From Gemella sp. (GTDB lineage: Bacteria > Bacillota > Bacilli > Staphylococcales > Gemellaceae): 64,000 nt of DNA. The stretch covers positions 1-64,000 of the forward strand of contig JAUMWC010000006.1 in NCBI GenBank assembly GCA_030529855.1. The letters are read 5' to 3'. Positions 1 to 64,000 of this stretch are shown in pieces. Position 1 is the first letter of the stretch. Every line of letters begins with the position of its first letter. The notes under the pieces are model-generated. The model worked only from the letters and a program-made list of their open reading frames with translations. It was not told the origin of the DNA and searched no databases. A program made the translations under genes and the position numbers.

Positions 1-652
1 CAGTGATTGGAGTTCCTTCTGGTACTTCTACTGTTCCTACTACTGGTGTGTATTTATCTGCATCTGTTGGAGTTCCACCTGTTGATGGTTTTGGTGTAAC
101 TTTAACTGGTACTTCAACTTCTTCTGTTGTTCCGTCTGGGTACTTGATTTCTACTGTTACTGTTCCTTTATCTCCTGCAGTTCCTGTTCCTGGTAGTGGA
201 TCTTTTACTGTTAATTCTAATCCTGGAGTGTTTTTGTCTAATCCTGGGATTGTTACTTTATCAGTAATGTCTTTATCAGTGATTGGAGTTCCTTCTGGTA
301 CTTCTACTGTTCCTACTACTGGTGTGTATTTGTCTGCATCTGTTGGAGTTCCACCTGTTGATGGTTTTGGTGTAACTTTAACTGGTACTTCAACTTCTTC
401 TGTTGTTCCGTCTGGGTACTTGATTTCTACTGTTACTGTTCCTTTATCTCCTGCAGTTCCTGTTCCTGGTAGTGGATCTTTTACTGTTAATTCTAATCCT
501 GGAGTGTTTTTGTCTAATCCTGGGATTGTTACTTTATCAGTAATGTCTTTATCAGTGATTGGAGTTCCTTCTGGTACTTCTACTGTTCCTACTACTGGTG
601 TGTATTTATCTGCATCTGTTGGAGTTCCACCTGTTGATGGTTTTGGTGTAAC
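1..652 (-). repeat. 276-bp tandem repeats encoding 92-residue Rib-like units
   Basis: Copies begin at 1, 277 and 553. The first two are nearly identical (I see one A/G difference, near 56/332), and the third matches for about 100 bases before switching to a different Rib unit. The period is a multiple of three, so copy-number change keeps the frame. The array continues beyond the left edge, so the total copy number is unknown. Confidence 0.93.
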
Positions 653-3600
653 GTTGATTGGTACTTCGATTTCATCGATTGTTCCATCTGGGTACGTTAC
701 TACTACTGTTACTGATGGTTTAGTTCCTGGCGTTCCTGTTCCTTTTTCGTCAGTTCCTGGGATCTCTGATGGATCTTTTACTGTTACTTTTGTTCCTGGA
801 GGGAATTCTCCGTTAGGGTTGTACTTAGGATCGTTTGTTACTTTATCAGTAATGTCTTTTTCAGTGATTGTAGTTCCTACTGGTACTTCTACACCGTCTG
901 TTACTGGTTCGTTGTTTAAGTTATCAACTGGCGTAACATTGATTGGTACTTCGATTTCATCTGTTGTTCCATCTGGGTACTCTACTACTACTGTTACTGA
1001 TGGTTTAGTTCCTGGCGTTCCTGTTCCTTTTTCGTCAGTTCCTGGGATCTCTGATGGATCTTTTACTGTTACTTTTGTTCCTGGAGGGAATTCTCCGTTA
1101 GGGTTGTACTTAGGATCGTTTGTTACTTTATCAGTAATATCTTTCTCTGTGATTGGAGTTCCTTGTGGTACTTCTACACCGTCTGTTACTGGTTCATTTC
1201 CAACGTTATCTTTTGGTACATACTTGATTGGTGTATCAGGTTGTCCGTTTGTTGGAACGTCTGGTGCGATGTATCCTTTAGTTGGATCTGTTGGATCTAC
1301 TGGTTTTAATGGTTGACCGTTTCCATCAACTGGAGTGTATCCATCTACGTGAGGAATTGTTGGTTTGTCATTTGTTACCTTAGTTGGATCTGTTGGATCG
1401 TTCTTGTATGGAGTTTCAGTTGTTGATCCATCTGGGTTAGTTACTACGAACTTACCTACTGGTTTGTAAACAACTTTTTCTACTACATCAGCATCAGTTG
1501 CGTTTACATCTCTAGCTGGTACTTCTGCTCTATCAGCTAAGTATCCTTCTACTACTGGTGATTTCTTAACATCAAATGTCTTGTCATCGTTAACAGCTGT
1601 CCATGGAGTGTAAGTTACTTCTCCTGTTACTAAGTTAACTTTCGCTTGTCTTGTAAATGTTACTTTATCAGTTACAGTTGTTGCTACTTCAGTTCCGTCT
1701 TCTTTAACGTAAGTTACTGTTTGCGTAACTTCTTCTTCAGTAGTTTCTAAGTTAGCGATTGTATCAGGCCATACTGGTCCGTTTGGATTGTTTGGATCCA
1801 CTGGTTGTCCTGGCTTAGCATCTTTAGGTACGTCAACTACTCTTGGTACTAATACTACTTCGAACTCTTGGTCTTTAGAAGCATCTTTATCAAAAGTCTT
1901 GTCTGAATCTTTGAATTCATCAGTTTTTGCTTCGTATCCTTGTTTGATGTACTCAGCTAATTTAGTATCGTAATCAGTTGATGGAATTGTAGTTCCTGAA
2001 TCTCCTGTTAGATCTACTTTATCAACTTCTTTACCATCAATTTCAAATACGATAGTAGCTTTTTGCTTGTCGATTACATATTTGATTGGTGTGTTTGTTG
2101 TTCCATCAGTTGGTACTGGTGGTGGGTTGTATCCTTTAGTTGGATCTGTTGGATCTACTGGAGTTAATGGGTTACCATTTCCATCAGTTGGAGTGTATCC
2201 TGGTACATAAGGAATTGGACCTGGAGTTCCTGGTTTCGTTGGATCTGTTGGATCGTTTGGATATGGAGTTTCAGTAGTTGATCCATCTGGGTTAGTAATT
2301 ACAACTTTACCGATTGGTTTGTAAACAACTTTTTCTGTTACGTCTGCGTCAGTTGCAGTGATTCCATCTTTTGTAGGAACTTCTGCTTTATCAGCTAGGA
2401 ATCCAGTTACTACTGGTGATTTTTTAGCATCAAATGTAGTATCGTTGTTTACTGGAGTCCAATCTCCGTAAGTAGGTTCTCCTGTTACTAAGTTAACACT
2501 TACTGTTCTAGTAAATTCAACTTTATCAGTTACAGTTGGTGCTTTATCAGCTTCTACTGGTGTTCCATCAGCATACTCGTAAGTTACTGTTTGGTTAACT
2601 TCTTCAGTTCTTACTAATTTATCTACACCTGCTGGCCATACTGGTCCGTTTGGATTGTTAGGATCTACTGGTTGTCCTGGTACTGCATCTTTTGGTACTT
2701 CAACAACTTTCGGTACTAATACAACTTTGAAGTCTTGATCTGTAGCTGCATCTTTATCAAAAGTCTTATCAGAATCTTTGAATGTATCAGATGTTGCTTC
2801 GTATCCTTGTTTGATGTATTTAGCTAATGTGTCTTCGTATTGTTTTGTTGGAATATTAGAGCTTGAAGCACCTGTCTCAGTGAATTTCTCAGCATCTTTT
2901 CCATCTACGTTAAATACGATGTTAGCTGTTTGTGTTACTGGTGTAACGTTGATTGGTACTTCAACTTCGTCGATAGTTCCATCTGGGTACGTTACTACTA
3001 CTGTTACTGATGGTTTAGTTCCTGGTGTTCCTGTTCCTTTTTCGTCAGTTCCTGGGATCTCTGATGGATCTTTTACAGTTACTGTTGTTCCTGGAGGGAA
3101 TTCTCCATTCGGGTTGTACTTAGGATCGTTTGTTACTTTATCAGTAATGTCTTTTCCAGTGATTGGAGTTCCTTGTGGTACTTCAATACCGTCTGTTACT
3201 GGTTCGTTATCTCCGTTTAATGGTTCTACTGTAATAGTAGTTGTTTTTGGAGCTGACTCTTTACCTTGGCTATCTACTGCTACGTAAGTAATAGTGTAAG
3301 TTCCTGGTTTAGTTGTATCTAATCCACCTTTGTCTGTTACTTTGATAGTAGCTTTATCACCACGGATACCTGTTACTGAATCATCTTCTTTATCAGTTTT
3401 TGTAACACCGTTTAATAATTCTTCATCAGTAATCTGAGTTCCATACTTAACAGTTTTTGGAGCTGGTAAGTTTTCTACTACTGGTGCTTCGTTAGTGATG
3501 TTGTTTGTAGATGATGCTTCGTTTCTAGCTGCATCTTCAACTTCAACTTTAACTTGAGATCCTTCTGGGATTACTACTCCAGCTGGTACTGGTAATGTAA

Positions 3601-5800
3601 GTTTTAAATCAGTCTTTTTAAGTACTACATTTCCTCTTGCATCATATGTTGGGTTTTCGATAGCTACTACAGAACCATCTTCACCTTTATAAACTGGTGC
3701 TTTAGGATCTGTTGTGTCTAGTACATACTCAACAGTCTTAGCTGGTCTACCATCAGAATCTGGGTAAGTTACTTCTAACGCTACTGGAGCTACGTTATCA
3801 GAAATTGTTGTTTTGATTTCTGGAGTTCCTGCAACGTTATCTTCAACAGTTACCACTGGTGGCATAGTGTCATTAACAACAATCTTAACTTGTTGTACAG
3901 ATACTAATTTGAATTTATCTGTTGGCTCTTCTTTAGTCCCTACATACTCAGTAAATAAGTCTCCACCTACATATCCGTTTCCGTCACCATTTGGTTGTGG
4001 TTTATCATATTTTGGATCTGTTGAAATATTATCGGCTACGTTATCTCTAGCTGCTACTACTAAGAAGTAAGTTCCTGGCTCAGCGATTGATCCTTTAATT
4101 ACCCCTACAGTTTCGTTAGCTTCGTTCTTAGTTAACTCAAAAGTTAAACCTAAAGCTGCGATATCTCCAAGTGAATCAGTTGTTACCTGAATGTGGTCAA
4201 CTTGTCCATTTGTAGATTTAGTAGTGATAGGAATATCGATCATTTGTTTTCCTTGATCAAATCGACGGTCTGGTGCCATTGCTCTTAAATAAGCGAATCC
4301 AGTTATTTCTCTATTTGGATCGTTAGGTAAGTTTCCATCTACTGATAATTCTGGTTTAGTGTTATCGATGAAGTACATGTTATCTTGTACTTGGTAGTAG
4401 TAACCTGACCCATCACCGATACCAGCGTAGAATTTAAGTTGGTTGTTACGGTCTAAGTCAGTTGGAACTACTACACGTGTAGCTGCATCTGTGTGTACAT
4501 CATATTTAATTGATGAAGTCACTTTATCATCAAAGAAAGCACCTTTAGACCATTTTAATGCCGTAGGAACTGCTCCAACTTGTAATTCTAATGTAGGCGA
4601 AGTTTGGAATGTAGATCTTGTGAAGATAGACCCTGTAGCTACTTGTAAAGTATAAATCGGAGATGGATTAGTTCTAGTTGCTTCTGTAATAGTGTATACA
4701 TCTGACCTCTTAACTTCTTTAGTTAAGTTGTTAACACCTTCTAGATATACTTGATCTCCAACTTTAAGGTCAACTCCTGTAGGACCACCAGTTTCAAATG
4801 GACGTAAATGGTCAATACCAGTTGCACCTGGTGCTGTAACTTTTGCATACGTAAATGGAATTATAGAATCATCAGCTGCATTTTTCAGTGTGTATTCTAC
4901 ACCTGGTTGTGCATAGAAGGCTACGTTAGCCGCTAAAGATCCAGTTCCTGGACGTTGTGCTACCACTTCTTTGAATTGTGGTTTCATCGTTTTCGTAGGG
5001 TCAATGAATAATATTTGATCTCCTACTTTATGAGCAACAGCATTTGGTTGAGATAATGGGTTACCAAACTCTTCCTCAGCTGTTGGGTTTTCTGCAGAGA
5101 AGAATACAGGAGCTTCTTTTACTACTGGTGCTTCTTCATCTTTTCTAGTTGCTACTGGTAAAGCTTTAACTACGTCAAAGTTTACAGTTTTGCTAGTAGC
5201 TCCTTTTTCTAAGATAGAAGTAATGATTACTTCACCTTGTTCTGGTGCTAATGTATATTCAGCTAATTGAGGAGCTGCTTTTAAGTTAGCTTTCTCAGTT
5301 ACTGGAATATTAGCTACTGCTACTGTTGTTTTAGTATTAGCTGATCTGTTAGCGCTAAATACTACTTCTTTTGTAGCTACGTCAGTGTAAGTTACTTTGT
5401 AAGTAACAGATGCTGTACGAGTAGCTTCTGCTTTAGGAACTTCTTTTGCTACTGGTGCAGTTTCTTCAGCCTTTGGAGCTGGTGTTGTTTCTGTTTTTGG
5501 TGCTACATTTGTTGACTCAGTTTTTGGAGCCGCTGTTGTAGCTGTAGTTGATTCTACTTTTGGCGCTGCCGTTGTAGTGTCAACTTTTGGTGTTTGAGCT
5601 GCCGCTGATGATGTTACCACTTCAGCAACTTTTTCAGCCGCAGTTGCAGCCGGAGCTACTACTGATGTTTCCGGAGTTGTTACTTCATTTGCTTGAGCTG
5701 TTGCTCCTGCAAAGAAAATACCGATTAATGCTGATGCAACACCAAACGAATATTTCTTAATAGTGAAACGTTGTTTCGTTTCGTTGTGTTTATTAAACAT
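1..5800 (-). CDS. YSIRK-type cell-wall surface adhesin with Ig-like, MucBP and Rib repeats (C-terminus outside window)
   Basis: At least 1933 codons are open to the left edge, so the C-terminus and the expected LPxTG sorting signal are not seen. The N-terminus holds a YSIRK-type signal peptide (FTIKKYSFGVASALIG, residues 12-27) with likely cleavage after residue 37 (ATAQA). Residues 38-130 are Ala/Pro/Thr-rich with degenerate APKTEST-like repeats. A long unique region to about 780 follows, then a bacterial Ig-like domain (about 780-860), a Rib-like unit (862-955), two long MucBP/Mub-type blocks (about 955-1242 and 1243-1525), two more Rib units and a 92-residue Rib array running off the edge. 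Rib and MucBP modules typify surface adhesins of streptococci, lactobacilli and relatives; mucin or host binding is inferred. The ATG at 5800 follows AAGGAAAC. The promoter has a G9 tract (see separate entry). A frameshift further in cannot be fully excluded, but I saw no stop in this frame. Confidence 0.9.
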   Translation of the reverse strand, partial: MFNKHNETKQRFTIKKYSFGVASALIGIFFAGATAQANEVTTPETSVVAPAATAAEKVAEVVTSSAAAQTPKVDTTTAAPKVESTTATTAAPKTESTNVAPKTETTPAPKAEETAPVAKEVPKAEATRTASVTYKVTYTDVATKEVVFSANRSANTKTTVAVANIPVTEKANLKAAPQLAEYTLAPEQGEVIITSILEKGATSKTVNFDVVKALPVATRKDEEAPVVKEAPVFFSAENPTAEEEFGNPLSQPNAVAHKVGDQILFIDPTKTMKPQFKEVVAQRPGTGSLAANVAFYAQPGVEYTLKNAADDSIIPFTYAKVTAPGATGIDHLRPFETGGPTGVDLKVGDQVYLEGVNNLTKEVKRSDVYTITEATRTNPSPIYTLQVATGSIFTRSTFQTSPTLELQVGAVPTALKWSKGAFFDDKVTSSIKYDVHTDAATRVVVPTDLDRNNQLKFYAGIGDGSGYYYQVQDNMYFIDNTKPELSVDGNLPNDPNREITGFAYLRAMAPDRRFDQGKQMIDIPITTKSTNGQVDHIQVTTDSLGDIAALGLTFELTKNEANETVGVIKGSIAEPGTYFLVVAARDNVADNISTDPKYDKPQPNGDGNGYVGGDLFTEYVGTKEEPTDKFKLVSVQQVKIVVNDTMPPVVTVEDNVAGTPEIKTTISDNVAPVALEVTYPDSDGRPAKTVEYVLDTTDPKAPVYKGEDGSVVAIENPTYDARGNVVLKKTDLKLTLPVPAGVVIPEGSQVKVEVEDAARNEASSTNNITNEAPVVENLPAPKTVKYGTQITDEELLNGVTKTDKEDDSVTGIRGDKATIKVTDKGGLDTTKPGTYTITYVAVDSQGKESAPKTTTITVEPLNGDNEPVTDGIEVPQGTPITGKDITDKVTNDPKYNPNGEFPPGTTVTVKDPSEIPGTDEKGTGTPGTKPSVTVVVTYPDGTIDEVEVPINVTPVTQTANIVFNVDGKDAEKFTETGASSSNIPTKQYEDTLAKYIKQGYEATSDTFKDSDKTFDKDAATDQDFKVVLVPKVVEVPKDAVPGQPVDPNNPNGPVWPAGVDKLVRTEEVNQTVTYEYADGTPVEADKAPTVTDKVEFTRTVSVNLVTGEPTYGDWTPVNNDTTFDAKKSPVVTGFLADKAEVPTKDGITATDADVTEKVVYKPIGKVVITNPDGSTTETPYPNDPTDPTKPGTPGPIPYVPGYTPTDGNGNPLTPVDPTDPTKGYNPPPVPTDGTTNTPIKYVIDKQKATIVFEIDGKEVDKVDLTGDSGTTIPSTDYDTKLAEYIKQGYEAKTDEFKDSDKTFDKDASKDQEFEVVLVPRVVDVPKDAKPGQPVDPNNPNGPVWPDTIANLETTEEEVTQTVTYVKEDGTEVATTVTDKVTFTRQAKVNLVTGEVTYTPWTAVNDDKTFDVKKSPVVEGYLADRAEVPARDVNATDADVVEKVVYKPVGKFVVTNPDGSTTETPYKNDPTDPTKVTNDKPTIPHVDGYTPVDGNGQPLKPVDPTDPTKGYIAPDVPTNGQPDTPIKYVPKDNVGNEPVTDGVEVPQGTPITEKDITDKVTNDPKYNPNGEFPPGTKVTVKDPSEIPGTDEKGTGTPGTKPSVTVVVEYPDGTTDEIEVPINVTPVDNLNNEPVTDGVEVPVGTTITEKDITDKVTNDPKYNPNGEFPPGTKVTVKDPSEIPGTDEKGTGTPGTKPSVTVVVTYPDGTIDEIEVPINVTPKPSTGGTPTDADKYTPVVGTVEVPEGTPITDKDITDKVTIPGLDKNTPGLELTVKDPLPGTGTAGDKGTVTVEIKYPDGTTEEVEVPVKVTPKPSTGGTPTDADKYTPVVGTVEVPEGTPITDKDITDKVTIPGLDKNTPGLELTVKDPLPGTGTAGDKGTVTVEIKYPDGTTEEVEVPVKVTPKPSTGGTPTDADKYTPVVGTVEVPEGTPIT
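645..1225 (-). repeat. 285-bp Rib-type repeat units (95 residues)
   Basis: Equivalent positions recur at 648 and 933, a 285-bp period. A third unit of the same type lies apart at about 2943-3215, separated by the two MucBP blocks. The shared DNA is strikingly similar, which suggests recent duplication or gene conversion within the gene. Confidence 0.85.
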
Positions 5801-5859
5801 ATATTTCTTGTTTCCTTATAACTTTTAAAATTTACACTTACTTTAAATAGTGTTTTATT

Positions 5860-5888
5860 ATTATACCCCCCCCCGACAAAATTGTCAA
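5860..5888 (-). promoter_or_regulatory. Adhesin promoter with G9 homopolymer spacer
   Basis: On the minus strand TTGACA (5883-5888) and TATAAT (5860-5865) are both perfect consensus, separated by exactly 17 bases: ATTTTGTC followed by nine G (5866-5874). The start site would fall near 5853, giving a leader of about 50 nt. GACAA-AA-TTGTC (5875-5886) forms a short inverted repeat over the -35. A G9 run in such AT-rich DNA, placed so that each slip changes promoter spacing, looks like a phase-variation switch. Confidence 0.85.
5866..5874. repeat. Mononucleotide tract C9/G9
   Basis: Nine consecutive C on the plus strand. I noticed no other C or G run of comparable length in the window. It lies wholly inside the -35/-10 spacer of the adhesin promoter. 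Confidence 0.95.
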
Positions 5889-5956
5889 AGAATTTAATGT
5901 GAATTTTATGTACTTTTTCAACAAAATTTTAATTATTATATTTTACTTATAAAAAA

Positions 5957-6016
<60 letters not shown>

Positions 6017-6042
6017 TTCTATAATATTTTCAGTTTAAATAT

Positions 6043-7182
6043 TTATTTAAATTTTAAAGTTCTTGCTACTAGTAATGCCATCAAAGCAATTACTGCTGAG
6101 ACACCAAATACCATCTCTCTACTTATATCCCAGATATATCCTACTATATACATACCTACAAAAGCAGATAACTGGAAACCTATAGATGAATATAGATTCT
6201 GCATACTTAATAGTTTATTCGACTCGAAGTTTTTATTAAGTAATAAGATAAAGGCTAATTGAGCCATCGCAAATGTAATAGCATGTAATGTTTGAGTAAA
6301 GGCAAAAACATATACATTTGGAAACACTGCTAGTAATGCCCATCTAAATATTGCAACTGAACAAATAAATACAACTAACTTTTTAGCATTTATCCTAGCT
6401 GGTATTCTATTAGAAAAGGCAAAAAATACAATTTCTGCTACTATCGAAATACTTACTATAGTTCCCAGTAACCATTTAATAGATAAATTTAAACTTTCTA
6501 CATATAGAACACTATAATTATTATAGGCTGCGTGACTCAATTGTAATAAGAAAAATACAAGAATTAATAAAATTGCATTTTTATCATCTTTTAGCCAAGC
6601 AAAAGATAAGGGTTCTTTTTCTGTACTTTCCTCTTCTTCTAATGAAGAAGGGAATTTCCTAAAGATAAATACAACGTGAGCTAATATCAGTGCTATTAAT
6701 ATATAGAAGATATATTCTTTACTAATGTAAGCCAGTATCGTTCCAACTATTAATCCAGTCAACATATATGATGCAGAACCAAACATCCTAACCTTACCAT
6801 AATCTAGGTTTTCTTTTCGTAAGAATATAGATGCTGCTGTTTCTGTTAAAGGAGACAGTGAGAAGAAAGTCATTCCTATAAGAAGAGTCGCTATACTCAG
6901 ACTTAAATTAGAATCTGTAAAGTTATAAAGTAAAGCCGAGAAAAGACCTGCAATACTCAGTATTTTATAAGACATATTCATACCAAACTTATTAACAAGT
7001 TTAGTAACTAAGACTACCCCACCTAAAAATCTTCCTATATATACCATAGCAAAAATAGACGATGCTTCTAGAACTGAAAATCCTTTTGCAGTAGTTAGAT
7101 ATACTAACCAATATTGGAAGAATACCCCCTGTACTGCAAATTGTAAGAAATAATTAAGTGACAACCAATTTTTTGAACTCAT
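6043..7182 (-). CDS. MFS transporter (HcaT/LacY-like)
   Basis: A 379-residue polytopic protein with about 12 hydrophobic segments. The N-terminal half (LNYFLQFAVQGVFFQYWL, then GRFLGGVV) resembles the MFS_1_like group that includes 3-phenylpropionate permease and nucleoside symporters. A charged central loop near residues 185-195 (EEEESTEKE) fits the linker between the two six-helix bundles. The substrate cannot be read from sequence. It is the last gene of a probable dusB-CPBP-MFS run, starting 10 nt after the protease gene, and ends at a strong hairpin. Confidence 0.8.
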   Translation of the reverse strand: MSSKNWLSLNYFLQFAVQGVFFQYWLVYLTTAKGFSVLEASSIFAMVYIGRFLGGVVLVTKLVNKFGMNMSYKILSIAGLFSALLYNFTDSNLSLSIATLLIGMTFFSLSPLTETAASIFLRKENLDYGKVRMFGSASYMLTGLIVGTILAYISKEYIFYILIALILAHVVFIFRKFPSSLEEEESTEKEPLSFAWLKDDKNAILLILVFFLLQLSHAAYNNYSVLYVESLNLSIKWLLGTIVSISIVAEIVFFAFSNRIPARINAKKLVVFICSVAIFRWALLAVFPNVYVFAFTQTLHAITFAMAQLAFILLLNKNFESNKLLSMQNLYSSIGFQLSAFVGMYIVGYIWDISREMVFGVSAVIALMALLVARTLKFK

Positions 7183-7192
7183 ATACTACCAC

Positions 7193-7897
7193 CTATACCA
7201 AATAAAATTGTACCAATACTACAGCCAGATTCATTAATACGTGTGCTGTAATTGGAGCTACTATATTAGATGTTTTCCTATATAAATACGCAAATACAAG
7301 AGACATAACTACATAAACAACTGCGATTGGAGATATACCATCGTGCGGTATAGCAAAAGCTAATCCCGATAATATTCCTGCCAATATAAATCTTATCCAC
7401 TCTTTAGATGTGTCTATAATGTCATATAAGTATCCGAAAATTGCTTTCCTAAATACTAACTCTTCTAATATTGGAGCAAATAATACTACATATAGTATTA
7501 ATATAGGTGCTTTTTTCATAGCTGTCGAAATATCTTGAGTATTTTGACTAATTGGATTAAATCCGTAAATACTTGCCAAAATTTGCAAGATTATACTTAG
7601 CACCATTTGAATCAGCATCATTATAAAAAAGAATGATATCCCTGCTCCTATAGCTTTTAGAAAACTATATCTTTTCGCTGTATTCTCTACAGTATTAAGT
7701 CTAGTATTTCTAATAACTATACTCATGATAGTTATTGCGATAATTTGCCAGAATAGTAGAACATAATATCTATGTTCTATGCTAGTAACATTTATTAGTT
7801 TTAATGTTAGATACGGCATTAAAACTAAAGATAAGATATATATTGAAATTATGGATATTACCGGAATAAAATTACCTTTTTTTAGGTTAATTTTCAT
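7193..7897 (-). CDS. CPBP family intramembrane glutamic protease
   Basis: About 234 residues, mostly membrane-spanning. It carries the family motifs in order: EELVFRK (EExxxR), FAIPH (FxxxH) and HVLMN (HxxxN), the predicted catalytic and metal-like residues of CAAX/bacteriocin-processing (Abi) proteases. I chose the ATG at 7897 because GGTGA precedes it at good spacing; a GTG at 7909 would add four residues. Members act in prenyl-protein processing or bacteriocin immunity, but this one's substrate is unknown. Confidence 0.87.
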   Translation of the reverse strand: MKINLKKGNFIPVISIISIYILSLVLMPYLTLKLINVTSIEHRYYVLLFWQIIAITIMSIVIRNTRLNTVENTAKRYSFLKAIGAGISFFFIMMLIQMVLSIILQILASIYGFNPISQNTQDISTAMKKAPILILYVVLFAPILEELVFRKAIFGYLYDIIDTSKEWIRFILAGILSGLAFAIPHDGISPIAVVYVVMSLVFAYLYRKTSNIVAPITAHVLMNLAVVLVQFYLV

Positions 7898-7927
7898 AGA
7901 TTTCACCACTTTCTCTTATGTAAAATT

Positions 7928-8923
7928 TTATAGAATTATTTGTTTTTCTTTGTTTTCTACAAAATCTACATACTCAGTAAGTAATGCTTCCATTTCTGCA
8001 TAAGTATTCATTTCATTTAACTTAGCTTTTACTTTTGCCCCGCCTTTGATACCTTTCATGTAGTAAGCTGCGTGTTTTCTCATTTCATGAACTGCAACTT
8101 TCTCAGGTTTGATTTCCATTAATCTTCTTAGGTGTAATAAACATACATCAATTTTTTCTCTTGGTGTTGGCTCTCCAGCGATTTCTCCAGTTTCTAGATA
8201 TTTAACTGTTCTGTATAACATCCAAGGGTTTCCTAGAGCGGCTCTTCCGATCATTACTGCGTCGCAACCAGTTTCTTCTAATCTCATTTTCGCTTCTTCT
8301 GGTGTTGTGATATCTCCGTTACCAATTACTGGAATTTTCAGCATTTCTTTTACTTCTTTTACATATTTCCAGTCAGCTTTTCCTGTGTACATTTGCATCT
8401 TAGTACGCCCGTGAATTGCTATTGCTGATGCTCCTGCTTTTTCAGCATTTAAAGCATTTTGGTGGATATATATTTTATCATCATCCCAACCTGTACGCAT
8501 TTTTACAGTTACTGGTTTACCTACTGCATCTACTACTCTTGAAACTACTTCATAGATTTTATCTGGATCTAATAGTAACTTAGAACCACAGTCACTCTTT
8601 GTAATTTTTGGAACTGGGCATCCCATGTTGATATCAATGATATCCGCTTCTGTATTTTTATCTACATATTTAGCAGCTTCTACTAATGTTTCAGCTTCAC
8701 TACCAAAAATTTGTAAACTTAGTGGTCTTTCTCTTGGGTCTATGTACAACATGTTCATAGTTTTTTGGTTATTAAATAAGATAGCCTTATCACTTACCAT
8801 CTCTGCACAAACTAGACCTGCTCCGAACTCTTTTACAGTTAGTCTGAATGCTGCGTTACATACACCTGCCATTGGTGCTAATACTACTCTGTTTGATATA
8901 TTTACATCTCTAATTTTAAACAT
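7928..8923 (-). CDS. dusB: tRNA-dihydrouridine synthase
   Basis: A 331-residue FMN- and NADPH-dependent enzyme that reduces uridines in the tRNA D-loop. The N-terminus (VVLAPMAGVCNAAFRL) and the GCPVPK active-site segment, with Cys near residue 101, are diagnostic, as are KMRTGWD, IHGRT and the phosphate-binding GNGDI. The length is normal for the DusB subgroup. It follows folK with only 2 nt between, the same folB-folK-dus linkage seen in Bacillus. Confidence 0.95.
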   Translation of the reverse strand: MFKIRDVNISNRVVLAPMAGVCNAAFRLTVKEFGAGLVCAEMVSDKAILFNNQKTMNMLYIDPRERPLSLQIFGSEAETLVEAAKYVDKNTEADIIDINMGCPVPKITKSDCGSKLLLDPDKIYEVVSRVVDAVGKPVTVKMRTGWDDDKIYIHQNALNAEKAGASAIAIHGRTKMQMYTGKADWKYVKEVKEMLKIPVIGNGDITTPEEAKMRLEETGCDAVMIGRAALGNPWMLYRTVKYLETGEIAGEPTPREKIDVCLLHLRRLMEIKPEKVAVHEMRKHAAYYMKGIKGGAKVKAKLNEMNTYAEMEALLTEYVDFVENKEKQIIL

Positions 8924-8925
8924 TT

Positions 8926-9396
8926 CTATACTCCTATATCTACTTTTTCTATTTCTTCTTTAATATTTTCTAGCCACTGGCTTAATTTTTTACTATCTAA
9001 TTCTATGTCTCCAGCCACTTCTATTAATGGTTTCAAGACAAAGTTTCTTTCCTTAATATATTTATGAGGTACTACTAATTTATCATCATTGTATACTTGA
9101 TCATTAAATAAAATTATATCTATGTCTATTGTTCTATCAGCCCAGTGCTTTTCTCTAACTCTATCAAGTTTGTATTCTATCTTATGGCACTCCTCTAATA
9201 GTTCATAAGCATTATCACAAGATTCTATTGCTATACACATATTTAAAAATTCATTCTTAGCTACTCCGCCCCAGGCAGAAGTTTTATAAACAGAACTCTT
9301 TTTTAATATTTTGTATTTCTTAGAAATTTCTTCTAGCGCATCTTTCAAGTATTGTTCTTTTGGTTCTATGCTAGTTCCTAATCCTAATACAATCAC
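8926..9396 (-). CDS. folK: 2-amino-4-hydroxy-6-hydroxymethyldihydropteridine pyrophosphokinase (HPPK)
   Basis: A 156-residue enzyme that transfers pyrophosphate from ATP to 6-hydroxymethyl-dihydropterin in folate synthesis. Visible motifs are GLGTSIEPKEQYL at the N-terminus and WADRTIDIDIILF, which carries the Mg-binding Asp pair. The start is a GTG whose first base is the last base of the folB stop codon (TAGTG), so the two are translationally coupled. Confidence 0.96.
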   Translation of the reverse strand: MIVLGLGTSIEPKEQYLKDALEEISKKYKILKKSSVYKTSAWGGVAKNEFLNMCIAIESCDNAYELLEECHKIEYKLDRVREKHWADRTIDIDIILFNDQVYNDDKLVVPHKYIKERNFVLKPLIEVAGDIELDSKKLSQWLENIKEEIEKVDIGV

Positions 9397-9776
9397 TATA
9401 GCGCACCAAACTCTTGTCTATCTATCTCTACCACTACTCCGCACTCTTTAAATACTTGTCTCACCGGTGCGTTTGGTTTATTAATCACTATTTTAATACT
9501 TGAAATTAATTCGTGATTTGTGAAAATAGTTTTTATTATTTCATAGGCTAGTCTTTCTAATAATTTATAAGTGTTTTGGGTTGCTACATCTGCAACTATC
9601 TCTGCTATGTCTCCATATGAAACACTTGAATCTAAATTATCATTTAACATTGCTTGTTTAAAATCCAAAGAACATTCTACATCAAAAATAAACTTTTGAC
9701 CTAGACGAGTTTCTTCAGGGAATACACCATGATAAGCATAGACTTCTATTCCTTTTACATAGATTTTATTTTTCAT
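9396..9776 (-). CDS. folB: Dihydroneopterin aldolase
   Basis: About 126 residues. It converts dihydroneopterin to hydroxymethyl-dihydropterin just upstream of HPPK. The KIYVKGIEVYAYHGVFPEE start, the SYGDIAE segment and the VRQVFKECGVVVEI end are typical. I took the ATG at 9776, preceded by AGAGGT, rather than an in-frame ATG 30 nt upstream that lacks a convincing ribosome site. No folP is adjacent; folE lies elsewhere in the window. Confidence 0.95.
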   Translation of the reverse strand: MKNKIYVKGIEVYAYHGVFPEETRLGQKFIFDVECSLDFKQAMLNDNLDSSVSYGDIAEIVADVATQNTYKLLERLAYEIIKTIFTNHELISSIKIVINKPNAPVRQVFKECGVVVEIDRQEFGAL

Positions 9777-9851
9777 AGTTTTACCTCTATAATGTATAAA
9801 ATTCATATCTTTTTATTTTAACATATATTTATTTATTTCTCTAAAGAAAAA

Positions 9852-9877
9852 GTACTATAGTTGTCTAACTATAGTAC
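9852..9877 (-). terminator. Terminator of ssb
   Basis: Perfect 11-bp stem GTACTATAGTT/AACTATAGTAC with loop GTCT, followed by TTTTTCTTT on the minus strand. Confidence 0.9.
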
Positions 9878-9883
9878 CTTATT

Positions 9884-10249
9884 TTATTGCCCCAAAGTAA
9901 ATACATCATCAGGATTTGGGATTTCTTCTTTTTTATTATACCTACTTAAAAAATTAATTTGATGAGCTATTAATGATAATTGATAATGATTCACTCCATT
10001 TTTATCTGTATAAGTGCTATTTGATAGTGAACCCAGTATATTAATCATACTTCCTTTATCACAGTACTTCACTGTATTATGTGCAACTTTACCAAAAGCT
10101 GTAAAGTCAATAAATTCAGCAGTTCCTTCTTTTGCTTTATATTGAGATTGGACTGCTATACTTGCTTTCAGATATTCCATACCTGATTCACTAGTTCTAA
10201 GTTCTGGTTTCTTCACTAATCTTCCTATTAATGTAACTTGATTTAGCAT
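9884..10249 (-). CDS. ssb: Short single-stranded DNA-binding protein (SsbB-like)
   Basis: A 121-residue OB-fold protein: MLNQVTLIGRLVKKPELR, then FIDFTAFGKVAHN, and the tetramer-forming core. It lacks the long Gln/Gly-rich linker and acidic DDDIPF-type tip of housekeeping SsbA, so it resembles the shorter SsbB class that protects incoming DNA during transformation. No competence gene or streptococcal com-box (TACGAATA) is adjacent, so a competence role is an inference. It stands alone between its own promoter and terminator. Confidence 0.88.
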   Translation of the reverse strand: MLNQVTLIGRLVKKPELRTSESGMEYLKASIAVQSQYKAKEGTAEFIDFTAFGKVAHNTVKYCDKGSMINILGSLSNSTYTDKNGVNHYQLSLIAHQINFLSRYNKKEEIPNPDDVFTLGQ

Positions 10250-10269
10250 TTTTTCTACCTCTCAATGTG

Positions 10270-10297
10270 ATTATTATGTTCTTAATTTCATAATAAT
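10270..10297. promoter_or_regulatory. Inverted repeat at the ssb promoter, possible operator
   Basis: Perfect 9-bp arms ATTATTATG and CATAATAAT separated by 10 bases, overlapping the -10 and the likely start site. It matches no operator I recognise with certainty. Confidence 0.5.
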
Positions 10298-10318
10298 CAA
10301 AGAAAATATAAATGTCAA
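10290..10318 (-). promoter_or_regulatory. ssb promoter
   Basis: TTGACA (10313-10318), 17-bp spacer and TATTAT (10290-10295) on the minus strand, about 40 bases before the start codon. Confidence 0.8.
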
Positions 10319-10430
10319 TGGAGATTTTTCTAGCACTGAAAACTGTTGAAAACAATTTTTCAAACGACTTTTACTACATAATACTATTTTATCTTTTAGA
10401 TACATTAATAATCCCTTAAATGTGAAAAAA

Positions 10431-10458
10431 AGAAAATTATTATTTCTAATAATTTTCT
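10431..10458 (-). terminator. Terminator of the nitroreductase gene
   Basis: Perfect 11-bp stem AGAAAATTATT/AATAATTTTCT with a 6-nt loop, followed by a T-run on the minus strand. Confidence 0.85.
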
Positions 10459-10473
10459 ATGAGTATATAAGTA

Positions 10474-11106
10474 CTATATAAATCTTGTTACTTCTTCTGC
10501 TGATAATCTTACAGATGGACGACCTGCTTCTGCGGCTTTCCCTAGAGAAATAATCATCACAGGTACATATTTTTTATCATCTTCTCCTAATGCTGCAACT
10601 ATTTCCTTAGTATTAAATCCACCAATAGCATTAGTATCGTATCCATGCGCCCTTGCTACTAACATAAACTGCATTGCTGCTAATGATGCATCTACTTTTA
10701 CAACTTCTCTCATCTGCTCCATAGAAAAACTGTCATACATTTTAGCATACATTGGAAATAATTTGTCTTTAATTTCTTGTGGCATATAACCTTTTTCTAC
10801 TGATTGATTATAAATTTTTTCAGCAGTATCTTGTGGTCTCACGTTTCCTAAGACTACAATCATAGCCGATGATGTGTCATTTTGTGTTGTATTGAAACTT
10901 ACCAGTGGTCTTAATTTTTCTTTTCCTTCTGGAGTATTTACAACTAGAAATTTCCAAGGTTGAAAGTTTACTGATGATGGAGCTGTAATAGCTTCGTTAA
11001 TCATTTCTAAAATTTCTTCATTAGAAATCTTAACACTTGTATCGTAAGTTTTAATACTTCTTCTTCCTTCTAAGATATCTTTGAAATTATTATTTACTAT
11101 AGTCAT
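10474..11106 (-). CDS. Nitroreductase family FMN oxidoreductase
   Basis: A 210-residue FMN-dependent nitroreductase-fold protein. Diagnostic parts are the N-terminal RRSIKTYD, the APSSVNFQPWKFLVV flavin-binding stretch, AAMQFMLVARAHGYDT and the glycine-rich IGGF. Such enzymes use NAD(P)H to reduce nitro compounds, quinones or flavins; the true substrate is not readable. It is a single-gene unit with its own promoter and terminator. Confidence 0.9.
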   Translation of the reverse strand: MTIVNNNFKDILEGRRSIKTYDTSVKISNEEILEMINEAITAPSSVNFQPWKFLVVNTPEGKEKLRPLVSFNTTQNDTSSAMIVVLGNVRPQDTAEKIYNQSVEKGYMPQEIKDKLFPMYAKMYDSFSMEQMREVVKVDASLAAMQFMLVARAHGYDTNAIGGFNTKEIVAALGEDDKKYVPVMIISLGKAAEAGRPSVRLSAEEVTRFI

Positions 11107-11139
11107 TTCTATCTCCCTATTTTTTATATAACTTGTAAA

Positions 11140-11168
11140 AGTATAAAGTAGATACCTTAGCTTGTCAA
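11140..11168 (-). promoter_or_regulatory. Nitroreductase promoter
   Basis: TTGACA (11163-11168), 17-bp spacer, TATACT (11140-11145) on the minus strand. Confidence 0.8.
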
Positions 11169-11230
11169 TTAATTCTTCTTGTTTAGTATCCCTAAAAATT
11201 AACTGTTATAGTTATCACTCTATAAACTCT

Positions 11231-11872
11231 TTATCTAAAATTTGAATATTTATAAATATTTTCTTGTCTATTTTTCTCTACTGCGTCTATCATAATACTT
11301 GCTAAATCTGCTGGTTTTATTGGTCTATAGTCAATAAATCTCCCTCTTGTCAATAAATTAACTACAGGCACTAATTTCACACCTAAACTTTCAAAGAATC
11401 GTCCTTTTCTTTCTACTATTAATAGTGATGGTCTAAAAATTCTTAGTTTTCCTAATTCTAATTTTGTTACACTTTCTTCTAGTTTCCCTTTAAGTGATCC
11501 ATAGAAATTTTTTGAGTTTGGATTAGATTCTATAGCAGAAACTAAGTTAAAAGATTTAACCTTGTTTTCACATTTTTTAGCGAAATTATAAACATAAGTA
11601 TAATCTATTTTATATTGAGCTTCTTTTGAACCTGCTTGTTTTAGAGTAGTTCCAAAAGCTACAAATACATCTGCATTTTCTAAGATACTCTCATCAAATA
11701 CCATTTCATCAAAGTTAATTACTATTGCTTCAAACTTATCTCCATTAGGTAAATTATTAATAGAATTTCTTCCAACTACATAAATTTTATCATAAGTTTC
11801 TCTTCTTATAAGTTCTTTTAATATTTCTTTCCCTACTGCTCCAGTAGCACCTAAGATTACTGCTTTTTTCAT
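11231..11872 (-). CDS. NAD(P)-binding Rossmann oxidoreductase (TIP30/HTATIP2-like)
   Basis: About 213 residues. It opens with a Rossmann dinucleotide motif (AVILGATGAVGKEILKEL) followed by IYVVGRN, then VFVAFGTT and SAIESNPNSKNFYGSLKG, where the YxxxK-like segment fits atypical SDRs of the TIP30 type. The reaction is unknown. The ATG at 11872 follows AGGAG at workable spacing; a GTG six bases upstream would sit too close to it. Confidence 0.82.
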   Translation of the reverse strand: MKKAVILGATGAVGKEILKELIRRETYDKIYVVGRNSINNLPNGDKFEAIVINFDEMVFDESILENADVFVAFGTTLKQAGSKEAQYKIDYTYVYNFAKKCENKVKSFNLVSAIESNPNSKNFYGSLKGKLEESVTKLELGKLRIFRPSLLIVERKGRFFESLGVKLVPVVNLLTRGRFIDYRPIKPADLASIMIDAVEKNRQENIYKYSNFR

Positions 11873-11923
11873 TATCACTTACTCCTGTTTAATATGTTTT
11901 CATATTTTATTTTCATTTTTCCT

Positions 11924-11952
11924 AGTATAGTACACCACACATCAAATGTCAA
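11924..11952 (-). promoter_or_regulatory. SDR gene promoter
   Basis: TTGACA (11947-11952), 17-bp spacer, TATACT (11924-11929) on the minus strand. Confidence 0.8.
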
Positions 11953-11985
11953 GAATAGTCAATTTTTATATTTAAACTATAAATA

Positions 11986-12020
11986 AAAAACATTCCAACA
12001 AATTTTGTTGAAATGTTTTT
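11986..12020 (-). terminator. Terminator of metG
   Basis: Stem AAAAACATTCCAACA/TGTTGAAATGTTTTT, 14 of 15 pairs Watson-Crick plus one wobble position, ending in an A/T-rich run. Confidence 0.8.
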
Positions 12021-12025
12021 CTTTA

Positions 12026-14044
<2,019 letters not shown>

Positions 14045-14101
14045 CTATCCTAATTATTTTACCACAAATAGTACTACTCTGTATATATGTAAACATAAAA
14101 A

Positions 14102-14128
14102 ATAGACTATCAATTATTGATAGTCTAT
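14102..14128 (-). terminator. Terminator of the PTS IIC-like gene
   Basis: Perfect 12-bp stem ATAGACTATCAA/TTGATAGTCTAT with a 3-nt loop, then TTTTT on the minus strand. Confidence 0.88.
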
Positions 14129-14140
14129 AAAAATTTACTA

Positions 14141-15199
14141 TTATCCTAAGTTTTTTCTTTCGTAAGCTTCTTTTTTGTATAATTTTAAAACATCTCCGAA
14201 AAGTTTGTCGAATACAAAAGCAGCTCCGAATGGAATAACAAAGTAAGTTAATAAGGCTACTAAAACACTAGCCCCTTTTTCAATAGCTTTAAGTGGTCCT
14301 ACAAGTCCTATTACTCCGAATCCTGCACTTGTATGGTCTCCTAAAACATTAAAGAACCAAACTCCAAGTCCGCTGACTGCTGCCGTGGCGAAAATTGGAA
14401 CTAATAATAATGGGGTTTTGGCTACGTTAGGCATCATAAGTTTGATTGCTCCTAGTAATATAGCAATACCTACACCTGATGAGTTTTTAGCTTTTATAGA
14501 TCCCATTATTAATACTGCGGCTGCTGATACTACCCCTATAGCTGCTGCTCCTGCTCCTAAGTGGTTAGCGTTAGAGAATAATACTATCCCCATCGCTACT
14601 GTCGATAATGGCGTTACGATAAATAATGAAAACGAAATTGCTATTAACATCGACATAGTTACTGGTTGTAGCGTAGTGAACGTCATTACTCCATCAGCTA
14701 ATAACTTAGATACTTTTTTCACGTGTGGTAAAGTGTATAAACCTACTAAAGCTGGTACTCCACCACCTATAATTGGTAGTAGGATAATTGTTAAGTGACC
14801 AAATTTATCTCTTAATTTAGTTATTAAGTAAGTTGCAAATAATGCAATTAATAATACGTTAATTAAATCACCCATTGGTGTTGCTACATATGCTTTTAGT
14901 TCTGGTTTGTAAACAATTGAACCTGAAGCTACAAGTAGTGAAGCTCCTAGAACTGTATTCTCTAAAGTTGTAAACTTCATAGATATACCTATTGCTGTTC
15001 CAACAAGAACTGGAACTGCAAATTGTAATAAGTAAACTGCTTGTCCTGCTGTTGCGAAAAATTCTGGTAGGAAGTACATACCTGCATATTTAAATAATGC
15101 AGTCAATACTACATTGGCAATAAGACCAGAAACAACCCCTATCGCCATACCGTTTAATACGGTATTAAATAAAGATTTGAATGTTACTTTCTCATTCAT
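14141..15199 (-). CDS. PTS transporter subunit IIC, PfoR-like membrane protein
   Basis: About 352 residues with roughly ten hydrophobic segments and glycine-rich turns (LLPIIGGGVPALVGLYTLP, GFGVIGLVGPLKAIE), matching the PTS_EIIC_2 / PfoR group. These are predicted sugar-permease-like proteins that often lack partner IIA and IIB domains, and none is adjacent here, so transport by phosphotransfer is uncertain. The start at 15199 (MNEKVTF) follows AGGAG; an upstream in-frame ATG has no ribosome site. It is monocistronic. Confidence 0.82.
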   Translation of the reverse strand: MNEKVTFKSLFNTVLNGMAIGVVSGLIANVVLTALFKYAGMYFLPEFFATAGQAVYLLQFAVPVLVGTAIGISMKFTTLENTVLGASLLVASGSIVYKPELKAYVATPMGDLINVLLIALFATYLITKLRDKFGHLTIILLPIIGGGVPALVGLYTLPHVKKVSKLLADGVMTFTTLQPVTMSMLIAISFSLFIVTPLSTVAMGIVLFSNANHLGAGAAAIGVVSAAAVLIMGSIKAKNSSGVGIAILLGAIKLMMPNVAKTPLLLVPIFATAAVSGLGVWFFNVLGDHTSAGFGVIGLVGPLKAIEKGASVLVALLTYFVIPFGAAFVFDKLFGDVLKLYKKEAYERKNLG

Positions 15200-15263
15200 A
15201 ATACTATTTCTCCTAAAGTATAAATTGCATATCAAAATATAAATACAAAAATGATATAAAAAT

Positions 15264-15291
15264 ATTCTAACATATTTTCAGAATATTTCAA
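15264..15291 (-). promoter_or_regulatory. Probable PTS IIC-like gene promoter
   Basis: TTGAAA (15286-15291), 16-bp spacer, TAGAAT (15264-15269) on the minus strand. Confidence 0.6.
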
Positions 15292-15325
15292 GTGTTTTTT
15301 GTAAAAAAATACAAAAATGAAAAAC

Positions 15326-15358
15326 AAATACACTTCTTATTTTCAAAGAAGTGTATTT
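15326..15358 (-). terminator. Terminator of mnmG-rsmG
   Basis: Perfect 13-bp stem AAATACACTTCTT/AAGAAGTGTATTT with a 7-nt loop, followed by GTTTTTC on the minus strand. Confidence 0.88.
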
Positions 15359-15364
15359 AATCAT

Positions 15365-16075
15365 CTATATAATTGGGTTCTTTAACGGTGTCCCTGCTTT
15401 TCTAGGATACTTGTTAGGTGTTTCTTTAGTCTTTTTAATTCTTAGAATATGTCTTTCTTCTCCATCAATATAGAATTCAGAATCATCTTCTAATTTAGCA
15501 CCGAATAATTTTATAGCTTTATCCGCTTCTAATTTTTCTTCATCAGATTTTTGCGCTTTAAGACTTAAGAAGTATCCACCTTTTTTTACAAGTGGTATAC
15601 AAAATTCTGATAAAACATTAAGTCTTGCTACTGCTCTTGCTGTAACAACATCAAACGACTCTCTGTATTCTTTATTTTGTCCAAAATCTTCTGCTCTAGA
15701 GTGTACAAAATTATAATTTTCTAGACCTAGTTCTTCTGCAAGAAGATTTAAAAACTTGATTCGCTTATTTAATGAATCTACAATTGTAACTTCTAAATGT
15801 GGGTAAACAATTTTTAAAGGAATAGATGGGAAACCTGCCCCACTTCCCACATCACAAATTGTTTTTACTTCTGTGAAGTCAAAATAAAATGATGTTGCTA
15901 TTGAATCATAGAAATGTTTTGTGTAGAAGTCATCTTCTTCTGTTATAGCAGTAAGATTAATTCTTTCATTCCAATATACAACTAGTTCGTAATACTTTTC
16001 TAATTGTTTTTTTTGTAAGTCACTAAGAGTAATTCCATTACTTTCTAGATTCTTGTAAAATTCTATCTTATTCAT
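15365..16075 (-). CDS. rsmG: 16S rRNA (guanine-527-N7) methyltransferase
   Basis: A 236-residue SAM-dependent enzyme (formerly GidB) that methylates 16S rRNA G527; its loss gives low-level streptomycin resistance in several bacteria. Family features are [19 protein letters not shown], the SAM-binding [15 protein letters not shown] and the [14 protein letters not shown] segment. Its ATG overlaps the end of mnmG by 8 nt (ATGAATAA), so the pair is translationally coupled, as in most bacteria. The C-terminal [16 protein letters not shown] is typical of Firmicutes RsmG. Confidence 0.97.
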
Positions 16076-17954
16076 TTGCTGTTCCTGCTTTTCTTTGCTC
16101 TAAGTAAATTAATAATATAGATATATCTGCTGGGTTAACCCCTGAAATACGTGATGCTTGACCAATAGTTAATGGTGCTACTTTGATAAGTTTCTCTCTA
16201 GCTTCTAAAGCTAAACTTGGTACTTCATTGTAGTCTATATCTAAAGGAATTTTCTTAGCATCCATTTTCTTCATTTTTTCTACTTGTTGAAGTGATTTCT
16301 TAATGTATCCTTCATACTTAACTTCGATTTCAATTTGCTCAATAACTGTCATTGGTAAAGTTACTTCTTGATCAGCTAGGTGCATAATGTGTAAGTAAGT
16401 TAATTCTGGACGTCTTAATAAATCAATTGCTAAGATACCGTCACGAAGTTCAGCAGTATTTAATTCTTTCATTTTTTCTAATGTTGCTTTTGTTGGTGTA
16501 ATTCTAAATGTTTTTAATCTTTCAATTTCATTGTTGATTAAATCACGTTTAGCTTGGAACTCTTCATATCTTTCATCTGTGATAAGTCCATTTTTATAAG
16601 CAATATCAGATAGACGCATATCTGCGTTATCGTGTCTTAATAATAATCTATGTTCTGCTCTTGATGTTAATAAACGGTATGGTTCATTAGTTCCTTTTGT
16701 TACTAAATCATCAATCATAACTCCGATATAAGCTTCATCACGTCCTAAGATTAATGGATCGTGTCCTAGAACTTTTGCAGCTGCATTAATACCAGCCATA
16801 ATTCCTTGTCCAGCTGCTTCTTCATAACCAGACGTTCCGTTTAACTGTCCTGCTGTGAATAGACCTGAGATAAGTTTAGTTTCTAATGTTGGCCATAAAG
16901 TTGTCGGATTGATTACATCGTACTCTATTGCATAACCATTTCTCATGATTGTAGCATTTTCTAAACCTTTGATAGATTTAATCATATCTCTTTGAACATC
17001 ATCAGGTAAAGATGTAGATAAACCTTGAACATAAATTTCCTTAGTTCCACGTCCTTCTGGCTCTAAGAATAATTGGTGTCTTTCTTTATCGTTAAATCTT
17101 ACATATTTATCTTCAATACTTGGACAGTATCTTGGTCCTGTTCCTTTGATAACTCCAGAGTACATAGCTGAACGACCTAAGTTATTAGCGATAATTTCGT
17201 GTGTTTCTGCATTTGTATAAGTTAACCAGCAAGGTACTTGATCTTTTACGAATTCAGTCGTTTCGTAAGAGAAGGCATATTCTTTTTCATCACCAGGTTG
17301 GATTTCTGTCTTAGAAAAATCTACTGTATCTGCCTTAACACGTGGCGGAGTTCCAGTTTTAAATCTTAATAATTCAAATCCTAATTCTTCTAATTGTTTT
17401 GGTAAGTCAATAGATGGTAATTGGTGGTTAGGCCCTGAAGAGTATTTAGTTTCTCCAATTACTATTTCTCCACGTAAGTAAGTACCAGTTGTAATTACAA
17501 CTGCTTTCGCTCCATACTTAGTGTTTAACATAGTTTCTAAACCTACTACTTTATTATCTTCTATTAATAGTCTTTTTACCATTGCTTGTTCAATATCTAG
17601 ATTTTCAGTATTTTCTAATAATCTCTTCATTTCTAATTGATATTGAACTTTATCTGATTGTACCCTTAGAGCACGAACTGCTGGTCCTTTAGCAGTGTTT
17701 AACATTCTTGTTTGAATATTAGTTTTATCTGCGATTCTCGCCATTGCTCCACCTAGAGCATCTACTTCTCTAACAACTACTCCTTTAGCAGGACCCCCTA
17801 TAGCAGGGTTACACGGCATAAATCCGATTGTATCTAAATTTGTTGTAACCATAAGTGTCTTAGCACCTTTTCTACTAGAAGCTAAAGCTGCCTCGATTCC
17901 TGCGTGTCCTCCACCTATTACAATTACATCATATTCTTTAAAAAATTGTGTCAT
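16068..17954 (-). CDS. mnmG: tRNA uridine-5-carboxymethylaminomethyl modification enzyme MnmG
   Basis: A 628-residue FAD enzyme (GidA) that with MnmE modifies U34 of several tRNAs. The N-terminal [21 protein letters not shown] is the FAD site. [11 protein letters not shown] carries one of the conserved active-site cysteines, and TGTYLRGEI with [19 protein letters not shown] completes the fold. The C-terminal helical domain ([20 protein letters not shown]) is the MnmE/tRNA-binding part. mnmE and parB/noc, often next to it near the origin, are not here. Confidence 0.98.
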
Positions 17955-18098
17955 AATTCCTCCAAAATATTTAATTAAATAAATATCAAAATTATGCTTT
18001 CACCAAAATTTTGAATAAAATTATTTTTATAATTTACTTAGTTAATATTAACATAATTTTATATTTTTAACTAATAATTACCCTTTATTAAAGTAAAA

Positions 18099-18120
18099 AA
18101 ACTAGCCATTAGACTAGTTT
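18099..18120 (-). terminator. Terminator of the flavodoxin gene
   Basis: Stem AAACTAG/CTAGTTT with an 8-nt loop, followed by a T-run on the minus strand; the gene's TAG lies in the stem. Confidence 0.75.
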
Positions 18121-18560
18121 AATGCATTCGCAAAATCTTCTACGAATTTTGCTAAATTTTCTTCCTCTTCTTCTGTATCTACTTCAAATTCTACTTTCAG
18201 ATTTTGAGTTGGGTTAGTAGCTCCTGCTGATTTAATTTGTGCATCAAATTGATCTACAGCTGAGCAGAAGTGTTCATAAATAGTGTCCCCTGTTCCTACT
18301 ACTCCAAAGATTTTTCCAGATAAGTCCATATCTGCTAATTCTTCATAGAATTCTTCCATCTCGCTTGGAAGATCTCCTTCGTCATATGTATAAGATGCTA
18401 CTATAAAAGCATCTGATTCTTCTACTACTGAAAAATCATCCATATCTTCTATAAAATGTAGGTTTACTTCTATACCTTTTTCACTAAATTTTTCTACTAC
18501 AAGCTCACTCAAAGCCTCTGTATTTCCTGTTAAACTTGCATATATTAAATTAACACTCAT
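18114..18560 (-). CDS. Flavodoxin
   Basis: A 148-residue short-chain flavodoxin carrying one FMN as a low-potential electron shuttle, typically in place of ferredoxin under iron limitation. The phosphate loop LIYASLTGNTEAL is at residues 5-17, the 60s loop at ASYTYDEGDLP and the 90s loop at GVVGTGDTIYEHFC. The C-terminal third is strongly acidic (DTEEEEENL), as usual. It has its own promoter with a palindrome across the -10. Confidence 0.93.
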   Translation of the reverse strand: MSVNLIYASLTGNTEALSELVVEKFSEKGIEVNLHFIEDMDDFSVVEESDAFIVASYTYDEGDLPSEMEEFYEELADMDLSGKIFGVVGTGDTIYEHFCSAVDQFDAQIKSAGATNPTQNLKVEFEVDTEEEEENLAKFVEDFANALN

Positions 18561-18593
18561 CTTTTTTCTCCTATTTTTATGGGTAATATCAAC

Positions 18594-18619
18594 TAAAGAA
18601 TATTATAAATTATTCTTTA
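18594..18619. promoter_or_regulatory. Palindrome over the flavodoxin -10, possible operator
   Basis: Perfect 9-bp arms TAAAGAATA and TATTCTTTA with an 8-base spacer; the -10 element lies inside it. It does not fit the Fur consensus well and is only loosely PerR-like. Confidence 0.55.
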
Positions 18620-18630
18620 ATCCATGTAAA
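18602..18630 (-). promoter_or_regulatory. Flavodoxin promoter
   Basis: TTTACA (18625-18630), 17-bp spacer, TATAAT (18602-18607) on the minus strand. Confidence 0.8.
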
Positions 18631-18662
18631 GTCCTTGTTTTCTATATACACCTTACTTAAAC

Positions 18663-18694
18663 AAAAGGATTGTAAAATTAATTACAATCCTTTT
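18663..18694 (-). terminator. Terminator of the rlmL-like/Rrf2 operon
   Basis: Perfect 13-bp stem AAAAGGATTGTAA/TTACAATCCTTTT with a 6-nt loop. It overlaps the end of the regulator gene. Confidence 0.82.
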
Positions 18695-19197
18695 TCTTCA
18701 TCCATTCTCTTGTAAATGTTAGCTAGTTCTTCTTCCCATTTGTTCCAGTCTAATTTTATACCTGCATTTTCTTTTAGGATATTTGCTACAACATCATCAA
18801 TTGAAAATGAATCTAACGCTTCTGCTAAAGCTAAATTTATAGCATTTAAATTTTTTAAATATTCCTCATATCTTGAATCAGTGTTTCTTACACCTGTGAA
18901 TATTCTCTTAATGTAGTCAGATTTCAGTACAAAAATTTCAATTTTTCCATTAATTGCTTTGTATATTTGATAGAAAGTTACTTTTTTCTTAGGACGATAT
19001 TTATATCCTCCACCTACTCCAGGGTTAGCTTTAACTAGTTTACTTAAAACTAACTTTCTCATAATTTTTTTTAAATACGTTGGTGAAATATCTAAACGTT
19101 CACTGATTTCTCTTGAACTTAAATAAACATTTCTATCTTGTATATAAAGCATAATCATTATACAAATTGCTTGTTCTGTTCCTTTTGTTAAATGCAT
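18682..19197 (-). CDS. Rrf2 family transcriptional regulator
   Basis: A 171-residue protein with an N-terminal winged helix (MHLTKGTEQAICIMIML, SSREISERLDISPTYLKKIM, GVGGGYKYR wing), diagnostic of Rrf2 proteins. It has a single Cys, near residue 12, so the three-Cys Fe-S cluster site of IscR/NsrR types is absent and it is more like the CymR/YwnA class. The C-terminal 60 residues are unusually long and charged. It lies 15 nt after the methyltransferase gene in one operon whose promoter carries a large palindrome, so autoregulation is plausible. Confidence 0.85.
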   Translation of the reverse strand: MHLTKGTEQAICIMIMLYIQDRNVYLSSREISERLDISPTYLKKIMRKLVLSKLVKANPGVGGGYKYRPKKKVTFYQIYKAINGKIEIFVLKSDYIKRIFTGVRNTDSRYEEYLKNLNAINLALAEALDSFSIDDVVANILKENAGIKLDWNKWEEELANIYKRMDEEKGL

Positions 19198-19212
19198 ACA
19201 CTGCTTCCCCCT

Positions 19213-20352
19213 TTATTCTGCGTTTTTCTTTAATCTTTCTCCCCAGTACTGATAGTAAGTACACTCTATAGAACCATTGAATAATTTTCTACGTTTAGTT
19301 GCTTTTTTACCATATAAGTTTTCAAATAACTTATGCGATGTTAGAAGATATAGTGACCAGTATGGCTTATCTTTTAAAGCTTGTCCTAGAAATCTATACA
19401 TCTTTTCAACTTCTGCTTTCTCTCCTATACGCTCACCGTACGGCGGGTTTGCTATTATACAAGCTGATTCAGCTTTAGCAACAAAGTCGTAGACTGTCAT
19501 TTGTTTTAATTCTATCAGACTTCCTAAACCTATTTCATCGATATTGTTTTGTGCTGTTGCAATCATTTTTGGATCTAAGTCTGAACCATATAGTTCTAAT
19601 TCTTTTTCGTAATCAATTGCTTCTTCAGCTAGATTTCTTTCTTCTTCTACTAAAGCTTTTGGCATCCAGTACCATTTTTCAAAATCAAAGTTTCTATTTA
19701 TTCCAGGCGCCATATTTTGAGCCATCATAGCTGCTTCTATAAGTAACGTTCCCGATCCACAGAATAAATCATAGAATGGTACATCACCTTTCCAGTTTGT
19801 TAATTTTACCATAGCTGCTGCTAATGTTTCCTTAATTGGTGCAACCCCTTGGTTAGCTCTGTATCCACGTTTGTGCAAACCATCTCCAGACGTATCTAAA
19901 AGAATAGTTGCTTCATCGTTAAGCATAATTATTTCTAATCTAAATCTTGCTCCTGTTTCTTGTAACCATCCAGAAACACCATATGATTTTTTCATTTTTT
20001 CTACTATTGCTTTTTTTACTATTGACTGACAGTCAGACACACTGAATAATTTTGACTTGTGGCTTCGCCCATCTACTGGGAACTTAGCGTCTTCTGGTAG
20101 ATATTTACCCCAGTCAATTTCTTTTGTTTTTTCAAATAGTTCTTCGAAAGTCACTGCTGGAAACTTAGCTACAACTATCTTTACCCTGTCAGCACATCTT
20201 AGCCAAAGGTTTGATCTTACTATAGCTCTTTTATCTCCTGAATAATACACTCTTCCATTTTCTACTTTTGTTTCATATCCTAATTCTTGTACTTCTTTAG
20301 CTACAATTGATTCTAGTCCCATAGGGGTTGTAGCAACTAAATTATAATTCAT
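19213..20352 (-). CDS. THUMP-domain class I RNA methyltransferase (YpsC/RlmL-like)
   Basis: A 379-residue protein with an N-terminal ferredoxin-like/THUMP RNA-binding region (VATTPMGLESIVAKEVQELG, residues 5-24) and a C-terminal Rossmann methyltransferase. DLFCGSGTLLIEA is the SAM site and ANPPYGERIG is the NPPY catalytic motif of amino-group methyltransferases. By family it is expected to make m2G in 23S rRNA, as the first half of E. coli RlmL does. It sits next to rnpB, as ypsC does in Bacillus. Confidence 0.92.
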   Translation of the reverse strand: MNYNLVATTPMGLESIVAKEVQELGYETKVENGRVYYSGDKRAIVRSNLWLRCADRVKIVVAKFPAVTFEELFEKTKEIDWGKYLPEDAKFPVDGRSHKSKLFSVSDCQSIVKKAIVEKMKKSYGVSGWLQETGARFRLEIIMLNDEATILLDTSGDGLHKRGYRANQGVAPIKETLAAAMVKLTNWKGDVPFYDLFCGSGTLLIEAAMMAQNMAPGINRNFDFEKWYWMPKALVEEERNLAEEAIDYEKELELYGSDLDPKMIATAQNNIDEIGLGSLIELKQMTVYDFVAKAESACIIANPPYGERIGEKAEVEKMYRFLGQALKDKPYWSLYLLTSHKLFENLYGKKATKRRKLFNGSIECTYYQYWGERLKKNAE

Positions 20353-20389
20353 TATTTTCTCCTAATTTGTATTAATATACTTACTTCTA

Positions 20390-20423
20390 TTTTACTATAT
20401 ATTTCCTATTAAATATAGTAAAA
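20390..20423 (-). promoter_or_regulatory. Promoter/operator of the rlmL-like/Rrf2 operon
   Basis: Minus-strand TTTACT (20417-20422), 17-bp spacer, TATAGT (20394-20399). Both hexamers lie within the arms of a perfect 11-bp inverted repeat TTTTACTATAT/ATATAGTAAAA with 12 bases between. A bound dimer would block polymerase; the co-transcribed Rrf2 protein is the obvious candidate. Confidence 0.65.
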
Positions 20424-20434
20424 CACATAAAATA

Positions 20435-20464
20435 AAAAAGGTAGAATAAAAATTCTACCTTTTT
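20435..20464. terminator. Terminator of rnpB
   Basis: Perfect 13-bp stem AAAAAGGTAGAAT/ATTCTACCTTTTT with a 4-base A loop; T-rich on both strands. Confidence 0.9.
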
Positions 20465-20467
20465 CTA

Positions 20468-20873
20468 GCTATTTACTTTATCATAAGCCATATTCTGTAT
20501 CTATCCTTACTCAAACAAGTGCTAGTACTCTCGTAAAAGATAGCTGTGACCATCTGTCTAGATAATATTTCTATTATCTCCTATTTCTATATTCATTTCT
20601 ATGAAATAAGTGCTTCTACCAAAATTTGAATTGCTCGCTCAAGGGGTTTACCGCGTTCCACTTCTTATATTTCTATAAGAACTCCGTCACTGTGGCACTT
20701 TCAAGATATAATATTCCATATAGAAAACTACTTAGGAATATTTGTCTGCCGTTACAATATAATTGTACCTAAACTTATTGTTTCGTTTAGCATGAACACT
20801 ACAAGCATCTCAGCTTGTGCGAGTATGGACTTTCCTCACCTAAAAAGGTGCGATCACATCAAAAGTAATTATA
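20468..20873 (-). ncRNA. rnpB: RNase P RNA (bacterial type B)
   Basis: About 400 nt, the catalytic RNA that matures tRNA 5' ends. On the minus strand it contains the universally conserved GAGGAAAGTCCATACTCGCA (5' strand of the catalytic core), AAAGTGCCACAGTGACG, GAACGCGGTAAACCCC followed by GAGCGAG, and a 3' segment ACAGAATATGGCTTAT. The AATTACTTT near the 5' end pairs with AAAGTAAAT near the 3' end to close helix P1. The core spacing matches the Bacillus type B RNA. Ends are estimated from P1, within a few bases. The rest of this gap holds only the flanking terminator and promoter. Confidence 0.96.
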
Positions 20874-20891
20874 ATTATAACATAATAAATG

Positions 20892-21086
20892 TTATTTTAA
20901 AACATTAATTTTTCCGTTTGCGATTTCTTCTAATGCTTTACCTACTTCTTTGTGTGAAACATAAGAGTCTAATTTTGCAGTTTCTGGATTTTCGAATAAT
21001 TCTCTAGCTCTCTTACTTGCTAAAGATACTAACATATATTTTGAATTAACTTCTTTTTTTAATACGTCTAATTTTGGGTATAACAT
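20892..21086 (-). CDS. rpoZ: DNA-directed RNA polymerase subunit omega
   Basis: A short 64-residue omega subunit that assists assembly of the beta' subunit. KYMLVSLASKRARELFE is the conserved family core, and YVSHKEVGKALEEIANGKI is the typical C-terminal helix. It follows gmk by 12 nt, the standard Firmicutes arrangement, and ends just before rnpB. Confidence 0.95.
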   Translation of the reverse strand: MLYPKLDVLKKEVNSKYMLVSLASKRARELFENPETAKLDSYVSHKEVGKALEEIANGKINVLK

Positions 21087-21098
21087 TATTTTTCTCCT

Positions 21099-21746
<648 letters not shown>

Positions 21747-21857
21747 TTATATTTAAATAATATATTACCACATCTGCACCATTTTTAAAACTGATTATGT
21801 GTATATTTTTCAAATTTTATGTTATTATTAAATGAAATGTAAATAAGGAGGATAATT

Positions 21858-23495
21858 ATGGCATTCGATGGTTTTTTTATAAATAAATTAGTCACAGAAT
21901 TAAAAGCCGAATTAGAATTTGGTAGAGTAAATAAAATTAACAATATATCTAATAATGAATTTATTTTTACTATTAGAAAAAATAAGAACAAGAAACTACT
22001 AATATCTTTAAATCCACAACGTTCAAGATTGCATATAACTAGCAATAGTTATGAAAATCCCAAAACTCCTTCTAATTTTTGTACTTTATTAAGAAAACAC
22101 CTTACTAACGCATTATTAGAATCTATTGAACAAATTAATAATGATAGAATAATAGAACTTAAGTTTAGAACATCTGACGAATTAGGATATAGAAAATATA
22201 TTTATCTAATAGCCGAGTTAATGGGAAAACACTCTAACCTAATCTTAACAGATGAAAATAAAAAAATTCTTGATTCGGTAAAAAATGATTATGATATAGA
22301 ATATGCAAGAGCAACTATAGCTGGTCTAGACTATAAATTACCACCAACTACAGATAAAATTAATCCTTTTGATTTTGAGAAATATAACTCTATTGATGAA
22401 TCTGATTTTTCATTCAAAACATTACTTAATAATTTCTATGGAGTATCCAAAAACTTAGCTCTGCAATTTGAATCTCTTGAAGAATTTAAAAATTTCTGTA
22501 AAACTTTTGATTCAACCGGTAATCCTATTGCCCTTGAAGTAAATAATAAAGCTGACTTTTATTTCTTAAATCTTAGAAATTCTAGAGAAAAGTTTACTTC
22601 TAACACTTATTCAGAACTTTTAGACCTACATTATATGAATATATCTGATACAGATAATTCTATAAAAAATAACAAAACTTATCAGTTTGTAACTAATCGT
22701 ATAAATAAATTAGAGAAAAAAATTATTATATTAGAAAAAGAAATAGAAAAAGCGTCTTCTACAGATATATATCAAATAAAAGGAAATCTTCTTTTAGCTA
22801 ATAATTATCTATATAAAAACTTTATTCCTGAAGAAGTAGAATTACAAAACTTTTATTCAGAAGACTTAGAAAATATAAAAATAAAACTAGACCCTAGCCT
22901 ATCAATAGAACAAAATGCTGAAAAGTATTTTAATATAGGAAAGAAAAATAAAAAGAAATGTGAAGTATTAACTGAGCAAATAGAAATTAGTAAGAATGAA
23001 ATTTCATATTTCAAAAATCTAGAAAGCCAAATCGAAAAAGCTGATTTGTCTGACTTAGAAGAAATTAAGGAAGAATTACTTTCTTATGGTTATATAAAAG
23101 AAAAAATTAATAAAAAACATAAGAAAACAAAATATACTATTATCACTTATGAAGGAACTGACATCTATGTCGGAAAAAACAACTTACAAAATGACGCAAT
23201 AACCAATAAGTTAGCAAAAAAAAGCTACCTTTGGTTCCATATCAAAGATTTACCAGGGAGTCACGTTGTTGTATTCGATGATAATCCTAGTGAAGATGTA
23301 ATGAATATTGCAGCTATGTTAGCAGCATACTACTCTAAGTCATCTTCTGAAGATTCAGCTATAGTAGACTATACGCAAATCAGATACGTTAAGAAGATTC
23401 CTTTCGCTAAAAAAGGAATGGTTACTTATACTAACCAAACATCTATAAAAGTAAAAGTTGATAAAGCCTTACTTCTACAACTTTTAAATAATTAA
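21858..23495 (+). CDS. rqcH: Ribosome quality control protein RqcH (NFACT family, FbpA-like)
   Basis: A 545-residue NEMF/Rqc2 homologue that binds stalled 50S-peptidyl-tRNA complexes and directs alanine tailing. The start MAFDGFFINKLVTELKAEL is characteristic. NFACT-N includes YLIAELMGKHSNLILTD, two coiled-coil segments follow (about 275-420), and the C-terminal NFACT-R domain carries WFHIKDLPGSHVVV. Related proteins were once described as fibronectin-binding PavA/FbpA. The start follows AAGGAGG. It stands alone on the plus strand and ends at a strong bidirectional hairpin. Confidence 0.95.
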   Translation: MAFDGFFINKLVTELKAELEFGRVNKINNISNNEFIFTIRKNKNKKLLISLNPQRSRLHITSNSYENPKTPSNFCTLLRKHLTNALLESIEQINNDRIIELKFRTSDELGYRKYIYLIAELMGKHSNLILTDENKKILDSVKNDYDIEYARATIAGLDYKLPPTTDKINPFDFEKYNSIDESDFSFKTLLNNFYGVSKNLALQFESLEEFKNFCKTFDSTGNPIALEVNNKADFYFLNLRNSREKFTSNTYSELLDLHYMNISDTDNSIKNNKTYQFVTNRINKLEKKIIILEKEIEKASSTDIYQIKGNLLLANNYLYKNFIPEEVELQNFYSEDLENIKIKLDPSLSIEQNAEKYFNIGKKNKKKCEVLTEQIEISKNEISYFKNLESQIEKADLSDLEEIKEELLSYGYIKEKINKKHKKTKYTIITYEGTDIYVGKNNLQNDAITNKLAKKSYLWFHIKDLPGSHVVVFDDNPSEDVMNIAAMLAAYYSKSSSEDSAIVDYTQIRYVKKIPFAKKGMVTYTNQTSIKVKVDKALLLQLLNN

Positions 23496-23533
23496 AAAAA
23501 TACTAAGTTCAAATTTTTGAACTTAGTATTTTT
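23496..23533. terminator. Bidirectional terminator between rqcH and gor
   Basis: Perfect 18-bp stem (23496-23513 with 23516-23533) beginning AAAAATACTAAG and ending in a T-run in either direction; it serves both convergent genes. Confidence 0.93.
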
Positions 23534-23536
23534 ATT

Positions 23537-24889
23537 TTATCTCATTGTTACAAATTCTTCTGAACCTGTTGGATGGATAGCAACTGTATTGTCAAAGTCT
23601 CTCTTAGTTGCTCCCATTTTGATTGCTACTGCAAAACCTTGGATCATCTCATCAACACCGTATCCTATACCGTGTAATCCGATAACTTTTTCTTCTTCAC
23701 CTAAACATACAAGTTTCATAACAGATGGTTGTCTATGAGCTGTTACTGCAGAGTACATTGGAGTAAATGATGATTTGTAAACTTTAATGTTTTCTGCTCC
23801 GTATTCTGCAATTGCTTGTTCTTCTGTATAACCAATAGTTCCAATAGCTGGGTGTGAAAATACTACTGTTGGTACATTAGTGTAATCTAAGTGTTCTTCT
23901 GGCTTATTATTGAATAATCTTTCTGATAATCTTCTTCCTGCTGCAACAGCAACTGGAGTAAGTTCTACCTTACCGATAACATCACCTACTGCATAAATTC
24001 CTTCTACATTTGTATTTTGGAATTTATCAACAGCGATATATCCTCTATCATTTAATTCTACACCTGTTACATCTAGGTTAATTTCTTCTGTTAAAGGTTT
24101 ACGTCCAATAGCCCAAACTAGGAAGTCAACTGTAAATTCTCTACCATCTTCTAATACTAACGTTAGTGACTCATCAGCATTCTTAACAACTTTCTTAGGC
24201 ACTGCAAACGTGTGTAAATTTGGTCCTTCTTTTTCAATGATTTCTTTTAATGTTTCTACAATTGTTCCATCAAAGTTTCTAAGTGGAGCGTGTTGTCTTA
24301 CGAATAAGTGAGTTTCTGAACCTAGTTCGTGTAATACTCCAGCTAATTCTACAGCAATATATCCTGCACCTACTACTGCAACACGTTTTGGTAATTCTGT
24401 AAGATCAAATACTTCATTTGAAGTTACCCCATACTCAGCTCCTTCGATGTTAGGAATTACTGGTTTTCCACCAGTTGCGATTAGAATATGTGGTGCAGTA
24501 TATCTCTCACCATTTACTTCTACAGTGTTTTTATCAACAAATTTTGCATATCCTTTAACTACATCTACTCCATTGTTAGTTAATACTCTATCGTATGATG
24601 CGTGAATTCTTTCGATATATGCTTGTCTATTTTTTACAAGTGTTGCGTAATCGAAGTTTTTAACTTCTACATCAAAACCATAATCAGGTGAATATTTATT
24701 AATAGCTTCTGCTACTTGAGCTCCGTACCACATAACTTTTTTAGGAACACAACCAACGTTAACACATGTTCCACCTAGGTCTTTACCTTCAATTAATAAA
24801 CATTTTTGCCCGTAAGATGCCGCTCTATTTACAGAAGCGATACCCCCACTTCCACCACCAATTGCTATGTAATCGTATTGTTTAGTCAT
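23537..24889 (-). CDS. gor: Glutathione-disulfide reductase
   Basis: A 450-residue FAD- and NADPH-dependent reductase of oxidised glutathione. The FAD motif [19 protein letters not shown] is followed by the redox-active [13 protein letters not shown]. The NAD(P) site is [21 protein letters not shown], with [15 protein letters not shown] downstream, and the C-terminal [12 protein letters not shown] carries the catalytic His. The sequence is closest to streptococcal-type Gor. No glutathione synthetase gene is in view. It follows topB by 17 nt and may share its transcript. Confidence 0.93.
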
Positions 24890-24906
24890 AATAATTTTTC
24901 TCCTTC

Positions 24907-27012
24907 TTATTTTAATTTTAATCCAGCTAATAGATCTTTCATTGGATTATGTTCTTCAGTATCTTGTTTCATATATTTCTTCATATCTTTGAATGAAGCC
25001 TTATCTTTTTTACTAGACTTAATATTTTTATCTACTTCTTTTTGTTTTATAGAGTGCCCACATACACATCTATATGTAGCATTTTCTCCATTTCCAAACA
25101 TTGTCATTTTTTTCTTACAGTTTTGACAACGTAAGTTTGTAAGTCTACTTAGGACTTTTCTATTTTTACACGTTGGACTAGAACACTTAAGCATCTTAGT
25201 TCCTTTTTTATCAACTTCTAACATGTAGTTGCCACAATCTTCACACTTTTTACCAGAAATATTATCGTGTTTAAATTTATCTTCACTATCTTTTATTTCA
25301 GAAATAAAGTTGTGCGTGTGCGATTTTACTTCGTTTAAAAACTTATCTTTAGACAATTTATTCTTAGCAATATTATCTAAAGATTTCTCCCACAGAGCTG
25401 TTAATGAGGGACTCTTTAACTTTTCTGGAACAAGATTTAACAATTGCTTAGCCTTATTAGTAGTCTTTATTCTTCCATTATCTAAAACTAAATAATCATT
25501 AGTAAATAATTTTTCTAATATATCTGCTCTTGTAGCAACTGTACCTATTCCATTTGTTTCTTTAAGTATTTTCTTTTCATCAGCACTATCAACATATTCA
25601 AAAGGATTTTCCATTGCATATATTAAAGTACCTTCTGTAAAGTAAGCTGGTGGGCTTGTTTCTTTTCTCACAAATGCTAATTTTTCTAATTCAAAATTAG
25701 TGATCATTTTGTTTAAAGTATTCTCTTCTTTTTCAAATACTTTATATCCGTCTTTTATGTTTATTTTACTCGTATTACTAAATGTCTTACCAGCTAATTT
25801 AAATGTCATTGATATTTCTTTATATTCATTATTAGGTAATAAATTTTCTAAAAATCTTCTACTTACTAAGTTATATATTTTTAATTCCATATCAGACATA
25901 GCCATAAAGTTAGGTCTTTCTTCTGTAGGGATAATTGCATGGTGATCTGTTACCTTGCTATCATTAATTATTCTCTTAGTGTCAAAAGACTTAGACTTCA
26001 ATATTTCCTTAGCAACCTCTCCGTATTCTCCATAAGATATAGCTCTTAATCTATCACTTATTGTCGACTTCATATCACTTGTTAAATAACGACTATCCGT
26101 TCTTGGATATGTTAGGACTTTATGTCTTTCATATAAAGATTGAATTATATTTAGTGTTTGCTTAGGCGATATTTTGTATAGAGTACTGGCCAATTGTTGT
26201 AAGTCTGTTAAATTATATAAAGACTTAGGAGATGATTTTTTTATCTTCTCTTCTTTTTTTAAGTCATCAATTTTACTAGATAAGTTAACTTTAACAAATT
26301 TTTCTGCTTTTTCTTTATCAAAATCACTGTCATTCGACATGAATTTTACTCCATCCACCAATGCTTCATAAGTAAAATACTCTTTAGCTTTGAAGTTTTT
26401 TATTTTTTCTTCTCTATTTAATACCATTTGTAAGGTAGGTGTTTGTACCCTACCACAATTTAATGAAGCATTATATTTTAAAGTTAAGGCTCTCGAAGCA
26501 TTTATACCAACCAACCAGTCTGCATTAGCTCTAGCTATACCTGAATGGTATAACCCTTCATAATCTTTGGCATTTTTAAGGTTTCTAAAGCCATCTTTTA
26601 TAGCCTTATCTGTTACAGATGAAATCCATAATCTCTTCAATGGTTTATTGGTTTTTGTTTTATCAATAATATATCTGGCAACTAGTTCCCCTTCACGACC
26701 AGCATCTGTTGCGATAATTATTTCTTTTATATCTTTCCTGTTTATCGCTTTTTCTACAACTTTATATTGCTTAAATGTTTTTCCTATAATCTCAGTTTTC
26801 ATAAATTTAGGAACCATTGGTAATGACTCTAAAGTTACATTAGAAAACTCTTTATACTTATCTGGTGTTTGCAGAGTAACTAGATGACCCAATGCCCACG
26901 TTACTACATAGTCTTTACCTTCTAAGCAACCATTTTTATTTTCTCTTGCTCCGAGATTTCTAGCAATATCTCTAGCTACCGAAGGCTTTTCACAAAGTAC
27001 TAAACTTTTCAT
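24907..27012 (-). CDS. topB: DNA topoisomerase III
   Basis: A 701-residue type IA topoisomerase acting in decatenation and recombination. The Toprim domain opens at [20 protein letters not shown] and has TDAGREGE; the catalytic Tyr lies in [15 protein letters not shown] (near residue 309). The C-terminal 110 residues hold Cys-rich zinc-ribbon pieces ([25 protein letters not shown]), unlike the shorter plasmid-borne forms. Confidence 0.95.
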
Positions 27013-27092
27013 ATCTCCTCCTAATAATATTAGTGTTAATCTAATTATAAATCTTCTACAGTATTTTGACCACTAATTGAACCGCAATAAAA

Positions 27093-27118
27093 AAAGAGAT
27101 AGTTTTCACTATCTCTTT
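27093..27118 (-). terminator. Terminator of rny
   Basis: Perfect 10-bp stem AAAGAGATAG/CTATCTCTTT with a 6-nt loop and a T-run on the minus strand. Confidence 0.88.
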
Positions 27119-28673
27119 ATTTAGCAATCTTGACTGCTCGAACTTCTCGAATTACGTTTACTTTTATGTTTCCTGGATATTGCATCGTTTCTTCAATTTT
27201 ATTTCTGACTTCTTTTGCAATCTTGTATGCTCTAGTGTCATCAATTTCTTCTGGATTAACGATTACCCTAATTTCACGACCTGCTTGAATTGCATAAGTT
27301 TTTTCTACTCCCTTATGCTCATTAGCAATTTCTTCTAATTTCTGTAGTCGCTTGATATAAGTTTCTAATGATTCTCTTCTCGCACCTGGTCTTGATGCAG
27401 ATAGAGCATCAGCTGTAGCTACAATAACAGAAATTGGATTATCTGCTTCATAGTCACCGTGGTGAGATGCGATAGCATTTATTACTATATCACTCTCTTT
27501 GTATTTCTTAGCAAGAGCTACCCCTACTTCAACGTGTGATCCTTCTACTTCATGATCCACAGCTTTACCTATGTCATGCAGTAAACCAGCACGTCTAGCT
27601 AATGTTACATCTAGACCTAATTCTCCAGCAATAATACCTGAAATATAAGCTACTTCTATAGAGTGTTGCAGACCATTTTGTCCATAACTTGTTCTATATT
27701 TCATTTTACCTAATATTTTTATCATATCAGGATGCATGTTGTGAATTCCTAAATCAAAGGTTGCCTGTTCTCCGGCATCCCTAATTGTTTGATCTATATT
27801 TCTTCTAGCTTTTTCTACAGTTTCTTCTATTTTAGCAGGATGTATTCTTCCGTCTTCAATAAGCATGTTAATTGCCGTTTTTGCAACTTCCCTTCTTATT
27901 GGATCATATCCAGAAAGCAATACTGCTTCCGGCGTATCATCAATTATTAAGTCTACTCCTGTTAAAGTTTCAAGGGTTCTGATGTTACGTCCCTCTCTAC
28001 CGATAATTCTACCTTTCATATCATCTGAAGGTAGATTTACTACAGAAACTGTTGTTTCACTTACTACATCTGCAGCAAGTTTTTGCATTGATTGTACAAT
28101 CAATTCCATTGCGCGTCTATCAGCTACATCTTTAGCTTCGATTTCTCTATTTCTTATATAGATAGCTGTTTCTTTAGACATCTCTTCTTCTAATGAAGAC
28201 ATAATTTCATCTCGAGCTTGTTCTTGAGTAAGATTTGCAATTCTATGCAACTCATTTTCTTGTTGAATTTTTAACTCATTCACTTCATTATTTTTTTCTT
28301 CAAGTAGTTGTAATTTCTCATCTACTTTTAATTCTCTAGAACTAATAAGCTCATCTTTTTTATTGATCAGCTCACTTTGTCTCTCTAAAGTGGATTCTTT
28401 TTGAATAAGTCTTTCTTCTTGTTTTATAATATCTTGTTTTTTAAACTCTATTTCTTTATTTGCTAAGTTTACTATTTCACTAGCTTCTTTTTTAGCTAAT
28501 AATGTTTCTTTTTCAGAAATAAATTTAGCTTCTTTTTTAGCTTCATTAATAATATGATCAGCATCTTGTTTAGATTGAACTAGTTTTGCTTGAATCGCAT
28601 TTCTAGCAACAAAATATCCAAATAAAAGACCAACAAGTAAAGTTGCAATAATGCTTCCTATAAACATTTGCAA
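27117..28673 (-). CDS. rny: Ribonuclease Y
   Basis: A 518-residue membrane-anchored endoribonuclease that initiates decay of many mRNAs. One N-terminal membrane helix (residues 3-22) is followed by a long charged coiled coil to about 200. A KH domain follows ([19 protein letters not shown], near 215-233), then the HD metal-dependent domain with [12 protein letters not shown] (near 364-375) and ASHHGD. Its own promoter lies back to back with that of rplK. Confidence 0.97.
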
Positions 28674-28727
28674 CCTCTTTCCTACTAAATAAAATTTGAT
28701 AAGACATTACATCTCATCACTTTCTAA

Positions 28728-28756
28728 ATTCTACTATATAATAGAATAAAAGTCAA
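28728..28756 (-). promoter_or_regulatory. rny promoter
   Basis: TTGACT (28751-28756), 17-bp spacer, TAGAAT (28728-28733) on the minus strand. Confidence 0.8.
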
Positions 28757-28784
28757 TATTAAGAAAAATTTCTAATATAAATAC

Positions 28785-28813
28785 TTGCACAAGCCTCAGG
28801 AATGTGCTAGAAT
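28785..28813 (+). promoter_or_regulatory. rplK-rplA promoter
   Basis: TTGCAC (28785-28790), 17-bp spacer, TAGAAT (28808-28813) preceded by TGTGC. The start would fall near 28820, leaving about 95 nt of leader. Confidence 0.82.
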
Positions 28814-28847
28814 TATTAAGTATTTGATTTAAATACATATTGTTTGA

Positions 28848-28883
28848 GTGGGAGAGCAAAAAATTAAATTGTTCATAGACCAC
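28848..28883 (+). promoter_or_regulatory. Candidate L1 autoregulatory leader hairpin
   Basis: In the rplK leader GTGG (28848-28851) pairs with CCAC (28880-28883) and GAGCAA (28854-28859) with TTGTTC (28869-28874). This leaves an asymmetric internal loop (GA opposite ATAGA). Ribosomal protein L1 represses its own operon by binding a 23S-like helix of this kind, and the GTGGGAG/CCAC pattern fits. It is inferred from pattern only. Confidence 0.55.
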
Positions 28884-28913
28884 ATCACGAAAATATAATT
28901 AGGAGGATTTATC

Positions 28914-29339
28914 GTGGCTAAAAAAGTTATAAAATTAGTTAAGTTACAAGTACCAGCAGGTAAAGCTAACCCAGCTCCACCAGTTGGTCCAGCGTTAGGT
29001 CAAGCTGGTGTTAACATCATGGGATTCTGTAAAGAATTCAATGCTAGAACACAAGACCAAGCGGGATTAATTATCCCTGTAGTAATCTCTGTATATGAAG
29101 ACCGTTCATTTACATTCGTTACTAAAACTCCACCTGCTCCAGTATTACTGAAAAAAGCAGCTAAAATCGAAAAAGGATCTTCAGTTCCTAACAAAGATAA
29201 AGTTGCAACAGTAACTAAAGCACAAGTTCAAGAAATCGCACAATTAAAAATGGAAGATTTAAACGCGGCATCTATTGAAGCAGCTTCTCGTATGATCGAA
29301 GGAACTGCACGTTCAATGGGTATCTTAGTATCTGAATAA
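28914..29339 (+). CDS. rplK: 50S ribosomal protein L11
   Basis: A 141-residue protein of the GTPase-associated centre of the large subunit. [28 protein letters not shown] spans the conserved N-terminal region, shown here by its two parts [15 protein letters not shown] and [25 protein letters not shown] ends the rRNA-binding domain. The start is GTG, well placed after AGGAGG. It is the first gene of the L11-L1 operon. Confidence 0.98.
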
Positions 29340-29356
29340 TAGGAGGAGAAATTAAA

Positions 29357-30046
29357 ATGGCAAAAGGTAAAAAATATCTTGAAGCAGCTAAATTAGTAGA
29401 TTCTTCTAAATTATACTCAGTATTAGAAGCTATCGAATTAGCTCAAAAAACAAGCGTTGTAAACTTCGACGCAACAGTAGAAGTGGCATTCCGTCTTGGA
29501 GTTGACACTCGTAAAAACGACCAACAAGTACGTGGAGCAGTAGTTCTTCCAAAAGGAACTGGTAAAACTGCTAAAGTTTTAGTATTTGCTAAAGGTGATA
29601 AAGCTGCAGAAGCAGAAGCAGCTGGAGCTGACTACGTAGGACAAGGTGAATACATCACTAAAATCCAACAAGGTTGGTTTGACTTTGACGTAATCGTTGC
29701 TACTCCAGACATGATGGGAGAAGTTGGTAAAATCGGACGTCTATTAGGACCTAAAGGATTAATGCCAAACCCTAAAACTGGAACTGTAACTATGGACGTT
29801 ACTAAAGCAGTTAATGAAATCAAAGCTGGTAAAGTTGAATACCGTGCTGAAAAAGCTGGTGTTGTTCACACTCCAATCGGTAAAGTTTCATTCTCTAAAG
29901 AAGATTTATTAGAAAACTTCAACGCAGTTCAAGACGCTATTGCTAAGGCTAAGCCAGCAGCAGCTAAAGGAACTTACATCAAGTCTGTAGCTGTAACTAC
30001 AACTATGGGACCTGCTGTTAAAGTTGATACTGCAGAATTCAAATAA
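29357..30046 (+). CDS. rplA: 50S ribosomal protein L1
   Basis: A 229-residue L1-stalk protein, also the likely translational repressor of its own operon. [13 protein letters not shown] opens it; [17 protein letters not shown] is the family signature and [20 protein letters not shown] the usual C-terminal part. It follows rplK by 17 nt with a GGAGGAG ribosome site. Codon use is strongly biased, as expected for a highly expressed gene. Confidence 0.98.
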
Positions 30047-30057
30047 GAATTAAAATT

Positions 30058-30087
30058 AAAACTAGGATTTATATAAATCCTAGTTTT
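30058..30087 (+). terminator. Terminator of rplK-rplA
   Basis: Perfect 14-bp stem AAAACTAGGATTTA/TAAATCCTAGTTTT with a very small loop, then a T-run to 30090. Confidence 0.92.
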
Positions 30088-30107
30088 TTTATATTATTTA
30101 TAAACAA

Positions 30108-30137
30108 AAAAACTAATCACAAATGTGATTAGTTTTT
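30108..30137 (-). terminator. Terminator of the recG-plsX-acpP-msrB run
   Basis: Perfect 13-bp stem AAAAACTAATCAC/GTGATTAGTTTTT with loop AAAT; the msrB stop codon lies in the stem. Confidence 0.9.
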
Positions 30138-30566
30138 AAATATATTTAGATACTCTCCATATCCTTCTTCTTCCATTTTTTCATATGGAATAAATTTTAA
30201 AGCAGCAGAGTTTATACAGTATCTTAATCCCCCTTGGTCTAAAGGACCATCTGGAAATACATGCCCTAAATGAGAACCAGCTTCTCTACTTTTAACTTCT
30301 ACTCTATGCATATTGTGTGAAAAATCTGCATGATTAGTTAACATTCTATTTTCTATTGGCTTAGTAAAAGCTGGCCATCCACAACCAGAATTATATTTAT
30401 CTTCTGATGAAAATAATACTTCTCCACTTACTACATCTACATAAATACCTTTTTCAAAGAATTCATCGTATTCTCCTGTAAAGGGACGCTCTGTTGCTGA
30501 ATTTTGAGTTATTTCATAGGCTAAATCACCTATTCTTGCTCTTAGTTCTTCTTTTGTTTCTTTCAT
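30129..30566 (-). CDS. msrB: Peptide-methionine (R)-S-oxide reductase
   Basis: A 145-residue enzyme repairing methionine-R-sulfoxide in proteins. [12 protein letters not shown], the [10 protein letters not shown] motif and [12 protein letters not shown] with the catalytic Cys are all there. The zinc-binding CxxC pairs found in some MsrB proteins are absent. No MsrA domain is fused. It begins 2 nt after the acpP stop. Confidence 0.96.
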
Positions 30567-30568
30567 AA

Positions 30569-30799
30569 TTATGCGTTCTTTTCTATGTGTTCTACTAAAT
30601 CAGAGATTTTTTTGATATTTTCTGCATCTTCATCAGAAAACTCAAAACCATATTTTTCTTCAATATCCATTACTACTTCTGCAATTTCAATTGAATCTGC
30701 ATCTAAATCTCCACTTAAGTCAGATTCTAATTTAATATCTTCTTCCTTAACATTAACGTGTTTTACAATAATTTCTTTTAATTCATCTAAAATAGCCAT
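30569..30799 (-). CDS. acpP: Acyl carrier protein
   Basis: A 76-residue carrier of growing fatty acyl chains. The phosphopantetheine attachment site is Ser36 in [11 protein letters not shown], a slight variant of the usual DSLDIVE. It is very acidic and helical, as expected. It lies directly after plsX, which makes acyl-phosphate from acyl-ACP, so the pair links fatty-acid to phospholipid synthesis. Confidence 0.96.
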
Positions 30800-30803
30800 T
30801 TTT

Positions 30804-31769
30804 TTATTCTCCTTTAAATTCTTCTATCATTTTATCATATAATTTAGTTTTATGTATATTTTTTGCTTGCTGTACTGCATAATATACAGAATTTTCATCT
30901 GATGAACCATGCACTTTTATTGCAGGTTTTTGTAGTCCTATTAAAATTGCTCCACCATATTCACTATAATCAAATTTCTTTTTAAAGTTTTTTAATCCTG
31001 ATTTTACTACTAGAGCCGCCATTTTCGTAAAAATATTTTTTAAGAATACTGGTTTTAGTAATGAAGATAAAGTCATAGCAACACCTTCTATTGATTTTAG
31101 AAGGACATTCCCTGTGAATCCATCTGCTACTACTACGTCATAATCGTGTTCTAAAATATCTCTAGCTTCAATATTCCCCTTAAAGTTTTGAAGATTTTCT
31201 TTTAAAAGTTTATGTGCATCCTTATACAATTTATTTCCTTTATTCTCTTCAGAACCTACATTTACTAGAGCTGTAGAAGGATTTGTTACATTATATATAT
31301 TTTTAACATATAAATTTCCTAGTTTTGCATAATTTAACAAGTCTGTTTCTTTAGCTTCTACGTTTGCACCTAGGTCTGTCATTAAAAACTTGTGATCTGT
31401 TTTTGTTGGCAACATAGTAGCTAGGGCCGGTTTGGCTACCCCTTCTATTCTCCCAAGGATAAATAATCCACTCGCCATATAAGCTCCTGTTGAGCCTGCA
31501 GAAATTGAAGCATGTATAGAATCATTTTTTAAATCTTCTAACATTCTTATCATAGAAGCATCTTTCTTCTTGCGGTGTACTCTTGCCGCATCATCAGAAA
31601 TCAATACTTCTTCTGTACATAAAACTTTTTCTACATCTGCAGTAACATTTTTCAAATCTTCTTCTAGACCATATACTACTAACGTTACTTCACTATCTTT
31701 AAAATTATTAACAAAATTTATTATTTTACTTTTATCATCTGCACCTAATAAATCTATTCCTATTTTCAT
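30804..31769 (-). CDS. plsX: Phosphate acyltransferase PlsX
   Basis: A 321-residue peripheral membrane enzyme that turns acyl-ACP into acyl-phosphate for PlsY. MKIGIDLLGADD opens the fold; ASISAGSTGAYMASGLFILG and DLGANVEAK are conserved, as is VADGFTGNVLLKSIEG. It starts 12 nt after recG and lies next to acpP. The fapR and fabD/fabG genes usual in this operon in Bacillus are not here. Confidence 0.95.
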   Translation of the reverse strand: MKIGIDLLGADDKSKIINFVNNFKDSEVTLVVYGLEEDLKNVTADVEKVLCTEEVLISDDAARVHRKKKDASMIRMLEDLKNDSIHASISAGSTGAYMASGLFILGRIEGVAKPALATMLPTKTDHKFLMTDLGANVEAKETDLLNYAKLGNLYVKNIYNVTNPSTALVNVGSEENKGNKLYKDAHKLLKENLQNFKGNIEARDILEHDYDVVVADGFTGNVLLKSIEGVAMTLSSLLKPVFLKNIFTKMAALVVKSGLKNFKKKFDYSEYGGAILIGLQKPAIKVHGSSDENSVYYAVQQAKNIHKTKLYDKMIEEFKGE

Positions 31770-31781
31770 TCTGTTCTCCTT

Positions 31782-33800
31782 TTAATAAGTTCTTTCCGAT
31801 AAATCTACATATCTCTGTAGTCTTTCTTTATCATCTGTAACTTCAATTATTTTAGTGGCTAATTTCTTAGCTAAATACATTAATTCTGTATCATTCAACA
31901 AGTCCGCTACTTTAAATGATGGTACACCACTTTGTTTAGTCCCAAAGAAGTCTCCTGGCCCCCTTTGTTTTAAATCAAACTCCGCTATTTTAAAACCATC
32001 ATTTTCTAGGCACATAATATCAATTCTTTCTGTTTTAGAATCTGACACTAAGACACAATACGATTGATACTCTCCACGACCAACACGACCCCTTAATTGA
32101 TGTAAGGTCGCTAATCCAAACCTGTTGGCATCTACTATTATCATAAATGAAGCATTCGGAACATTGACCCCTACTTCTATTACTGTTGTTGAGATTAATA
32201 CGTGTGTTTCTTTTCTCACAAACCTATCTACTACTTCATCTTTTTCTTGATTTTTCATCTTACCATGAAGCATTTCTATTTTATATTTATCTGGTAGATA
32301 TGCTTGCATTTTTTCTAGCATTTGTCCTACATTTTCTAAATCCATTTTTTCTGATTCTTCAATTAATGGACAAACAACATAAGCCTGTCTTCCCTTATCT
32401 AACTCTTTTATTAGATTATCAAAAACTGTATCTAGTTGTTTTGATGTAGCTTTATAAGTCTCAATTTTCTTTCTTCCGCTAGGTAATTCATCTATGGTCG
32501 AAACCTTTATATCTGTTATAAGAGTTATTGCTAGTGATCTAGGGATTGGTGTCGCGGTCATCATTAGAGAATTTACTTTCTCTCCTTTTTCACTCAACAA
32601 TTTTCTCTGATTCACACCAAATCTATGTTGTTCGTCAGTGATTACAAATTTTAAATTTTTAAAATTTACGTCTTTTTGAATAAGTGAATGTGTACCTACC
32701 AACAGATCAATATGTCCTTCTTCTAACAATTTTAATATTTTCGTTTTTTCCTTTTTAGGTGTAGAACTTGTTATTAATACCACACTTAAATCTAAATCTT
32801 TAAAAAAGTTAAAAAATGTCTCAAAATGCTGAGCTACCAGTATTTCAGTAGGTGCCATAATAGCTGCCTGATATCCTTCTTTTACAACTCCGTAGATCAA
32901 ACTAGCAGCAACAACAGTTTTACCGCACCCTACATCTCCTTGTAGCAACCTGTCCATCGGATAAGGACTAGCTAAATCCTGTCTAATTTCTTCTACTACA
33001 AACTTCTGTGAATTTGTTAATTCGAAAGGTAGTGTAGAAGTAAATTCACTTATACAGGATTTATCAACTGTAACACTATAATCATAATCTTCTTGTTTCT
33101 TTTGATAATTCTGCAACTGTAATTTTATCTGATATTCAAATAATTCATGGAAAGCAAACATTTTTTTAGCTTTTTCATAAACTTCTATTGACTCAGGATA
33201 ATGTAAGGCTCTAAAAATTTTTTCTAATGACCAAATTCCCTTAAAGTTTTCCGGTACTAAACTTATAAAGTTTCTACCAGGTTGTATTAGAGAGAAACAA
33301 CCATCTACTATTTTTTTATATTTTTTTTGAGTCATCCCTTGCTTTAAATGATATACCATTTCCAAAGAAGGATTCTCAATATCTACTTCTTTATTTTCTC
33401 CCTTATCTAAAGAAACACTTGATGCAGTTATAGTGTTATTACTGGCATTATATACACCTTTTACAACCACCATATTTCCTTCTATAATCATCTTTTTTAA
33501 GTATGCTTGATTAAAAAAGATGATTTTTATTGAACCAATATTAGATTGCAGCGAAAAGAAAGATCTACTTCTTCTATTTCCATAAAATTGTGTAACTAAT
33601 CTACTTTCAACCTTACCTACTGCTATAATTTTTTGACCAGACTTTATGTCTCCACTTAGACTAGCAGCTGATTCTACTCGATAAGGAATATTACTTAATA
33701 TATCCTTTATTGTATATAAATTCATAGATTTAAGAACTTCTACTGTCTTACTACCTACTCCATTTATACTTTCTAATGGGATATTTAAAACATTATCCAT
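31782..33800 (-). CDS. recG: ATP-dependent DNA helicase RecG
   Basis: A 672-residue branch-migration helicase that remodels stalled forks. An N-terminal wedge/OB domain (near residues 50-150) precedes the motor: Walker A GDVGCGKTVVAA, the DEQH box (ITDEQHRFGVNQR), MTATPIPRSLAIT, and motif VI in QLRGRVGRGEYQSYC. The length is normal. It is the first gene of recG-plsX-acpP-msrB. Confidence 0.97.
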   Translation of the reverse strand: MDNVLNIPLESINGVGSKTVEVLKSMNLYTIKDILSNIPYRVESAASLSGDIKSGQKIIAVGKVESRLVTQFYGNRRSRSFFSLQSNIGSIKIIFFNQAYLKKMIIEGNMVVVKGVYNASNNTITASSVSLDKGENKEVDIENPSLEMVYHLKQGMTQKKYKKIVDGCFSLIQPGRNFISLVPENFKGIWSLEKIFRALHYPESIEVYEKAKKMFAFHELFEYQIKLQLQNYQKKQEDYDYSVTVDKSCISEFTSTLPFELTNSQKFVVEEIRQDLASPYPMDRLLQGDVGCGKTVVAASLIYGVVKEGYQAAIMAPTEILVAQHFETFFNFFKDLDLSVVLITSSTPKKEKTKILKLLEEGHIDLLVGTHSLIQKDVNFKNLKFVITDEQHRFGVNQRKLLSEKGEKVNSLMMTATPIPRSLAITLITDIKVSTIDELPSGRKKIETYKATSKQLDTVFDNLIKELDKGRQAYVVCPLIEESEKMDLENVGQMLEKMQAYLPDKYKIEMLHGKMKNQEKDEVVDRFVRKETHVLISTTVIEVGVNVPNASFMIIVDANRFGLATLHQLRGRVGRGEYQSYCVLVSDSKTERIDIMCLENDGFKIAEFDLKQRGPGDFFGTKQSGVPSFKVADLLNDTELMYLAKKLATKIIEVTDDKERLQRYVDLSERTY

Positions 33801-33834
33801 GATTTACACCTATCTAAATATACTTATTTTAAAA

Positions 33835-33866
33835 TATGAGCAGTATGATTACTCACACTGCTCATA
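33835..33866 (-). terminator. Terminator of rpoY-rnjA
   Basis: 10-bp stem TATGAGCAGT/ACTGCTCATA with a 12-nt loop, then ATTTTAAAAT; a modest T-run. Confidence 0.75.
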
Positions 33867-33868
33867 TA

Positions 33869-35539
33869 CTAAACTTCAATAATAGCCGGAACTACAACTG
33901 GACGACGTCCTACTTGTTTTTCAAAATGATTTACTAAAGTATCAATTATCGTCTGTCTTACTGTAAACACTGACGCTGATTCTTGTGATAAATTATTTGC
34001 AATTGCTTCTTGTAAAATTGATTTTGATGCATTTATTAACTCTTTTGAGTTGTCATCTTGCCCAAATCCACGAGCAATGATATCTGGTTGTGCTAATAAA
34101 ATTTTCTTTTTCAAGTTAACTACAACAGAAACAACAGCTACACCGTTCTCTGATAATTCTTTTCTATCTTTGATAACTACGTTTCCGATATCACCAATTC
34201 CTAGTCCATCAACATAAACGTCCCCTGCTTCAATTTTACCAGTAACTCTTGCAGAATCTTGCGTTAATGCTAAAATATCACCGTTTGAAAGAATAAATGT
34301 ATTTTCTTCTTTAACATCACACTCTACAGCAGTTTTAGCGTGTAAAACTTGCATTCTATGCTCACCGTGTATCGGCATGAAGTACTTAGGTCTAATTAAT
34401 CTAAACATTAATTTTTGTTCTTCTTTAGCTGCGTGTCCAGAAGTATGAACATTGTTAATACTTGATGTAATAACATTAGCACCTAATTTAGATAATAAAT
34501 CAATATTTTTATTAATTGATACTGCATTTCCTGGAATAGCTGAAGAAGCAAATACTACTGTATCTGTCGGCATAATTGTTATCTTCTTATGCGTTCCATG
34601 TGCAATTCTAGTTAAAGCTGCTAATTCTTCACCTTGAGTTCCTGTACATAGAATTAATAGCTTATTCGGATCTATTTGCTTCAATTGTCTTGGATTAACA
34701 AAAGTATCTTTAGGTGCTTTTATATAGCCTAAATCTGTACCAATTTTAATAGCCTTCTCCATTGAACGTCCAAATACAGCAATCTTTCTACCATGTTCAA
34801 TACATGCTTCAACTACTTGCTTAACCCTAAATACGTTAGATGCGAATGTAGCAAAAATTATTCTGTGTTTAACAGTACGTAAAATATCTGAGATTGTGTG
34901 ACCTACTTCCTTCTCACTCATAGTAAATTCACTTCTCTCAGAGTTTGTAGAATCAGATAGTAAACATAAAACGCCCTCTTCTCCTACTTTAGCCATTTTG
35001 TAAAGATTAGCTGGCTCTCCTACTGGTGTAAAGTCAAATTTAAAATCTCCAGTATGAACTATCTTACCTTGTGGTGTATTTACAATTACACCGAATGCAT
35101 CTGGTATAGAGTGAGTAGTATTATGAAATTCTACGCTTAAATTTTTAAATTGCAATACTGTATCTTCAGTAATTTCGTGAAATTCTGCTCTTGATAACAG
35201 ATTGTGTTCTTCTAATTTTGATTGAATTAATCCAATCGCTAATGGTCCTGCATAAATCGGAAGAGATACCTGTCTAAGTAAAAATGGAATTCCTCCTATA
35301 TGATCTTCGTGACCGTGAGTAATTATTAATGCTTTTACTTTGTCAATATTATTTACAATATATGTATAGTCTGGAATTATATAGTCAATCCCTAGTATGT
35401 TATCTCCAGGGAACTTAACCCCAGCATCAATTATAATTATCTCATCTTGGTATTGAATAGCATATGTGTTCTTTCCAATTTCACCCATTCCACCGATAGC
35501 TGCAACTCCAACTTCGTGTTTTTCGATGAATCTATCCAT
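33869..35539 (-). CDS. rnjA: Ribonuclease J1
   Basis: A 556-residue metallo-beta-lactamase/beta-CASP ribonuclease with 5'-3' exonuclease and endonuclease activity. ITHGHEDHIGGIPFLL is the metal-binding HxHxDH motif, and SDSTNSERSEFTMSE and HTSGHAAKEEQKLM are beta-CASP signatures. Its ATG overlaps rpoY by 8 nt (ATGGATAG). The rpoY linkage supports J1 rather than J2. Confidence 0.95.
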   Translation of the reverse strand: MDRFIEKHEVGVAAIGGMGEIGKNTYAIQYQDEIIIIDAGVKFPGDNILGIDYIIPDYTYIVNNIDKVKALIITHGHEDHIGGIPFLLRQVSLPIYAGPLAIGLIQSKLEEHNLLSRAEFHEITEDTVLQFKNLSVEFHNTTHSIPDAFGVIVNTPQGKIVHTGDFKFDFTPVGEPANLYKMAKVGEEGVLCLLSDSTNSERSEFTMSEKEVGHTISDILRTVKHRIIFATFASNVFRVKQVVEACIEHGRKIAVFGRSMEKAIKIGTDLGYIKAPKDTFVNPRQLKQIDPNKLLILCTGTQGEELAALTRIAHGTHKKITIMPTDTVVFASSAIPGNAVSINKNIDLLSKLGANVITSSINNVHTSGHAAKEEQKLMFRLIRPKYFMPIHGEHRMQVLHAKTAVECDVKEENTFILSNGDILALTQDSARVTGKIEAGDVYVDGLGIGDIGNVVIKDRKELSENGVAVVSVVVNLKKKILLAQPDIIARGFGQDDNSKELINASKSILQEAIANNLSQESASVFTVRQTIIDTLVNHFEKQVGRRPVVVPAIIEV

Positions 35540-35750
35540 TTACTTTCTCCAATTTGAAATTAGCTGATTCTTTTTCAAATTCTAAATGTTGTTCACTTAA
35601 TTCTTGAACAAACTCTACATTGAAATTTTTGTCCTCTGCATATTTTACTACTTCTGGAGCATTGTTAGCTTCTACATATAGTACTTCTGTGTTTTCCCTT
35701 ACAGGAATCTCTTTATTATTTGCTTGATAAAAAACCTTAAATACTGGCAT
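35532..35750 (-). CDS. rpoY: RNA polymerase epsilon subunit
   Basis: A 72-residue small subunit found in Firmicutes RNA polymerase. MPVFKVFYQANNKEIPVREN and YVEANNAPEVVKYAEDKNFN are typical. The overlap with rnjA matches the Bacillus ykzG-rnjA arrangement. Confidence 0.94.
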   Translation of the reverse strand: MPVFKVFYQANNKEIPVRENTEVLYVEANNAPEVVKYAEDKNFNVEFVQELSEQHLEFEKESANFKLEKVNG

Positions 35751-35796
35751 TTTTCTGTCTCCTTATTTCTTTAATTTATAATATAAATACTTATAT

Positions 35797-35825
35797 ATAT
35801 TACCATATTTTTAAGTATTTTACAA
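35797..35825 (-). promoter_or_regulatory. rpoY-rnjA promoter
   Basis: TTGTAA (35820-35825), 17-bp spacer, TAATAT (35797-35802) preceded by TGG (extended -10) on the minus strand. Confidence 0.68.
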
Positions 35826-35838
35826 ATTTTCAAAAATA

Positions 35839-35866
35839 AAAAGAGAAGCGCGCAGGCTTCTCTTTT
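35839..35866 (-). terminator. Terminator of the HesB-like/ndh transcript
   Basis: Perfect 11-bp stem AAAAGAGAAGC/GCTTCTCTTTT with a GC-rich 6-nt loop, followed by TTT on the minus strand. Confidence 0.9.
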
Positions 35867-35873
35867 CATAATA

Positions 35874-37076
35874 TTAAAGTATTCTTTGTGCTTTAATCGC
35901 AGTTTTAATATCTGTACATTCAAAGATTGCTTTAGCTTCGATTGCTTTCTTAGTTTTAGCTGCTAAGAATCCTTTGTATTTGAATTTACCAAATGTAAAG
36001 GCAATTGCATCTTTAGCTCCTAATGAACATACAACTCCACGGTTGATGTACTTAAAGTTTCCGATTGTGTTTCCTACTAATCTGTTTTCGATGTGTTTTC
36101 CAACGTAAGCTCCCATTTGGTTAGCAATTTGTGCTGTTGTTGGGTACGGTCTTTCTTGACCTTCTTCGATAAAGGCTGCACAGTCTCCAACGATGTAGAT
36201 TTCTTCTAATCCTGGTACTGTTAATTGTTGCGTAGTTACTAAACGACCATTTTTAGCTTGATCTGGGAAAGTAGCATCCATAATTCTGCTTCCTTTAACT
36301 CCAGCAGTCCACACTAATGTAGAAGCTTTAAGTTCTTTTCTTTCTCCTTCTACTTCAATGATGAATGAATCAGGAGTTGAACCTTTAATTCCAGCTCCTA
36401 AAATGATTTCAATTCCGCGGTCTTCTAGGAATTTTCTAGCGTAGTCACTGTATTCTTTTTCAAACATTGGTAATAATACAGGAGCAGCATCTAATCCATA
36501 GATTTTAACTAATTTTTCGTCAATTCCGTATTTAGAACATAATTCTTTTCTTCTTTCAACTAATTCTGCTAAGAACTCGATTCCAGCAAGACCAGTTCCA
36601 CCTACTACGATTGAGATATCTTTTACATCTTTTTCTGTAGATTCTGCATATTTCTTGAAGTTAGCTTCAATTCTAGCAGAAATCTTTTCAGATGCTTCAA
36701 TATCAGTGATTGGTAGTGAGTTGTCTAACATTCCTTCAATACCGAATGTGTTAGATTCGAATCCTAATCCTACTACTAAGTAGTCATAGTCTAATTCTTT
36801 TGTTTTTGTGTAAACAATTTTCTTAGCTGTATCGATTTTGATAACTTCATCTTGTACGAATTCTGCACCTTGTGGTAAGATTTCAGGGATTTCGATACAG
36901 ATTGCATCACGGTTAATTGTTCCAGCCGATACTTCGTGTAAGTTTACAGTATCATAGTGGTAAGAGTTCTTGTTAACAAGAGTTACCTTTACATTTCCAT
37001 CTTTAATTACTCCTCTTAAAGCCTTTAGAGTTGTTAATCCTCCGTATCCAGCTCCTAAAACAACGATATTTTTCAT
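35874..37076 (-). CDS. ndh: Type II NADH dehydrogenase (NDH-2)
   Basis: A 400-residue peripheral flavoprotein passing electrons from NADH to quinone without proton pumping. The first FAD motif is VVLGAGYGGLTTLKALRG; the NADH-binding region is SIVVGGTGLAGIEFLAELVE, and IYIVGDCAAF begins the second FAD segment with AQIANQMGAYVG after it. The C-terminal part (FKYKGFLAAKTKKAIEAK) is amphipathic and would sit on the membrane. It follows a HesB-like gene in one transcript. Confidence 0.93.
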   Translation of the reverse strand: MKNIVVLGAGYGGLTTLKALRGVIKDGNVKVTLVNKNSYHYDTVNLHEVSAGTINRDAICIEIPEILPQGAEFVQDEVIKIDTAKKIVYTKTKELDYDYLVVGLGFESNTFGIEGMLDNSLPITDIEASEKISARIEANFKKYAESTEKDVKDISIVVGGTGLAGIEFLAELVERRKELCSKYGIDEKLVKIYGLDAAPVLLPMFEKEYSDYARKFLEDRGIEIILGAGIKGSTPDSFIIEVEGERKELKASTLVWTAGVKGSRIMDATFPDQAKNGRLVTTQQLTVPGLEEIYIVGDCAAFIEEGQERPYPTTAQIANQMGAYVGKHIENRLVGNTIGNFKYINRGVVCSLGAKDAIAFTFGKFKYKGFLAAKTKKAIEAKAIFECTDIKTAIKAQRIL

Positions 37077-37110
37077 TATAAATACTCCTTAATGTTTGGT
37101 AATAAATAAA

Positions 37111-37455
37111 TTAAGAGCAGCAGCTACAACCACCTGTATGCTCCAACTCGAGATTATGAGGATTTTCTATTACAAAACCCCCTCCAGCATCATCTTCTAT
37201 ATAATCAATCTTTGTTCCACTTAACAAATTCTTATCTTTTTTCTCGATTAGAAACGTCAGTGTCTCAAAGTTTAATTCTATGTCATCTTCATAGGCTTTC
37301 TCTTGTATTTCAATACTATAGTAATAACCAGTTGATGAATTATCAATAGAAATTTTTATTGCTGATCCCTGACTACTAGAGTCTAATAGTAGTTTTTTAA
37401 ATTCTTGTATAGCTATATCAGTTATCGATAATAGCTTTTCTTTTTCAAAATTCAT
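37111..37455 (-). CDS. HesB/IscA-like iron-sulfur protein
   Basis: A 114-residue protein of the HesB/YadR (A-type carrier-like) fold: ISITDIAIQEFKKLLLD-like start, then a beta-rich body and DDAGGGFVIENPHNLE. It ends in a cysteine cluster, TGGCSCCS, recalling the C-terminal CxC of IscA proteins, but lacks the upstream third Cys, so iron-sulfur binding would differ. It precedes ndh by 34 nt and is divergent from adcR. Confidence 0.72.
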   Translation of the reverse strand: MNFEKEKLLSITDIAIQEFKKLLLDSSSQGSAIKISIDNSSTGYYYSIEIQEKAYEDDIELNFETLTFLIEKKDKNLLSGTKIDYIEDDAGGGFVIENPHNLELEHTGGCSCCS

Positions 37456-37484
37456 AGTGATCCTCTTAACTTTTTCTACGTTTA

Positions 37485-37514
37485 ATTATAACTTATTTCA
37501 ATCTATTTTTTCAA
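37485..37514 (-). promoter_or_regulatory. HesB-like/ndh promoter
   Basis: TTGAAA (37509-37514), 18-bp spacer, TATAAT (37485-37490) on the minus strand. Confidence 0.72.
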
Positions 37515-37570
37515 GTGTTATGTAACATTTTTTGATAATAATTTACAATATTTTGAAAGAGATTAAATAG

Positions 37571-37599
37571 TTGACAATAAAATGTTTTCGTTATATACT
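37571..37599 (+). promoter_or_regulatory. adcRCBA promoter
   Basis: Perfect TTGACA (37571-37576), 17-bp spacer and TATACT (37594-37599). The two AdcR boxes start at its -10, so bound repressor would cover the start site. Confidence 0.88.
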
Positions 37600-37622
37600 T
37601 AACTAGTTAATTAACCGGTTAA
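37599..37622 (+). promoter_or_regulatory. Two abutting AdcR operators
   Basis: TTAACTAGTTAA (37599-37610) is followed without a gap by TTAACCGGTTAA (37611-37622). Each is a perfect match to the AdcR consensus TTAACNNGTTAA. They lie between the -10 and the adcR ribosome site, giving zinc-dependent autoregulation. Confidence 0.92.
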
Positions 37623-37638
37623 TTTTATGGAGGTGTAT

Positions 37639-38088
37639 ATGTCTACAACAGAAATATCAAAAAAAATTGAAAAAACAATTAATGACATAATATTACAAGC
37701 TGGGAACAAAAATGAAATCCTTGTTGGAGATTGTCATTGTAATCACGATTACACAAATACTCAGAAGCACATATTAATGTTATTAAAAAACGAGAATATC
37801 AGTAACAAAGAATTGGCTTACAACCTAAATATCAGTCAAGCCGCTGTTACAAAGGCAATCAAATTCTTATTAAGCGAGAACATGCTAATTTCAGAAAAGG
37901 ATTCTAACGACGCAAGAGTTATTAAATATAGCTTGTCAGAAGAGGCACTGCATATAGCCAAAGAACATGAAGAACACCACAAAAGAACTATACATCACTA
38001 TGATAGTCTACTATCTAAATACTCTGAATCTGAAAAAGAAATAATTTCTAACTTTCTTGACGATTTAATAAAGAGCATCAGGAGGTAA
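37639..38088 (+). CDS. adcR: Zinc-responsive MarR-family repressor AdcR
   Basis: About 149 residues, closely similar to streptococcal AdcR: ILQAGNKNEILVGDC, TNTQKHILMLL, and the recognition region NISQAAVTKAIKFLL. The primary zinc ligands equivalent to E24, H42, H108 and H112 are conserved (here E26, H44 and the two His of the EHEEHH stretch). Of the secondary site, C30 and E107 are kept but E41 is Lys43. The ATG at 37639 follows GGAGGTG; an ATG 12 nt earlier would put that ribosome site inside the gene. It is first of the operon it controls. Confidence 0.95.
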   Translation: MSTTEISKKIEKTINDIILQAGNKNEILVGDCHCNHDYTNTQKHILMLLKNENISNKELAYNLNISQAAVTKAIKFLLSENMLISEKDSNDARVIKYSLSEEALHIAKEHEEHHKRTIHHYDSLLSKYSESEKEIISNFLDDLIKSIRR

Positions 38089-38091
38089 TCA

Positions 38092-38790
38092 GTGAAATAT
38101 ATATCAATTAATAATGTATCTTTTCTTTATGATAAAGATCCTGTTTTAGAGGGCGTCACCTTTGATATTCACAATGGTGAGTTCATCACATTAACTGGAG
38201 AAAATGGTGCTGCAAAATCCACTCTTGTAAAAATAGTTTTGGGGATACTTAGAGAAAAAACTGGCAGTGTATTTAGAAGCGAAAAAAATATACATGGGAA
38301 CGACTTTAATGTATCTTACCTACCACAGCATGCCGTCCATTTTAATTCTGGGTTTCCTACTACTGTATATGATTTTGTAAAATCTGGACTCTTCAGAAAA
38401 AATTCATGGTTTAAAAGATTTTCAAAAGAAGACCAAGAATTAGTAAAAAAATCACTTGATTCTATGGAAATTTGGAATTTGAAAGATGAGAAAATTGGGA
38501 ATTTAAGTGGTGGACAAAAACAAAGAGTTATCTTAGCAAGAATGTTTATGTTCAAATCCGATTTACTTATTCTAGATGAACCAACTACTGGGATGGATGA
38601 AAAAACAAGAAATAGTTTTTACAAATTACTATATACTATGGTTAAAGAATCAGGTATCTCTATACTTATGATTACTCACGATAGCGAAGTCGTTGAAAAA
38701 TATGCAGATAAGAACATTCACTTATGTAAATCAGAAAATAATTCTTGGTGTTGTAAACTCAATGTAAAAAAAGGAGATAAGCAATGTTAG
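38092..38790 (+). CDS. adcC: Zinc ABC transporter ATPase AdcC
   Basis: A 232-residue ABC ATPase powering zinc import. Walker A is GENGAAKSTL, with Ala in place of the usual Gly before Lys (family consensus GxxGxGKST); the signature NLSGGQKQRVILAR and Walker B DLLILDEPT are normal. The C-terminal part has a Cys pair (SWCCKLN). The GTG start follows AGGAGG, and the end overlaps adcB by 7 nt. Confidence 0.95.
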   Translation: MKYISINNVSFLYDKDPVLEGVTFDIHNGEFITLTGENGAAKSTLVKIVLGILREKTGSVFRSEKNIHGNDFNVSYLPQHAVHFNSGFPTTVYDFVKSGLFRKNSWFKRFSKEDQELVKKSLDSMEIWNLKDEKIGNLSGGQKQRVILARMFMFKSDLLILDEPTTGMDEKTRNSFYKLLYTMVKESGISILMITHDSEVVEKYADKNIHLCKSENNSWCCKLNVKKGDKQC

Positions 38791-39587
38791 AAATATTTAA
38801 ATATCAATTTATGCAAAATGCTCTTTTCGCTGTTATTGCGATGAGTATCTTCACTCCATTATTGGGTTCTTTCCTAATTCTTAGACGCCAAAGTTTACTT
38901 AGTGATACTCTTGGCCATATCTCTTTAGCTGGTATTGCTATCGGTATATTATCTGGTTTTTCAACCACTCTTTCTACAATTCTTATAGTTGCTATTGCAG
39001 CAATATTCTTAGAATATTTAAGAACCGTGTATAAAAACTTCTTGGAACTTGCCACTGCAATTCTAATGTCTGCTGGACTAGCTATTGCAATGGTGGTGAT
39101 AAGTAAAACATCATCTAGTTCTATAAGTTTAGAGAATTATTTATTTGGTTCTATTATAACAATCAGTTTTGAACAGCTACTATATTTATTTATAATAGGA
39201 CTTATCATCGTATTATTTATGGGGATTTTCTTTAGACCCTTATATATTATGACCTTTAATGAAGATATTGCTTTTTCTGAAGGATTAAACGTTAGATTAC
39301 TATCTATTTCATTCAATATTATTACAGGAATTGCAATTTCACTAATGATACCAGCTGTTGGGGCTTTATTGGTATCCACTATTATAATACTTCCTGCTAG
39401 TATCGCTTTAATCATAAGTAAAAACTTTAAAACTGTAATTATTATAGGGACTCTAGTTTCATTTATAGGTATGTTTCTAGGAATAATAATCTCATATTAT
39501 GCAGAAACTCCTGCTAGTGCAACTATAACCTTAATTTTCATAACAATATTTATATTAACCAACATAATTAATAAATTAAAAAAATAA
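38784..39587 (+). CDS. adcB: Zinc ABC transporter permease AdcB
   Basis: A 267-residue permease of the ABC-3 family with about eight hydrophobic segments. MLEIFKYQFMQNALFAVIAM, LRRQSLLSDTLGHISLAGIA and LMIPAVGALLVSTIIILPA are the conserved family blocks. It works as a dimer with AdcC and receives zinc from AdcA, and is translationally coupled to adcC (ATGTTAG overlap). Confidence 0.95.
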   Translation: MLEIFKYQFMQNALFAVIAMSIFTPLLGSFLILRRQSLLSDTLGHISLAGIAIGILSGFSTTLSTILIVAIAAIFLEYLRTVYKNFLELATAILMSAGLAIAMVVISKTSSSSISLENYLFGSIITISFEQLLYLFIIGLIIVLFMGIFFRPLYIMTFNEDIAFSEGLNVRLLSISFNIITGIAISLMIPAVGALLVSTIIILPASIALIISKNFKTVIIIGTLVSFIGMFLGIIISYYAETPASATITLIFITIFILTNIINKLKK

Positions 39588-39599
39588 GGAGAGATTTTA

Positions 39600-41114
39600 A
39601 TGAAAAAATTATTACTAATACTAACTTCTATATTCACTATTTTATTAACAAGTATAAATAATTTAAATACTACACAGGCTTCTAATAAGGATACGATTGT
39701 TACTACTTTCTATCCAATATATGAATTCACAAAACAAATTGTAGGTGATCAAGCAGATGTTGAATTACTTATCCCAGCGGGAACTGAAGTTCACGGTTTT
39801 GAGCCATCTACAAAAGATATGGCAAAAATCCAAGAAGCGTCTGTATTCGTTTATCAAGATCCAAATATGGAAATGTGGGTAGATAAGGTATTAGAAACTA
39901 CAAAAAAAGATTCTAATAGCGTAATTAAATCTACTCAGAACCTTGTATTACTACCAGGTCAAGAAGAAGAACATCACGACCATGATCACGCTGGAGAACA
40001 CCATCACCATGCTTTCGATCCACACTTATGGTTATCTCCTTATCGATCAATTAAGATGGTAGAAAATATTAGAAATGGATTAATTAACAAATATCCAGAT
40101 AAAAAAGAAGTATTTGAAAAAAATGCTAGTGAATATATAAACAAGCTTACTGCTTTAGATAATGAATATAAAGAAAAACTTTCTAATGCTAAACAAAAAC
40201 ACTTTGTAACACAACACACAGCCTTTTCTTATTTAGCTCTAGATTATGGACTAAAACAAGTGTCTATAACTGGTTTAAATGCTGATACAGATCCTTCAAT
40301 ATCTAGATTAAAAGAATTAACTTCATATATTAAAGATAATGAAATTAAATATATCTACTTCGAAGAAAATGCTAAAAAATCAGTTGCTGAAACACTTGCA
40401 AAAGAAACTGGAGTAGAATTATCTGTATTAAACCCACTAGAAAGTCTTACTAAAGAGCAAGCTGACTCTGGAAAAGATTATATATCTATTATGAAAGATA
40501 ACCTAGCTAACCTTGAAAAAACTACAAGTCAAGAAGGAAAAGATATTAAGCCAGAAAATGGTGAAGATACAACTAAGACTGTTTACAATGGATATTTTGA
40601 AGACTCTCAAGTAAAAGACAGAGAATTATCTGACTACGAAGGAGAATGGCAATCTGTTTATCCTTACCTAAAAGACGGTACATTAGACCAGGTATTCGAT
40701 ATTAAATCTAAGAAAACAAAATCTATGACAGCGCAAGAATATAAAGAATATTACGATATTGGTTACAAAACTGATGTTGAAAAAATAGTAATCAAAGGAA
40801 ATACAATGGAATTTTTCCAAAATGGACAGTCTAAAAAATTTGAATACAAATATTCTGGACACAAAGTCCTAACATATAAAAAAGGAAACCGTGGGGTTAG
40901 ATTCTTATTTGAATCAACAGATCCAAATGCTGGACAATTCAAATATATTCAATTCAGTGATCACAATGTAGCACCTGTTAAAACAGGTCACTTCCATATC
41001 TATATGGGCGGAGAAAGTCACGAAAAACTATTTGATGAGTTAGAAAACTGGCCAACTTACTACCCTTCTAAGTTCAGTTCATTTGAAATTGCACAAGAAA
41101 TGGTAGCTCATTAA
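39600..41114 (+). CDS. adcA: Zinc-binding protein AdcA with C-terminal ZinT domain, no lipobox
   Basis: A 504-residue two-domain zinc binder. The ZnuA-like cluster A-1 domain (about 33-300) has the conserved TTFYPIYEFTKQI start and a His-rich loop (HHDHDHAGEHHHH, near 122-134). The ZinT domain (about 325-504) carries the ligand motif GHFHIYMGGESH. The signal peptide MKKLLLILTSIFTILL runs into NNLNTTQASNK with no Cys, whereas other AdcA proteins are lipoproteins; cleavage after TQA by signal peptidase I is possible. Confidence 0.95.
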   Translation: MKKLLLILTSIFTILLTSINNLNTTQASNKDTIVTTFYPIYEFTKQIVGDQADVELLIPAGTEVHGFEPSTKDMAKIQEASVFVYQDPNMEMWVDKVLETTKKDSNSVIKSTQNLVLLPGQEEEHHDHDHAGEHHHHAFDPHLWLSPYRSIKMVENIRNGLINKYPDKKEVFEKNASEYINKLTALDNEYKEKLSNAKQKHFVTQHTAFSYLALDYGLKQVSITGLNADTDPSISRLKELTSYIKDNEIKYIYFEENAKKSVAETLAKETGVELSVLNPLESLTKEQADSGKDYISIMKDNLANLEKTTSQEGKDIKPENGEDTTKTVYNGYFEDSQVKDRELSDYEGEWQSVYPYLKDGTLDQVFDIKSKKTKSMTAQEYKEYYDIGYKTDVEKIVIKGNTMEFFQNGQSKKFEYKYSGHKVLTYKKGNRGVRFLFESTDPNAGQFKYIQFSDHNVAPVKTGHFHIYMGGESHEKLFDELENWPTYYPSKFSSFEIAQEMVAH

Positions 41115-41115
41115 T

Positions 41116-41159
41116 AAAAATAAAACGTACTTGATAAGGTTCAAGTACGTTTTATTTTT
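41116..41159 (+). terminator. Terminator of adcRCBA
   Basis: A very strong perfect 19-bp stem (41116-41134 with 41141-41159), core AAAACGTACTTGA, loop TAAGGT, T-rich end. Confidence 0.94.
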
Positions 41160-41172
41160 ATATTTATCTACA

Positions 41173-41203
41173 AAAAAATGAGAGACAAAGTCTCTCATTT
41201 TTT
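41173..41203 (-). terminator. Terminator of ezrA
   Basis: Perfect 14-bp stem AAAAAATGAGAGAC/GTCTCTCATTTTTT with a 3-nt loop; the ezrA stop codon touches the stem. Confidence 0.9.
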
Positions 41204-42896
41204 ACTTACCTTTTACTTCTTTTCTAATTCTATCGTAAGCTCCTGCTTCTACTTTTTCTAAAGAATTTTTAATAATATCTAGTGTTTTATTATATCTATA
41301 TTCTTTATAATATTGCTCTGCTATCGATAATTGCTTGTGTAAATCAGTATGGTCTTTTCTATATCTGTTAGAGTATCTTATTAATCTCTCAACTAACTCG
41401 ATATCCGTTAAAATATTTTCAACTTCATTTTTATAAATACTTAATGACTCTTCTGCTTCAGCTACTGCTTCTTTTACAAGATCTATATTCATAGGTTCTT
41501 TTTTCAGTTCTTCTAAAGCATATTTATACGAATCTGCAACTTCTTTATATAGAACTACAAATCTATCACTAAATCCTGGTACTCTTGAATTAGAAAGTTT
41601 TCTTCTAACAACTTCTTTTTCTTGATTAATGAAGTTGATTTTATTTCTAGCAGTTACTTCTTCTTCTCTTAAACTTGTTAAATATCTTGAATATGCTGCT
41701 TGTTCTTCTTCAATTTTCTCTACATCTTGCGATAATTTTTCAATTTTTTCTTTCAAGTCTTTATAATTAAGTCTTGGCTGATTACTAATATATACATCTA
41801 TATCGTGCTTAACATCAATAATGTTACCTAGTAAATCATAATTTTTAGTTATCATTTCCTCATCTTCTGAGTAGATTTGATATCTATTTTTTATTTCTTG
41901 TATGTTATTGTATAAAGCTTCATTTAATTTATCTTGATTCTTTATCTTATTACTTACTTCAGAATAATTTTGTTCTACATATTTTTTGTAATCAATTTCT
42001 TTCTTAAGTCCGTTAGATACTTCCTCAATTACATCATAAATTCCATCTAAGATAGATTCAATTAAATCTATATCTCCAGTTTTAACTTTTTCTCTAGCAT
42101 CATTTAATTGCCAAACACAATTTTCAACTTTTGATGATATTTCTAAATGACTTAATTTGAATCCTTTTTTCTCCATTTCTTCAACTTTCAATCTTAATGA
42201 TTGAATTTGAGCTGGAGTTGTTTTTTCAATTTCTTTTAGAATTTCAGGTAATATAACCATTCTTTCTTTTAGATTCTGAATTTTTAAATTAATATCTTGA
42301 ATAGATTCTTGTGCTTCAATGCACTTTCCATTTGCAGTTAGAGCTTTGAATTCATCTAATTCTGGAGCTAAGTTCTTAATATCTTTTTCGAAAGTATCTG
42401 CAGCCCCACCATATTGATGTCTCTTAGCTAGTAGTTCTCTATTTAACTCTTTATATTCTTTAACTACTTCTTCATACTGTTCTTTATTCTTAGGCTCAAC
42501 TTCTTTTAACTCTTTAATTTCTTTTCTAATAGTCGCTATCTTTTCATTAATATTATTAATATTAGAATCACAGTTGAATATTACTTCTTCTGCATGTTTA
42601 AAATTAAATTTATCAATATATGATTCCGCCATCTCTAGATCTTTATCTAGTTCATCTATATCAATACTTTGAATTTCATACCAAGAACTCTCCCAGTCTT
42701 CATATTTATTCAGAGCTTTTCCTGCTAAGTTTAAATTCTTAACTTCTTTTAATTCCTCTGATAAAGTTTCTCTCTCAAGATTATCCTTTATCTCTAGGAG
42801 TGGTAAAAGATCTTGTTTTTTTCTATTTCTAAGCATAAACAAGTAGACAACTACTGCTATTATTGCTATACCTAGAAAGGAATAAAAGTAAATCAT
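41202..42896 (-). CDS. ezrA: Septation ring formation regulator EzrA
   Basis: A 564-residue cell-division protein that binds FtsZ and tunes Z-ring assembly in Firmicutes. One N-terminal membrane anchor (residues 3-22) is followed by KKQDLLPLLEIKDNLE and an almost wholly alpha-helical spectrin-like body. WESSWYEIQ is a conserved EzrA segment. The length matches the family (about 560-575). Confidence 0.93.
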   Translation of the reverse strand: MIYFYSFLGIAIIAVVVYLFMLRNRKKQDLLPLLEIKDNLERETLSEELKEVKNLNLAGKALNKYEDWESSWYEIQSIDIDELDKDLEMAESYIDKFNFKHAEEVIFNCDSNINNINEKIATIRKEIKELKEVEPKNKEQYEEVVKEYKELNRELLAKRHQYGGAADTFEKDIKNLAPELDEFKALTANGKCIEAQESIQDINLKIQNLKERMVILPEILKEIEKTTPAQIQSLRLKVEEMEKKGFKLSHLEISSKVENCVWQLNDAREKVKTGDIDLIESILDGIYDVIEEVSNGLKKEIDYKKYVEQNYSEVSNKIKNQDKLNEALYNNIQEIKNRYQIYSEDEEMITKNYDLLGNIIDVKHDIDVYISNQPRLNYKDLKEKIEKLSQDVEKIEEEQAAYSRYLTSLREEEVTARNKINFINQEKEVVRRKLSNSRVPGFSDRFVVLYKEVADSYKYALEELKKEPMNIDLVKEAVAEAEESLSIYKNEVENILTDIELVERLIRYSNRYRKDHTDLHKQLSIAEQYYKEYRYNKTLDIIKNSLEKVEAGAYDRIRKEVKGK

Positions 42897-42952
42897 ATTT
42901 ATCCTCCGTTATATTATATTTTAATAATGTGCAAAAATAGATTATTAACAGC

Positions 42953-42958
42953 ATTATA
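42953..42958 (-). promoter_or_regulatory. ezrA -10 element (extended)
   Basis: TATAAT preceded by TGG on the minus strand; the -35 region is only T-rich. An 8-bp inverted repeat (TTAATAAT, 42921-42928; ATTATTAA, 42941-42948) lies just downstream. Confidence 0.5.
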
Positions 42959-42992
42959 CCACTTTTTCTATTAAAAAAAAAGTATTTTTAGT

Positions 42993-43766
42993 TTACTTTA
43001 AAGAATTTATTGCATTATTTACTTCTTCATTATCATAATATACTTTTTTCAAATATAAACCACTTGCATCTGCTGTTTTTCCAGCAAATGATCTATCTTT
43101 TTTAGCTATAATTTCTTCAACGTATTCTGCTGAATATTTCCCATTAGCAACTTCGATAACAGTCCCTATGATTATCCTTACCATATTATAAAGAAAACCA
43201 TCTCCACTTATATTAAACACAACTACATCTCCCTCTTTTTTCATAGTGAATTCTGTAATAGTCCTTACCTTATCTTCTACACTTGATCCTGCTGAACAAA
43301 AAGATGTAAAATCATGTGTTCCTAAAAAATATTTTAAAGATTTCTCTGCTTTTTCAAAATTAAATTCATATTGATAGTGTCCTACATAATTTACTAAAAA
43401 TGGATCTACATATTTTCCTAGATACAATTTGTATTCATATGTTTTTGATATAGCATCATATCTAACATGAAAATCATCTTCTACTATCTTAGCACCCGTT
43501 ATTCTAACATCTGCTGGTAAATTAGCATTCAGTGACTTTACCCAGGCGTCTTCTGGTATTTTATATGGTGTATCAAAATGAATTGGTTGCATATAGGCAT
43601 GAACCCCACTATCAGTTCTACCACTCATATAAATTCTTATATCTTGACCCTTGTGTATTCTTTTTAAAGCTTTTTCTATTACTTCTTGTACTGTTATCCT
43701 ATCTGGTTGTATTTGGAATCCAAAATAGTTTGATCCATCATATCTACAAAATAATACTACTCTCAT
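42993..43766 (-). CDS. truA: tRNA pseudouridine synthase A
   Basis: A 257-residue enzyme making pseudouridine at tRNA positions 38-40. The catalytic Asp is in YMSGRTDSGVHAYMQP (near residue 55). FCRYDGSNYFGFQIQP at the start and FNISGDGFLYNMVRIIIGT are family marks. It stands apart from the ecf transporter genes it follows in Bacillus. Confidence 0.96.
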   Translation of the reverse strand: MRVVLFCRYDGSNYFGFQIQPDRITVQEVIEKALKRIHKGQDIRIYMSGRTDSGVHAYMQPIHFDTPYKIPEDAWVKSLNANLPADVRITGAKIVEDDFHVRYDAISKTYEYKLYLGKYVDPFLVNYVGHYQYEFNFEKAEKSLKYFLGTHDFTSFCSAGSSVEDKVRTITEFTMKKEGDVVVFNISGDGFLYNMVRIIIGTVIEVANGKYSAEYVEEIIAKKDRSFAGKTADASGLYLKKVYYDNEEVNNAINSLK

Positions 43767-43832
43767 TTTTTTCTCCTAATTTTCTATTCAATTAATTATA
43801 ACTTATGTAGAAAATGCACTCAAGAAAAATAA

Positions 43833-43866
43833 GAAATCCTACTCTAATTTCTTAGAATAAGATTTC
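43833..43866 (-). terminator. Terminator of malQ-glgP
   Basis: 15-bp stem (43833-43847 with 43852-43866) with two wobble positions, loop TTTC, and TTATTTTTC on the minus strand. Confidence 0.78.
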
Positions 43867-43885
43867 ATATTTTAATATTTACAAT

Positions 43886-46147
43886 TTAATAACTCTTCCA
43901 AATATCGTTATTGTATTGTTCTATAGTTCTATCTGAAGAGAAGAATCCTGCTTTAGCAATATTGTGAAGAACTTTTTTATTCCATGATTCTCTGTCTTCA
44001 TACTCTTCAAATACACGTTCTTTTATTTCTATGTATTCTCGTAAATCAATTAATGTCATAAACCAATCTTTATTTATTAATTCATTATGAAGCCTGGTTA
44101 ATTTTTCTTCATTTCCAACATTCTTCACTTCATCACTTAAAATAAAGTCAACCGCTCTTTTGATAAATTCATCTCCATTATAAAAATCTGCTGATTTATA
44201 TGCATGTTTATCATATAGATCAATAATATGGTCAGAATCTTTACCAAATGTATAAATGTTTTCATGTCCTGCTAACTCTGCAATTTCTACGTTAGCTCCA
44301 TCCATTGTTCCTAAAGTAAGTGCACCGTTAAGCATAAATTTCATATTTCCTGTTCCTGACGCTTCTTTTGATGCAAGAGAAATTTGCTCAGAAATATCTG
44401 TTGCTGGTATTAATTTTTCGGCAACTGTTACATTATAGTTTTCTACTAGGAATACATTCAGATATTTACTTACTTCTGGATCATTATTAATCAGCTCTGA
44501 TAGACATAAGATTAAATGTATTATATCTTGAGCTATTGTATAAGCTGGAGCTGCTTTCCCACCAAAGATTACAGTAATCTTTCTCTTAGGAAGTTTCCCT
44601 GCTTTAATCTCTAAATATTTATGAATTACATAAAGTGCATTCATCTGTTGACGTTTATATTCATGGAATCTCTTGATTTGAGTATCAATAATTGAATTTT
44701 CATCAAGCTCTATTCCCTTATTGTCTTTCAGATATTTCTTAAGAGCTACTTTATTTTTAAATTTAATTTCTTCTAATTTTTCAAGAACTTCTTTATTATC
44801 AACAAACTCTAATATTTTTTCTAATTGTGTTGCATCAGTTAAATAACCTTGACCAATTAATTCTTTTAGATAATCTGCTAAATCTTGATTAGCAAACTCT
44901 AACCATCTTCTAAATGTTATACCATTTGTTTTATTATTAAATTTATCTGGATAAGTTTCATAAAAATCTTTTAATTCCGATTTTTTCAGAATATCAGTAT
45001 GTAATGCTGCTACTCCATTTACTGAGTTAGCTATGTGGATATCCATATGTGCCATATGTACACGTCCCGCTTCATCAATAATATGAAGTGCTTGATTTGA
45101 GAAGTATTTCTTAACCAATCCATCTAATTCTTTAATTATTCCTACTAAATGCGGAACTACTTCTTCTAAGTATGATAACGGCCATTTTTCTAATGCTTCA
45201 GCTAAGATAGTATGGTTTGTATATCCTGTCATTCCCATAACTACTTCTACCGCTTCAATAAATCCTAAACCATGCTTTTCAGTAAGTAATCTAATTAATT
45301 CTGGTATTACTAAAGATGGGTGTGTATCATTAATTTGAATATAAGCATACTCTGCTAAGTCTCTTACATTTGATCCACGTTCAATAGCTTCATCTAAAAC
45401 AAGTTGTGCTGCATTTGATACCATGAAGTATTGTTGATAAATACGTAGTAATTCTCCATTTTTATCAGAATCATCTGGATATAAGAATAATGTTAAATTA
45501 GATTTGATATCTGTCTTATCAAAAGATATTCCTTCTTTAATTAATTTATAGTCAACATCTTTAATATCAAATAAGTTTAAATAATTTTTAGTATCTTTCC
45601 CATACCCTAAAACATCTAACCTATCTAATTTAGATTTTAGTGTAAAATCTTTGAATGGTACTTCATAGCTAACATCTGTTGGAATTAACCAAGAATTATT
45701 TTCAATCCAAAAGTTTGGTTCTGTTTCTTGAATATTGTTTTTGAATACTTGTCTAAACAATCCACAGTGATAATTTAATCCAACACCTTCTCCATTAATA
45801 CCTAAAGATGACATAGAATCTACAAAACATGCAGCTAATCGTCCAAGTCCACCATTTCCTAACGATGGTTCTGGCTCTACATCTTCAATCTTACTAATTG
45901 ATTTTCCTACAGCTTCTAATTCTTCTTTAATTTCTTTATATATCCCTAGATTAATTAAATTATTAGATAATAATTTTCCAATAAGAAACTCTGCTGAAAT
46001 ATAGTAAACTTTTTTCTTGGCAGTATTTTTTGTTTTTTCTTTACCTAATTCTTTTACGTAATTTAGTAATTCTAAGTAAATTTCTTCATCACTTAATTTA
46101 GCAAGTTTTTTATTTAATTTTTCTTCAACATATTTTGTAAAATTCAT
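43886..46147 (-). CDS. glgP: Glycogen/maltodextrin phosphorylase
   Basis: A 753-residue PLP enzyme splitting alpha-1,4-glucans to glucose-1-phosphate. [20 protein letters not shown] holds the PLP Lys; [14 protein letters not shown] and [16 protein letters not shown] are conserved. The gene begins immediately after the malQ stop, so the pair should process maltodextrins together. The size suits the MalP class, slightly shorter than animal phosphorylases. Confidence 0.95.
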
Positions 46148-47644
46148 TTATTTCCCTCTCTGATATAGATTAGTTAATTCTTTAAAATAAGTTTTTCTTT
46201 CTTCAGTTAAGTCTTCCCACTTCATTCTCCATTTCCAGTTTTCCCCAACTGTATTTGGAGTGTTTATTCTACTACTTGCAGGTAGGTCTAAAATATCTTG
46301 CATACAAGCAATAGCAGTATCTGCAACTGATGAATATACTGACCTTAACATAGCCCTTGTTATAAGTTCATCTTCTACTTTATTCAGATACTTATCAGCA
46401 AACTCTTTTTGCTTATCAGTTAGTGAATCATACCAACCATTAACAACTTCATTATCATGAGTTCCTACATAAGCTATAGAATTAGCCTTATAGTTGTGTG
46501 GTAAATATGAACTTGTTCCTGAATCATCAAAGAATGCAAATTGTAAAACACTCATTCCAGGAAAAGCTGTATCAGCTAATAACTTCCTAGTTTTGTCATC
46601 AATATCTCCTAAATCTTCAGCAATTATTGGTAGCTCCCCTAATCTATTCTTAATTACCCAAAATAATTCATATCCTGGCCCAGGTTGCCATTTCCCATTT
46701 TTTGCAGTATCTTCACTTGCATCTACTTGCCAAAAATCAGAAAAACCTTTGAAATGATCTATTCTCAATACATCATACATTTTAAAGCTTTCTTGTATTC
46801 TATATACCCACCAGTCATAATTACTTTCTCTGTGTTTTGCCCAATCATATATTGGATTCCCCCAATACTGACCATCTTCTGAAAATCCATCAGCAGGAAC
46901 CCCTGCAACATATATAGGATTTTTAATCTCATCTAATTTAAATAAATGAGGCATTGTCCATACCTCAACACTATCAGCAGACACATATATTGGCATATCA
47001 CCTATAATTTCTATATCCTTTTTATTAGCATAGTCTTTTAATTCTTTCCACTGTTTAAAAAAGAAGAATTGTACTACTCTGTGATATTCAATTTCCTTAG
47101 ATAATAAACTTTCATATTTTTGTAAAGAAGCTATTTCTCTCTTAATTAATGAAACATCATCCCATTCTTGTAAAGGTTTATTCTTGAAATATTCTTTATA
47201 TGCCATAAATTGTGCATAATTATCCAACCACGACTCATTTTCTTTTTTGAAAATTGCATACTCTGTAGTAAATTTTGAAGAATTAGAAAAATTTTCTACA
47301 GCCTTTTCTAAAATAGGTCTTCTAGTATTAAATAATAATTCATAATCTATATATTCTTCATTATCTGTAAACCTTACTTTACTATAATCAGTTTCATCCA
47401 ATAATGAATCTTCTTTAAGTAATTCAAAATCTATTAAATTTGTATTTCCTGCTACAGCAGAGAATGATTGATATGGGGAATCCCCATAACTTGTTGTTGT
47501 CAATGGAAGTATTTGCCAATAAGTTTGATTTGTCTCTTTTAAAAAATCTACAAATTTATAGGCATCTTTTCCAAATGTCCCTATTCCAAGATTTCCTGGT
47601 AAAGATGTTATATGCAATAACACACCACTTGCTCTGTTCCCCAT
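46148..47644 (-). CDS. malQ: 4-alpha-glucanotransferase
   Basis: A 498-residue GH77 amylomaltase that rearranges maltodextrins for the phosphorylase. GVLLHITSLPGNLGIGTFG opens the family. The catalytic nucleophile is the Asp of VLRIDHFKGF, acid/base Glu is in IIAEDLGD, and a third Asp in YVGTHDNEVVNGW. It is first in malQ-glgP; no maltose regulator or transporter adjoins it. Confidence 0.96.
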   Translation of the reverse strand: MGNRASGVLLHITSLPGNLGIGTFGKDAYKFVDFLKETNQTYWQILPLTTTSYGDSPYQSFSAVAGNTNLIDFELLKEDSLLDETDYSKVRFTDNEEYIDYELLFNTRRPILEKAVENFSNSSKFTTEYAIFKKENESWLDNYAQFMAYKEYFKNKPLQEWDDVSLIKREIASLQKYESLLSKEIEYHRVVQFFFFKQWKELKDYANKKDIEIIGDMPIYVSADSVEVWTMPHLFKLDEIKNPIYVAGVPADGFSEDGQYWGNPIYDWAKHRESNYDWWVYRIQESFKMYDVLRIDHFKGFSDFWQVDASEDTAKNGKWQPGPGYELFWVIKNRLGELPIIAEDLGDIDDKTRKLLADTAFPGMSVLQFAFFDDSGTSSYLPHNYKANSIAYVGTHDNEVVNGWYDSLTDKQKEFADKYLNKVEDELITRAMLRSVYSSVADTAIACMQDILDLPASSRINTPNTVGENWKWRMKWEDLTEERKTYFKELTNLYQRGK

Positions 47645-47675
47645 TTCTATACTCCTTTTTTCTCCCTATACATAC

Positions 47676-47703
47676 ATTGTAACAAAAATATGCTTACAGT
47701 CAA
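47676..47703 (-). promoter_or_regulatory. malQ-glgP promoter
   Basis: TTGACT (47698-47703), 16-bp spacer, TACAAT (47676-47681) preceded by TGT on the minus strand. I see no clear catabolite-repression (cre) site. Confidence 0.72.
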
Positions 47704-47786
47704 ATTTTTTTCATTAAATTTTCTTAACAAAATGTACTTTTTACAAATAATGTCCGTACTAAATTTAAACTTTCATTTCACAAAAT

Positions 47787-47818
47787 AATAAAGAGTCTAA
47801 AATTTTAGACTCTTTATT
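47787..47818 (-). terminator. Terminator of crcB
   Basis: 32-base perfect palindrome with core AAAGAGTCTAAAA/TTTTAGACTCTTT, at the gene's end. Confidence 0.88.
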
Positions 47819-48182
47819 TTATTAACATATATCCAAATTTTACCGAGATTATTCCTATAATAACACTAGCCATTATATAACATATAGCAGTAAAGATATT
47901 CCCATTCTGAAATAAATTAACATTTTCATTTGCAAAAGTAGAAAATGTTGTAAAAGATCCACAAAATCCTATCACTAATAAATAATTCCATACGGAATTT
48001 CCAAGATTATATTTATCTAATATTCCATACAAAATTCCAATTATTAAGCATCCTATAATGTTTATAGTATATGTCGATACAGGGAATACTGTATTAAATT
48101 GATTTTTTATATATAATCCTAGTGAGTGCCTCGCTATAGCTCCTAGTGCACCACCTATTCCTATAAATATTATATTCATCAT
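47814..48182 (-). CDS. crcB: Fluoride exporter CrcB/Fluc
   Basis: A 122-residue, four-helix fluoride channel subunit. GIGGALGAIARHSLG at the start and GFCGSFTTFSTFANE, with the conserved Phe box, are diagnostic. Fluc proteins work as antiparallel dimers, and Firmicutes often carry two adjacent genes; only one is here. I see no fluoride riboswitch in the 50-base gap to groEL, and the gene may depend on read-through past the groEL hairpin. Confidence 0.93.
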   Translation of the reverse strand: MMNIIFIGIGGALGAIARHSLGLYIKNQFNTVFPVSTYTINIIGCLIIGILYGILDKYNLGNSVWNYLLVIGFCGSFTTFSTFANENVNLFQNGNIFTAICYIMASVIIGIISVKFGYMLIK

Positions 48183-48201
48183 TTCTTCCTCCCTAAAGAA
48201 A

Positions 48202-48229
48202 AGAAGTATAGTCTTTTAACTATACTTCT
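48202..48229 (-). terminator. Terminator of groES-groEL
   Basis: Perfect 11-bp stem AGAAGTATAGT/ACTATACTTCT with a 6-nt loop, followed by TTTTCTTT on the minus strand. Confidence 0.88.
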
Positions 48230-48235
48230 AAATCA

Positions 48236-50132
<1,897 letters not shown>

Positions 50133-50165
50133 TATTATTCTCCTTAATATATATTTACTATAATT

Positions 50166-50194
50166 ATATTAAAACAAATATCAAAAAATGTCAA
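50166..50194 (-). promoter_or_regulatory. groESL promoter
   Basis: TTGACA (50189-50194), 17-bp spacer, TAATAT (50166-50171) on the minus strand. Confidence 0.82.
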
Positions 50195-50195
50195 A
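50179..50195 (+). promoter_or_regulatory. Candidate CtsR box at groESL
   Basis: On the plus strand TATCAAA-AAA-TGTCAAA resembles the CtsR heptad pair RGTCAAA-N3-RGTCAAA, with two and one mismatches. It overlaps the -35. No TTAGCACTC/GAGTGCTAA (CIRCE) is present. Confidence 0.5.
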
Positions 50196-50209
50196 AATGA
50201 CAAACAAGA

Positions 50210-50229
50210 AGAGGTCTAATTTAGCCTCT
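50210..50229 (-). terminator. Weak hairpin after the MtrB-like gene
   Basis: AGAGG/CCTCT plus CTAA/TTAG with one bulged base; only a poor T-run follows. It may separate this unit from groESL. Confidence 0.4.
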
Positions 50230-50233
50230 ATAC

Positions 50234-50437
50234 TTATTCCGATATTACTGGATCCAATTTAGATACTATTCTAGCACGTCCTATAACCTTGAAGTTTAGG
50301 ATATCTTCATGCATATTTAGAACTAGGACATTACCTTTTTCTAATATTTCCAGCATTTCTTCATTATTTTTCTTTTTACTTATAATCTTAACTTGTTCAG
50401 ATTCTGCTCTGATAATTATATAGTTCATATTTTCCAT
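50234..50437 (-). CDS. TRAP (MtrB)-like small protein
   Basis: A 67-residue beta-rich protein. Aligned by eye to Bacillus TRAP, YIIIRAESEQVKII matches FVVIKAVEDGVNVI, and LEKGNVLVLNMHED with FKVIGRARI matches LDKGEVIIAQFTEH with IKVRGEALI. The position supports it: hup-folE-this gene is the order of hbs-mtrA-mtrB in Bacillus. Yet the Trp-pocket positions (Gly23, Thr25, Thr30, Asp39) are mostly changed and RNA-binding Lys37 and Arg58 are Ile, leaving only Lys56. So it may bind another ligand or RNA, or none. It starts 8 nt after folE with AGGT. Confidence 0.62.
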   Translation of the reverse strand: MENMNYIIIRAESEQVKIISKKKNNEEMLEILEKGNVLVLNMHEDILNFKVIGRARIVSKLDPVISE

Positions 50438-50445
50438 ACTACTAC

Positions 50446-51006
50446 CTATAATTTAATTTTATATTCTATATCTCTGACTAATTCAATATCTTCTCTAAAT
50501 ATACCTGTTTTCTTACTCGTTACAGTTTTAGAACCAAGTTTTTTTATCCCTCTCATAGCCATGCACATGTGCTCTGCTTCAATAATAACATATACACCTT
50601 TCGGTTGTAATTGTTCTTCCATAGCCTTAGCAATCATAAGTGTCATATCTTCTTGAATTTGTAGTCTTCTAGAAGCACTTTCTACAAGTCTAGCTAACTT
50701 GCTTAGCCCTGTTATTTTTCTATTATTAGGTACATATGCAATGTGACACTTACCATAGAATGGTAACATATGGTGTTCACATAAAGAATGAAATTCAATA
50801 TCCTTTACTAAAATTGGTTCATCATTGTCTGATTCAAAGAAAGTATTTATTTCTTCTTTAGGGTCAACTCCCGTTTTAGCCAATAATTCTTCATACATTT
50901 TTACACATCTTTTGGGTGTATCTAGAAGTCCAGCTCTATTAGTATCCTCACCAATATTTTCTAAAAGCTGCTTTATTAATTCTTTTGATTCTTCAATATT
51001 TTTCAC
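50446..51006 (-). CDS. folE: GTP cyclohydrolase I
   Basis: A 186-residue enzyme opening folate synthesis by turning GTP into dihydroneopterin triphosphate. Zinc ligands lie in LCEHHMLPFYGKCHIAYVP, and TGLSKLARLVE and RRLQIQEDMT are conserved. Equivalent to Bacillus mtrA. It works with folB and folK, which lie 40 kb away in this window. Confidence 0.97.
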   Translation of the reverse strand: MKNIEESKELIKQLLENIGEDTNRAGLLDTPKRCVKMYEELLAKTGVDPKEEINTFFESDNDEPILVKDIEFHSLCEHHMLPFYGKCHIAYVPNNRKITGLSKLARLVESASRRLQIQEDMTLMIAKAMEEQLQPKGVYVIIEAEHMCMAMRGIKKLGSKTVTSKKTGIFREDIELVRDIEYKIKL

Positions 51007-51024
51007 TTTGATCTCCTTATAAGA

Positions 51025-51056
51025 AAAAGTTACCGATATTACTATCGATAACTTTT
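51025..51056 (-). terminator. Terminator of hup
   Basis: 14-bp stem AAAAGTTACCGATA/TATCGATAACTTTT with one wobble position and a 4-nt loop; it also separates hup from folE. Confidence 0.82.
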
Positions 51057-51068
51057 AAATAATTTATA

Positions 51069-51341
51069 TTATTTAACTGCGTCTTTAAGAGCTTTACCAG
51101 CTTTGAATGCTGGGATCTTGCTTGCAGCGATTTTGATTTCTTTCCCAGTTTGTGGGTTACGTCCTGTACGAGCTGCTCTTTCTCTAACTTCAAAGTTACC
51201 GAATCCGATGATTTGGATTTTTTCACCTTTAGCTAAAGTTTCTTCTACAGTTGCTACGAATGCTTCGATTGCTGCAGTAGCTTGTTTCTTTTGTAATCCT
51301 GATTTTTCAGCTACTGCTGAAATTAATTCTGATTTGTTCAT
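51069..51341 (-). CDS. hup: DNA-binding protein HU
   Basis: A 90-residue nucleoid protein. [39 protein letters not shown] (the DNA-binding beta arm) and [14 protein letters not shown] are classic. Expression should be high: a strong extended -10 promoter and GGAGG ribosome site precede it. Confidence 0.98.
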
Positions 51342-51400
51342 TAATAATTTTCCTCCGTTAAGATTTAAATAATAGTAGCTTGTACTACTTTACTCAATAC

Positions 51401-51429
51401 ATATTATCACATAGATATTTAATTTGCAA
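51401..51429 (-). promoter_or_regulatory. hup promoter
   Basis: TTGCAA (51424-51429), 17-bp spacer, TAATAT (51401-51406) with TGA just upstream (extended -10) on the minus strand. Confidence 0.82.
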
Positions 51430-51473
51430 GTATTTTCAACTACTTTTTAATTTATTTTTAACTATTTTTGATT

Positions 51474-52484
51474 TTATTCAAATTTATTTAGTTCGTTAGT
51501 GGCAATTCCTGACATAAGATTGTTTACACAGTCTTCTAATGACATACCTTCATATAGCACTTTATATATATTTTCTGTTATTGGCATATACACATTATTT
51601 TCTTGAGCTAATTGATGAGCTACTTTAGCTGTTCTGACACCTTCAGCCACCATGTTAAGTTTAGCAACAGATTCTTCTAAAGAATATCCCTTACCGATTA
51701 ACAATCCACAATTATAATTTCTTGAATGAATAGATGTACATGTTACAACTAGGTCTCCTATTCCTCCTAGCCCCAAAAATGTTAGTTCCTTTGCACCTAA
51801 TTTTTTACCTAATCTAGTAATTTCAATTAAACCACGAGTGATTAAAGCTGCCTTGGCATTATCTCCTAAACCTAGACCATCAATAATTCCACAGCCTACT
51901 GCTATAACATTTTTTAAAGCACCACCAATTTCTACTCCAATAATATCTTGGTTTACATATATTCTAAAGTATTTATTTTGAAATATATTCTGTGCTAGTT
52001 TGTTTAACTCATCATCTTCAGATGCTATAGCTACTACTGTCGGGTGTCTTAATACTAATTCTTCTGCGTGAGAAGGACCTGATAAAATACCTACAGCCTT
52101 AAGTTTATCTTCATCTATCGCTTCTTTGATTACTTCTGACATTCTTAAATTAGTATCTATTTCTAATCCCTTAGACACATGTATAACATACTTGCTTTCA
52201 GTCATAAAGTTGTTAATTTCTTCACAAACTTCTCTCATTACTTTGGTTGGTACAGCTACAACCAAGACTTCCCCATATTCTACTGCTTCTTTAAGTGAAG
52301 AAGTTGCGACTAATTTTTCTGGTAAGACTACATCTTTCAAATATTTTTTATTAGTATGTTTTGTGTTTATCTCATCTCTGACTTTCTCGTCTCTAGAATA
52401 TAATAAACAGTCATGACCATTATCTATTATTGCCTGTGATAAAGCCGAACCCCAAGATCCAGAACCAATTACCGATATTTTCAT
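51474..52484 (-). CDS. gpsA: Glycerol-3-phosphate dehydrogenase [NAD(P)+]
   Basis: A 336-residue enzyme supplying sn-glycerol-3-phosphate for phospholipids. The nucleotide motif is SVIGSGSWGSALSQAI; ILSGPSHAEELVLRHPT and the catalytic Lys region ALKNVIAVGCGIIDGLGLG follow. It lies between der and hup, as in Bacillus but without the intervening spoIVA. Confidence 0.96.
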   Translation of the reverse strand: MKISVIGSGSWGSALSQAIIDNGHDCLLYSRDEKVRDEINTKHTNKKYLKDVVLPEKLVATSSLKEAVEYGEVLVVAVPTKVMREVCEEINNFMTESKYVIHVSKGLEIDTNLRMSEVIKEAIDEDKLKAVGILSGPSHAEELVLRHPTVVAIASEDDELNKLAQNIFQNKYFRIYVNQDIIGVEIGGALKNVIAVGCGIIDGLGLGDNAKAALITRGLIEITRLGKKLGAKELTFLGLGGIGDLVVTCTSIHSRNYNCGLLIGKGYSLEESVAKLNMVAEGVRTAKVAHQLAQENNVYMPITENIYKVLYEGMSLEDCVNNLMSGIATNELNKFE

Positions 52485-52547
52485 AATTATACCTCTTATA
52501 ATCTAATTACTATATATTATAACAAAATTTAATATATTATTCATTAA

Positions 52548-52582
52548 AAAAATGAACAGCAGCCAAGCTACTGTTCATTTTT
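52548..52582 (-). terminator. Terminator of der
   Basis: 12-bp stem AAAAATGAACAG/CTGTTCATTTTT with an 11-nt loop and T-run. Confidence 0.85.
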
Positions 52583-52583
52583 A

Positions 52584-53891
52584 TTAGTTACGTTTTCTTG
52601 CTAATAATCTAATTGGTGTTCCATCAAAGTAGAACGCATCTCTTATTCTATTCTCTAAGAAACGTTCATAAGAGAAGTGCATTAATTCTGGATAGTTAAC
52701 AAAGAATACAAAGGTTGGTGGATTAATTGCAACCTGAGAAGCATAGAAAATATTTAATCTCTTACCTTTATCTTGTGGTGTTGGATTCATAGAAACTGCA
52801 TCTACAACAACTTCATTTAGAGTTGAAGATTGAATTCTTCTATGTCTATTTTCATATGATTCTTTGATTAATGGGAAGATGTTGAATACTCTTTGCTTAG
52901 TTTTCGCAGAAACAAAGATAGTTTTAGCATAGTCTAAGTAAACAAATGAATCACGAATTTTTTGTTCAAATTCTTTCATTGTTTTATCATCTTTCTCAAT
53001 AGCATCCCACTTGTTAACAACGATAATTACACCCTTACCTGATTCATGGGCATACCCTGCTACTTTTTTATCTTGCTCAATGATTCCTTCTTCAGCATTG
53101 ATAACGACTAAGACGACATCTGATCTTTCAATAGCCTTTAATGAACGTAATACAGAGTATTTTTCACAAGATTCATATACTTTTCCACGTTTACGAATAC
53201 CTGCTGTATCAATAACTACGTAGTCATCACCATCATGACGGAAATCACTGTCAATAGCATCACGTGTTGTCCCTGCTATTTCAGATGCAATAACACGCTC
53301 TTCACCTAAAATTGTATTAATAAGCGAAGATTTTCCTACGTTTGGACGCCCAATAAGAGCAAATCTTATCTTGTCATCCTCTTCCTCTTCTTCTGATACT
53401 TTGAAATTTTTACAAACTTCATCTAGTAAGTCCCCAATTCCTAATCCGTGTGACCCCGAAATTGGATATGGATCTCCAAAACCTAATGAATAGAAATCAT
53501 AAATCATATGATTCATATCAAAGTTATCAATTTTATTTACGGCTAAAATAACTGGTTTAGTAGTTTTATATAATAATTTGGCAACTTCTTCATCATCAGC
53601 AGTTACTCCATCACGACCATTAGTTAAGAAGATAATAACATCTGCCTCATCAATCGCAAGTTCTGCTTGAGCTCTGATTTGTTCTTGGAATGGAGTATTC
53701 TCAATTTCAATCCCCCCAGTATCAATCATGAAGAATGAATAGTTTAACCACTCTGCTTTTGAATAAATTCTATCTCTAGTAACACCGGCAACATCTTCTA
53801 CAATTGATAATCTGTCACCGATAATCTTATTGAAAATAGTAGACTTCCCTACGTTTGGCCTACCAATTATGGCTACTGTTGGTTTTCCCAT
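52584..53891 (-). CDS. der: Ribosome biogenesis GTPase Der (EngA)
   Basis: About 435 residues with two tandem Era-type GTPase domains: first P-loop [14 protein letters not shown] (near residue 9) and second [14 protein letters not shown] (near 183), each with DTAG/DTGG and NKxD (NKID, NKWD). The C-terminal KH-like domain ends the protein. It assembles the 50S subunit. The ATG at 53891 follows AGAAGGTG; a longer upstream reading lacks a ribosome site. Confidence 0.97.
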
Positions 53892-53928
53892 ATTTACACC
53901 TTCTTTCTTATACTTTATAAATAAAAAT

Positions 53929-53962
53929 AATAGCAATAGACATGTAATAATCTATTGCTATT
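53929..53962 (-). terminator. Terminator of rpsA
   Basis: Perfect 12-bp stem AATAGCAATAGA/TCTATTGCTATT with a 10-nt loop, followed by TATTTTTATTT on the minus strand. Confidence 0.82.
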
Positions 53963-54008
53963 ACTCATTCAGTTATTACGAATATCGCAATATCCTATTA
54001 GTTAAATA

Positions 54009-55217
54009 TTATTGTAAGTCTTTAAATTTATCTGCTAAAGAGAATTCTGTATCTTCTGCTTTTAAATAAGATGAATCAAAATCTGCTTCTTCTTTAACTT
54101 CTTTTTCTACTACTGGTTTAGCAACTAAATCTTTAATTGATAATGATAATCTCTTAGCATCAAAGTCAACATCTAGTACTTTAACTTGTACCTTGTCTCC
54201 TTGTTTTAATACGTCAGAAACTTTTTCAACACGCTCGTGTGAAAGTTGAGAAATGTGAACTAATCCTTCAACACCATCTTGAACTTCTACGAATGCACCG
54301 AAATCAGTAACATTTCTAACAGTACCTTCTAAAGCTTCTCCAGCTTTAATAGTAGCTTTTGCTAATTCCCATTTAGTTGGTAATAAAGCTTTGATTGATA
54401 AAGCAAGTTTTCCTGTTTCTTTATCTGCAGATAATACTTTAACTTTTACAGTTTCTCCAACTTTTAATACGTCTTCAACTTTACCAAATCTTTCGTGAGA
54501 AATTTCTGATAAGTGAACTAATCCGTCAACTTGACCAACGTTTACGAAAGCTCCAAATTTAGCTAAACGAGAAACAGTTCCTTCTAGAACATCTCCTTCG
54601 TTTAATGTAGCAAATGCTTCAGCTAATTTCTTAGACTCTTCTACTTCTAAAACAGCTTTTCTGTTTAAGATTAGTTTGTCAGCAGCTTTGTCTAACTCTT
54701 CAATCTTGAATGTGTATTCGTTGTTTACGTATGCTGCAAAGTTGCTAACGAATTTTGTATCTACGAAAGATGCTGGTACGAAAGCTCTAATTCCTTTAAC
54801 ATCAGCTAATAAACCACCTTTAGTTGTTGCTGTAATTGTTGCGTTGATGTACTCACCTTTTTCAAATAAAGCTACTACTTCATCCCATGATACTTCAACT
54901 AATTTTTTGTACTCTAAGTTTTCGATTGCTTTACGTGATAAGTAAATTACACCTGGTACATCTTCTGATCTTCTTTCTCTATCTGCACGTACACCTGTTA
55001 CGATTGCTTCAATTTCTTGACCAACAGTTAAAACTGTTGTTAAATCTTCAACAAATTTTCTAGATACTTGGTTTTTTAAAATAACACAGTCGTATTGAGC
55101 TCCTGCTACGTCAACATAAGCTTGTTCGCTATCTACTCTAGAAACAACACCTGTTACTTTATCTCCTTTTTTTAACATTTCTGTACTATTTAATAGTTCT
55201 TCAAATGAACTTGTCAT
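54009..55217 (-). CDS. rpsA: 30S ribosomal protein S1 homologue
   Basis: About 402 residues with four S1 RNA-binding domains (starting near 15, 100, 185 and 270), the short Firmicutes form rather than the six-domain E. coli S1. Repeats 3 and 4 are clearest: LEGTVSRLAKFGAFVNVGQV and LEGTVRNVTDFGAFVEVQDG. I chose the ATG at 55217, 11 bases after AGGAGG; a TTG two codons upstream, 5 bases after it, is an equal option. It is next to der, as ypfD is in Bacillus. Confidence 0.94.
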   Translation of the reverse strand: MTSSFEELLNSTEMLKKGDKVTGVVSRVDSEQAYVDVAGAQYDCVILKNQVSRKFVEDLTTVLTVGQEIEAIVTGVRADRERRSEDVPGVIYLSRKAIENLEYKKLVEVSWDEVVALFEKGEYINATITATTKGGLLADVKGIRAFVPASFVDTKFVSNFAAYVNNEYTFKIEELDKAADKLILNRKAVLEVEESKKLAEAFATLNEGDVLEGTVSRLAKFGAFVNVGQVDGLVHLSEISHERFGKVEDVLKVGETVKVKVLSADKETGKLALSIKALLPTKWELAKATIKAGEALEGTVRNVTDFGAFVEVQDGVEGLVHISQLSHERVEKVSDVLKQGDKVQVKVLDVDFDAKRLSLSIKDLVAKPVVEKEVKEEADFDSSYLKAEDTEFSLADKFKDLQ

Positions 55218-55253
55218 GGGCAATTAATCCTCCTAATATTTACAATTAACATT

Positions 55254-55282
55254 ATATTATCATATTTTTCTAAAAAAGTCAC
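55254..55282 (-). promoter_or_regulatory. rpsA promoter
   Basis: GTGACT (55277-55282), 17-bp spacer, TAATAT (55254-55259) on the minus strand. Confidence 0.65.
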
Positions 55283-55357
55283 TAAATAAGTCATTAAATA
55301 AGTTAGTTTAATTTATTTTTTATTATGTCATTATATTTTTTAAGAACATAATAAAAA

Positions 55358-55377
55358 CAAGTTCAATCAAGAACTTG
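55358..55377 (-). terminator. Terminator of rimM-trmD
   Basis: 7-bp stem CAAGTTC/GAACTTG with a 6-nt loop, then TTTTT on the minus strand. Confidence 0.75.
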
Positions 55378-55392
55378 CTTTTATTATAATTT

Positions 55393-56127
55393 TTATTTGT
55401 TATTTTCTTCTTGTTTCACTTCTTCTAGTAAAATTTCTTCTTCTTTTGTAAAAGTATAATTTTCAAATAAATCTGGCCTTCTAAGATACGTTCTTCTCAG
55501 ACTTTCTTTTTTTCTATACCTTTCTATATTTTTATGATGACCTGATGTTAATACATCTGGAACAATCATCCCCCTAAAGTCTTTAGGTCTAGTATATTGC
55601 GGATGTTCTAACAATCCTGTAGAGAATGAATCATCTTGGTGAGACTCTTCTTTACCGATTACATTAGGTATTAGTCTAGCCACACTATCTATCATCGTCA
55701 TAGCAGCAAGCTCACCACCAGTTAGGATAAAGTCACCTATAGATAGTTCATCTGTTACTAAATGTTCCCTAATTCTTTCATCATAACCTTCATAATGACC
55801 ACAAATAAAAATCAAGTGCTCTTCTTTAGCCAACTCTTCTGCTTTTTTTTGGCTAAATCTCTCTCCTTGCGGACACAGTAAAATAATTCGTGGATTTTTC
55901 CCCTTATCAATACTTTCTACAGCATTAAATATCGGTTCTGGTTTCAAGACCATTCCTTGACCACCACCAAACGGATAGTCATCTACTTGATTATGTTTAT
56001 TTTCAGCAAAATTTCTAAAATCAATAGCATTTATATCTATTAAATTATTTTCTTTTGCTTTTCCTAATATTGAGTGATTCAAAGAATTAAACATATCAGG
56101 AAAAAGCGTTAATACATCTATTTTCAT
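55393..56127 (-). CDS. trmD: tRNA (guanine-37-N1) methyltransferase
   Basis: A 244-residue SPOUT enzyme making m1G37, which prevents frameshifting. [39 protein letters not shown] and the knot segment [16 protein letters not shown] are diagnostic. Its ATG overlaps the rimM stop (TAATG). rplS, usually next, is absent. Confidence 0.97.
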
Positions 56128-56633
56128 TAAAGTAGACCTTCCATTACTTCTATGTTTATCACCTTATTTTCAATATCTATCTTCTTAACAACATCCTCTA
56201 TATAAGGAATTAACACTTCTTTATTTTTATCGGTTTTTACTACCCAAACATCATTAGCTCCTGTTTGTAGAATATCTACGATTTCTCCGATAGTAGCGTC
56301 ATTCTCATCGACTACCTTACATCCGATAATTTCATAGAAATAGAATTCTCCATCTTCTAATTCTTCTAAATGTTCTTCATCTACTTTAAGCTGTAAATTT
56401 TTAAACTTCTCAGCTTCTTCGATACTATCAATCCCTTCAAATTTCACAAGAAATGCACCCTTGTGTTCCCTAGCAGATTCTACAATTACTTCTTTAACTA
56501 CTTGATTCCCTCTTGTAATCAATAACTCTGATCCAACTTCTAACCTTTCGTCAATAAAATCACTGCTTGAAATTATTTTTAATTCACCTTTTAAGGCGTG
56601 TGTATTTACTATTTTCCCTACTTTTAATCTCAA
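56127..56633 (-). CDS. rimM: 16S rRNA processing factor RimM
   Basis: A 168-residue maturation factor that binds S19 during 30S assembly. [15 protein letters not shown] and the PRC-barrel end ([20 protein letters not shown]) are typical. The start is TTG, 8 nt after AGGAG, and follows the permease gene by 11 nt, implying a shared transcript. rpsP, its usual upstream partner, is missing. Confidence 0.95.
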
Positions 56634-56644
56634 AATTCAAACTC

Positions 56645-58210
56645 CTATTTTTTAATTCTCTCTCTTGTGTAATAGGACATATTTTCTATTACAATAATCG
56701 TGACTGATAATATTATTAATAAAATTGATAATCTATCCCAATTTCTAAACTCAACATTATTTACTATCAGTTGTCCTATTCCACCAACTCCTACCATACC
56801 TAGTATAGCAGAGTTTTTTACATTCATTTCAAAACGATACAAGACTATAGATATAAACTCTACTAAATTTCCTTTGAATATTACTTTCATATATGCAATA
56901 AAAGAACTAATCCCCATACTCTTCGTTGAAAATAATATATTATCTTGTATCTCTTCTAGTACCTCAGCAAACATTTTACTAGTTAAACCAAATGTATAGA
57001 AATACAAGGCGAAAAAGGAACTAATCATTCCCGGACCAAATCCTCTGAAGAATATGATTACCACAATAATCGGCGGTACTGTTCTAAATATATTAATAAT
57101 AATTTTACTTACATTCGCGTAATACTTATTGCTAATTTTTGCAACAGCAAAGTATGTGAATATAATTGCACTAAGTGATGCAAAAAATGATGCAGCTGAA
57201 GCTACCAATAAACTATCCGCTAAAGCTGCTATAGATTTATCGAAATATGTCATATCAGGATGCAACATCCCTTTCAGCATAACACCTATATTAGTTAATC
57301 CTTTAGATATTCTATCTTGACTTATATTCAATATATTTACAGAATAAATTATAGATGTCAATAAAATTAATACAGATAGTACATACTTTTTATTTTTCAA
57401 TCTAAAGAATTCACTGCTTCCGGTTAATTTTATATCTGTCCTATTTCTAAAATAATAACTTATGAAATCAATTATTCCTATAACAAGAATCAAAGCTAAA
57501 ACTATTAGAGAAACCCTGTCATATCTTAAGTGATTAAGTTCTTTCCATAGCAACTGTCCAATACCACCAGCTCCTACTAAACCTAAAACACTAGCTCCTC
57601 TAATATTAGATTCTAATGTTAAAAAGAATACCGAATATATTTTATTTTTTAAATTTTTTAAGATGGCCAGATTATAAATATTAAATAAACTAAATCCCTG
57701 ACTTTTGGCAGAATCTAGATGTTTTTTATCTATTTCTTCCGCGTATTCTTTCAGTATCTTAGTAGAAATAAAGATGGAAATTAGATATAGCGCTAAAAAT
57801 CCACTAAACTCTCCTACTCCAAATAATGCAACCAATATCGAAGCAATTATTAACGCGGGTAAAGTTCTGAATACTGAAAGAATAGCACTAAATACTTGTG
57901 GTATAAACTTGTTATCAAATAATAAATTAGTAATAAAAGGTAAAATTACTAATGTTGTAATTAGACCAAATATACTAGCAAATAAAGCTATGTTTATCGT
58001 TGAAACAAGAGAAATACTCATTTCACTCACTATAGAAAAATCCATAGGAAACATTCTATAAAATAGATTTCCTATCCGTGAAAATGATTTTATAAAATCG
58101 ACTTTAGAAAAAATAGATGTAGAGTAAAAAATAAATAATAGACCTAAGGCTACTACAAGTAGTCTTTTACTATATTTTTCTATTATATAAGTCTTTAAAT
58201 TCTTCTTCAC
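56645..58210 (-). CDS. Fused tandem ABC permease (PhnE-like)
   Basis: A 521-residue permease made of two homologous halves. Each ends in an EAA-type loop and a matching motif: ASVLGLVGAGGIGQLLWKEL in the first and SAILGMVGVGGIGQLIVNNV in the second. Phosphonate/phosphite PhnE subunits are normally about 260 residues, so this is a gene fusion giving both channel halves in one chain. The GTG start follows GGAG and lies within the last 41 bases of the ATPase gene. No binding protein (PhnD) is adjacent, so the substrate is inferred only from family. Confidence 0.85.
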   Translation of the reverse strand: MKKNLKTYIIEKYSKRLLVVALGLLFIFYSTSIFSKVDFIKSFSRIGNLFYRMFPMDFSIVSEMSISLVSTINIALFASIFGLITTLVILPFITNLLFDNKFIPQVFSAILSVFRTLPALIIASILVALFGVGEFSGFLALYLISIFISTKILKEYAEEIDKKHLDSAKSQGFSLFNIYNLAILKNLKNKIYSVFFLTLESNIRGASVLGLVGAGGIGQLLWKELNHLRYDRVSLIVLALILVIGIIDFISYYFRNRTDIKLTGSSEFFRLKNKKYVLSVLILLTSIIYSVNILNISQDRISKGLTNIGVMLKGMLHPDMTYFDKSIAALADSLLVASAASFFASLSAIIFTYFAVAKISNKYYANVSKIIINIFRTVPPIIVVIIFFRGFGPGMISSFFALYFYTFGLTSKMFAEVLEEIQDNILFSTKSMGISSFIAYMKVIFKGNLVEFISIVLYRFEMNVKNSAILGMVGVGGIGQLIVNNVEFRNWDRLSILLIILSVTIIVIENMSYYTRERIKK

Positions 58211-58913
58211 TTACCTTCTCCGTTTCTTTGAAAAATAGTATTTTTCCATCTTTTAAAGCAAGTATCTTATCACTATATTTTTTAGCTATTGCTACATCAT
58301 GTAAATTCATTAAAATTGTTAAATTTTTCTTTCTATTCAATCTTTTAAAAAGTTCCATAACACTTTCAGCATTCGCTTCATCCAAACTACTAATCGGTTC
58401 ATCAGCTAATAGTAATTCTGGTTTCTGACATATTGCTTTAGCTATTGCTACTCTCTGTTTCTGACCACCTGACAAGTACTTAGACTTTGTATATGCAAAA
58501 TCAGATAAGCCTACTCTATCTAAATATTTTAATGCTAATGCATACTCTTCTTTAGTATAAAGTGATAGAAGTGATTGAAAAATATTTTTGTAAGCCAAAA
58601 ATGGTGACAAGACATTTTCTATAGTATATAGACCATCTATAATATTGTAATCTTGAAAAATAAAAGATATTTTTCTTCTAAAATTCTTTAATTCCTTATT
58701 ATTTAATTTATTTATATCCTGGTTATTTATTAAGATTTGACCATCTGACTCAGTCAATCTATTTAAAGATCTTAATAAAGTAGATTTACCTGCTCCACTA
58801 AGCCCTAAAACAGCCACAAATTCTCCCTTATTCAGAGAAAATGACAACTCATTCAGAACCTTAACATCCGAATATGATACACTTAAATTTTTAACTTCTA
58901 ATGCTTTCTCCAA
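58170..58913 (-). CDS. phnC: ABC transporter ATPase (PhnC-like)
   Basis: A 247-residue importer ATPase. Walker A is GLSGAGKSTLLRSLN, the signature KYLSGGQKQRVAIAKA and Walker B ELLLADEPISSLD. FRRKISFIFQDYNII is close to PhnC proteins of phosphonate uptake. It drives the fused permease encoded by the overlapping next gene. Confidence 0.88.
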   Translation of the reverse strand: MEKALEVKNLSVSYSDVKVLNELSFSLNKGEFVAVLGLSGAGKSTLLRSLNRLTESDGQILINNQDINKLNNKELKNFRRKISFIFQDYNIIDGLYTIENVLSPFLAYKNIFQSLLSLYTKEEYALALKYLDRVGLSDFAYTKSKYLSGGQKQRVAIAKAICQKPELLLADEPISSLDEANAESVMELFKRLNRKKNLTILMNLHDVAIAKKYSDKILALKDGKILFFKETEKVSEEEFKDLYNRKI

Positions 58914-59003
58914 ATAATCACCACCTAAAAATTTATATACTTTTAATTATAGCATTATACAAAGAAAAATAAAACTTAATATTACAAGAATTTATATACA
59001 AAA

Positions 59004-59031
59004 AAACCTATGAAGTTAACTTCATAGGTTT
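59004..59031 (-). terminator. Terminator of ptsH-ptsI
   Basis: 28-base perfect palindrome AAACCTATGAAGTT/AACTTCATAGGTTT, with a T-run on the minus strand. Confidence 0.9.
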
Positions 59032-59037
59032 AATCAA

Positions 59038-60750
59038 TTATTTCGTATATTCTTCTAATAATTCTAATACTTCCTCAGTTGTTGAGCATTCTAATGCTTT
59101 TTCAACTAATTCTTGCATCTTAGGAACTTCTAAGTTCTTAATTTGACTTCTTGCTTGAAGAATTGAAGTTGCTGACATAGAGAATTCATCTAATCCCATA
59201 CCTAATAGTAATGGAATTGCTAATGGGTCTCCACCCATTTCTCCACACATACCAGTCCATTTTCCTTCTTTGTGAGAAGCTTTAATTACGCTGTTGATTA
59301 AACGTAAGATAGCTGGGTTGTATGGTTGGTATAAGTAAGATACTTTCTCACTCATACGGTCAGCTGCCATTGTGTATTGAATTAAGTCGTTAGTTCCGAT
59401 TGAGAAGAAATCAACTTCTTTCGCGAATAAATCAGCGATAACAGCTGTTGATGGGATCTCAACCATGATTCCTAATTCGATATCTTCACTTACAGCAACA
59501 CCTTCGGCTACTAATTTAGCTTTTTCTTCTAAGAATAAAGCTTTAGCAGCACGGAATTCTTGAACAGTAGCAATCATTGGGAACATTACACATAATTTAC
59601 CGTGTACAGATGCTCTTAATAATGCTCTTAATTGTGTTCTGAATAAGTCTTTTTCATCAAGACATAGACGGATAGCTCTAAATCCTAAGAACGGGTTCAT
59701 TTCTTTTGGTAAGTCAAGGTATGGTAATTCTTTATCTCCACCGATATCTAATGTACGAACAACAACAGGTTTGTCACCCATTCCTTCTAATACAGCTTTG
59801 TATGCTTCATATTGTTCTTCTTCTGTAGGAAGAGAATCACGTCCCATGTATAAGAATTCTGTACGGTATAAACCTACAGCTTCTCCACCATTATTTTTAA
59901 CTCCTTCTAAGTCTTCTGGAGTTCCGATGTTTGCAGCTAAAATAACTTCATGACCATCTTTACTTACAGTTTTTTCTGTTAATAATTTTGCCCACTCAGC
60001 TTTTTGCTCTTCAAATTTTGCTGCTTTTTCTTTGTAAACAGCGATTGTTTCTTCAGTTGGATTAACTTCTACAACTCCGTCAAGTCCATCAATAATTAAG
60101 AAATCACCATTCTTAACTTGCTCAGTAATATCACTAGTTCCTACTACTGCAGGAATTTCTAATGAACGAGCCATGATAGCAGAGTGAGATGTTCTTCCAC
60201 CAATATTAGTTGCAAATCCTTTAACAAATTGTCTGTTTAATTGAGCTGTATCTGATGGAGTTAAGTCTTCTGCAATAACAATAACTTCTTCGTCAATTAA
60301 ACTTGGATTTGGTAATTGTACACCTAATAAGTGCGCAAGTACACGTTTTGAAACATCACGAATATCCGCAGCACGCTCTTGCATGTACTCATTATCCATA
60401 GCTTCAAACATTTGAACAAACATATTAGACGTTTCTTTTAATGCATACTCTGCATTAATTTCTTTCGCTTCAATATCAGTTCTAACTGTTCCCATAAATT
60501 CTGGATCATCTAAAATTAATAAATGTGCCTCGAAAATAGCTGCTTTATCTGCACCAAGGTCTACTAAAGCTTTATCTTTAATGTTTCCTAATTCTTTTTT
60601 AGAAACTTCTACAGCTGCATCAAAACGTGCTACTTCTGCTTGAGTATCAGAGATTTTTTTCTCAACTACTGTTAAATCAGGTTCAACTAAGATGTATGCT
60701 TTAGCAAAAGATATACCTTGAGATGCGGCAATACCTTTTAATTGTGTCAT
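59038..60750 (-). CDS. ptsI: PTS enzyme I
   Basis: A 570-residue phosphoenolpyruvate-protein phosphotransferase, the first step of sugar uptake by the PTS. The phosphorylated His is in [20 protein letters not shown] (near residue 189); [12 protein letters not shown] and [18 protein letters not shown] belong to the PEP-binding barrel, with catalytic Cys in GMCGEMGGD. It begins 1 nt after ptsH. Confidence 0.98.
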
Positions 60751-60751
60751 C

Positions 60752-61015
60752 TTAGATTAGTCCTTCTTTCTTGAATGTTTCGTCAATTGCGTTGATTGCT
60801 TCTTCTTCATCAGCACCTTCAGCGTATACTGAAATTTCAGCGTCTTTACCAACACCTAAACTCATTACACCCATGATTGATTTTAAGTTTACTTTACGTC
60901 CGTTGTACTCTAACTCAATGTTTGACTCGAATTTAGAAGCAGCTTGTACTAAAAGTGTAGCTGGTCTAGCGTGAATCCCTGTTTCGTCTACGATTGTGTA
61001 ATCTTTTTTTAACAT
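60752..61015 (-). CDS. ptsH: Phosphocarrier protein HPr
   Basis: An 87-residue carrier between enzyme I and sugar-specific EII proteins. His15 is in [15 protein letters not shown] and regulatory Ser46 in [11 protein letters not shown], the HPr-kinase site used in Firmicutes carbon control. The ATG at 61015 follows AGGAG; a longer upstream reading is not supported by homologues. Confidence 0.98.
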
Positions 61016-61056
61016 AATTATATGTCTCCTTTTTTTATCTATAAATTTATAGCTTA

Positions 61057-61085
61057 ATATTAGCATAAATTAATATCGTTTTCAA
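61057..61085 (-). promoter_or_regulatory. ptsHI promoter
   Basis: TTGAAA (61080-61085), 17-bp spacer, TAATAT (61057-61062) with TGC before it on the minus strand. Upstream lies an inverted repeat GCTTAC (61119-61124)/GTAAGC (61136-61141) of unknown role. Confidence 0.72.
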
Positions 61086-61208
61086 GTGAAAAAGAAACCA
61101 CTTTCAAACTTGTGATCCGCTTACATTTCTTTAGAGTAAGCATTTTCTTTCAACAGTTGAAAATTTAAATTCTTTTCTTTTTCATATCAATTTATAATTG
61201 TAACTATA

Positions 61209-62207
61209 TTATTTATCATAAACTAGCCCTAAATGTACATATGCTTTAGGTGTCGCTCTTCTTCCACGAGCAGTTCTTTCAATAAATCCTTCTTTTACTA
61301 AATAAGGTTCATATACGTCTTCTATAGTTATTGCTTCTTCACCTATTGTTATAGCAATAGTTTCTAATCCTACTGCTCTTCCATCATATCTCTTAACTAA
61401 ACATTCTAAGATTTTATAATCAATATTATCTAGTCCAGACGCATCAACATTTAGTAAATCTAAAGATTGTTCTGAAATTTGTCTATCAATAATACCTTCA
61501 TTTCTTACTTGAGCAAAATCTCTAACTCTCTTAAGTAATCTGTTTGCTATACGTGGAGTACCCCTTGATCTTTTAGCTATTTGATATGTAGATTCTTCAT
61601 CTATTTCACATTCATATATATCAGCACTTCTACTTAGAATAGCTTGCAATTCTTCTGTATTATAAAATTCTAATCTACAGTGCACTCCAAATCTATCTCT
61701 AAGTGGTGCAGTTAAGGCTCCTGCTCTTGTAGTTGCACCAACCAAAGTAAACGGTGGTAAATCTATTCTTATACTTCTAGATTCTTCACCTTTTCCAATA
61801 ACTATATCTAAATAGAAATCTTCCATAGCTGAATAAAGTATCTCTTCGATTGTCCTACTCATTCTATGAATCTCATCAATAAATAAAACATCTCCTGGAT
61901 CAAGTGTAGTAAGTATTGCAGCCAAATCTCCTGATTTTTCAATAGCCGGTCCTGACGTGTACTTTATGTTAACTTGCATTTCATTAGCAATGATTGTCGC
62001 AAGTGTAGTTTTACCTAGACCAGGTGGTCCATATATCAAACAGTGATCCAGTACTTCATCACGCATTTTAGCAGCTTCGATAAATACTTTTAAATTTTCT
62101 TTAATTTGATTTTGTCCTATATAATCTTTTAAAAGTTTAGGACGCAAAGACTGTTCTTGAGACTCTTCTTCCATCCCTTGCTCATTCGATAATAATCTAT
62201 CTTCCAT
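61209..62207 (-). CDS. ruvB: Holliday junction helicase RuvB
   Basis: A 332-residue AAA+ motor for branch migration. [12 protein letters not shown], Walker [13 protein letters not shown] and Walker [12 protein letters not shown] are conserved, with [18 protein letters not shown] as sensor region and a C-terminal winged helix. It starts 1 nt after ruvA. Confidence 0.98.
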
Positions 62208-62208
62208 A

Positions 62209-62784
62209 CTAGACTCCCATCATTAATTTTAATCCTTCTTTGACATAAGAATCTGTCTTATCAAAGTCAAAGGCAGCTAATTTTTTCTCTATCTTCGCTA
62301 AATCTTTCTTACCATAACCTAATGCTTCTAATGCTAATAAAGCATCTTCTAAATATACATTCGATTTTACAGATGTAGTTTCTTCTGCAATAAAATCAAC
62401 TTTACCTTGCAGGTCAAGAATAATTTGCTGGGCAGATTTTTTCCCAACACCAGGGAATTTAGTCATATAGTTAACATCAGAAGATTCTATAGCTGTAATA
62501 ATCTCATCACTTTTAGCACCTGCCAAAATAGCTAGAGCTGACTTAGGACCTACTCCCTTAACTTTTAATAATAATAAGAACACTTTCTTTTGTTCCTTAC
62601 TTCTGAAACCGTACAAAGTATTAGAATCTTCTCTTACTTGCTGGCTAATATGTACCCTTGCTTTTTCATCTAAACTATATTCATAAGGGTTAGGTACCAC
62701 TATTTCATAACCAATCCCATTGTTATCTACTACTAAATTAGTAGGATTAATTTCTTTTACTATTCCATCAATATATGCGTACAC
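62209..62784 (-). CDS. ruvA: Holliday junction DNA-binding protein RuvA
   Basis: About 191 residues. [14 protein letters not shown] begins the OB domain, [17 protein letters not shown] and [17 protein letters not shown] are the two helix-hairpin-helix motifs, and the C-terminal domain contacts RuvB. The GTG at 62784 follows AGGAG at 7 nt and matches the usual MYAYI start; a longer upstream ATG is not supported. Confidence 0.95.
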
Positions 62785-62837
62785 TTTATTACTCCTAAAA
62801 TATTTCTTATAAATGATTATATCACATTTCAATAAAA

Positions 62838-62863
62838 AATAAGGAACGATATCGCCCCTTATT
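62838..62863 (-). terminator. Terminator of lspA
   Basis: Stem AATAAGG/CCTTATT with CGATATCG at the tip, then TTTTTTA on the minus strand; it overlaps the stop codon. Confidence 0.75.
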
Positions 62864-63308
62864 CTTCTCTATATGTTTTTATTAATAATATCCCTACTCC
62901 TACACAAATAAAGACATCTGCAAAATTAAAAATAGGAAAATCATAAGCAAATATTTTGAAATCAAAAAAGTCAACAACTTCTCCATTTCTTAGCCTATCT
63001 ATAAAATTACCGATTGCGCCACCTAATATTAAAGAAAATATTAGTTTATCCACAAGTGTAAGACTCGCTCTATATTTTAATAAATAAAATACTATCGCTA
63101 TAAGAATTATCGTTGTAGTTATTATAAAAAATAATCTACTATCTTGTAATATTCCCCAAGCAGCTCCTCTATTTCTATGAGAAGTCAAATAGAAGAAGTC
63201 TTTAACCACTTCTAGTTGCTGACCAAGAACCATATTTTCTACAACAAAATTCTTACTGACCTGATCAATAATTACTAATATTAACGCTAGTATAAATATA
63301 GCTACCAC
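62859..63308 (-). CDS. lspA: Lipoprotein signal peptidase
   Basis: A 149-residue, four-helix aspartic protease (SPase II) that cleaves prolipoproteins. The catalytic Asp pair lies in GNFIDRLRNGEVVDFFDF and FNFADVFICVGVG. It starts 1 nt after nth. Confidence 0.96.
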   Translation of the reverse strand: MVAIFILALILVIIDQVSKNFVVENMVLGQQLEVVKDFFYLTSHRNRGAAWGILQDSRLFFIITTTIILIAIVFYLLKYRASLTLVDKLIFSLILGGAIGNFIDRLRNGEVVDFFDFKIFAYDFPIFNFADVFICVGVGILLIKTYREE

Positions 63309-63309
63309 A

Positions 63310-63963
63310 CTAGACCTCCACTTTACTATGATATTTACAAATATCTTTCAGACCACAAACATGGTCTTTTTTCCCCTTAGCTAGACATTCATATCTACCA
63401 AAATGTATCATTTGATGATGTATCTTAGACCACTTTTCTTTAGGAAAAATTTTCATAAGCTTATGTTCTACTTCTAAAGGAGAATCTTTTTCAAAAGCTA
63501 AACCAAATCTTTTAGCTATTCTTTCAACATGAGTATCAACTGCAATTGCTGGTACACCAAAACCTACAGATAGAACCACATTAGCAGTTTTTCTACCGAC
63601 TCCTGGCAGTTTCATTAAACTTTCTAGACTAGCAGGAACTTCTCCATTAAATTCGTCTATAAGCATCTGGGCCATTTTTTTTACATTTTTAGATTTAGCT
63701 TTGTAAAGACCTAAAGTTTTTATATAAGATTCAATTTCTGATACATCTGCCTCAGCATAATCTGTAACCGTCTTATATCTATCGAATAGACCTACAGTTG
63801 CTCTGTTGACATATTCATCTTTACATTGAGCTGACAATAATACTGCAATTACTAATTCTAATTCATTAGAAAAATTAAGCTCGCAGTCTACATCTGGATA
63901 ATGTTTATCTAAATATTCTTCAAGTAGTCTTATTCTCTCTTTTTTAGTAATCAAGCCAGTCAT
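63310..63963 (-). CDS. nth: Endonuclease III with variant Fe-S ligand
   Basis: A 217-residue base-excision glycosylase/AP lyase. The helix-hairpin-helix LMKLPGVGRKTANVVLSVGF holds the catalytic Lys, and the catalytic Asp is in AIAVDTHVERI. The cluster loop is normally C-x6-C-x2-C-x5-C; here the second Cys is Asp (C-LAKGKK-D-HV-C-GLKDI-C). dnaD overlaps its start, as in Bacillus order. Confidence 0.95.
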   Translation of the reverse strand: MTGLITKKERIRLLEEYLDKHYPDVDCELNFSNELELVIAVLLSAQCKDEYVNRATVGLFDRYKTVTDYAEADVSEIESYIKTLGLYKAKSKNVKKMAQMLIDEFNGEVPASLESLMKLPGVGRKTANVVLSVGFGVPAIAVDTHVERIAKRFGLAFEKDSPLEVEHKLMKIFPKEKWSKIHHQMIHFGRYECLAKGKKDHVCGLKDICKYHSKVEV

Positions 63964-64000
63964 AATTTAGTACATCATCCTCATTATTATCGTCATTACT
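63944..64000 (-). CDS. dnaD: Probable DnaD C-terminus (5' part outside window)
   Basis: Only the last 18 codons are visible: an acidic tail ending VLNYDWLDY and then TAA, overlapping nth by 20 bases. DnaD, a primosome component, precedes nth in Bacillus and many DnaD proteins end in a YNWL-like motif. The call rests on context and this motif. Confidence 0.5.
   Translation of the reverse strand, partial: SNDDNNEDDVLNYDWLDY

Follow-up and report, generated by a model that had tools for sequence, protein, structure and literature searches.

Introduction

Phase variation through changes in promoter spacer length is textbook knowledge for outer-membrane proteins of Neisseria and Treponema. In Neisseria meningitidis, a poly-G run between the -35 and -10 boxes of the surface-protein gene porA sets expression in steps of length: compared with 11G, the amount of surface protein is about 2-fold lower with 10G and about 13-fold lower with 9G (PMC3639595). 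The tp0126 promoter of Treponema pallidum also carries poly-G between its -35 and -10 boxes, and in this reporter-tested system transcription is best at a total spacer of 17 bp (PMC7864442). The products are a Gram-negative outer-membrane porin in the first case and a spirochaete OmpW homologue in the second.

Precedents of Gram-positive type have other designs. One is Spy1336/R28 of Streptococcus pyogenes, a surface protein of the YSIRK type that contains long tandem repeats and whose transcript level is altered by a one-base homopolymer change; the tract, however, consists of 9-11 T residues rather than Gs, lies in the intergenic region between divergent genes instead of a consensus spacer, and is linked to an AraC-like regulator (PMC7098570). 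In Bifidobacterium breve, slippage of a G-tract governs a sortase-dependent pilus, but here the tract is part of the coding sequence and shifts the reading frame (PMC9187656). A study of Gardnerella, a commensal but an actinobacterium, describes many long G/C runs upstream of genes for LPXTG and other surface proteins, and 9 versus 10 bases between colonies of one strain (PMC11287997).

Here, we analyzed a 64-kb stretch of Gemella DNA (the window), in which a G9 run lies between the -35 and -10 boxes of an adhesin promoter. The initial annotation could name no precedent for an adhesin of this type, which is too strong given the 9/10/11-T promoter switch of R28, itself a YSIRK, LPXTG protein (PMC7098570). 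Within open-access full text, we came across no account of Gemella or Streptococcus adhesins with poly-G spacer promoters, and none of a multi-locus adhesin repertoire with poly-G spacers in Gram-positives; a paper on Gemella virulence factors makes no mention of homopolymers or phase variation. The mechanism is known; it is the breadth that is unusual.

Results

A G9 run lies in the spacer of a consensus promoter upstream of a YSIRK adhesin gene

Searching the window, we read TTGACAATTTTGTCGGGGGGGGGTATAAT on the minus strand from 5888 to 5860. It comprises a perfect -35 hexamer, TTGACA (5883-5888), eight non-repetitive bases, ATTTTGTC (5875-5882), nine Gs (5866-5874), and a perfect -10 hexamer, TATAAT (5860-5865). 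The run abuts the -10 box and brings the spacer to 17 bp, confirming the boxes, spacing, and nine spacer Gs that had been annotated, and a promoter scan scored the site 12 of 12, the best in the region with no better alternative nearby. No other perfect TTGACA-N17-TATAAT occurs in the window, where 0.06 are expected (6 of 100 shuffles contained one), nor does any other G-run of at least eight (mean in shuffles, 0.03). The run falls entirely between recognizable -35 and -10 boxes, and at nine residues, a single value from one draft assembly, it is within the lengths (about eight or more) that the literature associates with instability (PMC11287997).

The start codon of the adhesin gene (minus strand, 1-5800) lies at 5800, about 60 bp from the promoter, and is preceded by a putative ribosome-binding site, AAGGAA (5812-5817, minus strand). 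The 1933 residues in view bear out the annotation of a large YSIRK adhesin: family searches place the YSIRK signal above both curated cut-offs (33.3 bits against 20 and 41.4 against 20.2, PF04650/TIGR01168), and the protein also has MucBP_2 and Muc_B2 domains and five Rib stretches. As the gene runs off position 1 of the window, which is also the end of the contig (C19:1), its C-terminus is outside the sequence and any LPXTG motif is out of view. Upstream lies an MFS gene in the same orientation, and its terminator (5957-5986, minus strand; a 13-pair stem and a T tail, with 0 expected in shuffles) isolates the adhesin promoter, so the adhesin probably depends on a promoter of its own. This arrangement, a G-run spacer with a same-strand MFS neighbor, is not that of R28 and alpha-like proteins, in which a T-tract separates divergent surface-protein and AraC-like genes. 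A (TA)14.5 dinucleotide repeat is also found upstream of the adhesin promoter, at 5986-6014 between the MFS stop codon and terminator.

Among the other 14 genomes of the family we found no orthologue of this adhesin, only partial N-terminal matches. Paralogues on contig C21 of the same genome start similarly, with 53% identity over the matched N-terminus, and their promoters have no G-run, suggesting gain or loss of the device at the level of individual promoters.

Every long G-run in the genome directly precedes the -10 box of a YSIRK-type gene

The draft genome (1.61 Mb, 40 contigs) contains 26 G-runs of six or more, with overlapping matches collapsed by hand: 18 of G6, four of G7, none of G8, and then single runs of 9, 9, 10, and 12. 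Each of the four that reach eight or more sits directly 5' of the -10 box of a YSIRK-type gene. Besides the window locus (run at C19:5866; G9, 17-bp spacer, TATAAT), these are C33:98531 (G9, 17 bp, TAAAAT), C28:29940 (G10, 19 bp, TACAAT), and C28:48095 (G12, 21 bp, TATAAT). The genome has 16 YSIRK matches, and by our own rough estimate the spacers of YSIRK promoters make up about 1.5e-4 of its two strands; the probability that all four long runs fell there by chance is negligible. What had been annotated as a feature of a single locus is thus one of four in this genome, and it recurs in many Streptococcus species. The concentration of all long runs at this one position, with no intermediate G8, supports a spacer switch.

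The open frame behind the G10 promoter stops after about 72 codons. This YSIRK-like gene (29.6-29.9 kb of C28; 3324-3940 of L013) is broken at that point, with more sequence open in another frame.

The architecture recurs in the genus, in Streptococcus, and across GTDB

We searched for TTGACA-N(4-14)-G7-TANAAT, using the reversed pattern as a control. The pattern is present in three of six genomes of the genus and in 0 of 144 from the rest of the order, with no control matches. Across 349 genomes of the class, it returned our four sites and one other (in G551), whose promoter core is that of a Streptococcus locus (L072, Streptococcus sp. Marseille-Q0941), suggesting that G551 belongs to this genus; the control again gave none. 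Streptococcus itself is rich in such promoters: 33 of 247 genomes (~13%, about one in eight) carry 54 sites, up to six in a single genome, and the control gave 0. The absence of reversed matches at class, order, and genus level, while the genus and Streptococcus abound in forward ones, is further support for a spacer switch.

Signal-like N-termini were present in 34 of 51 Streptococcus downstream frames, and 18 of the 51 carried an LPXTG-like motif close to where the sequence read ended; several of the genes encode YSIRK proteins. Others do not encode surface proteins: G-run spacers also precede a 277-aa family and, in three genomes (G766, G854, and G942, with runs of G7, G8, and G10), the housekeeping sugar epimerase galE. 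Hence, the device is not exclusive to adhesins or other surface proteins.

Two candidate signals were set aside. An apparent phylum-wide excess of the shorter G7-TATAAT was seen in 18 of 299 genomes, but TTGACA was missing upstream of 16 of the 17 sites in other genomes; the short pattern therefore matches mostly by chance, and it is the full pattern that carries signal. A C before the run looked promoter-specific (84 of 128 promoters), yet it also precedes 11 of the 21 remaining G-runs at these loci. The exact promoter was not found in viral contigs.

Run length differs between closely related promoters

We paired related Streptococcus promoters by the identity of their flanks; toward the lower end of the ranking, partners may be unrelated genes whose promoters are similar. 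In one pair, G919 and G772, the flanks are identical at 75 of 75 positions (35/35 and 40/40), and the runs are G10 and G11. The same promoter group includes a G11 (G764, 97% identical upstream) and a G8 (G823). Promoters of galE differ among themselves, with G7, G8, and G10. Among three YSIRK paralogues of G943 the runs are G10, G9, and G9, and G804 has two copies, one with G15 and one with G14. Overall, run length differs in 29 of 37 pairs and is the same in 8, as read from draft assemblies in which homopolymers may be miscalled. Matched promoters from other taxa, in metagenome-assembled genomes (MAGs), differ as well (G9 and G10 in L056 and L097; G9, G10, and G8 in L030, L077, and L127).

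These differences bear on whether the promoter is simply strong and static, its G-run a fixed spacer that is kept for DNA stiffness or as a binding site and rarely changes in length. Such a promoter would fit the exactly optimal 17 bp that G9 yields, the same spacing at two of our four promoters, and the pairs of unchanged length. Against it stand the other two promoters, at 19 and 21 bp, the large share of pairs that differ, and the slippage of G-runs of nine or more in other bacteria (PMC3639595; PMC11287997), and we consider it unlikely. Instead, the unequal runs of otherwise near-identical Streptococcus promoters support a spacer switch.

One core, TTGACAAAAATGTTC-G12-TATAAT, is letter-identical in our genome (G000:C28:48089-48121) and in a Streptococcus genome (G967:C274:18123-18155), which belong to two families, and the gene called downstream in the latter differs from that at C28:48095. 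Judged from the sequences, the match could reflect either exchange or convergence.

Spacer lengths are promoter-like and downstream products are often exported

In GTDB, sampled at one genome per species, the same pattern occurs in at least 116 stretches. Among the matches listed, 100 of 119 promoters have a spacer of 16-20 bp. By a simple hydrophobicity rule of our own, 66 of 93 downstream frames (71%) among these listed matches look exported, compared with 154 of the 533 remaining frames at these loci (29%; Fisher p = 2e-14). Both the spacing and the enrichment, within the matches listed, support a spacer switch.

The spacing also speaks to a design in which the run varies but acts through regulator binding or promoter melting and not through the distance between the boxes. 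This has been proposed for opc and tprL and is possible for the R28 T-tract (PMC7864442; PMC7098570), and a run directly abutting the -10 box would suit it. As the run is wholly between a perfect -35 and a perfect -10, and the 119 listed promoters center on promoter-like spacings, we regard this as slightly less likely even than a static promoter. A chance run or assembly artifact is most improbable: homopolymer lengths can be miscalled in a 40-contig draft, but all four long runs are placed identically within promoters of one gene class, and independent assemblies show the architecture again while yielding zero matches to the reversed pattern. The presence of a G-run at the adhesin promoter is well supported, more firmly than its exact length.

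In five MAGs of Clostridia (L067, L083, L028, L108, and L119), G8 promoters run into a long inverted repeat beginning at the -10 box itself (TAAAATAGGGTATC...GATACCCTATTTTA), with nearly alike flanks at several of the loci.

Discussion

The best explanation for these data, to which we assign a probability of roughly 0.8, is a slipped-strand spacer switch of the porA/tp0126 type that grades transcription of the adhesin. Spacing is how this design operates in porA (PMC3639595) and tp0126 (PMC7864442), which supports this reading; in porA, measurements cover both the variation in length and the protein levels. The G9 run would be a hypermutable element between the -35 and -10 boxes of the main adhesin promoter, and slipped-strand mispairing at replication would add or remove single Gs, changing the spacer length. 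By analogy, the promoter in the window is at the optimum spacing, as 17 bp is the best state of tp0126. Spacers of 16 and 18 bp would be somewhat weaker, and those of 15 bp or less and 19 bp or more weak to silent. A one-base slip would then weaken the promoter moderately, and a slip of two or more would bring it close to silence, such that each lineage would inherit a reversible, graded level of surface protein. We infer that the run slips at this locus, that transcription responds, and that the outcome has a role in adhesion or immune evasion.

The initial annotation called the element a likely ON/OFF phase switch. A spacer that varies by slippage is well supported by anatomy and comparison, but the porA data suggest graded output and not a simple ON/OFF. 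The annotation also expected graded or silent expression after gain or loss of one or two Gs; judging from the graded steps of porA (PMC3639595), a change of one from 17 bp is probably not OFF, and a clear OFF would take about two or more bases. On the same scale, the sister promoter at 19 bp is predicted to be weak and that at 21 bp to be OFF, so that the assembled genome would hold two promoters at the optimum, one weak, and one OFF.

More broadly, we lean slightly toward the view that promoters with poly-G spacers make up a large, as yet undescribed group of contingency loci among Gram-positive and candidate-phylum bacteria, setting several wall adhesins per genome independently. Under this view, promoter cassettes may also pass between Streptococcus and the Gemella lineage, a possibility raised by the letter-identical G12 core. 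If the switch works as proposed, adhesin expression in this Gram-positive commensal and in the Streptococcus carriers would be set partly by heritable chance, and a reference genome would record only one state of each switch. The rule used here (TTGACA, a short spacer, at least G7, TANAAT) lists candidates in any genome, and these can be tested with existing reads.

A/T runs of 14-19 bases also occur upstream of surface-protein genes in our genome. They precede YSIRK-like or exported genes at C5:6020, C17:12775, C21:589, C23:560, and C34:24109, with further runs at C16:23827, C23:50654, and C40:24051. Those at C34, C16, C23:50654, and C40 end 4-5 bases before a TATAAT, so the spacer switch may have an A/T counterpart.
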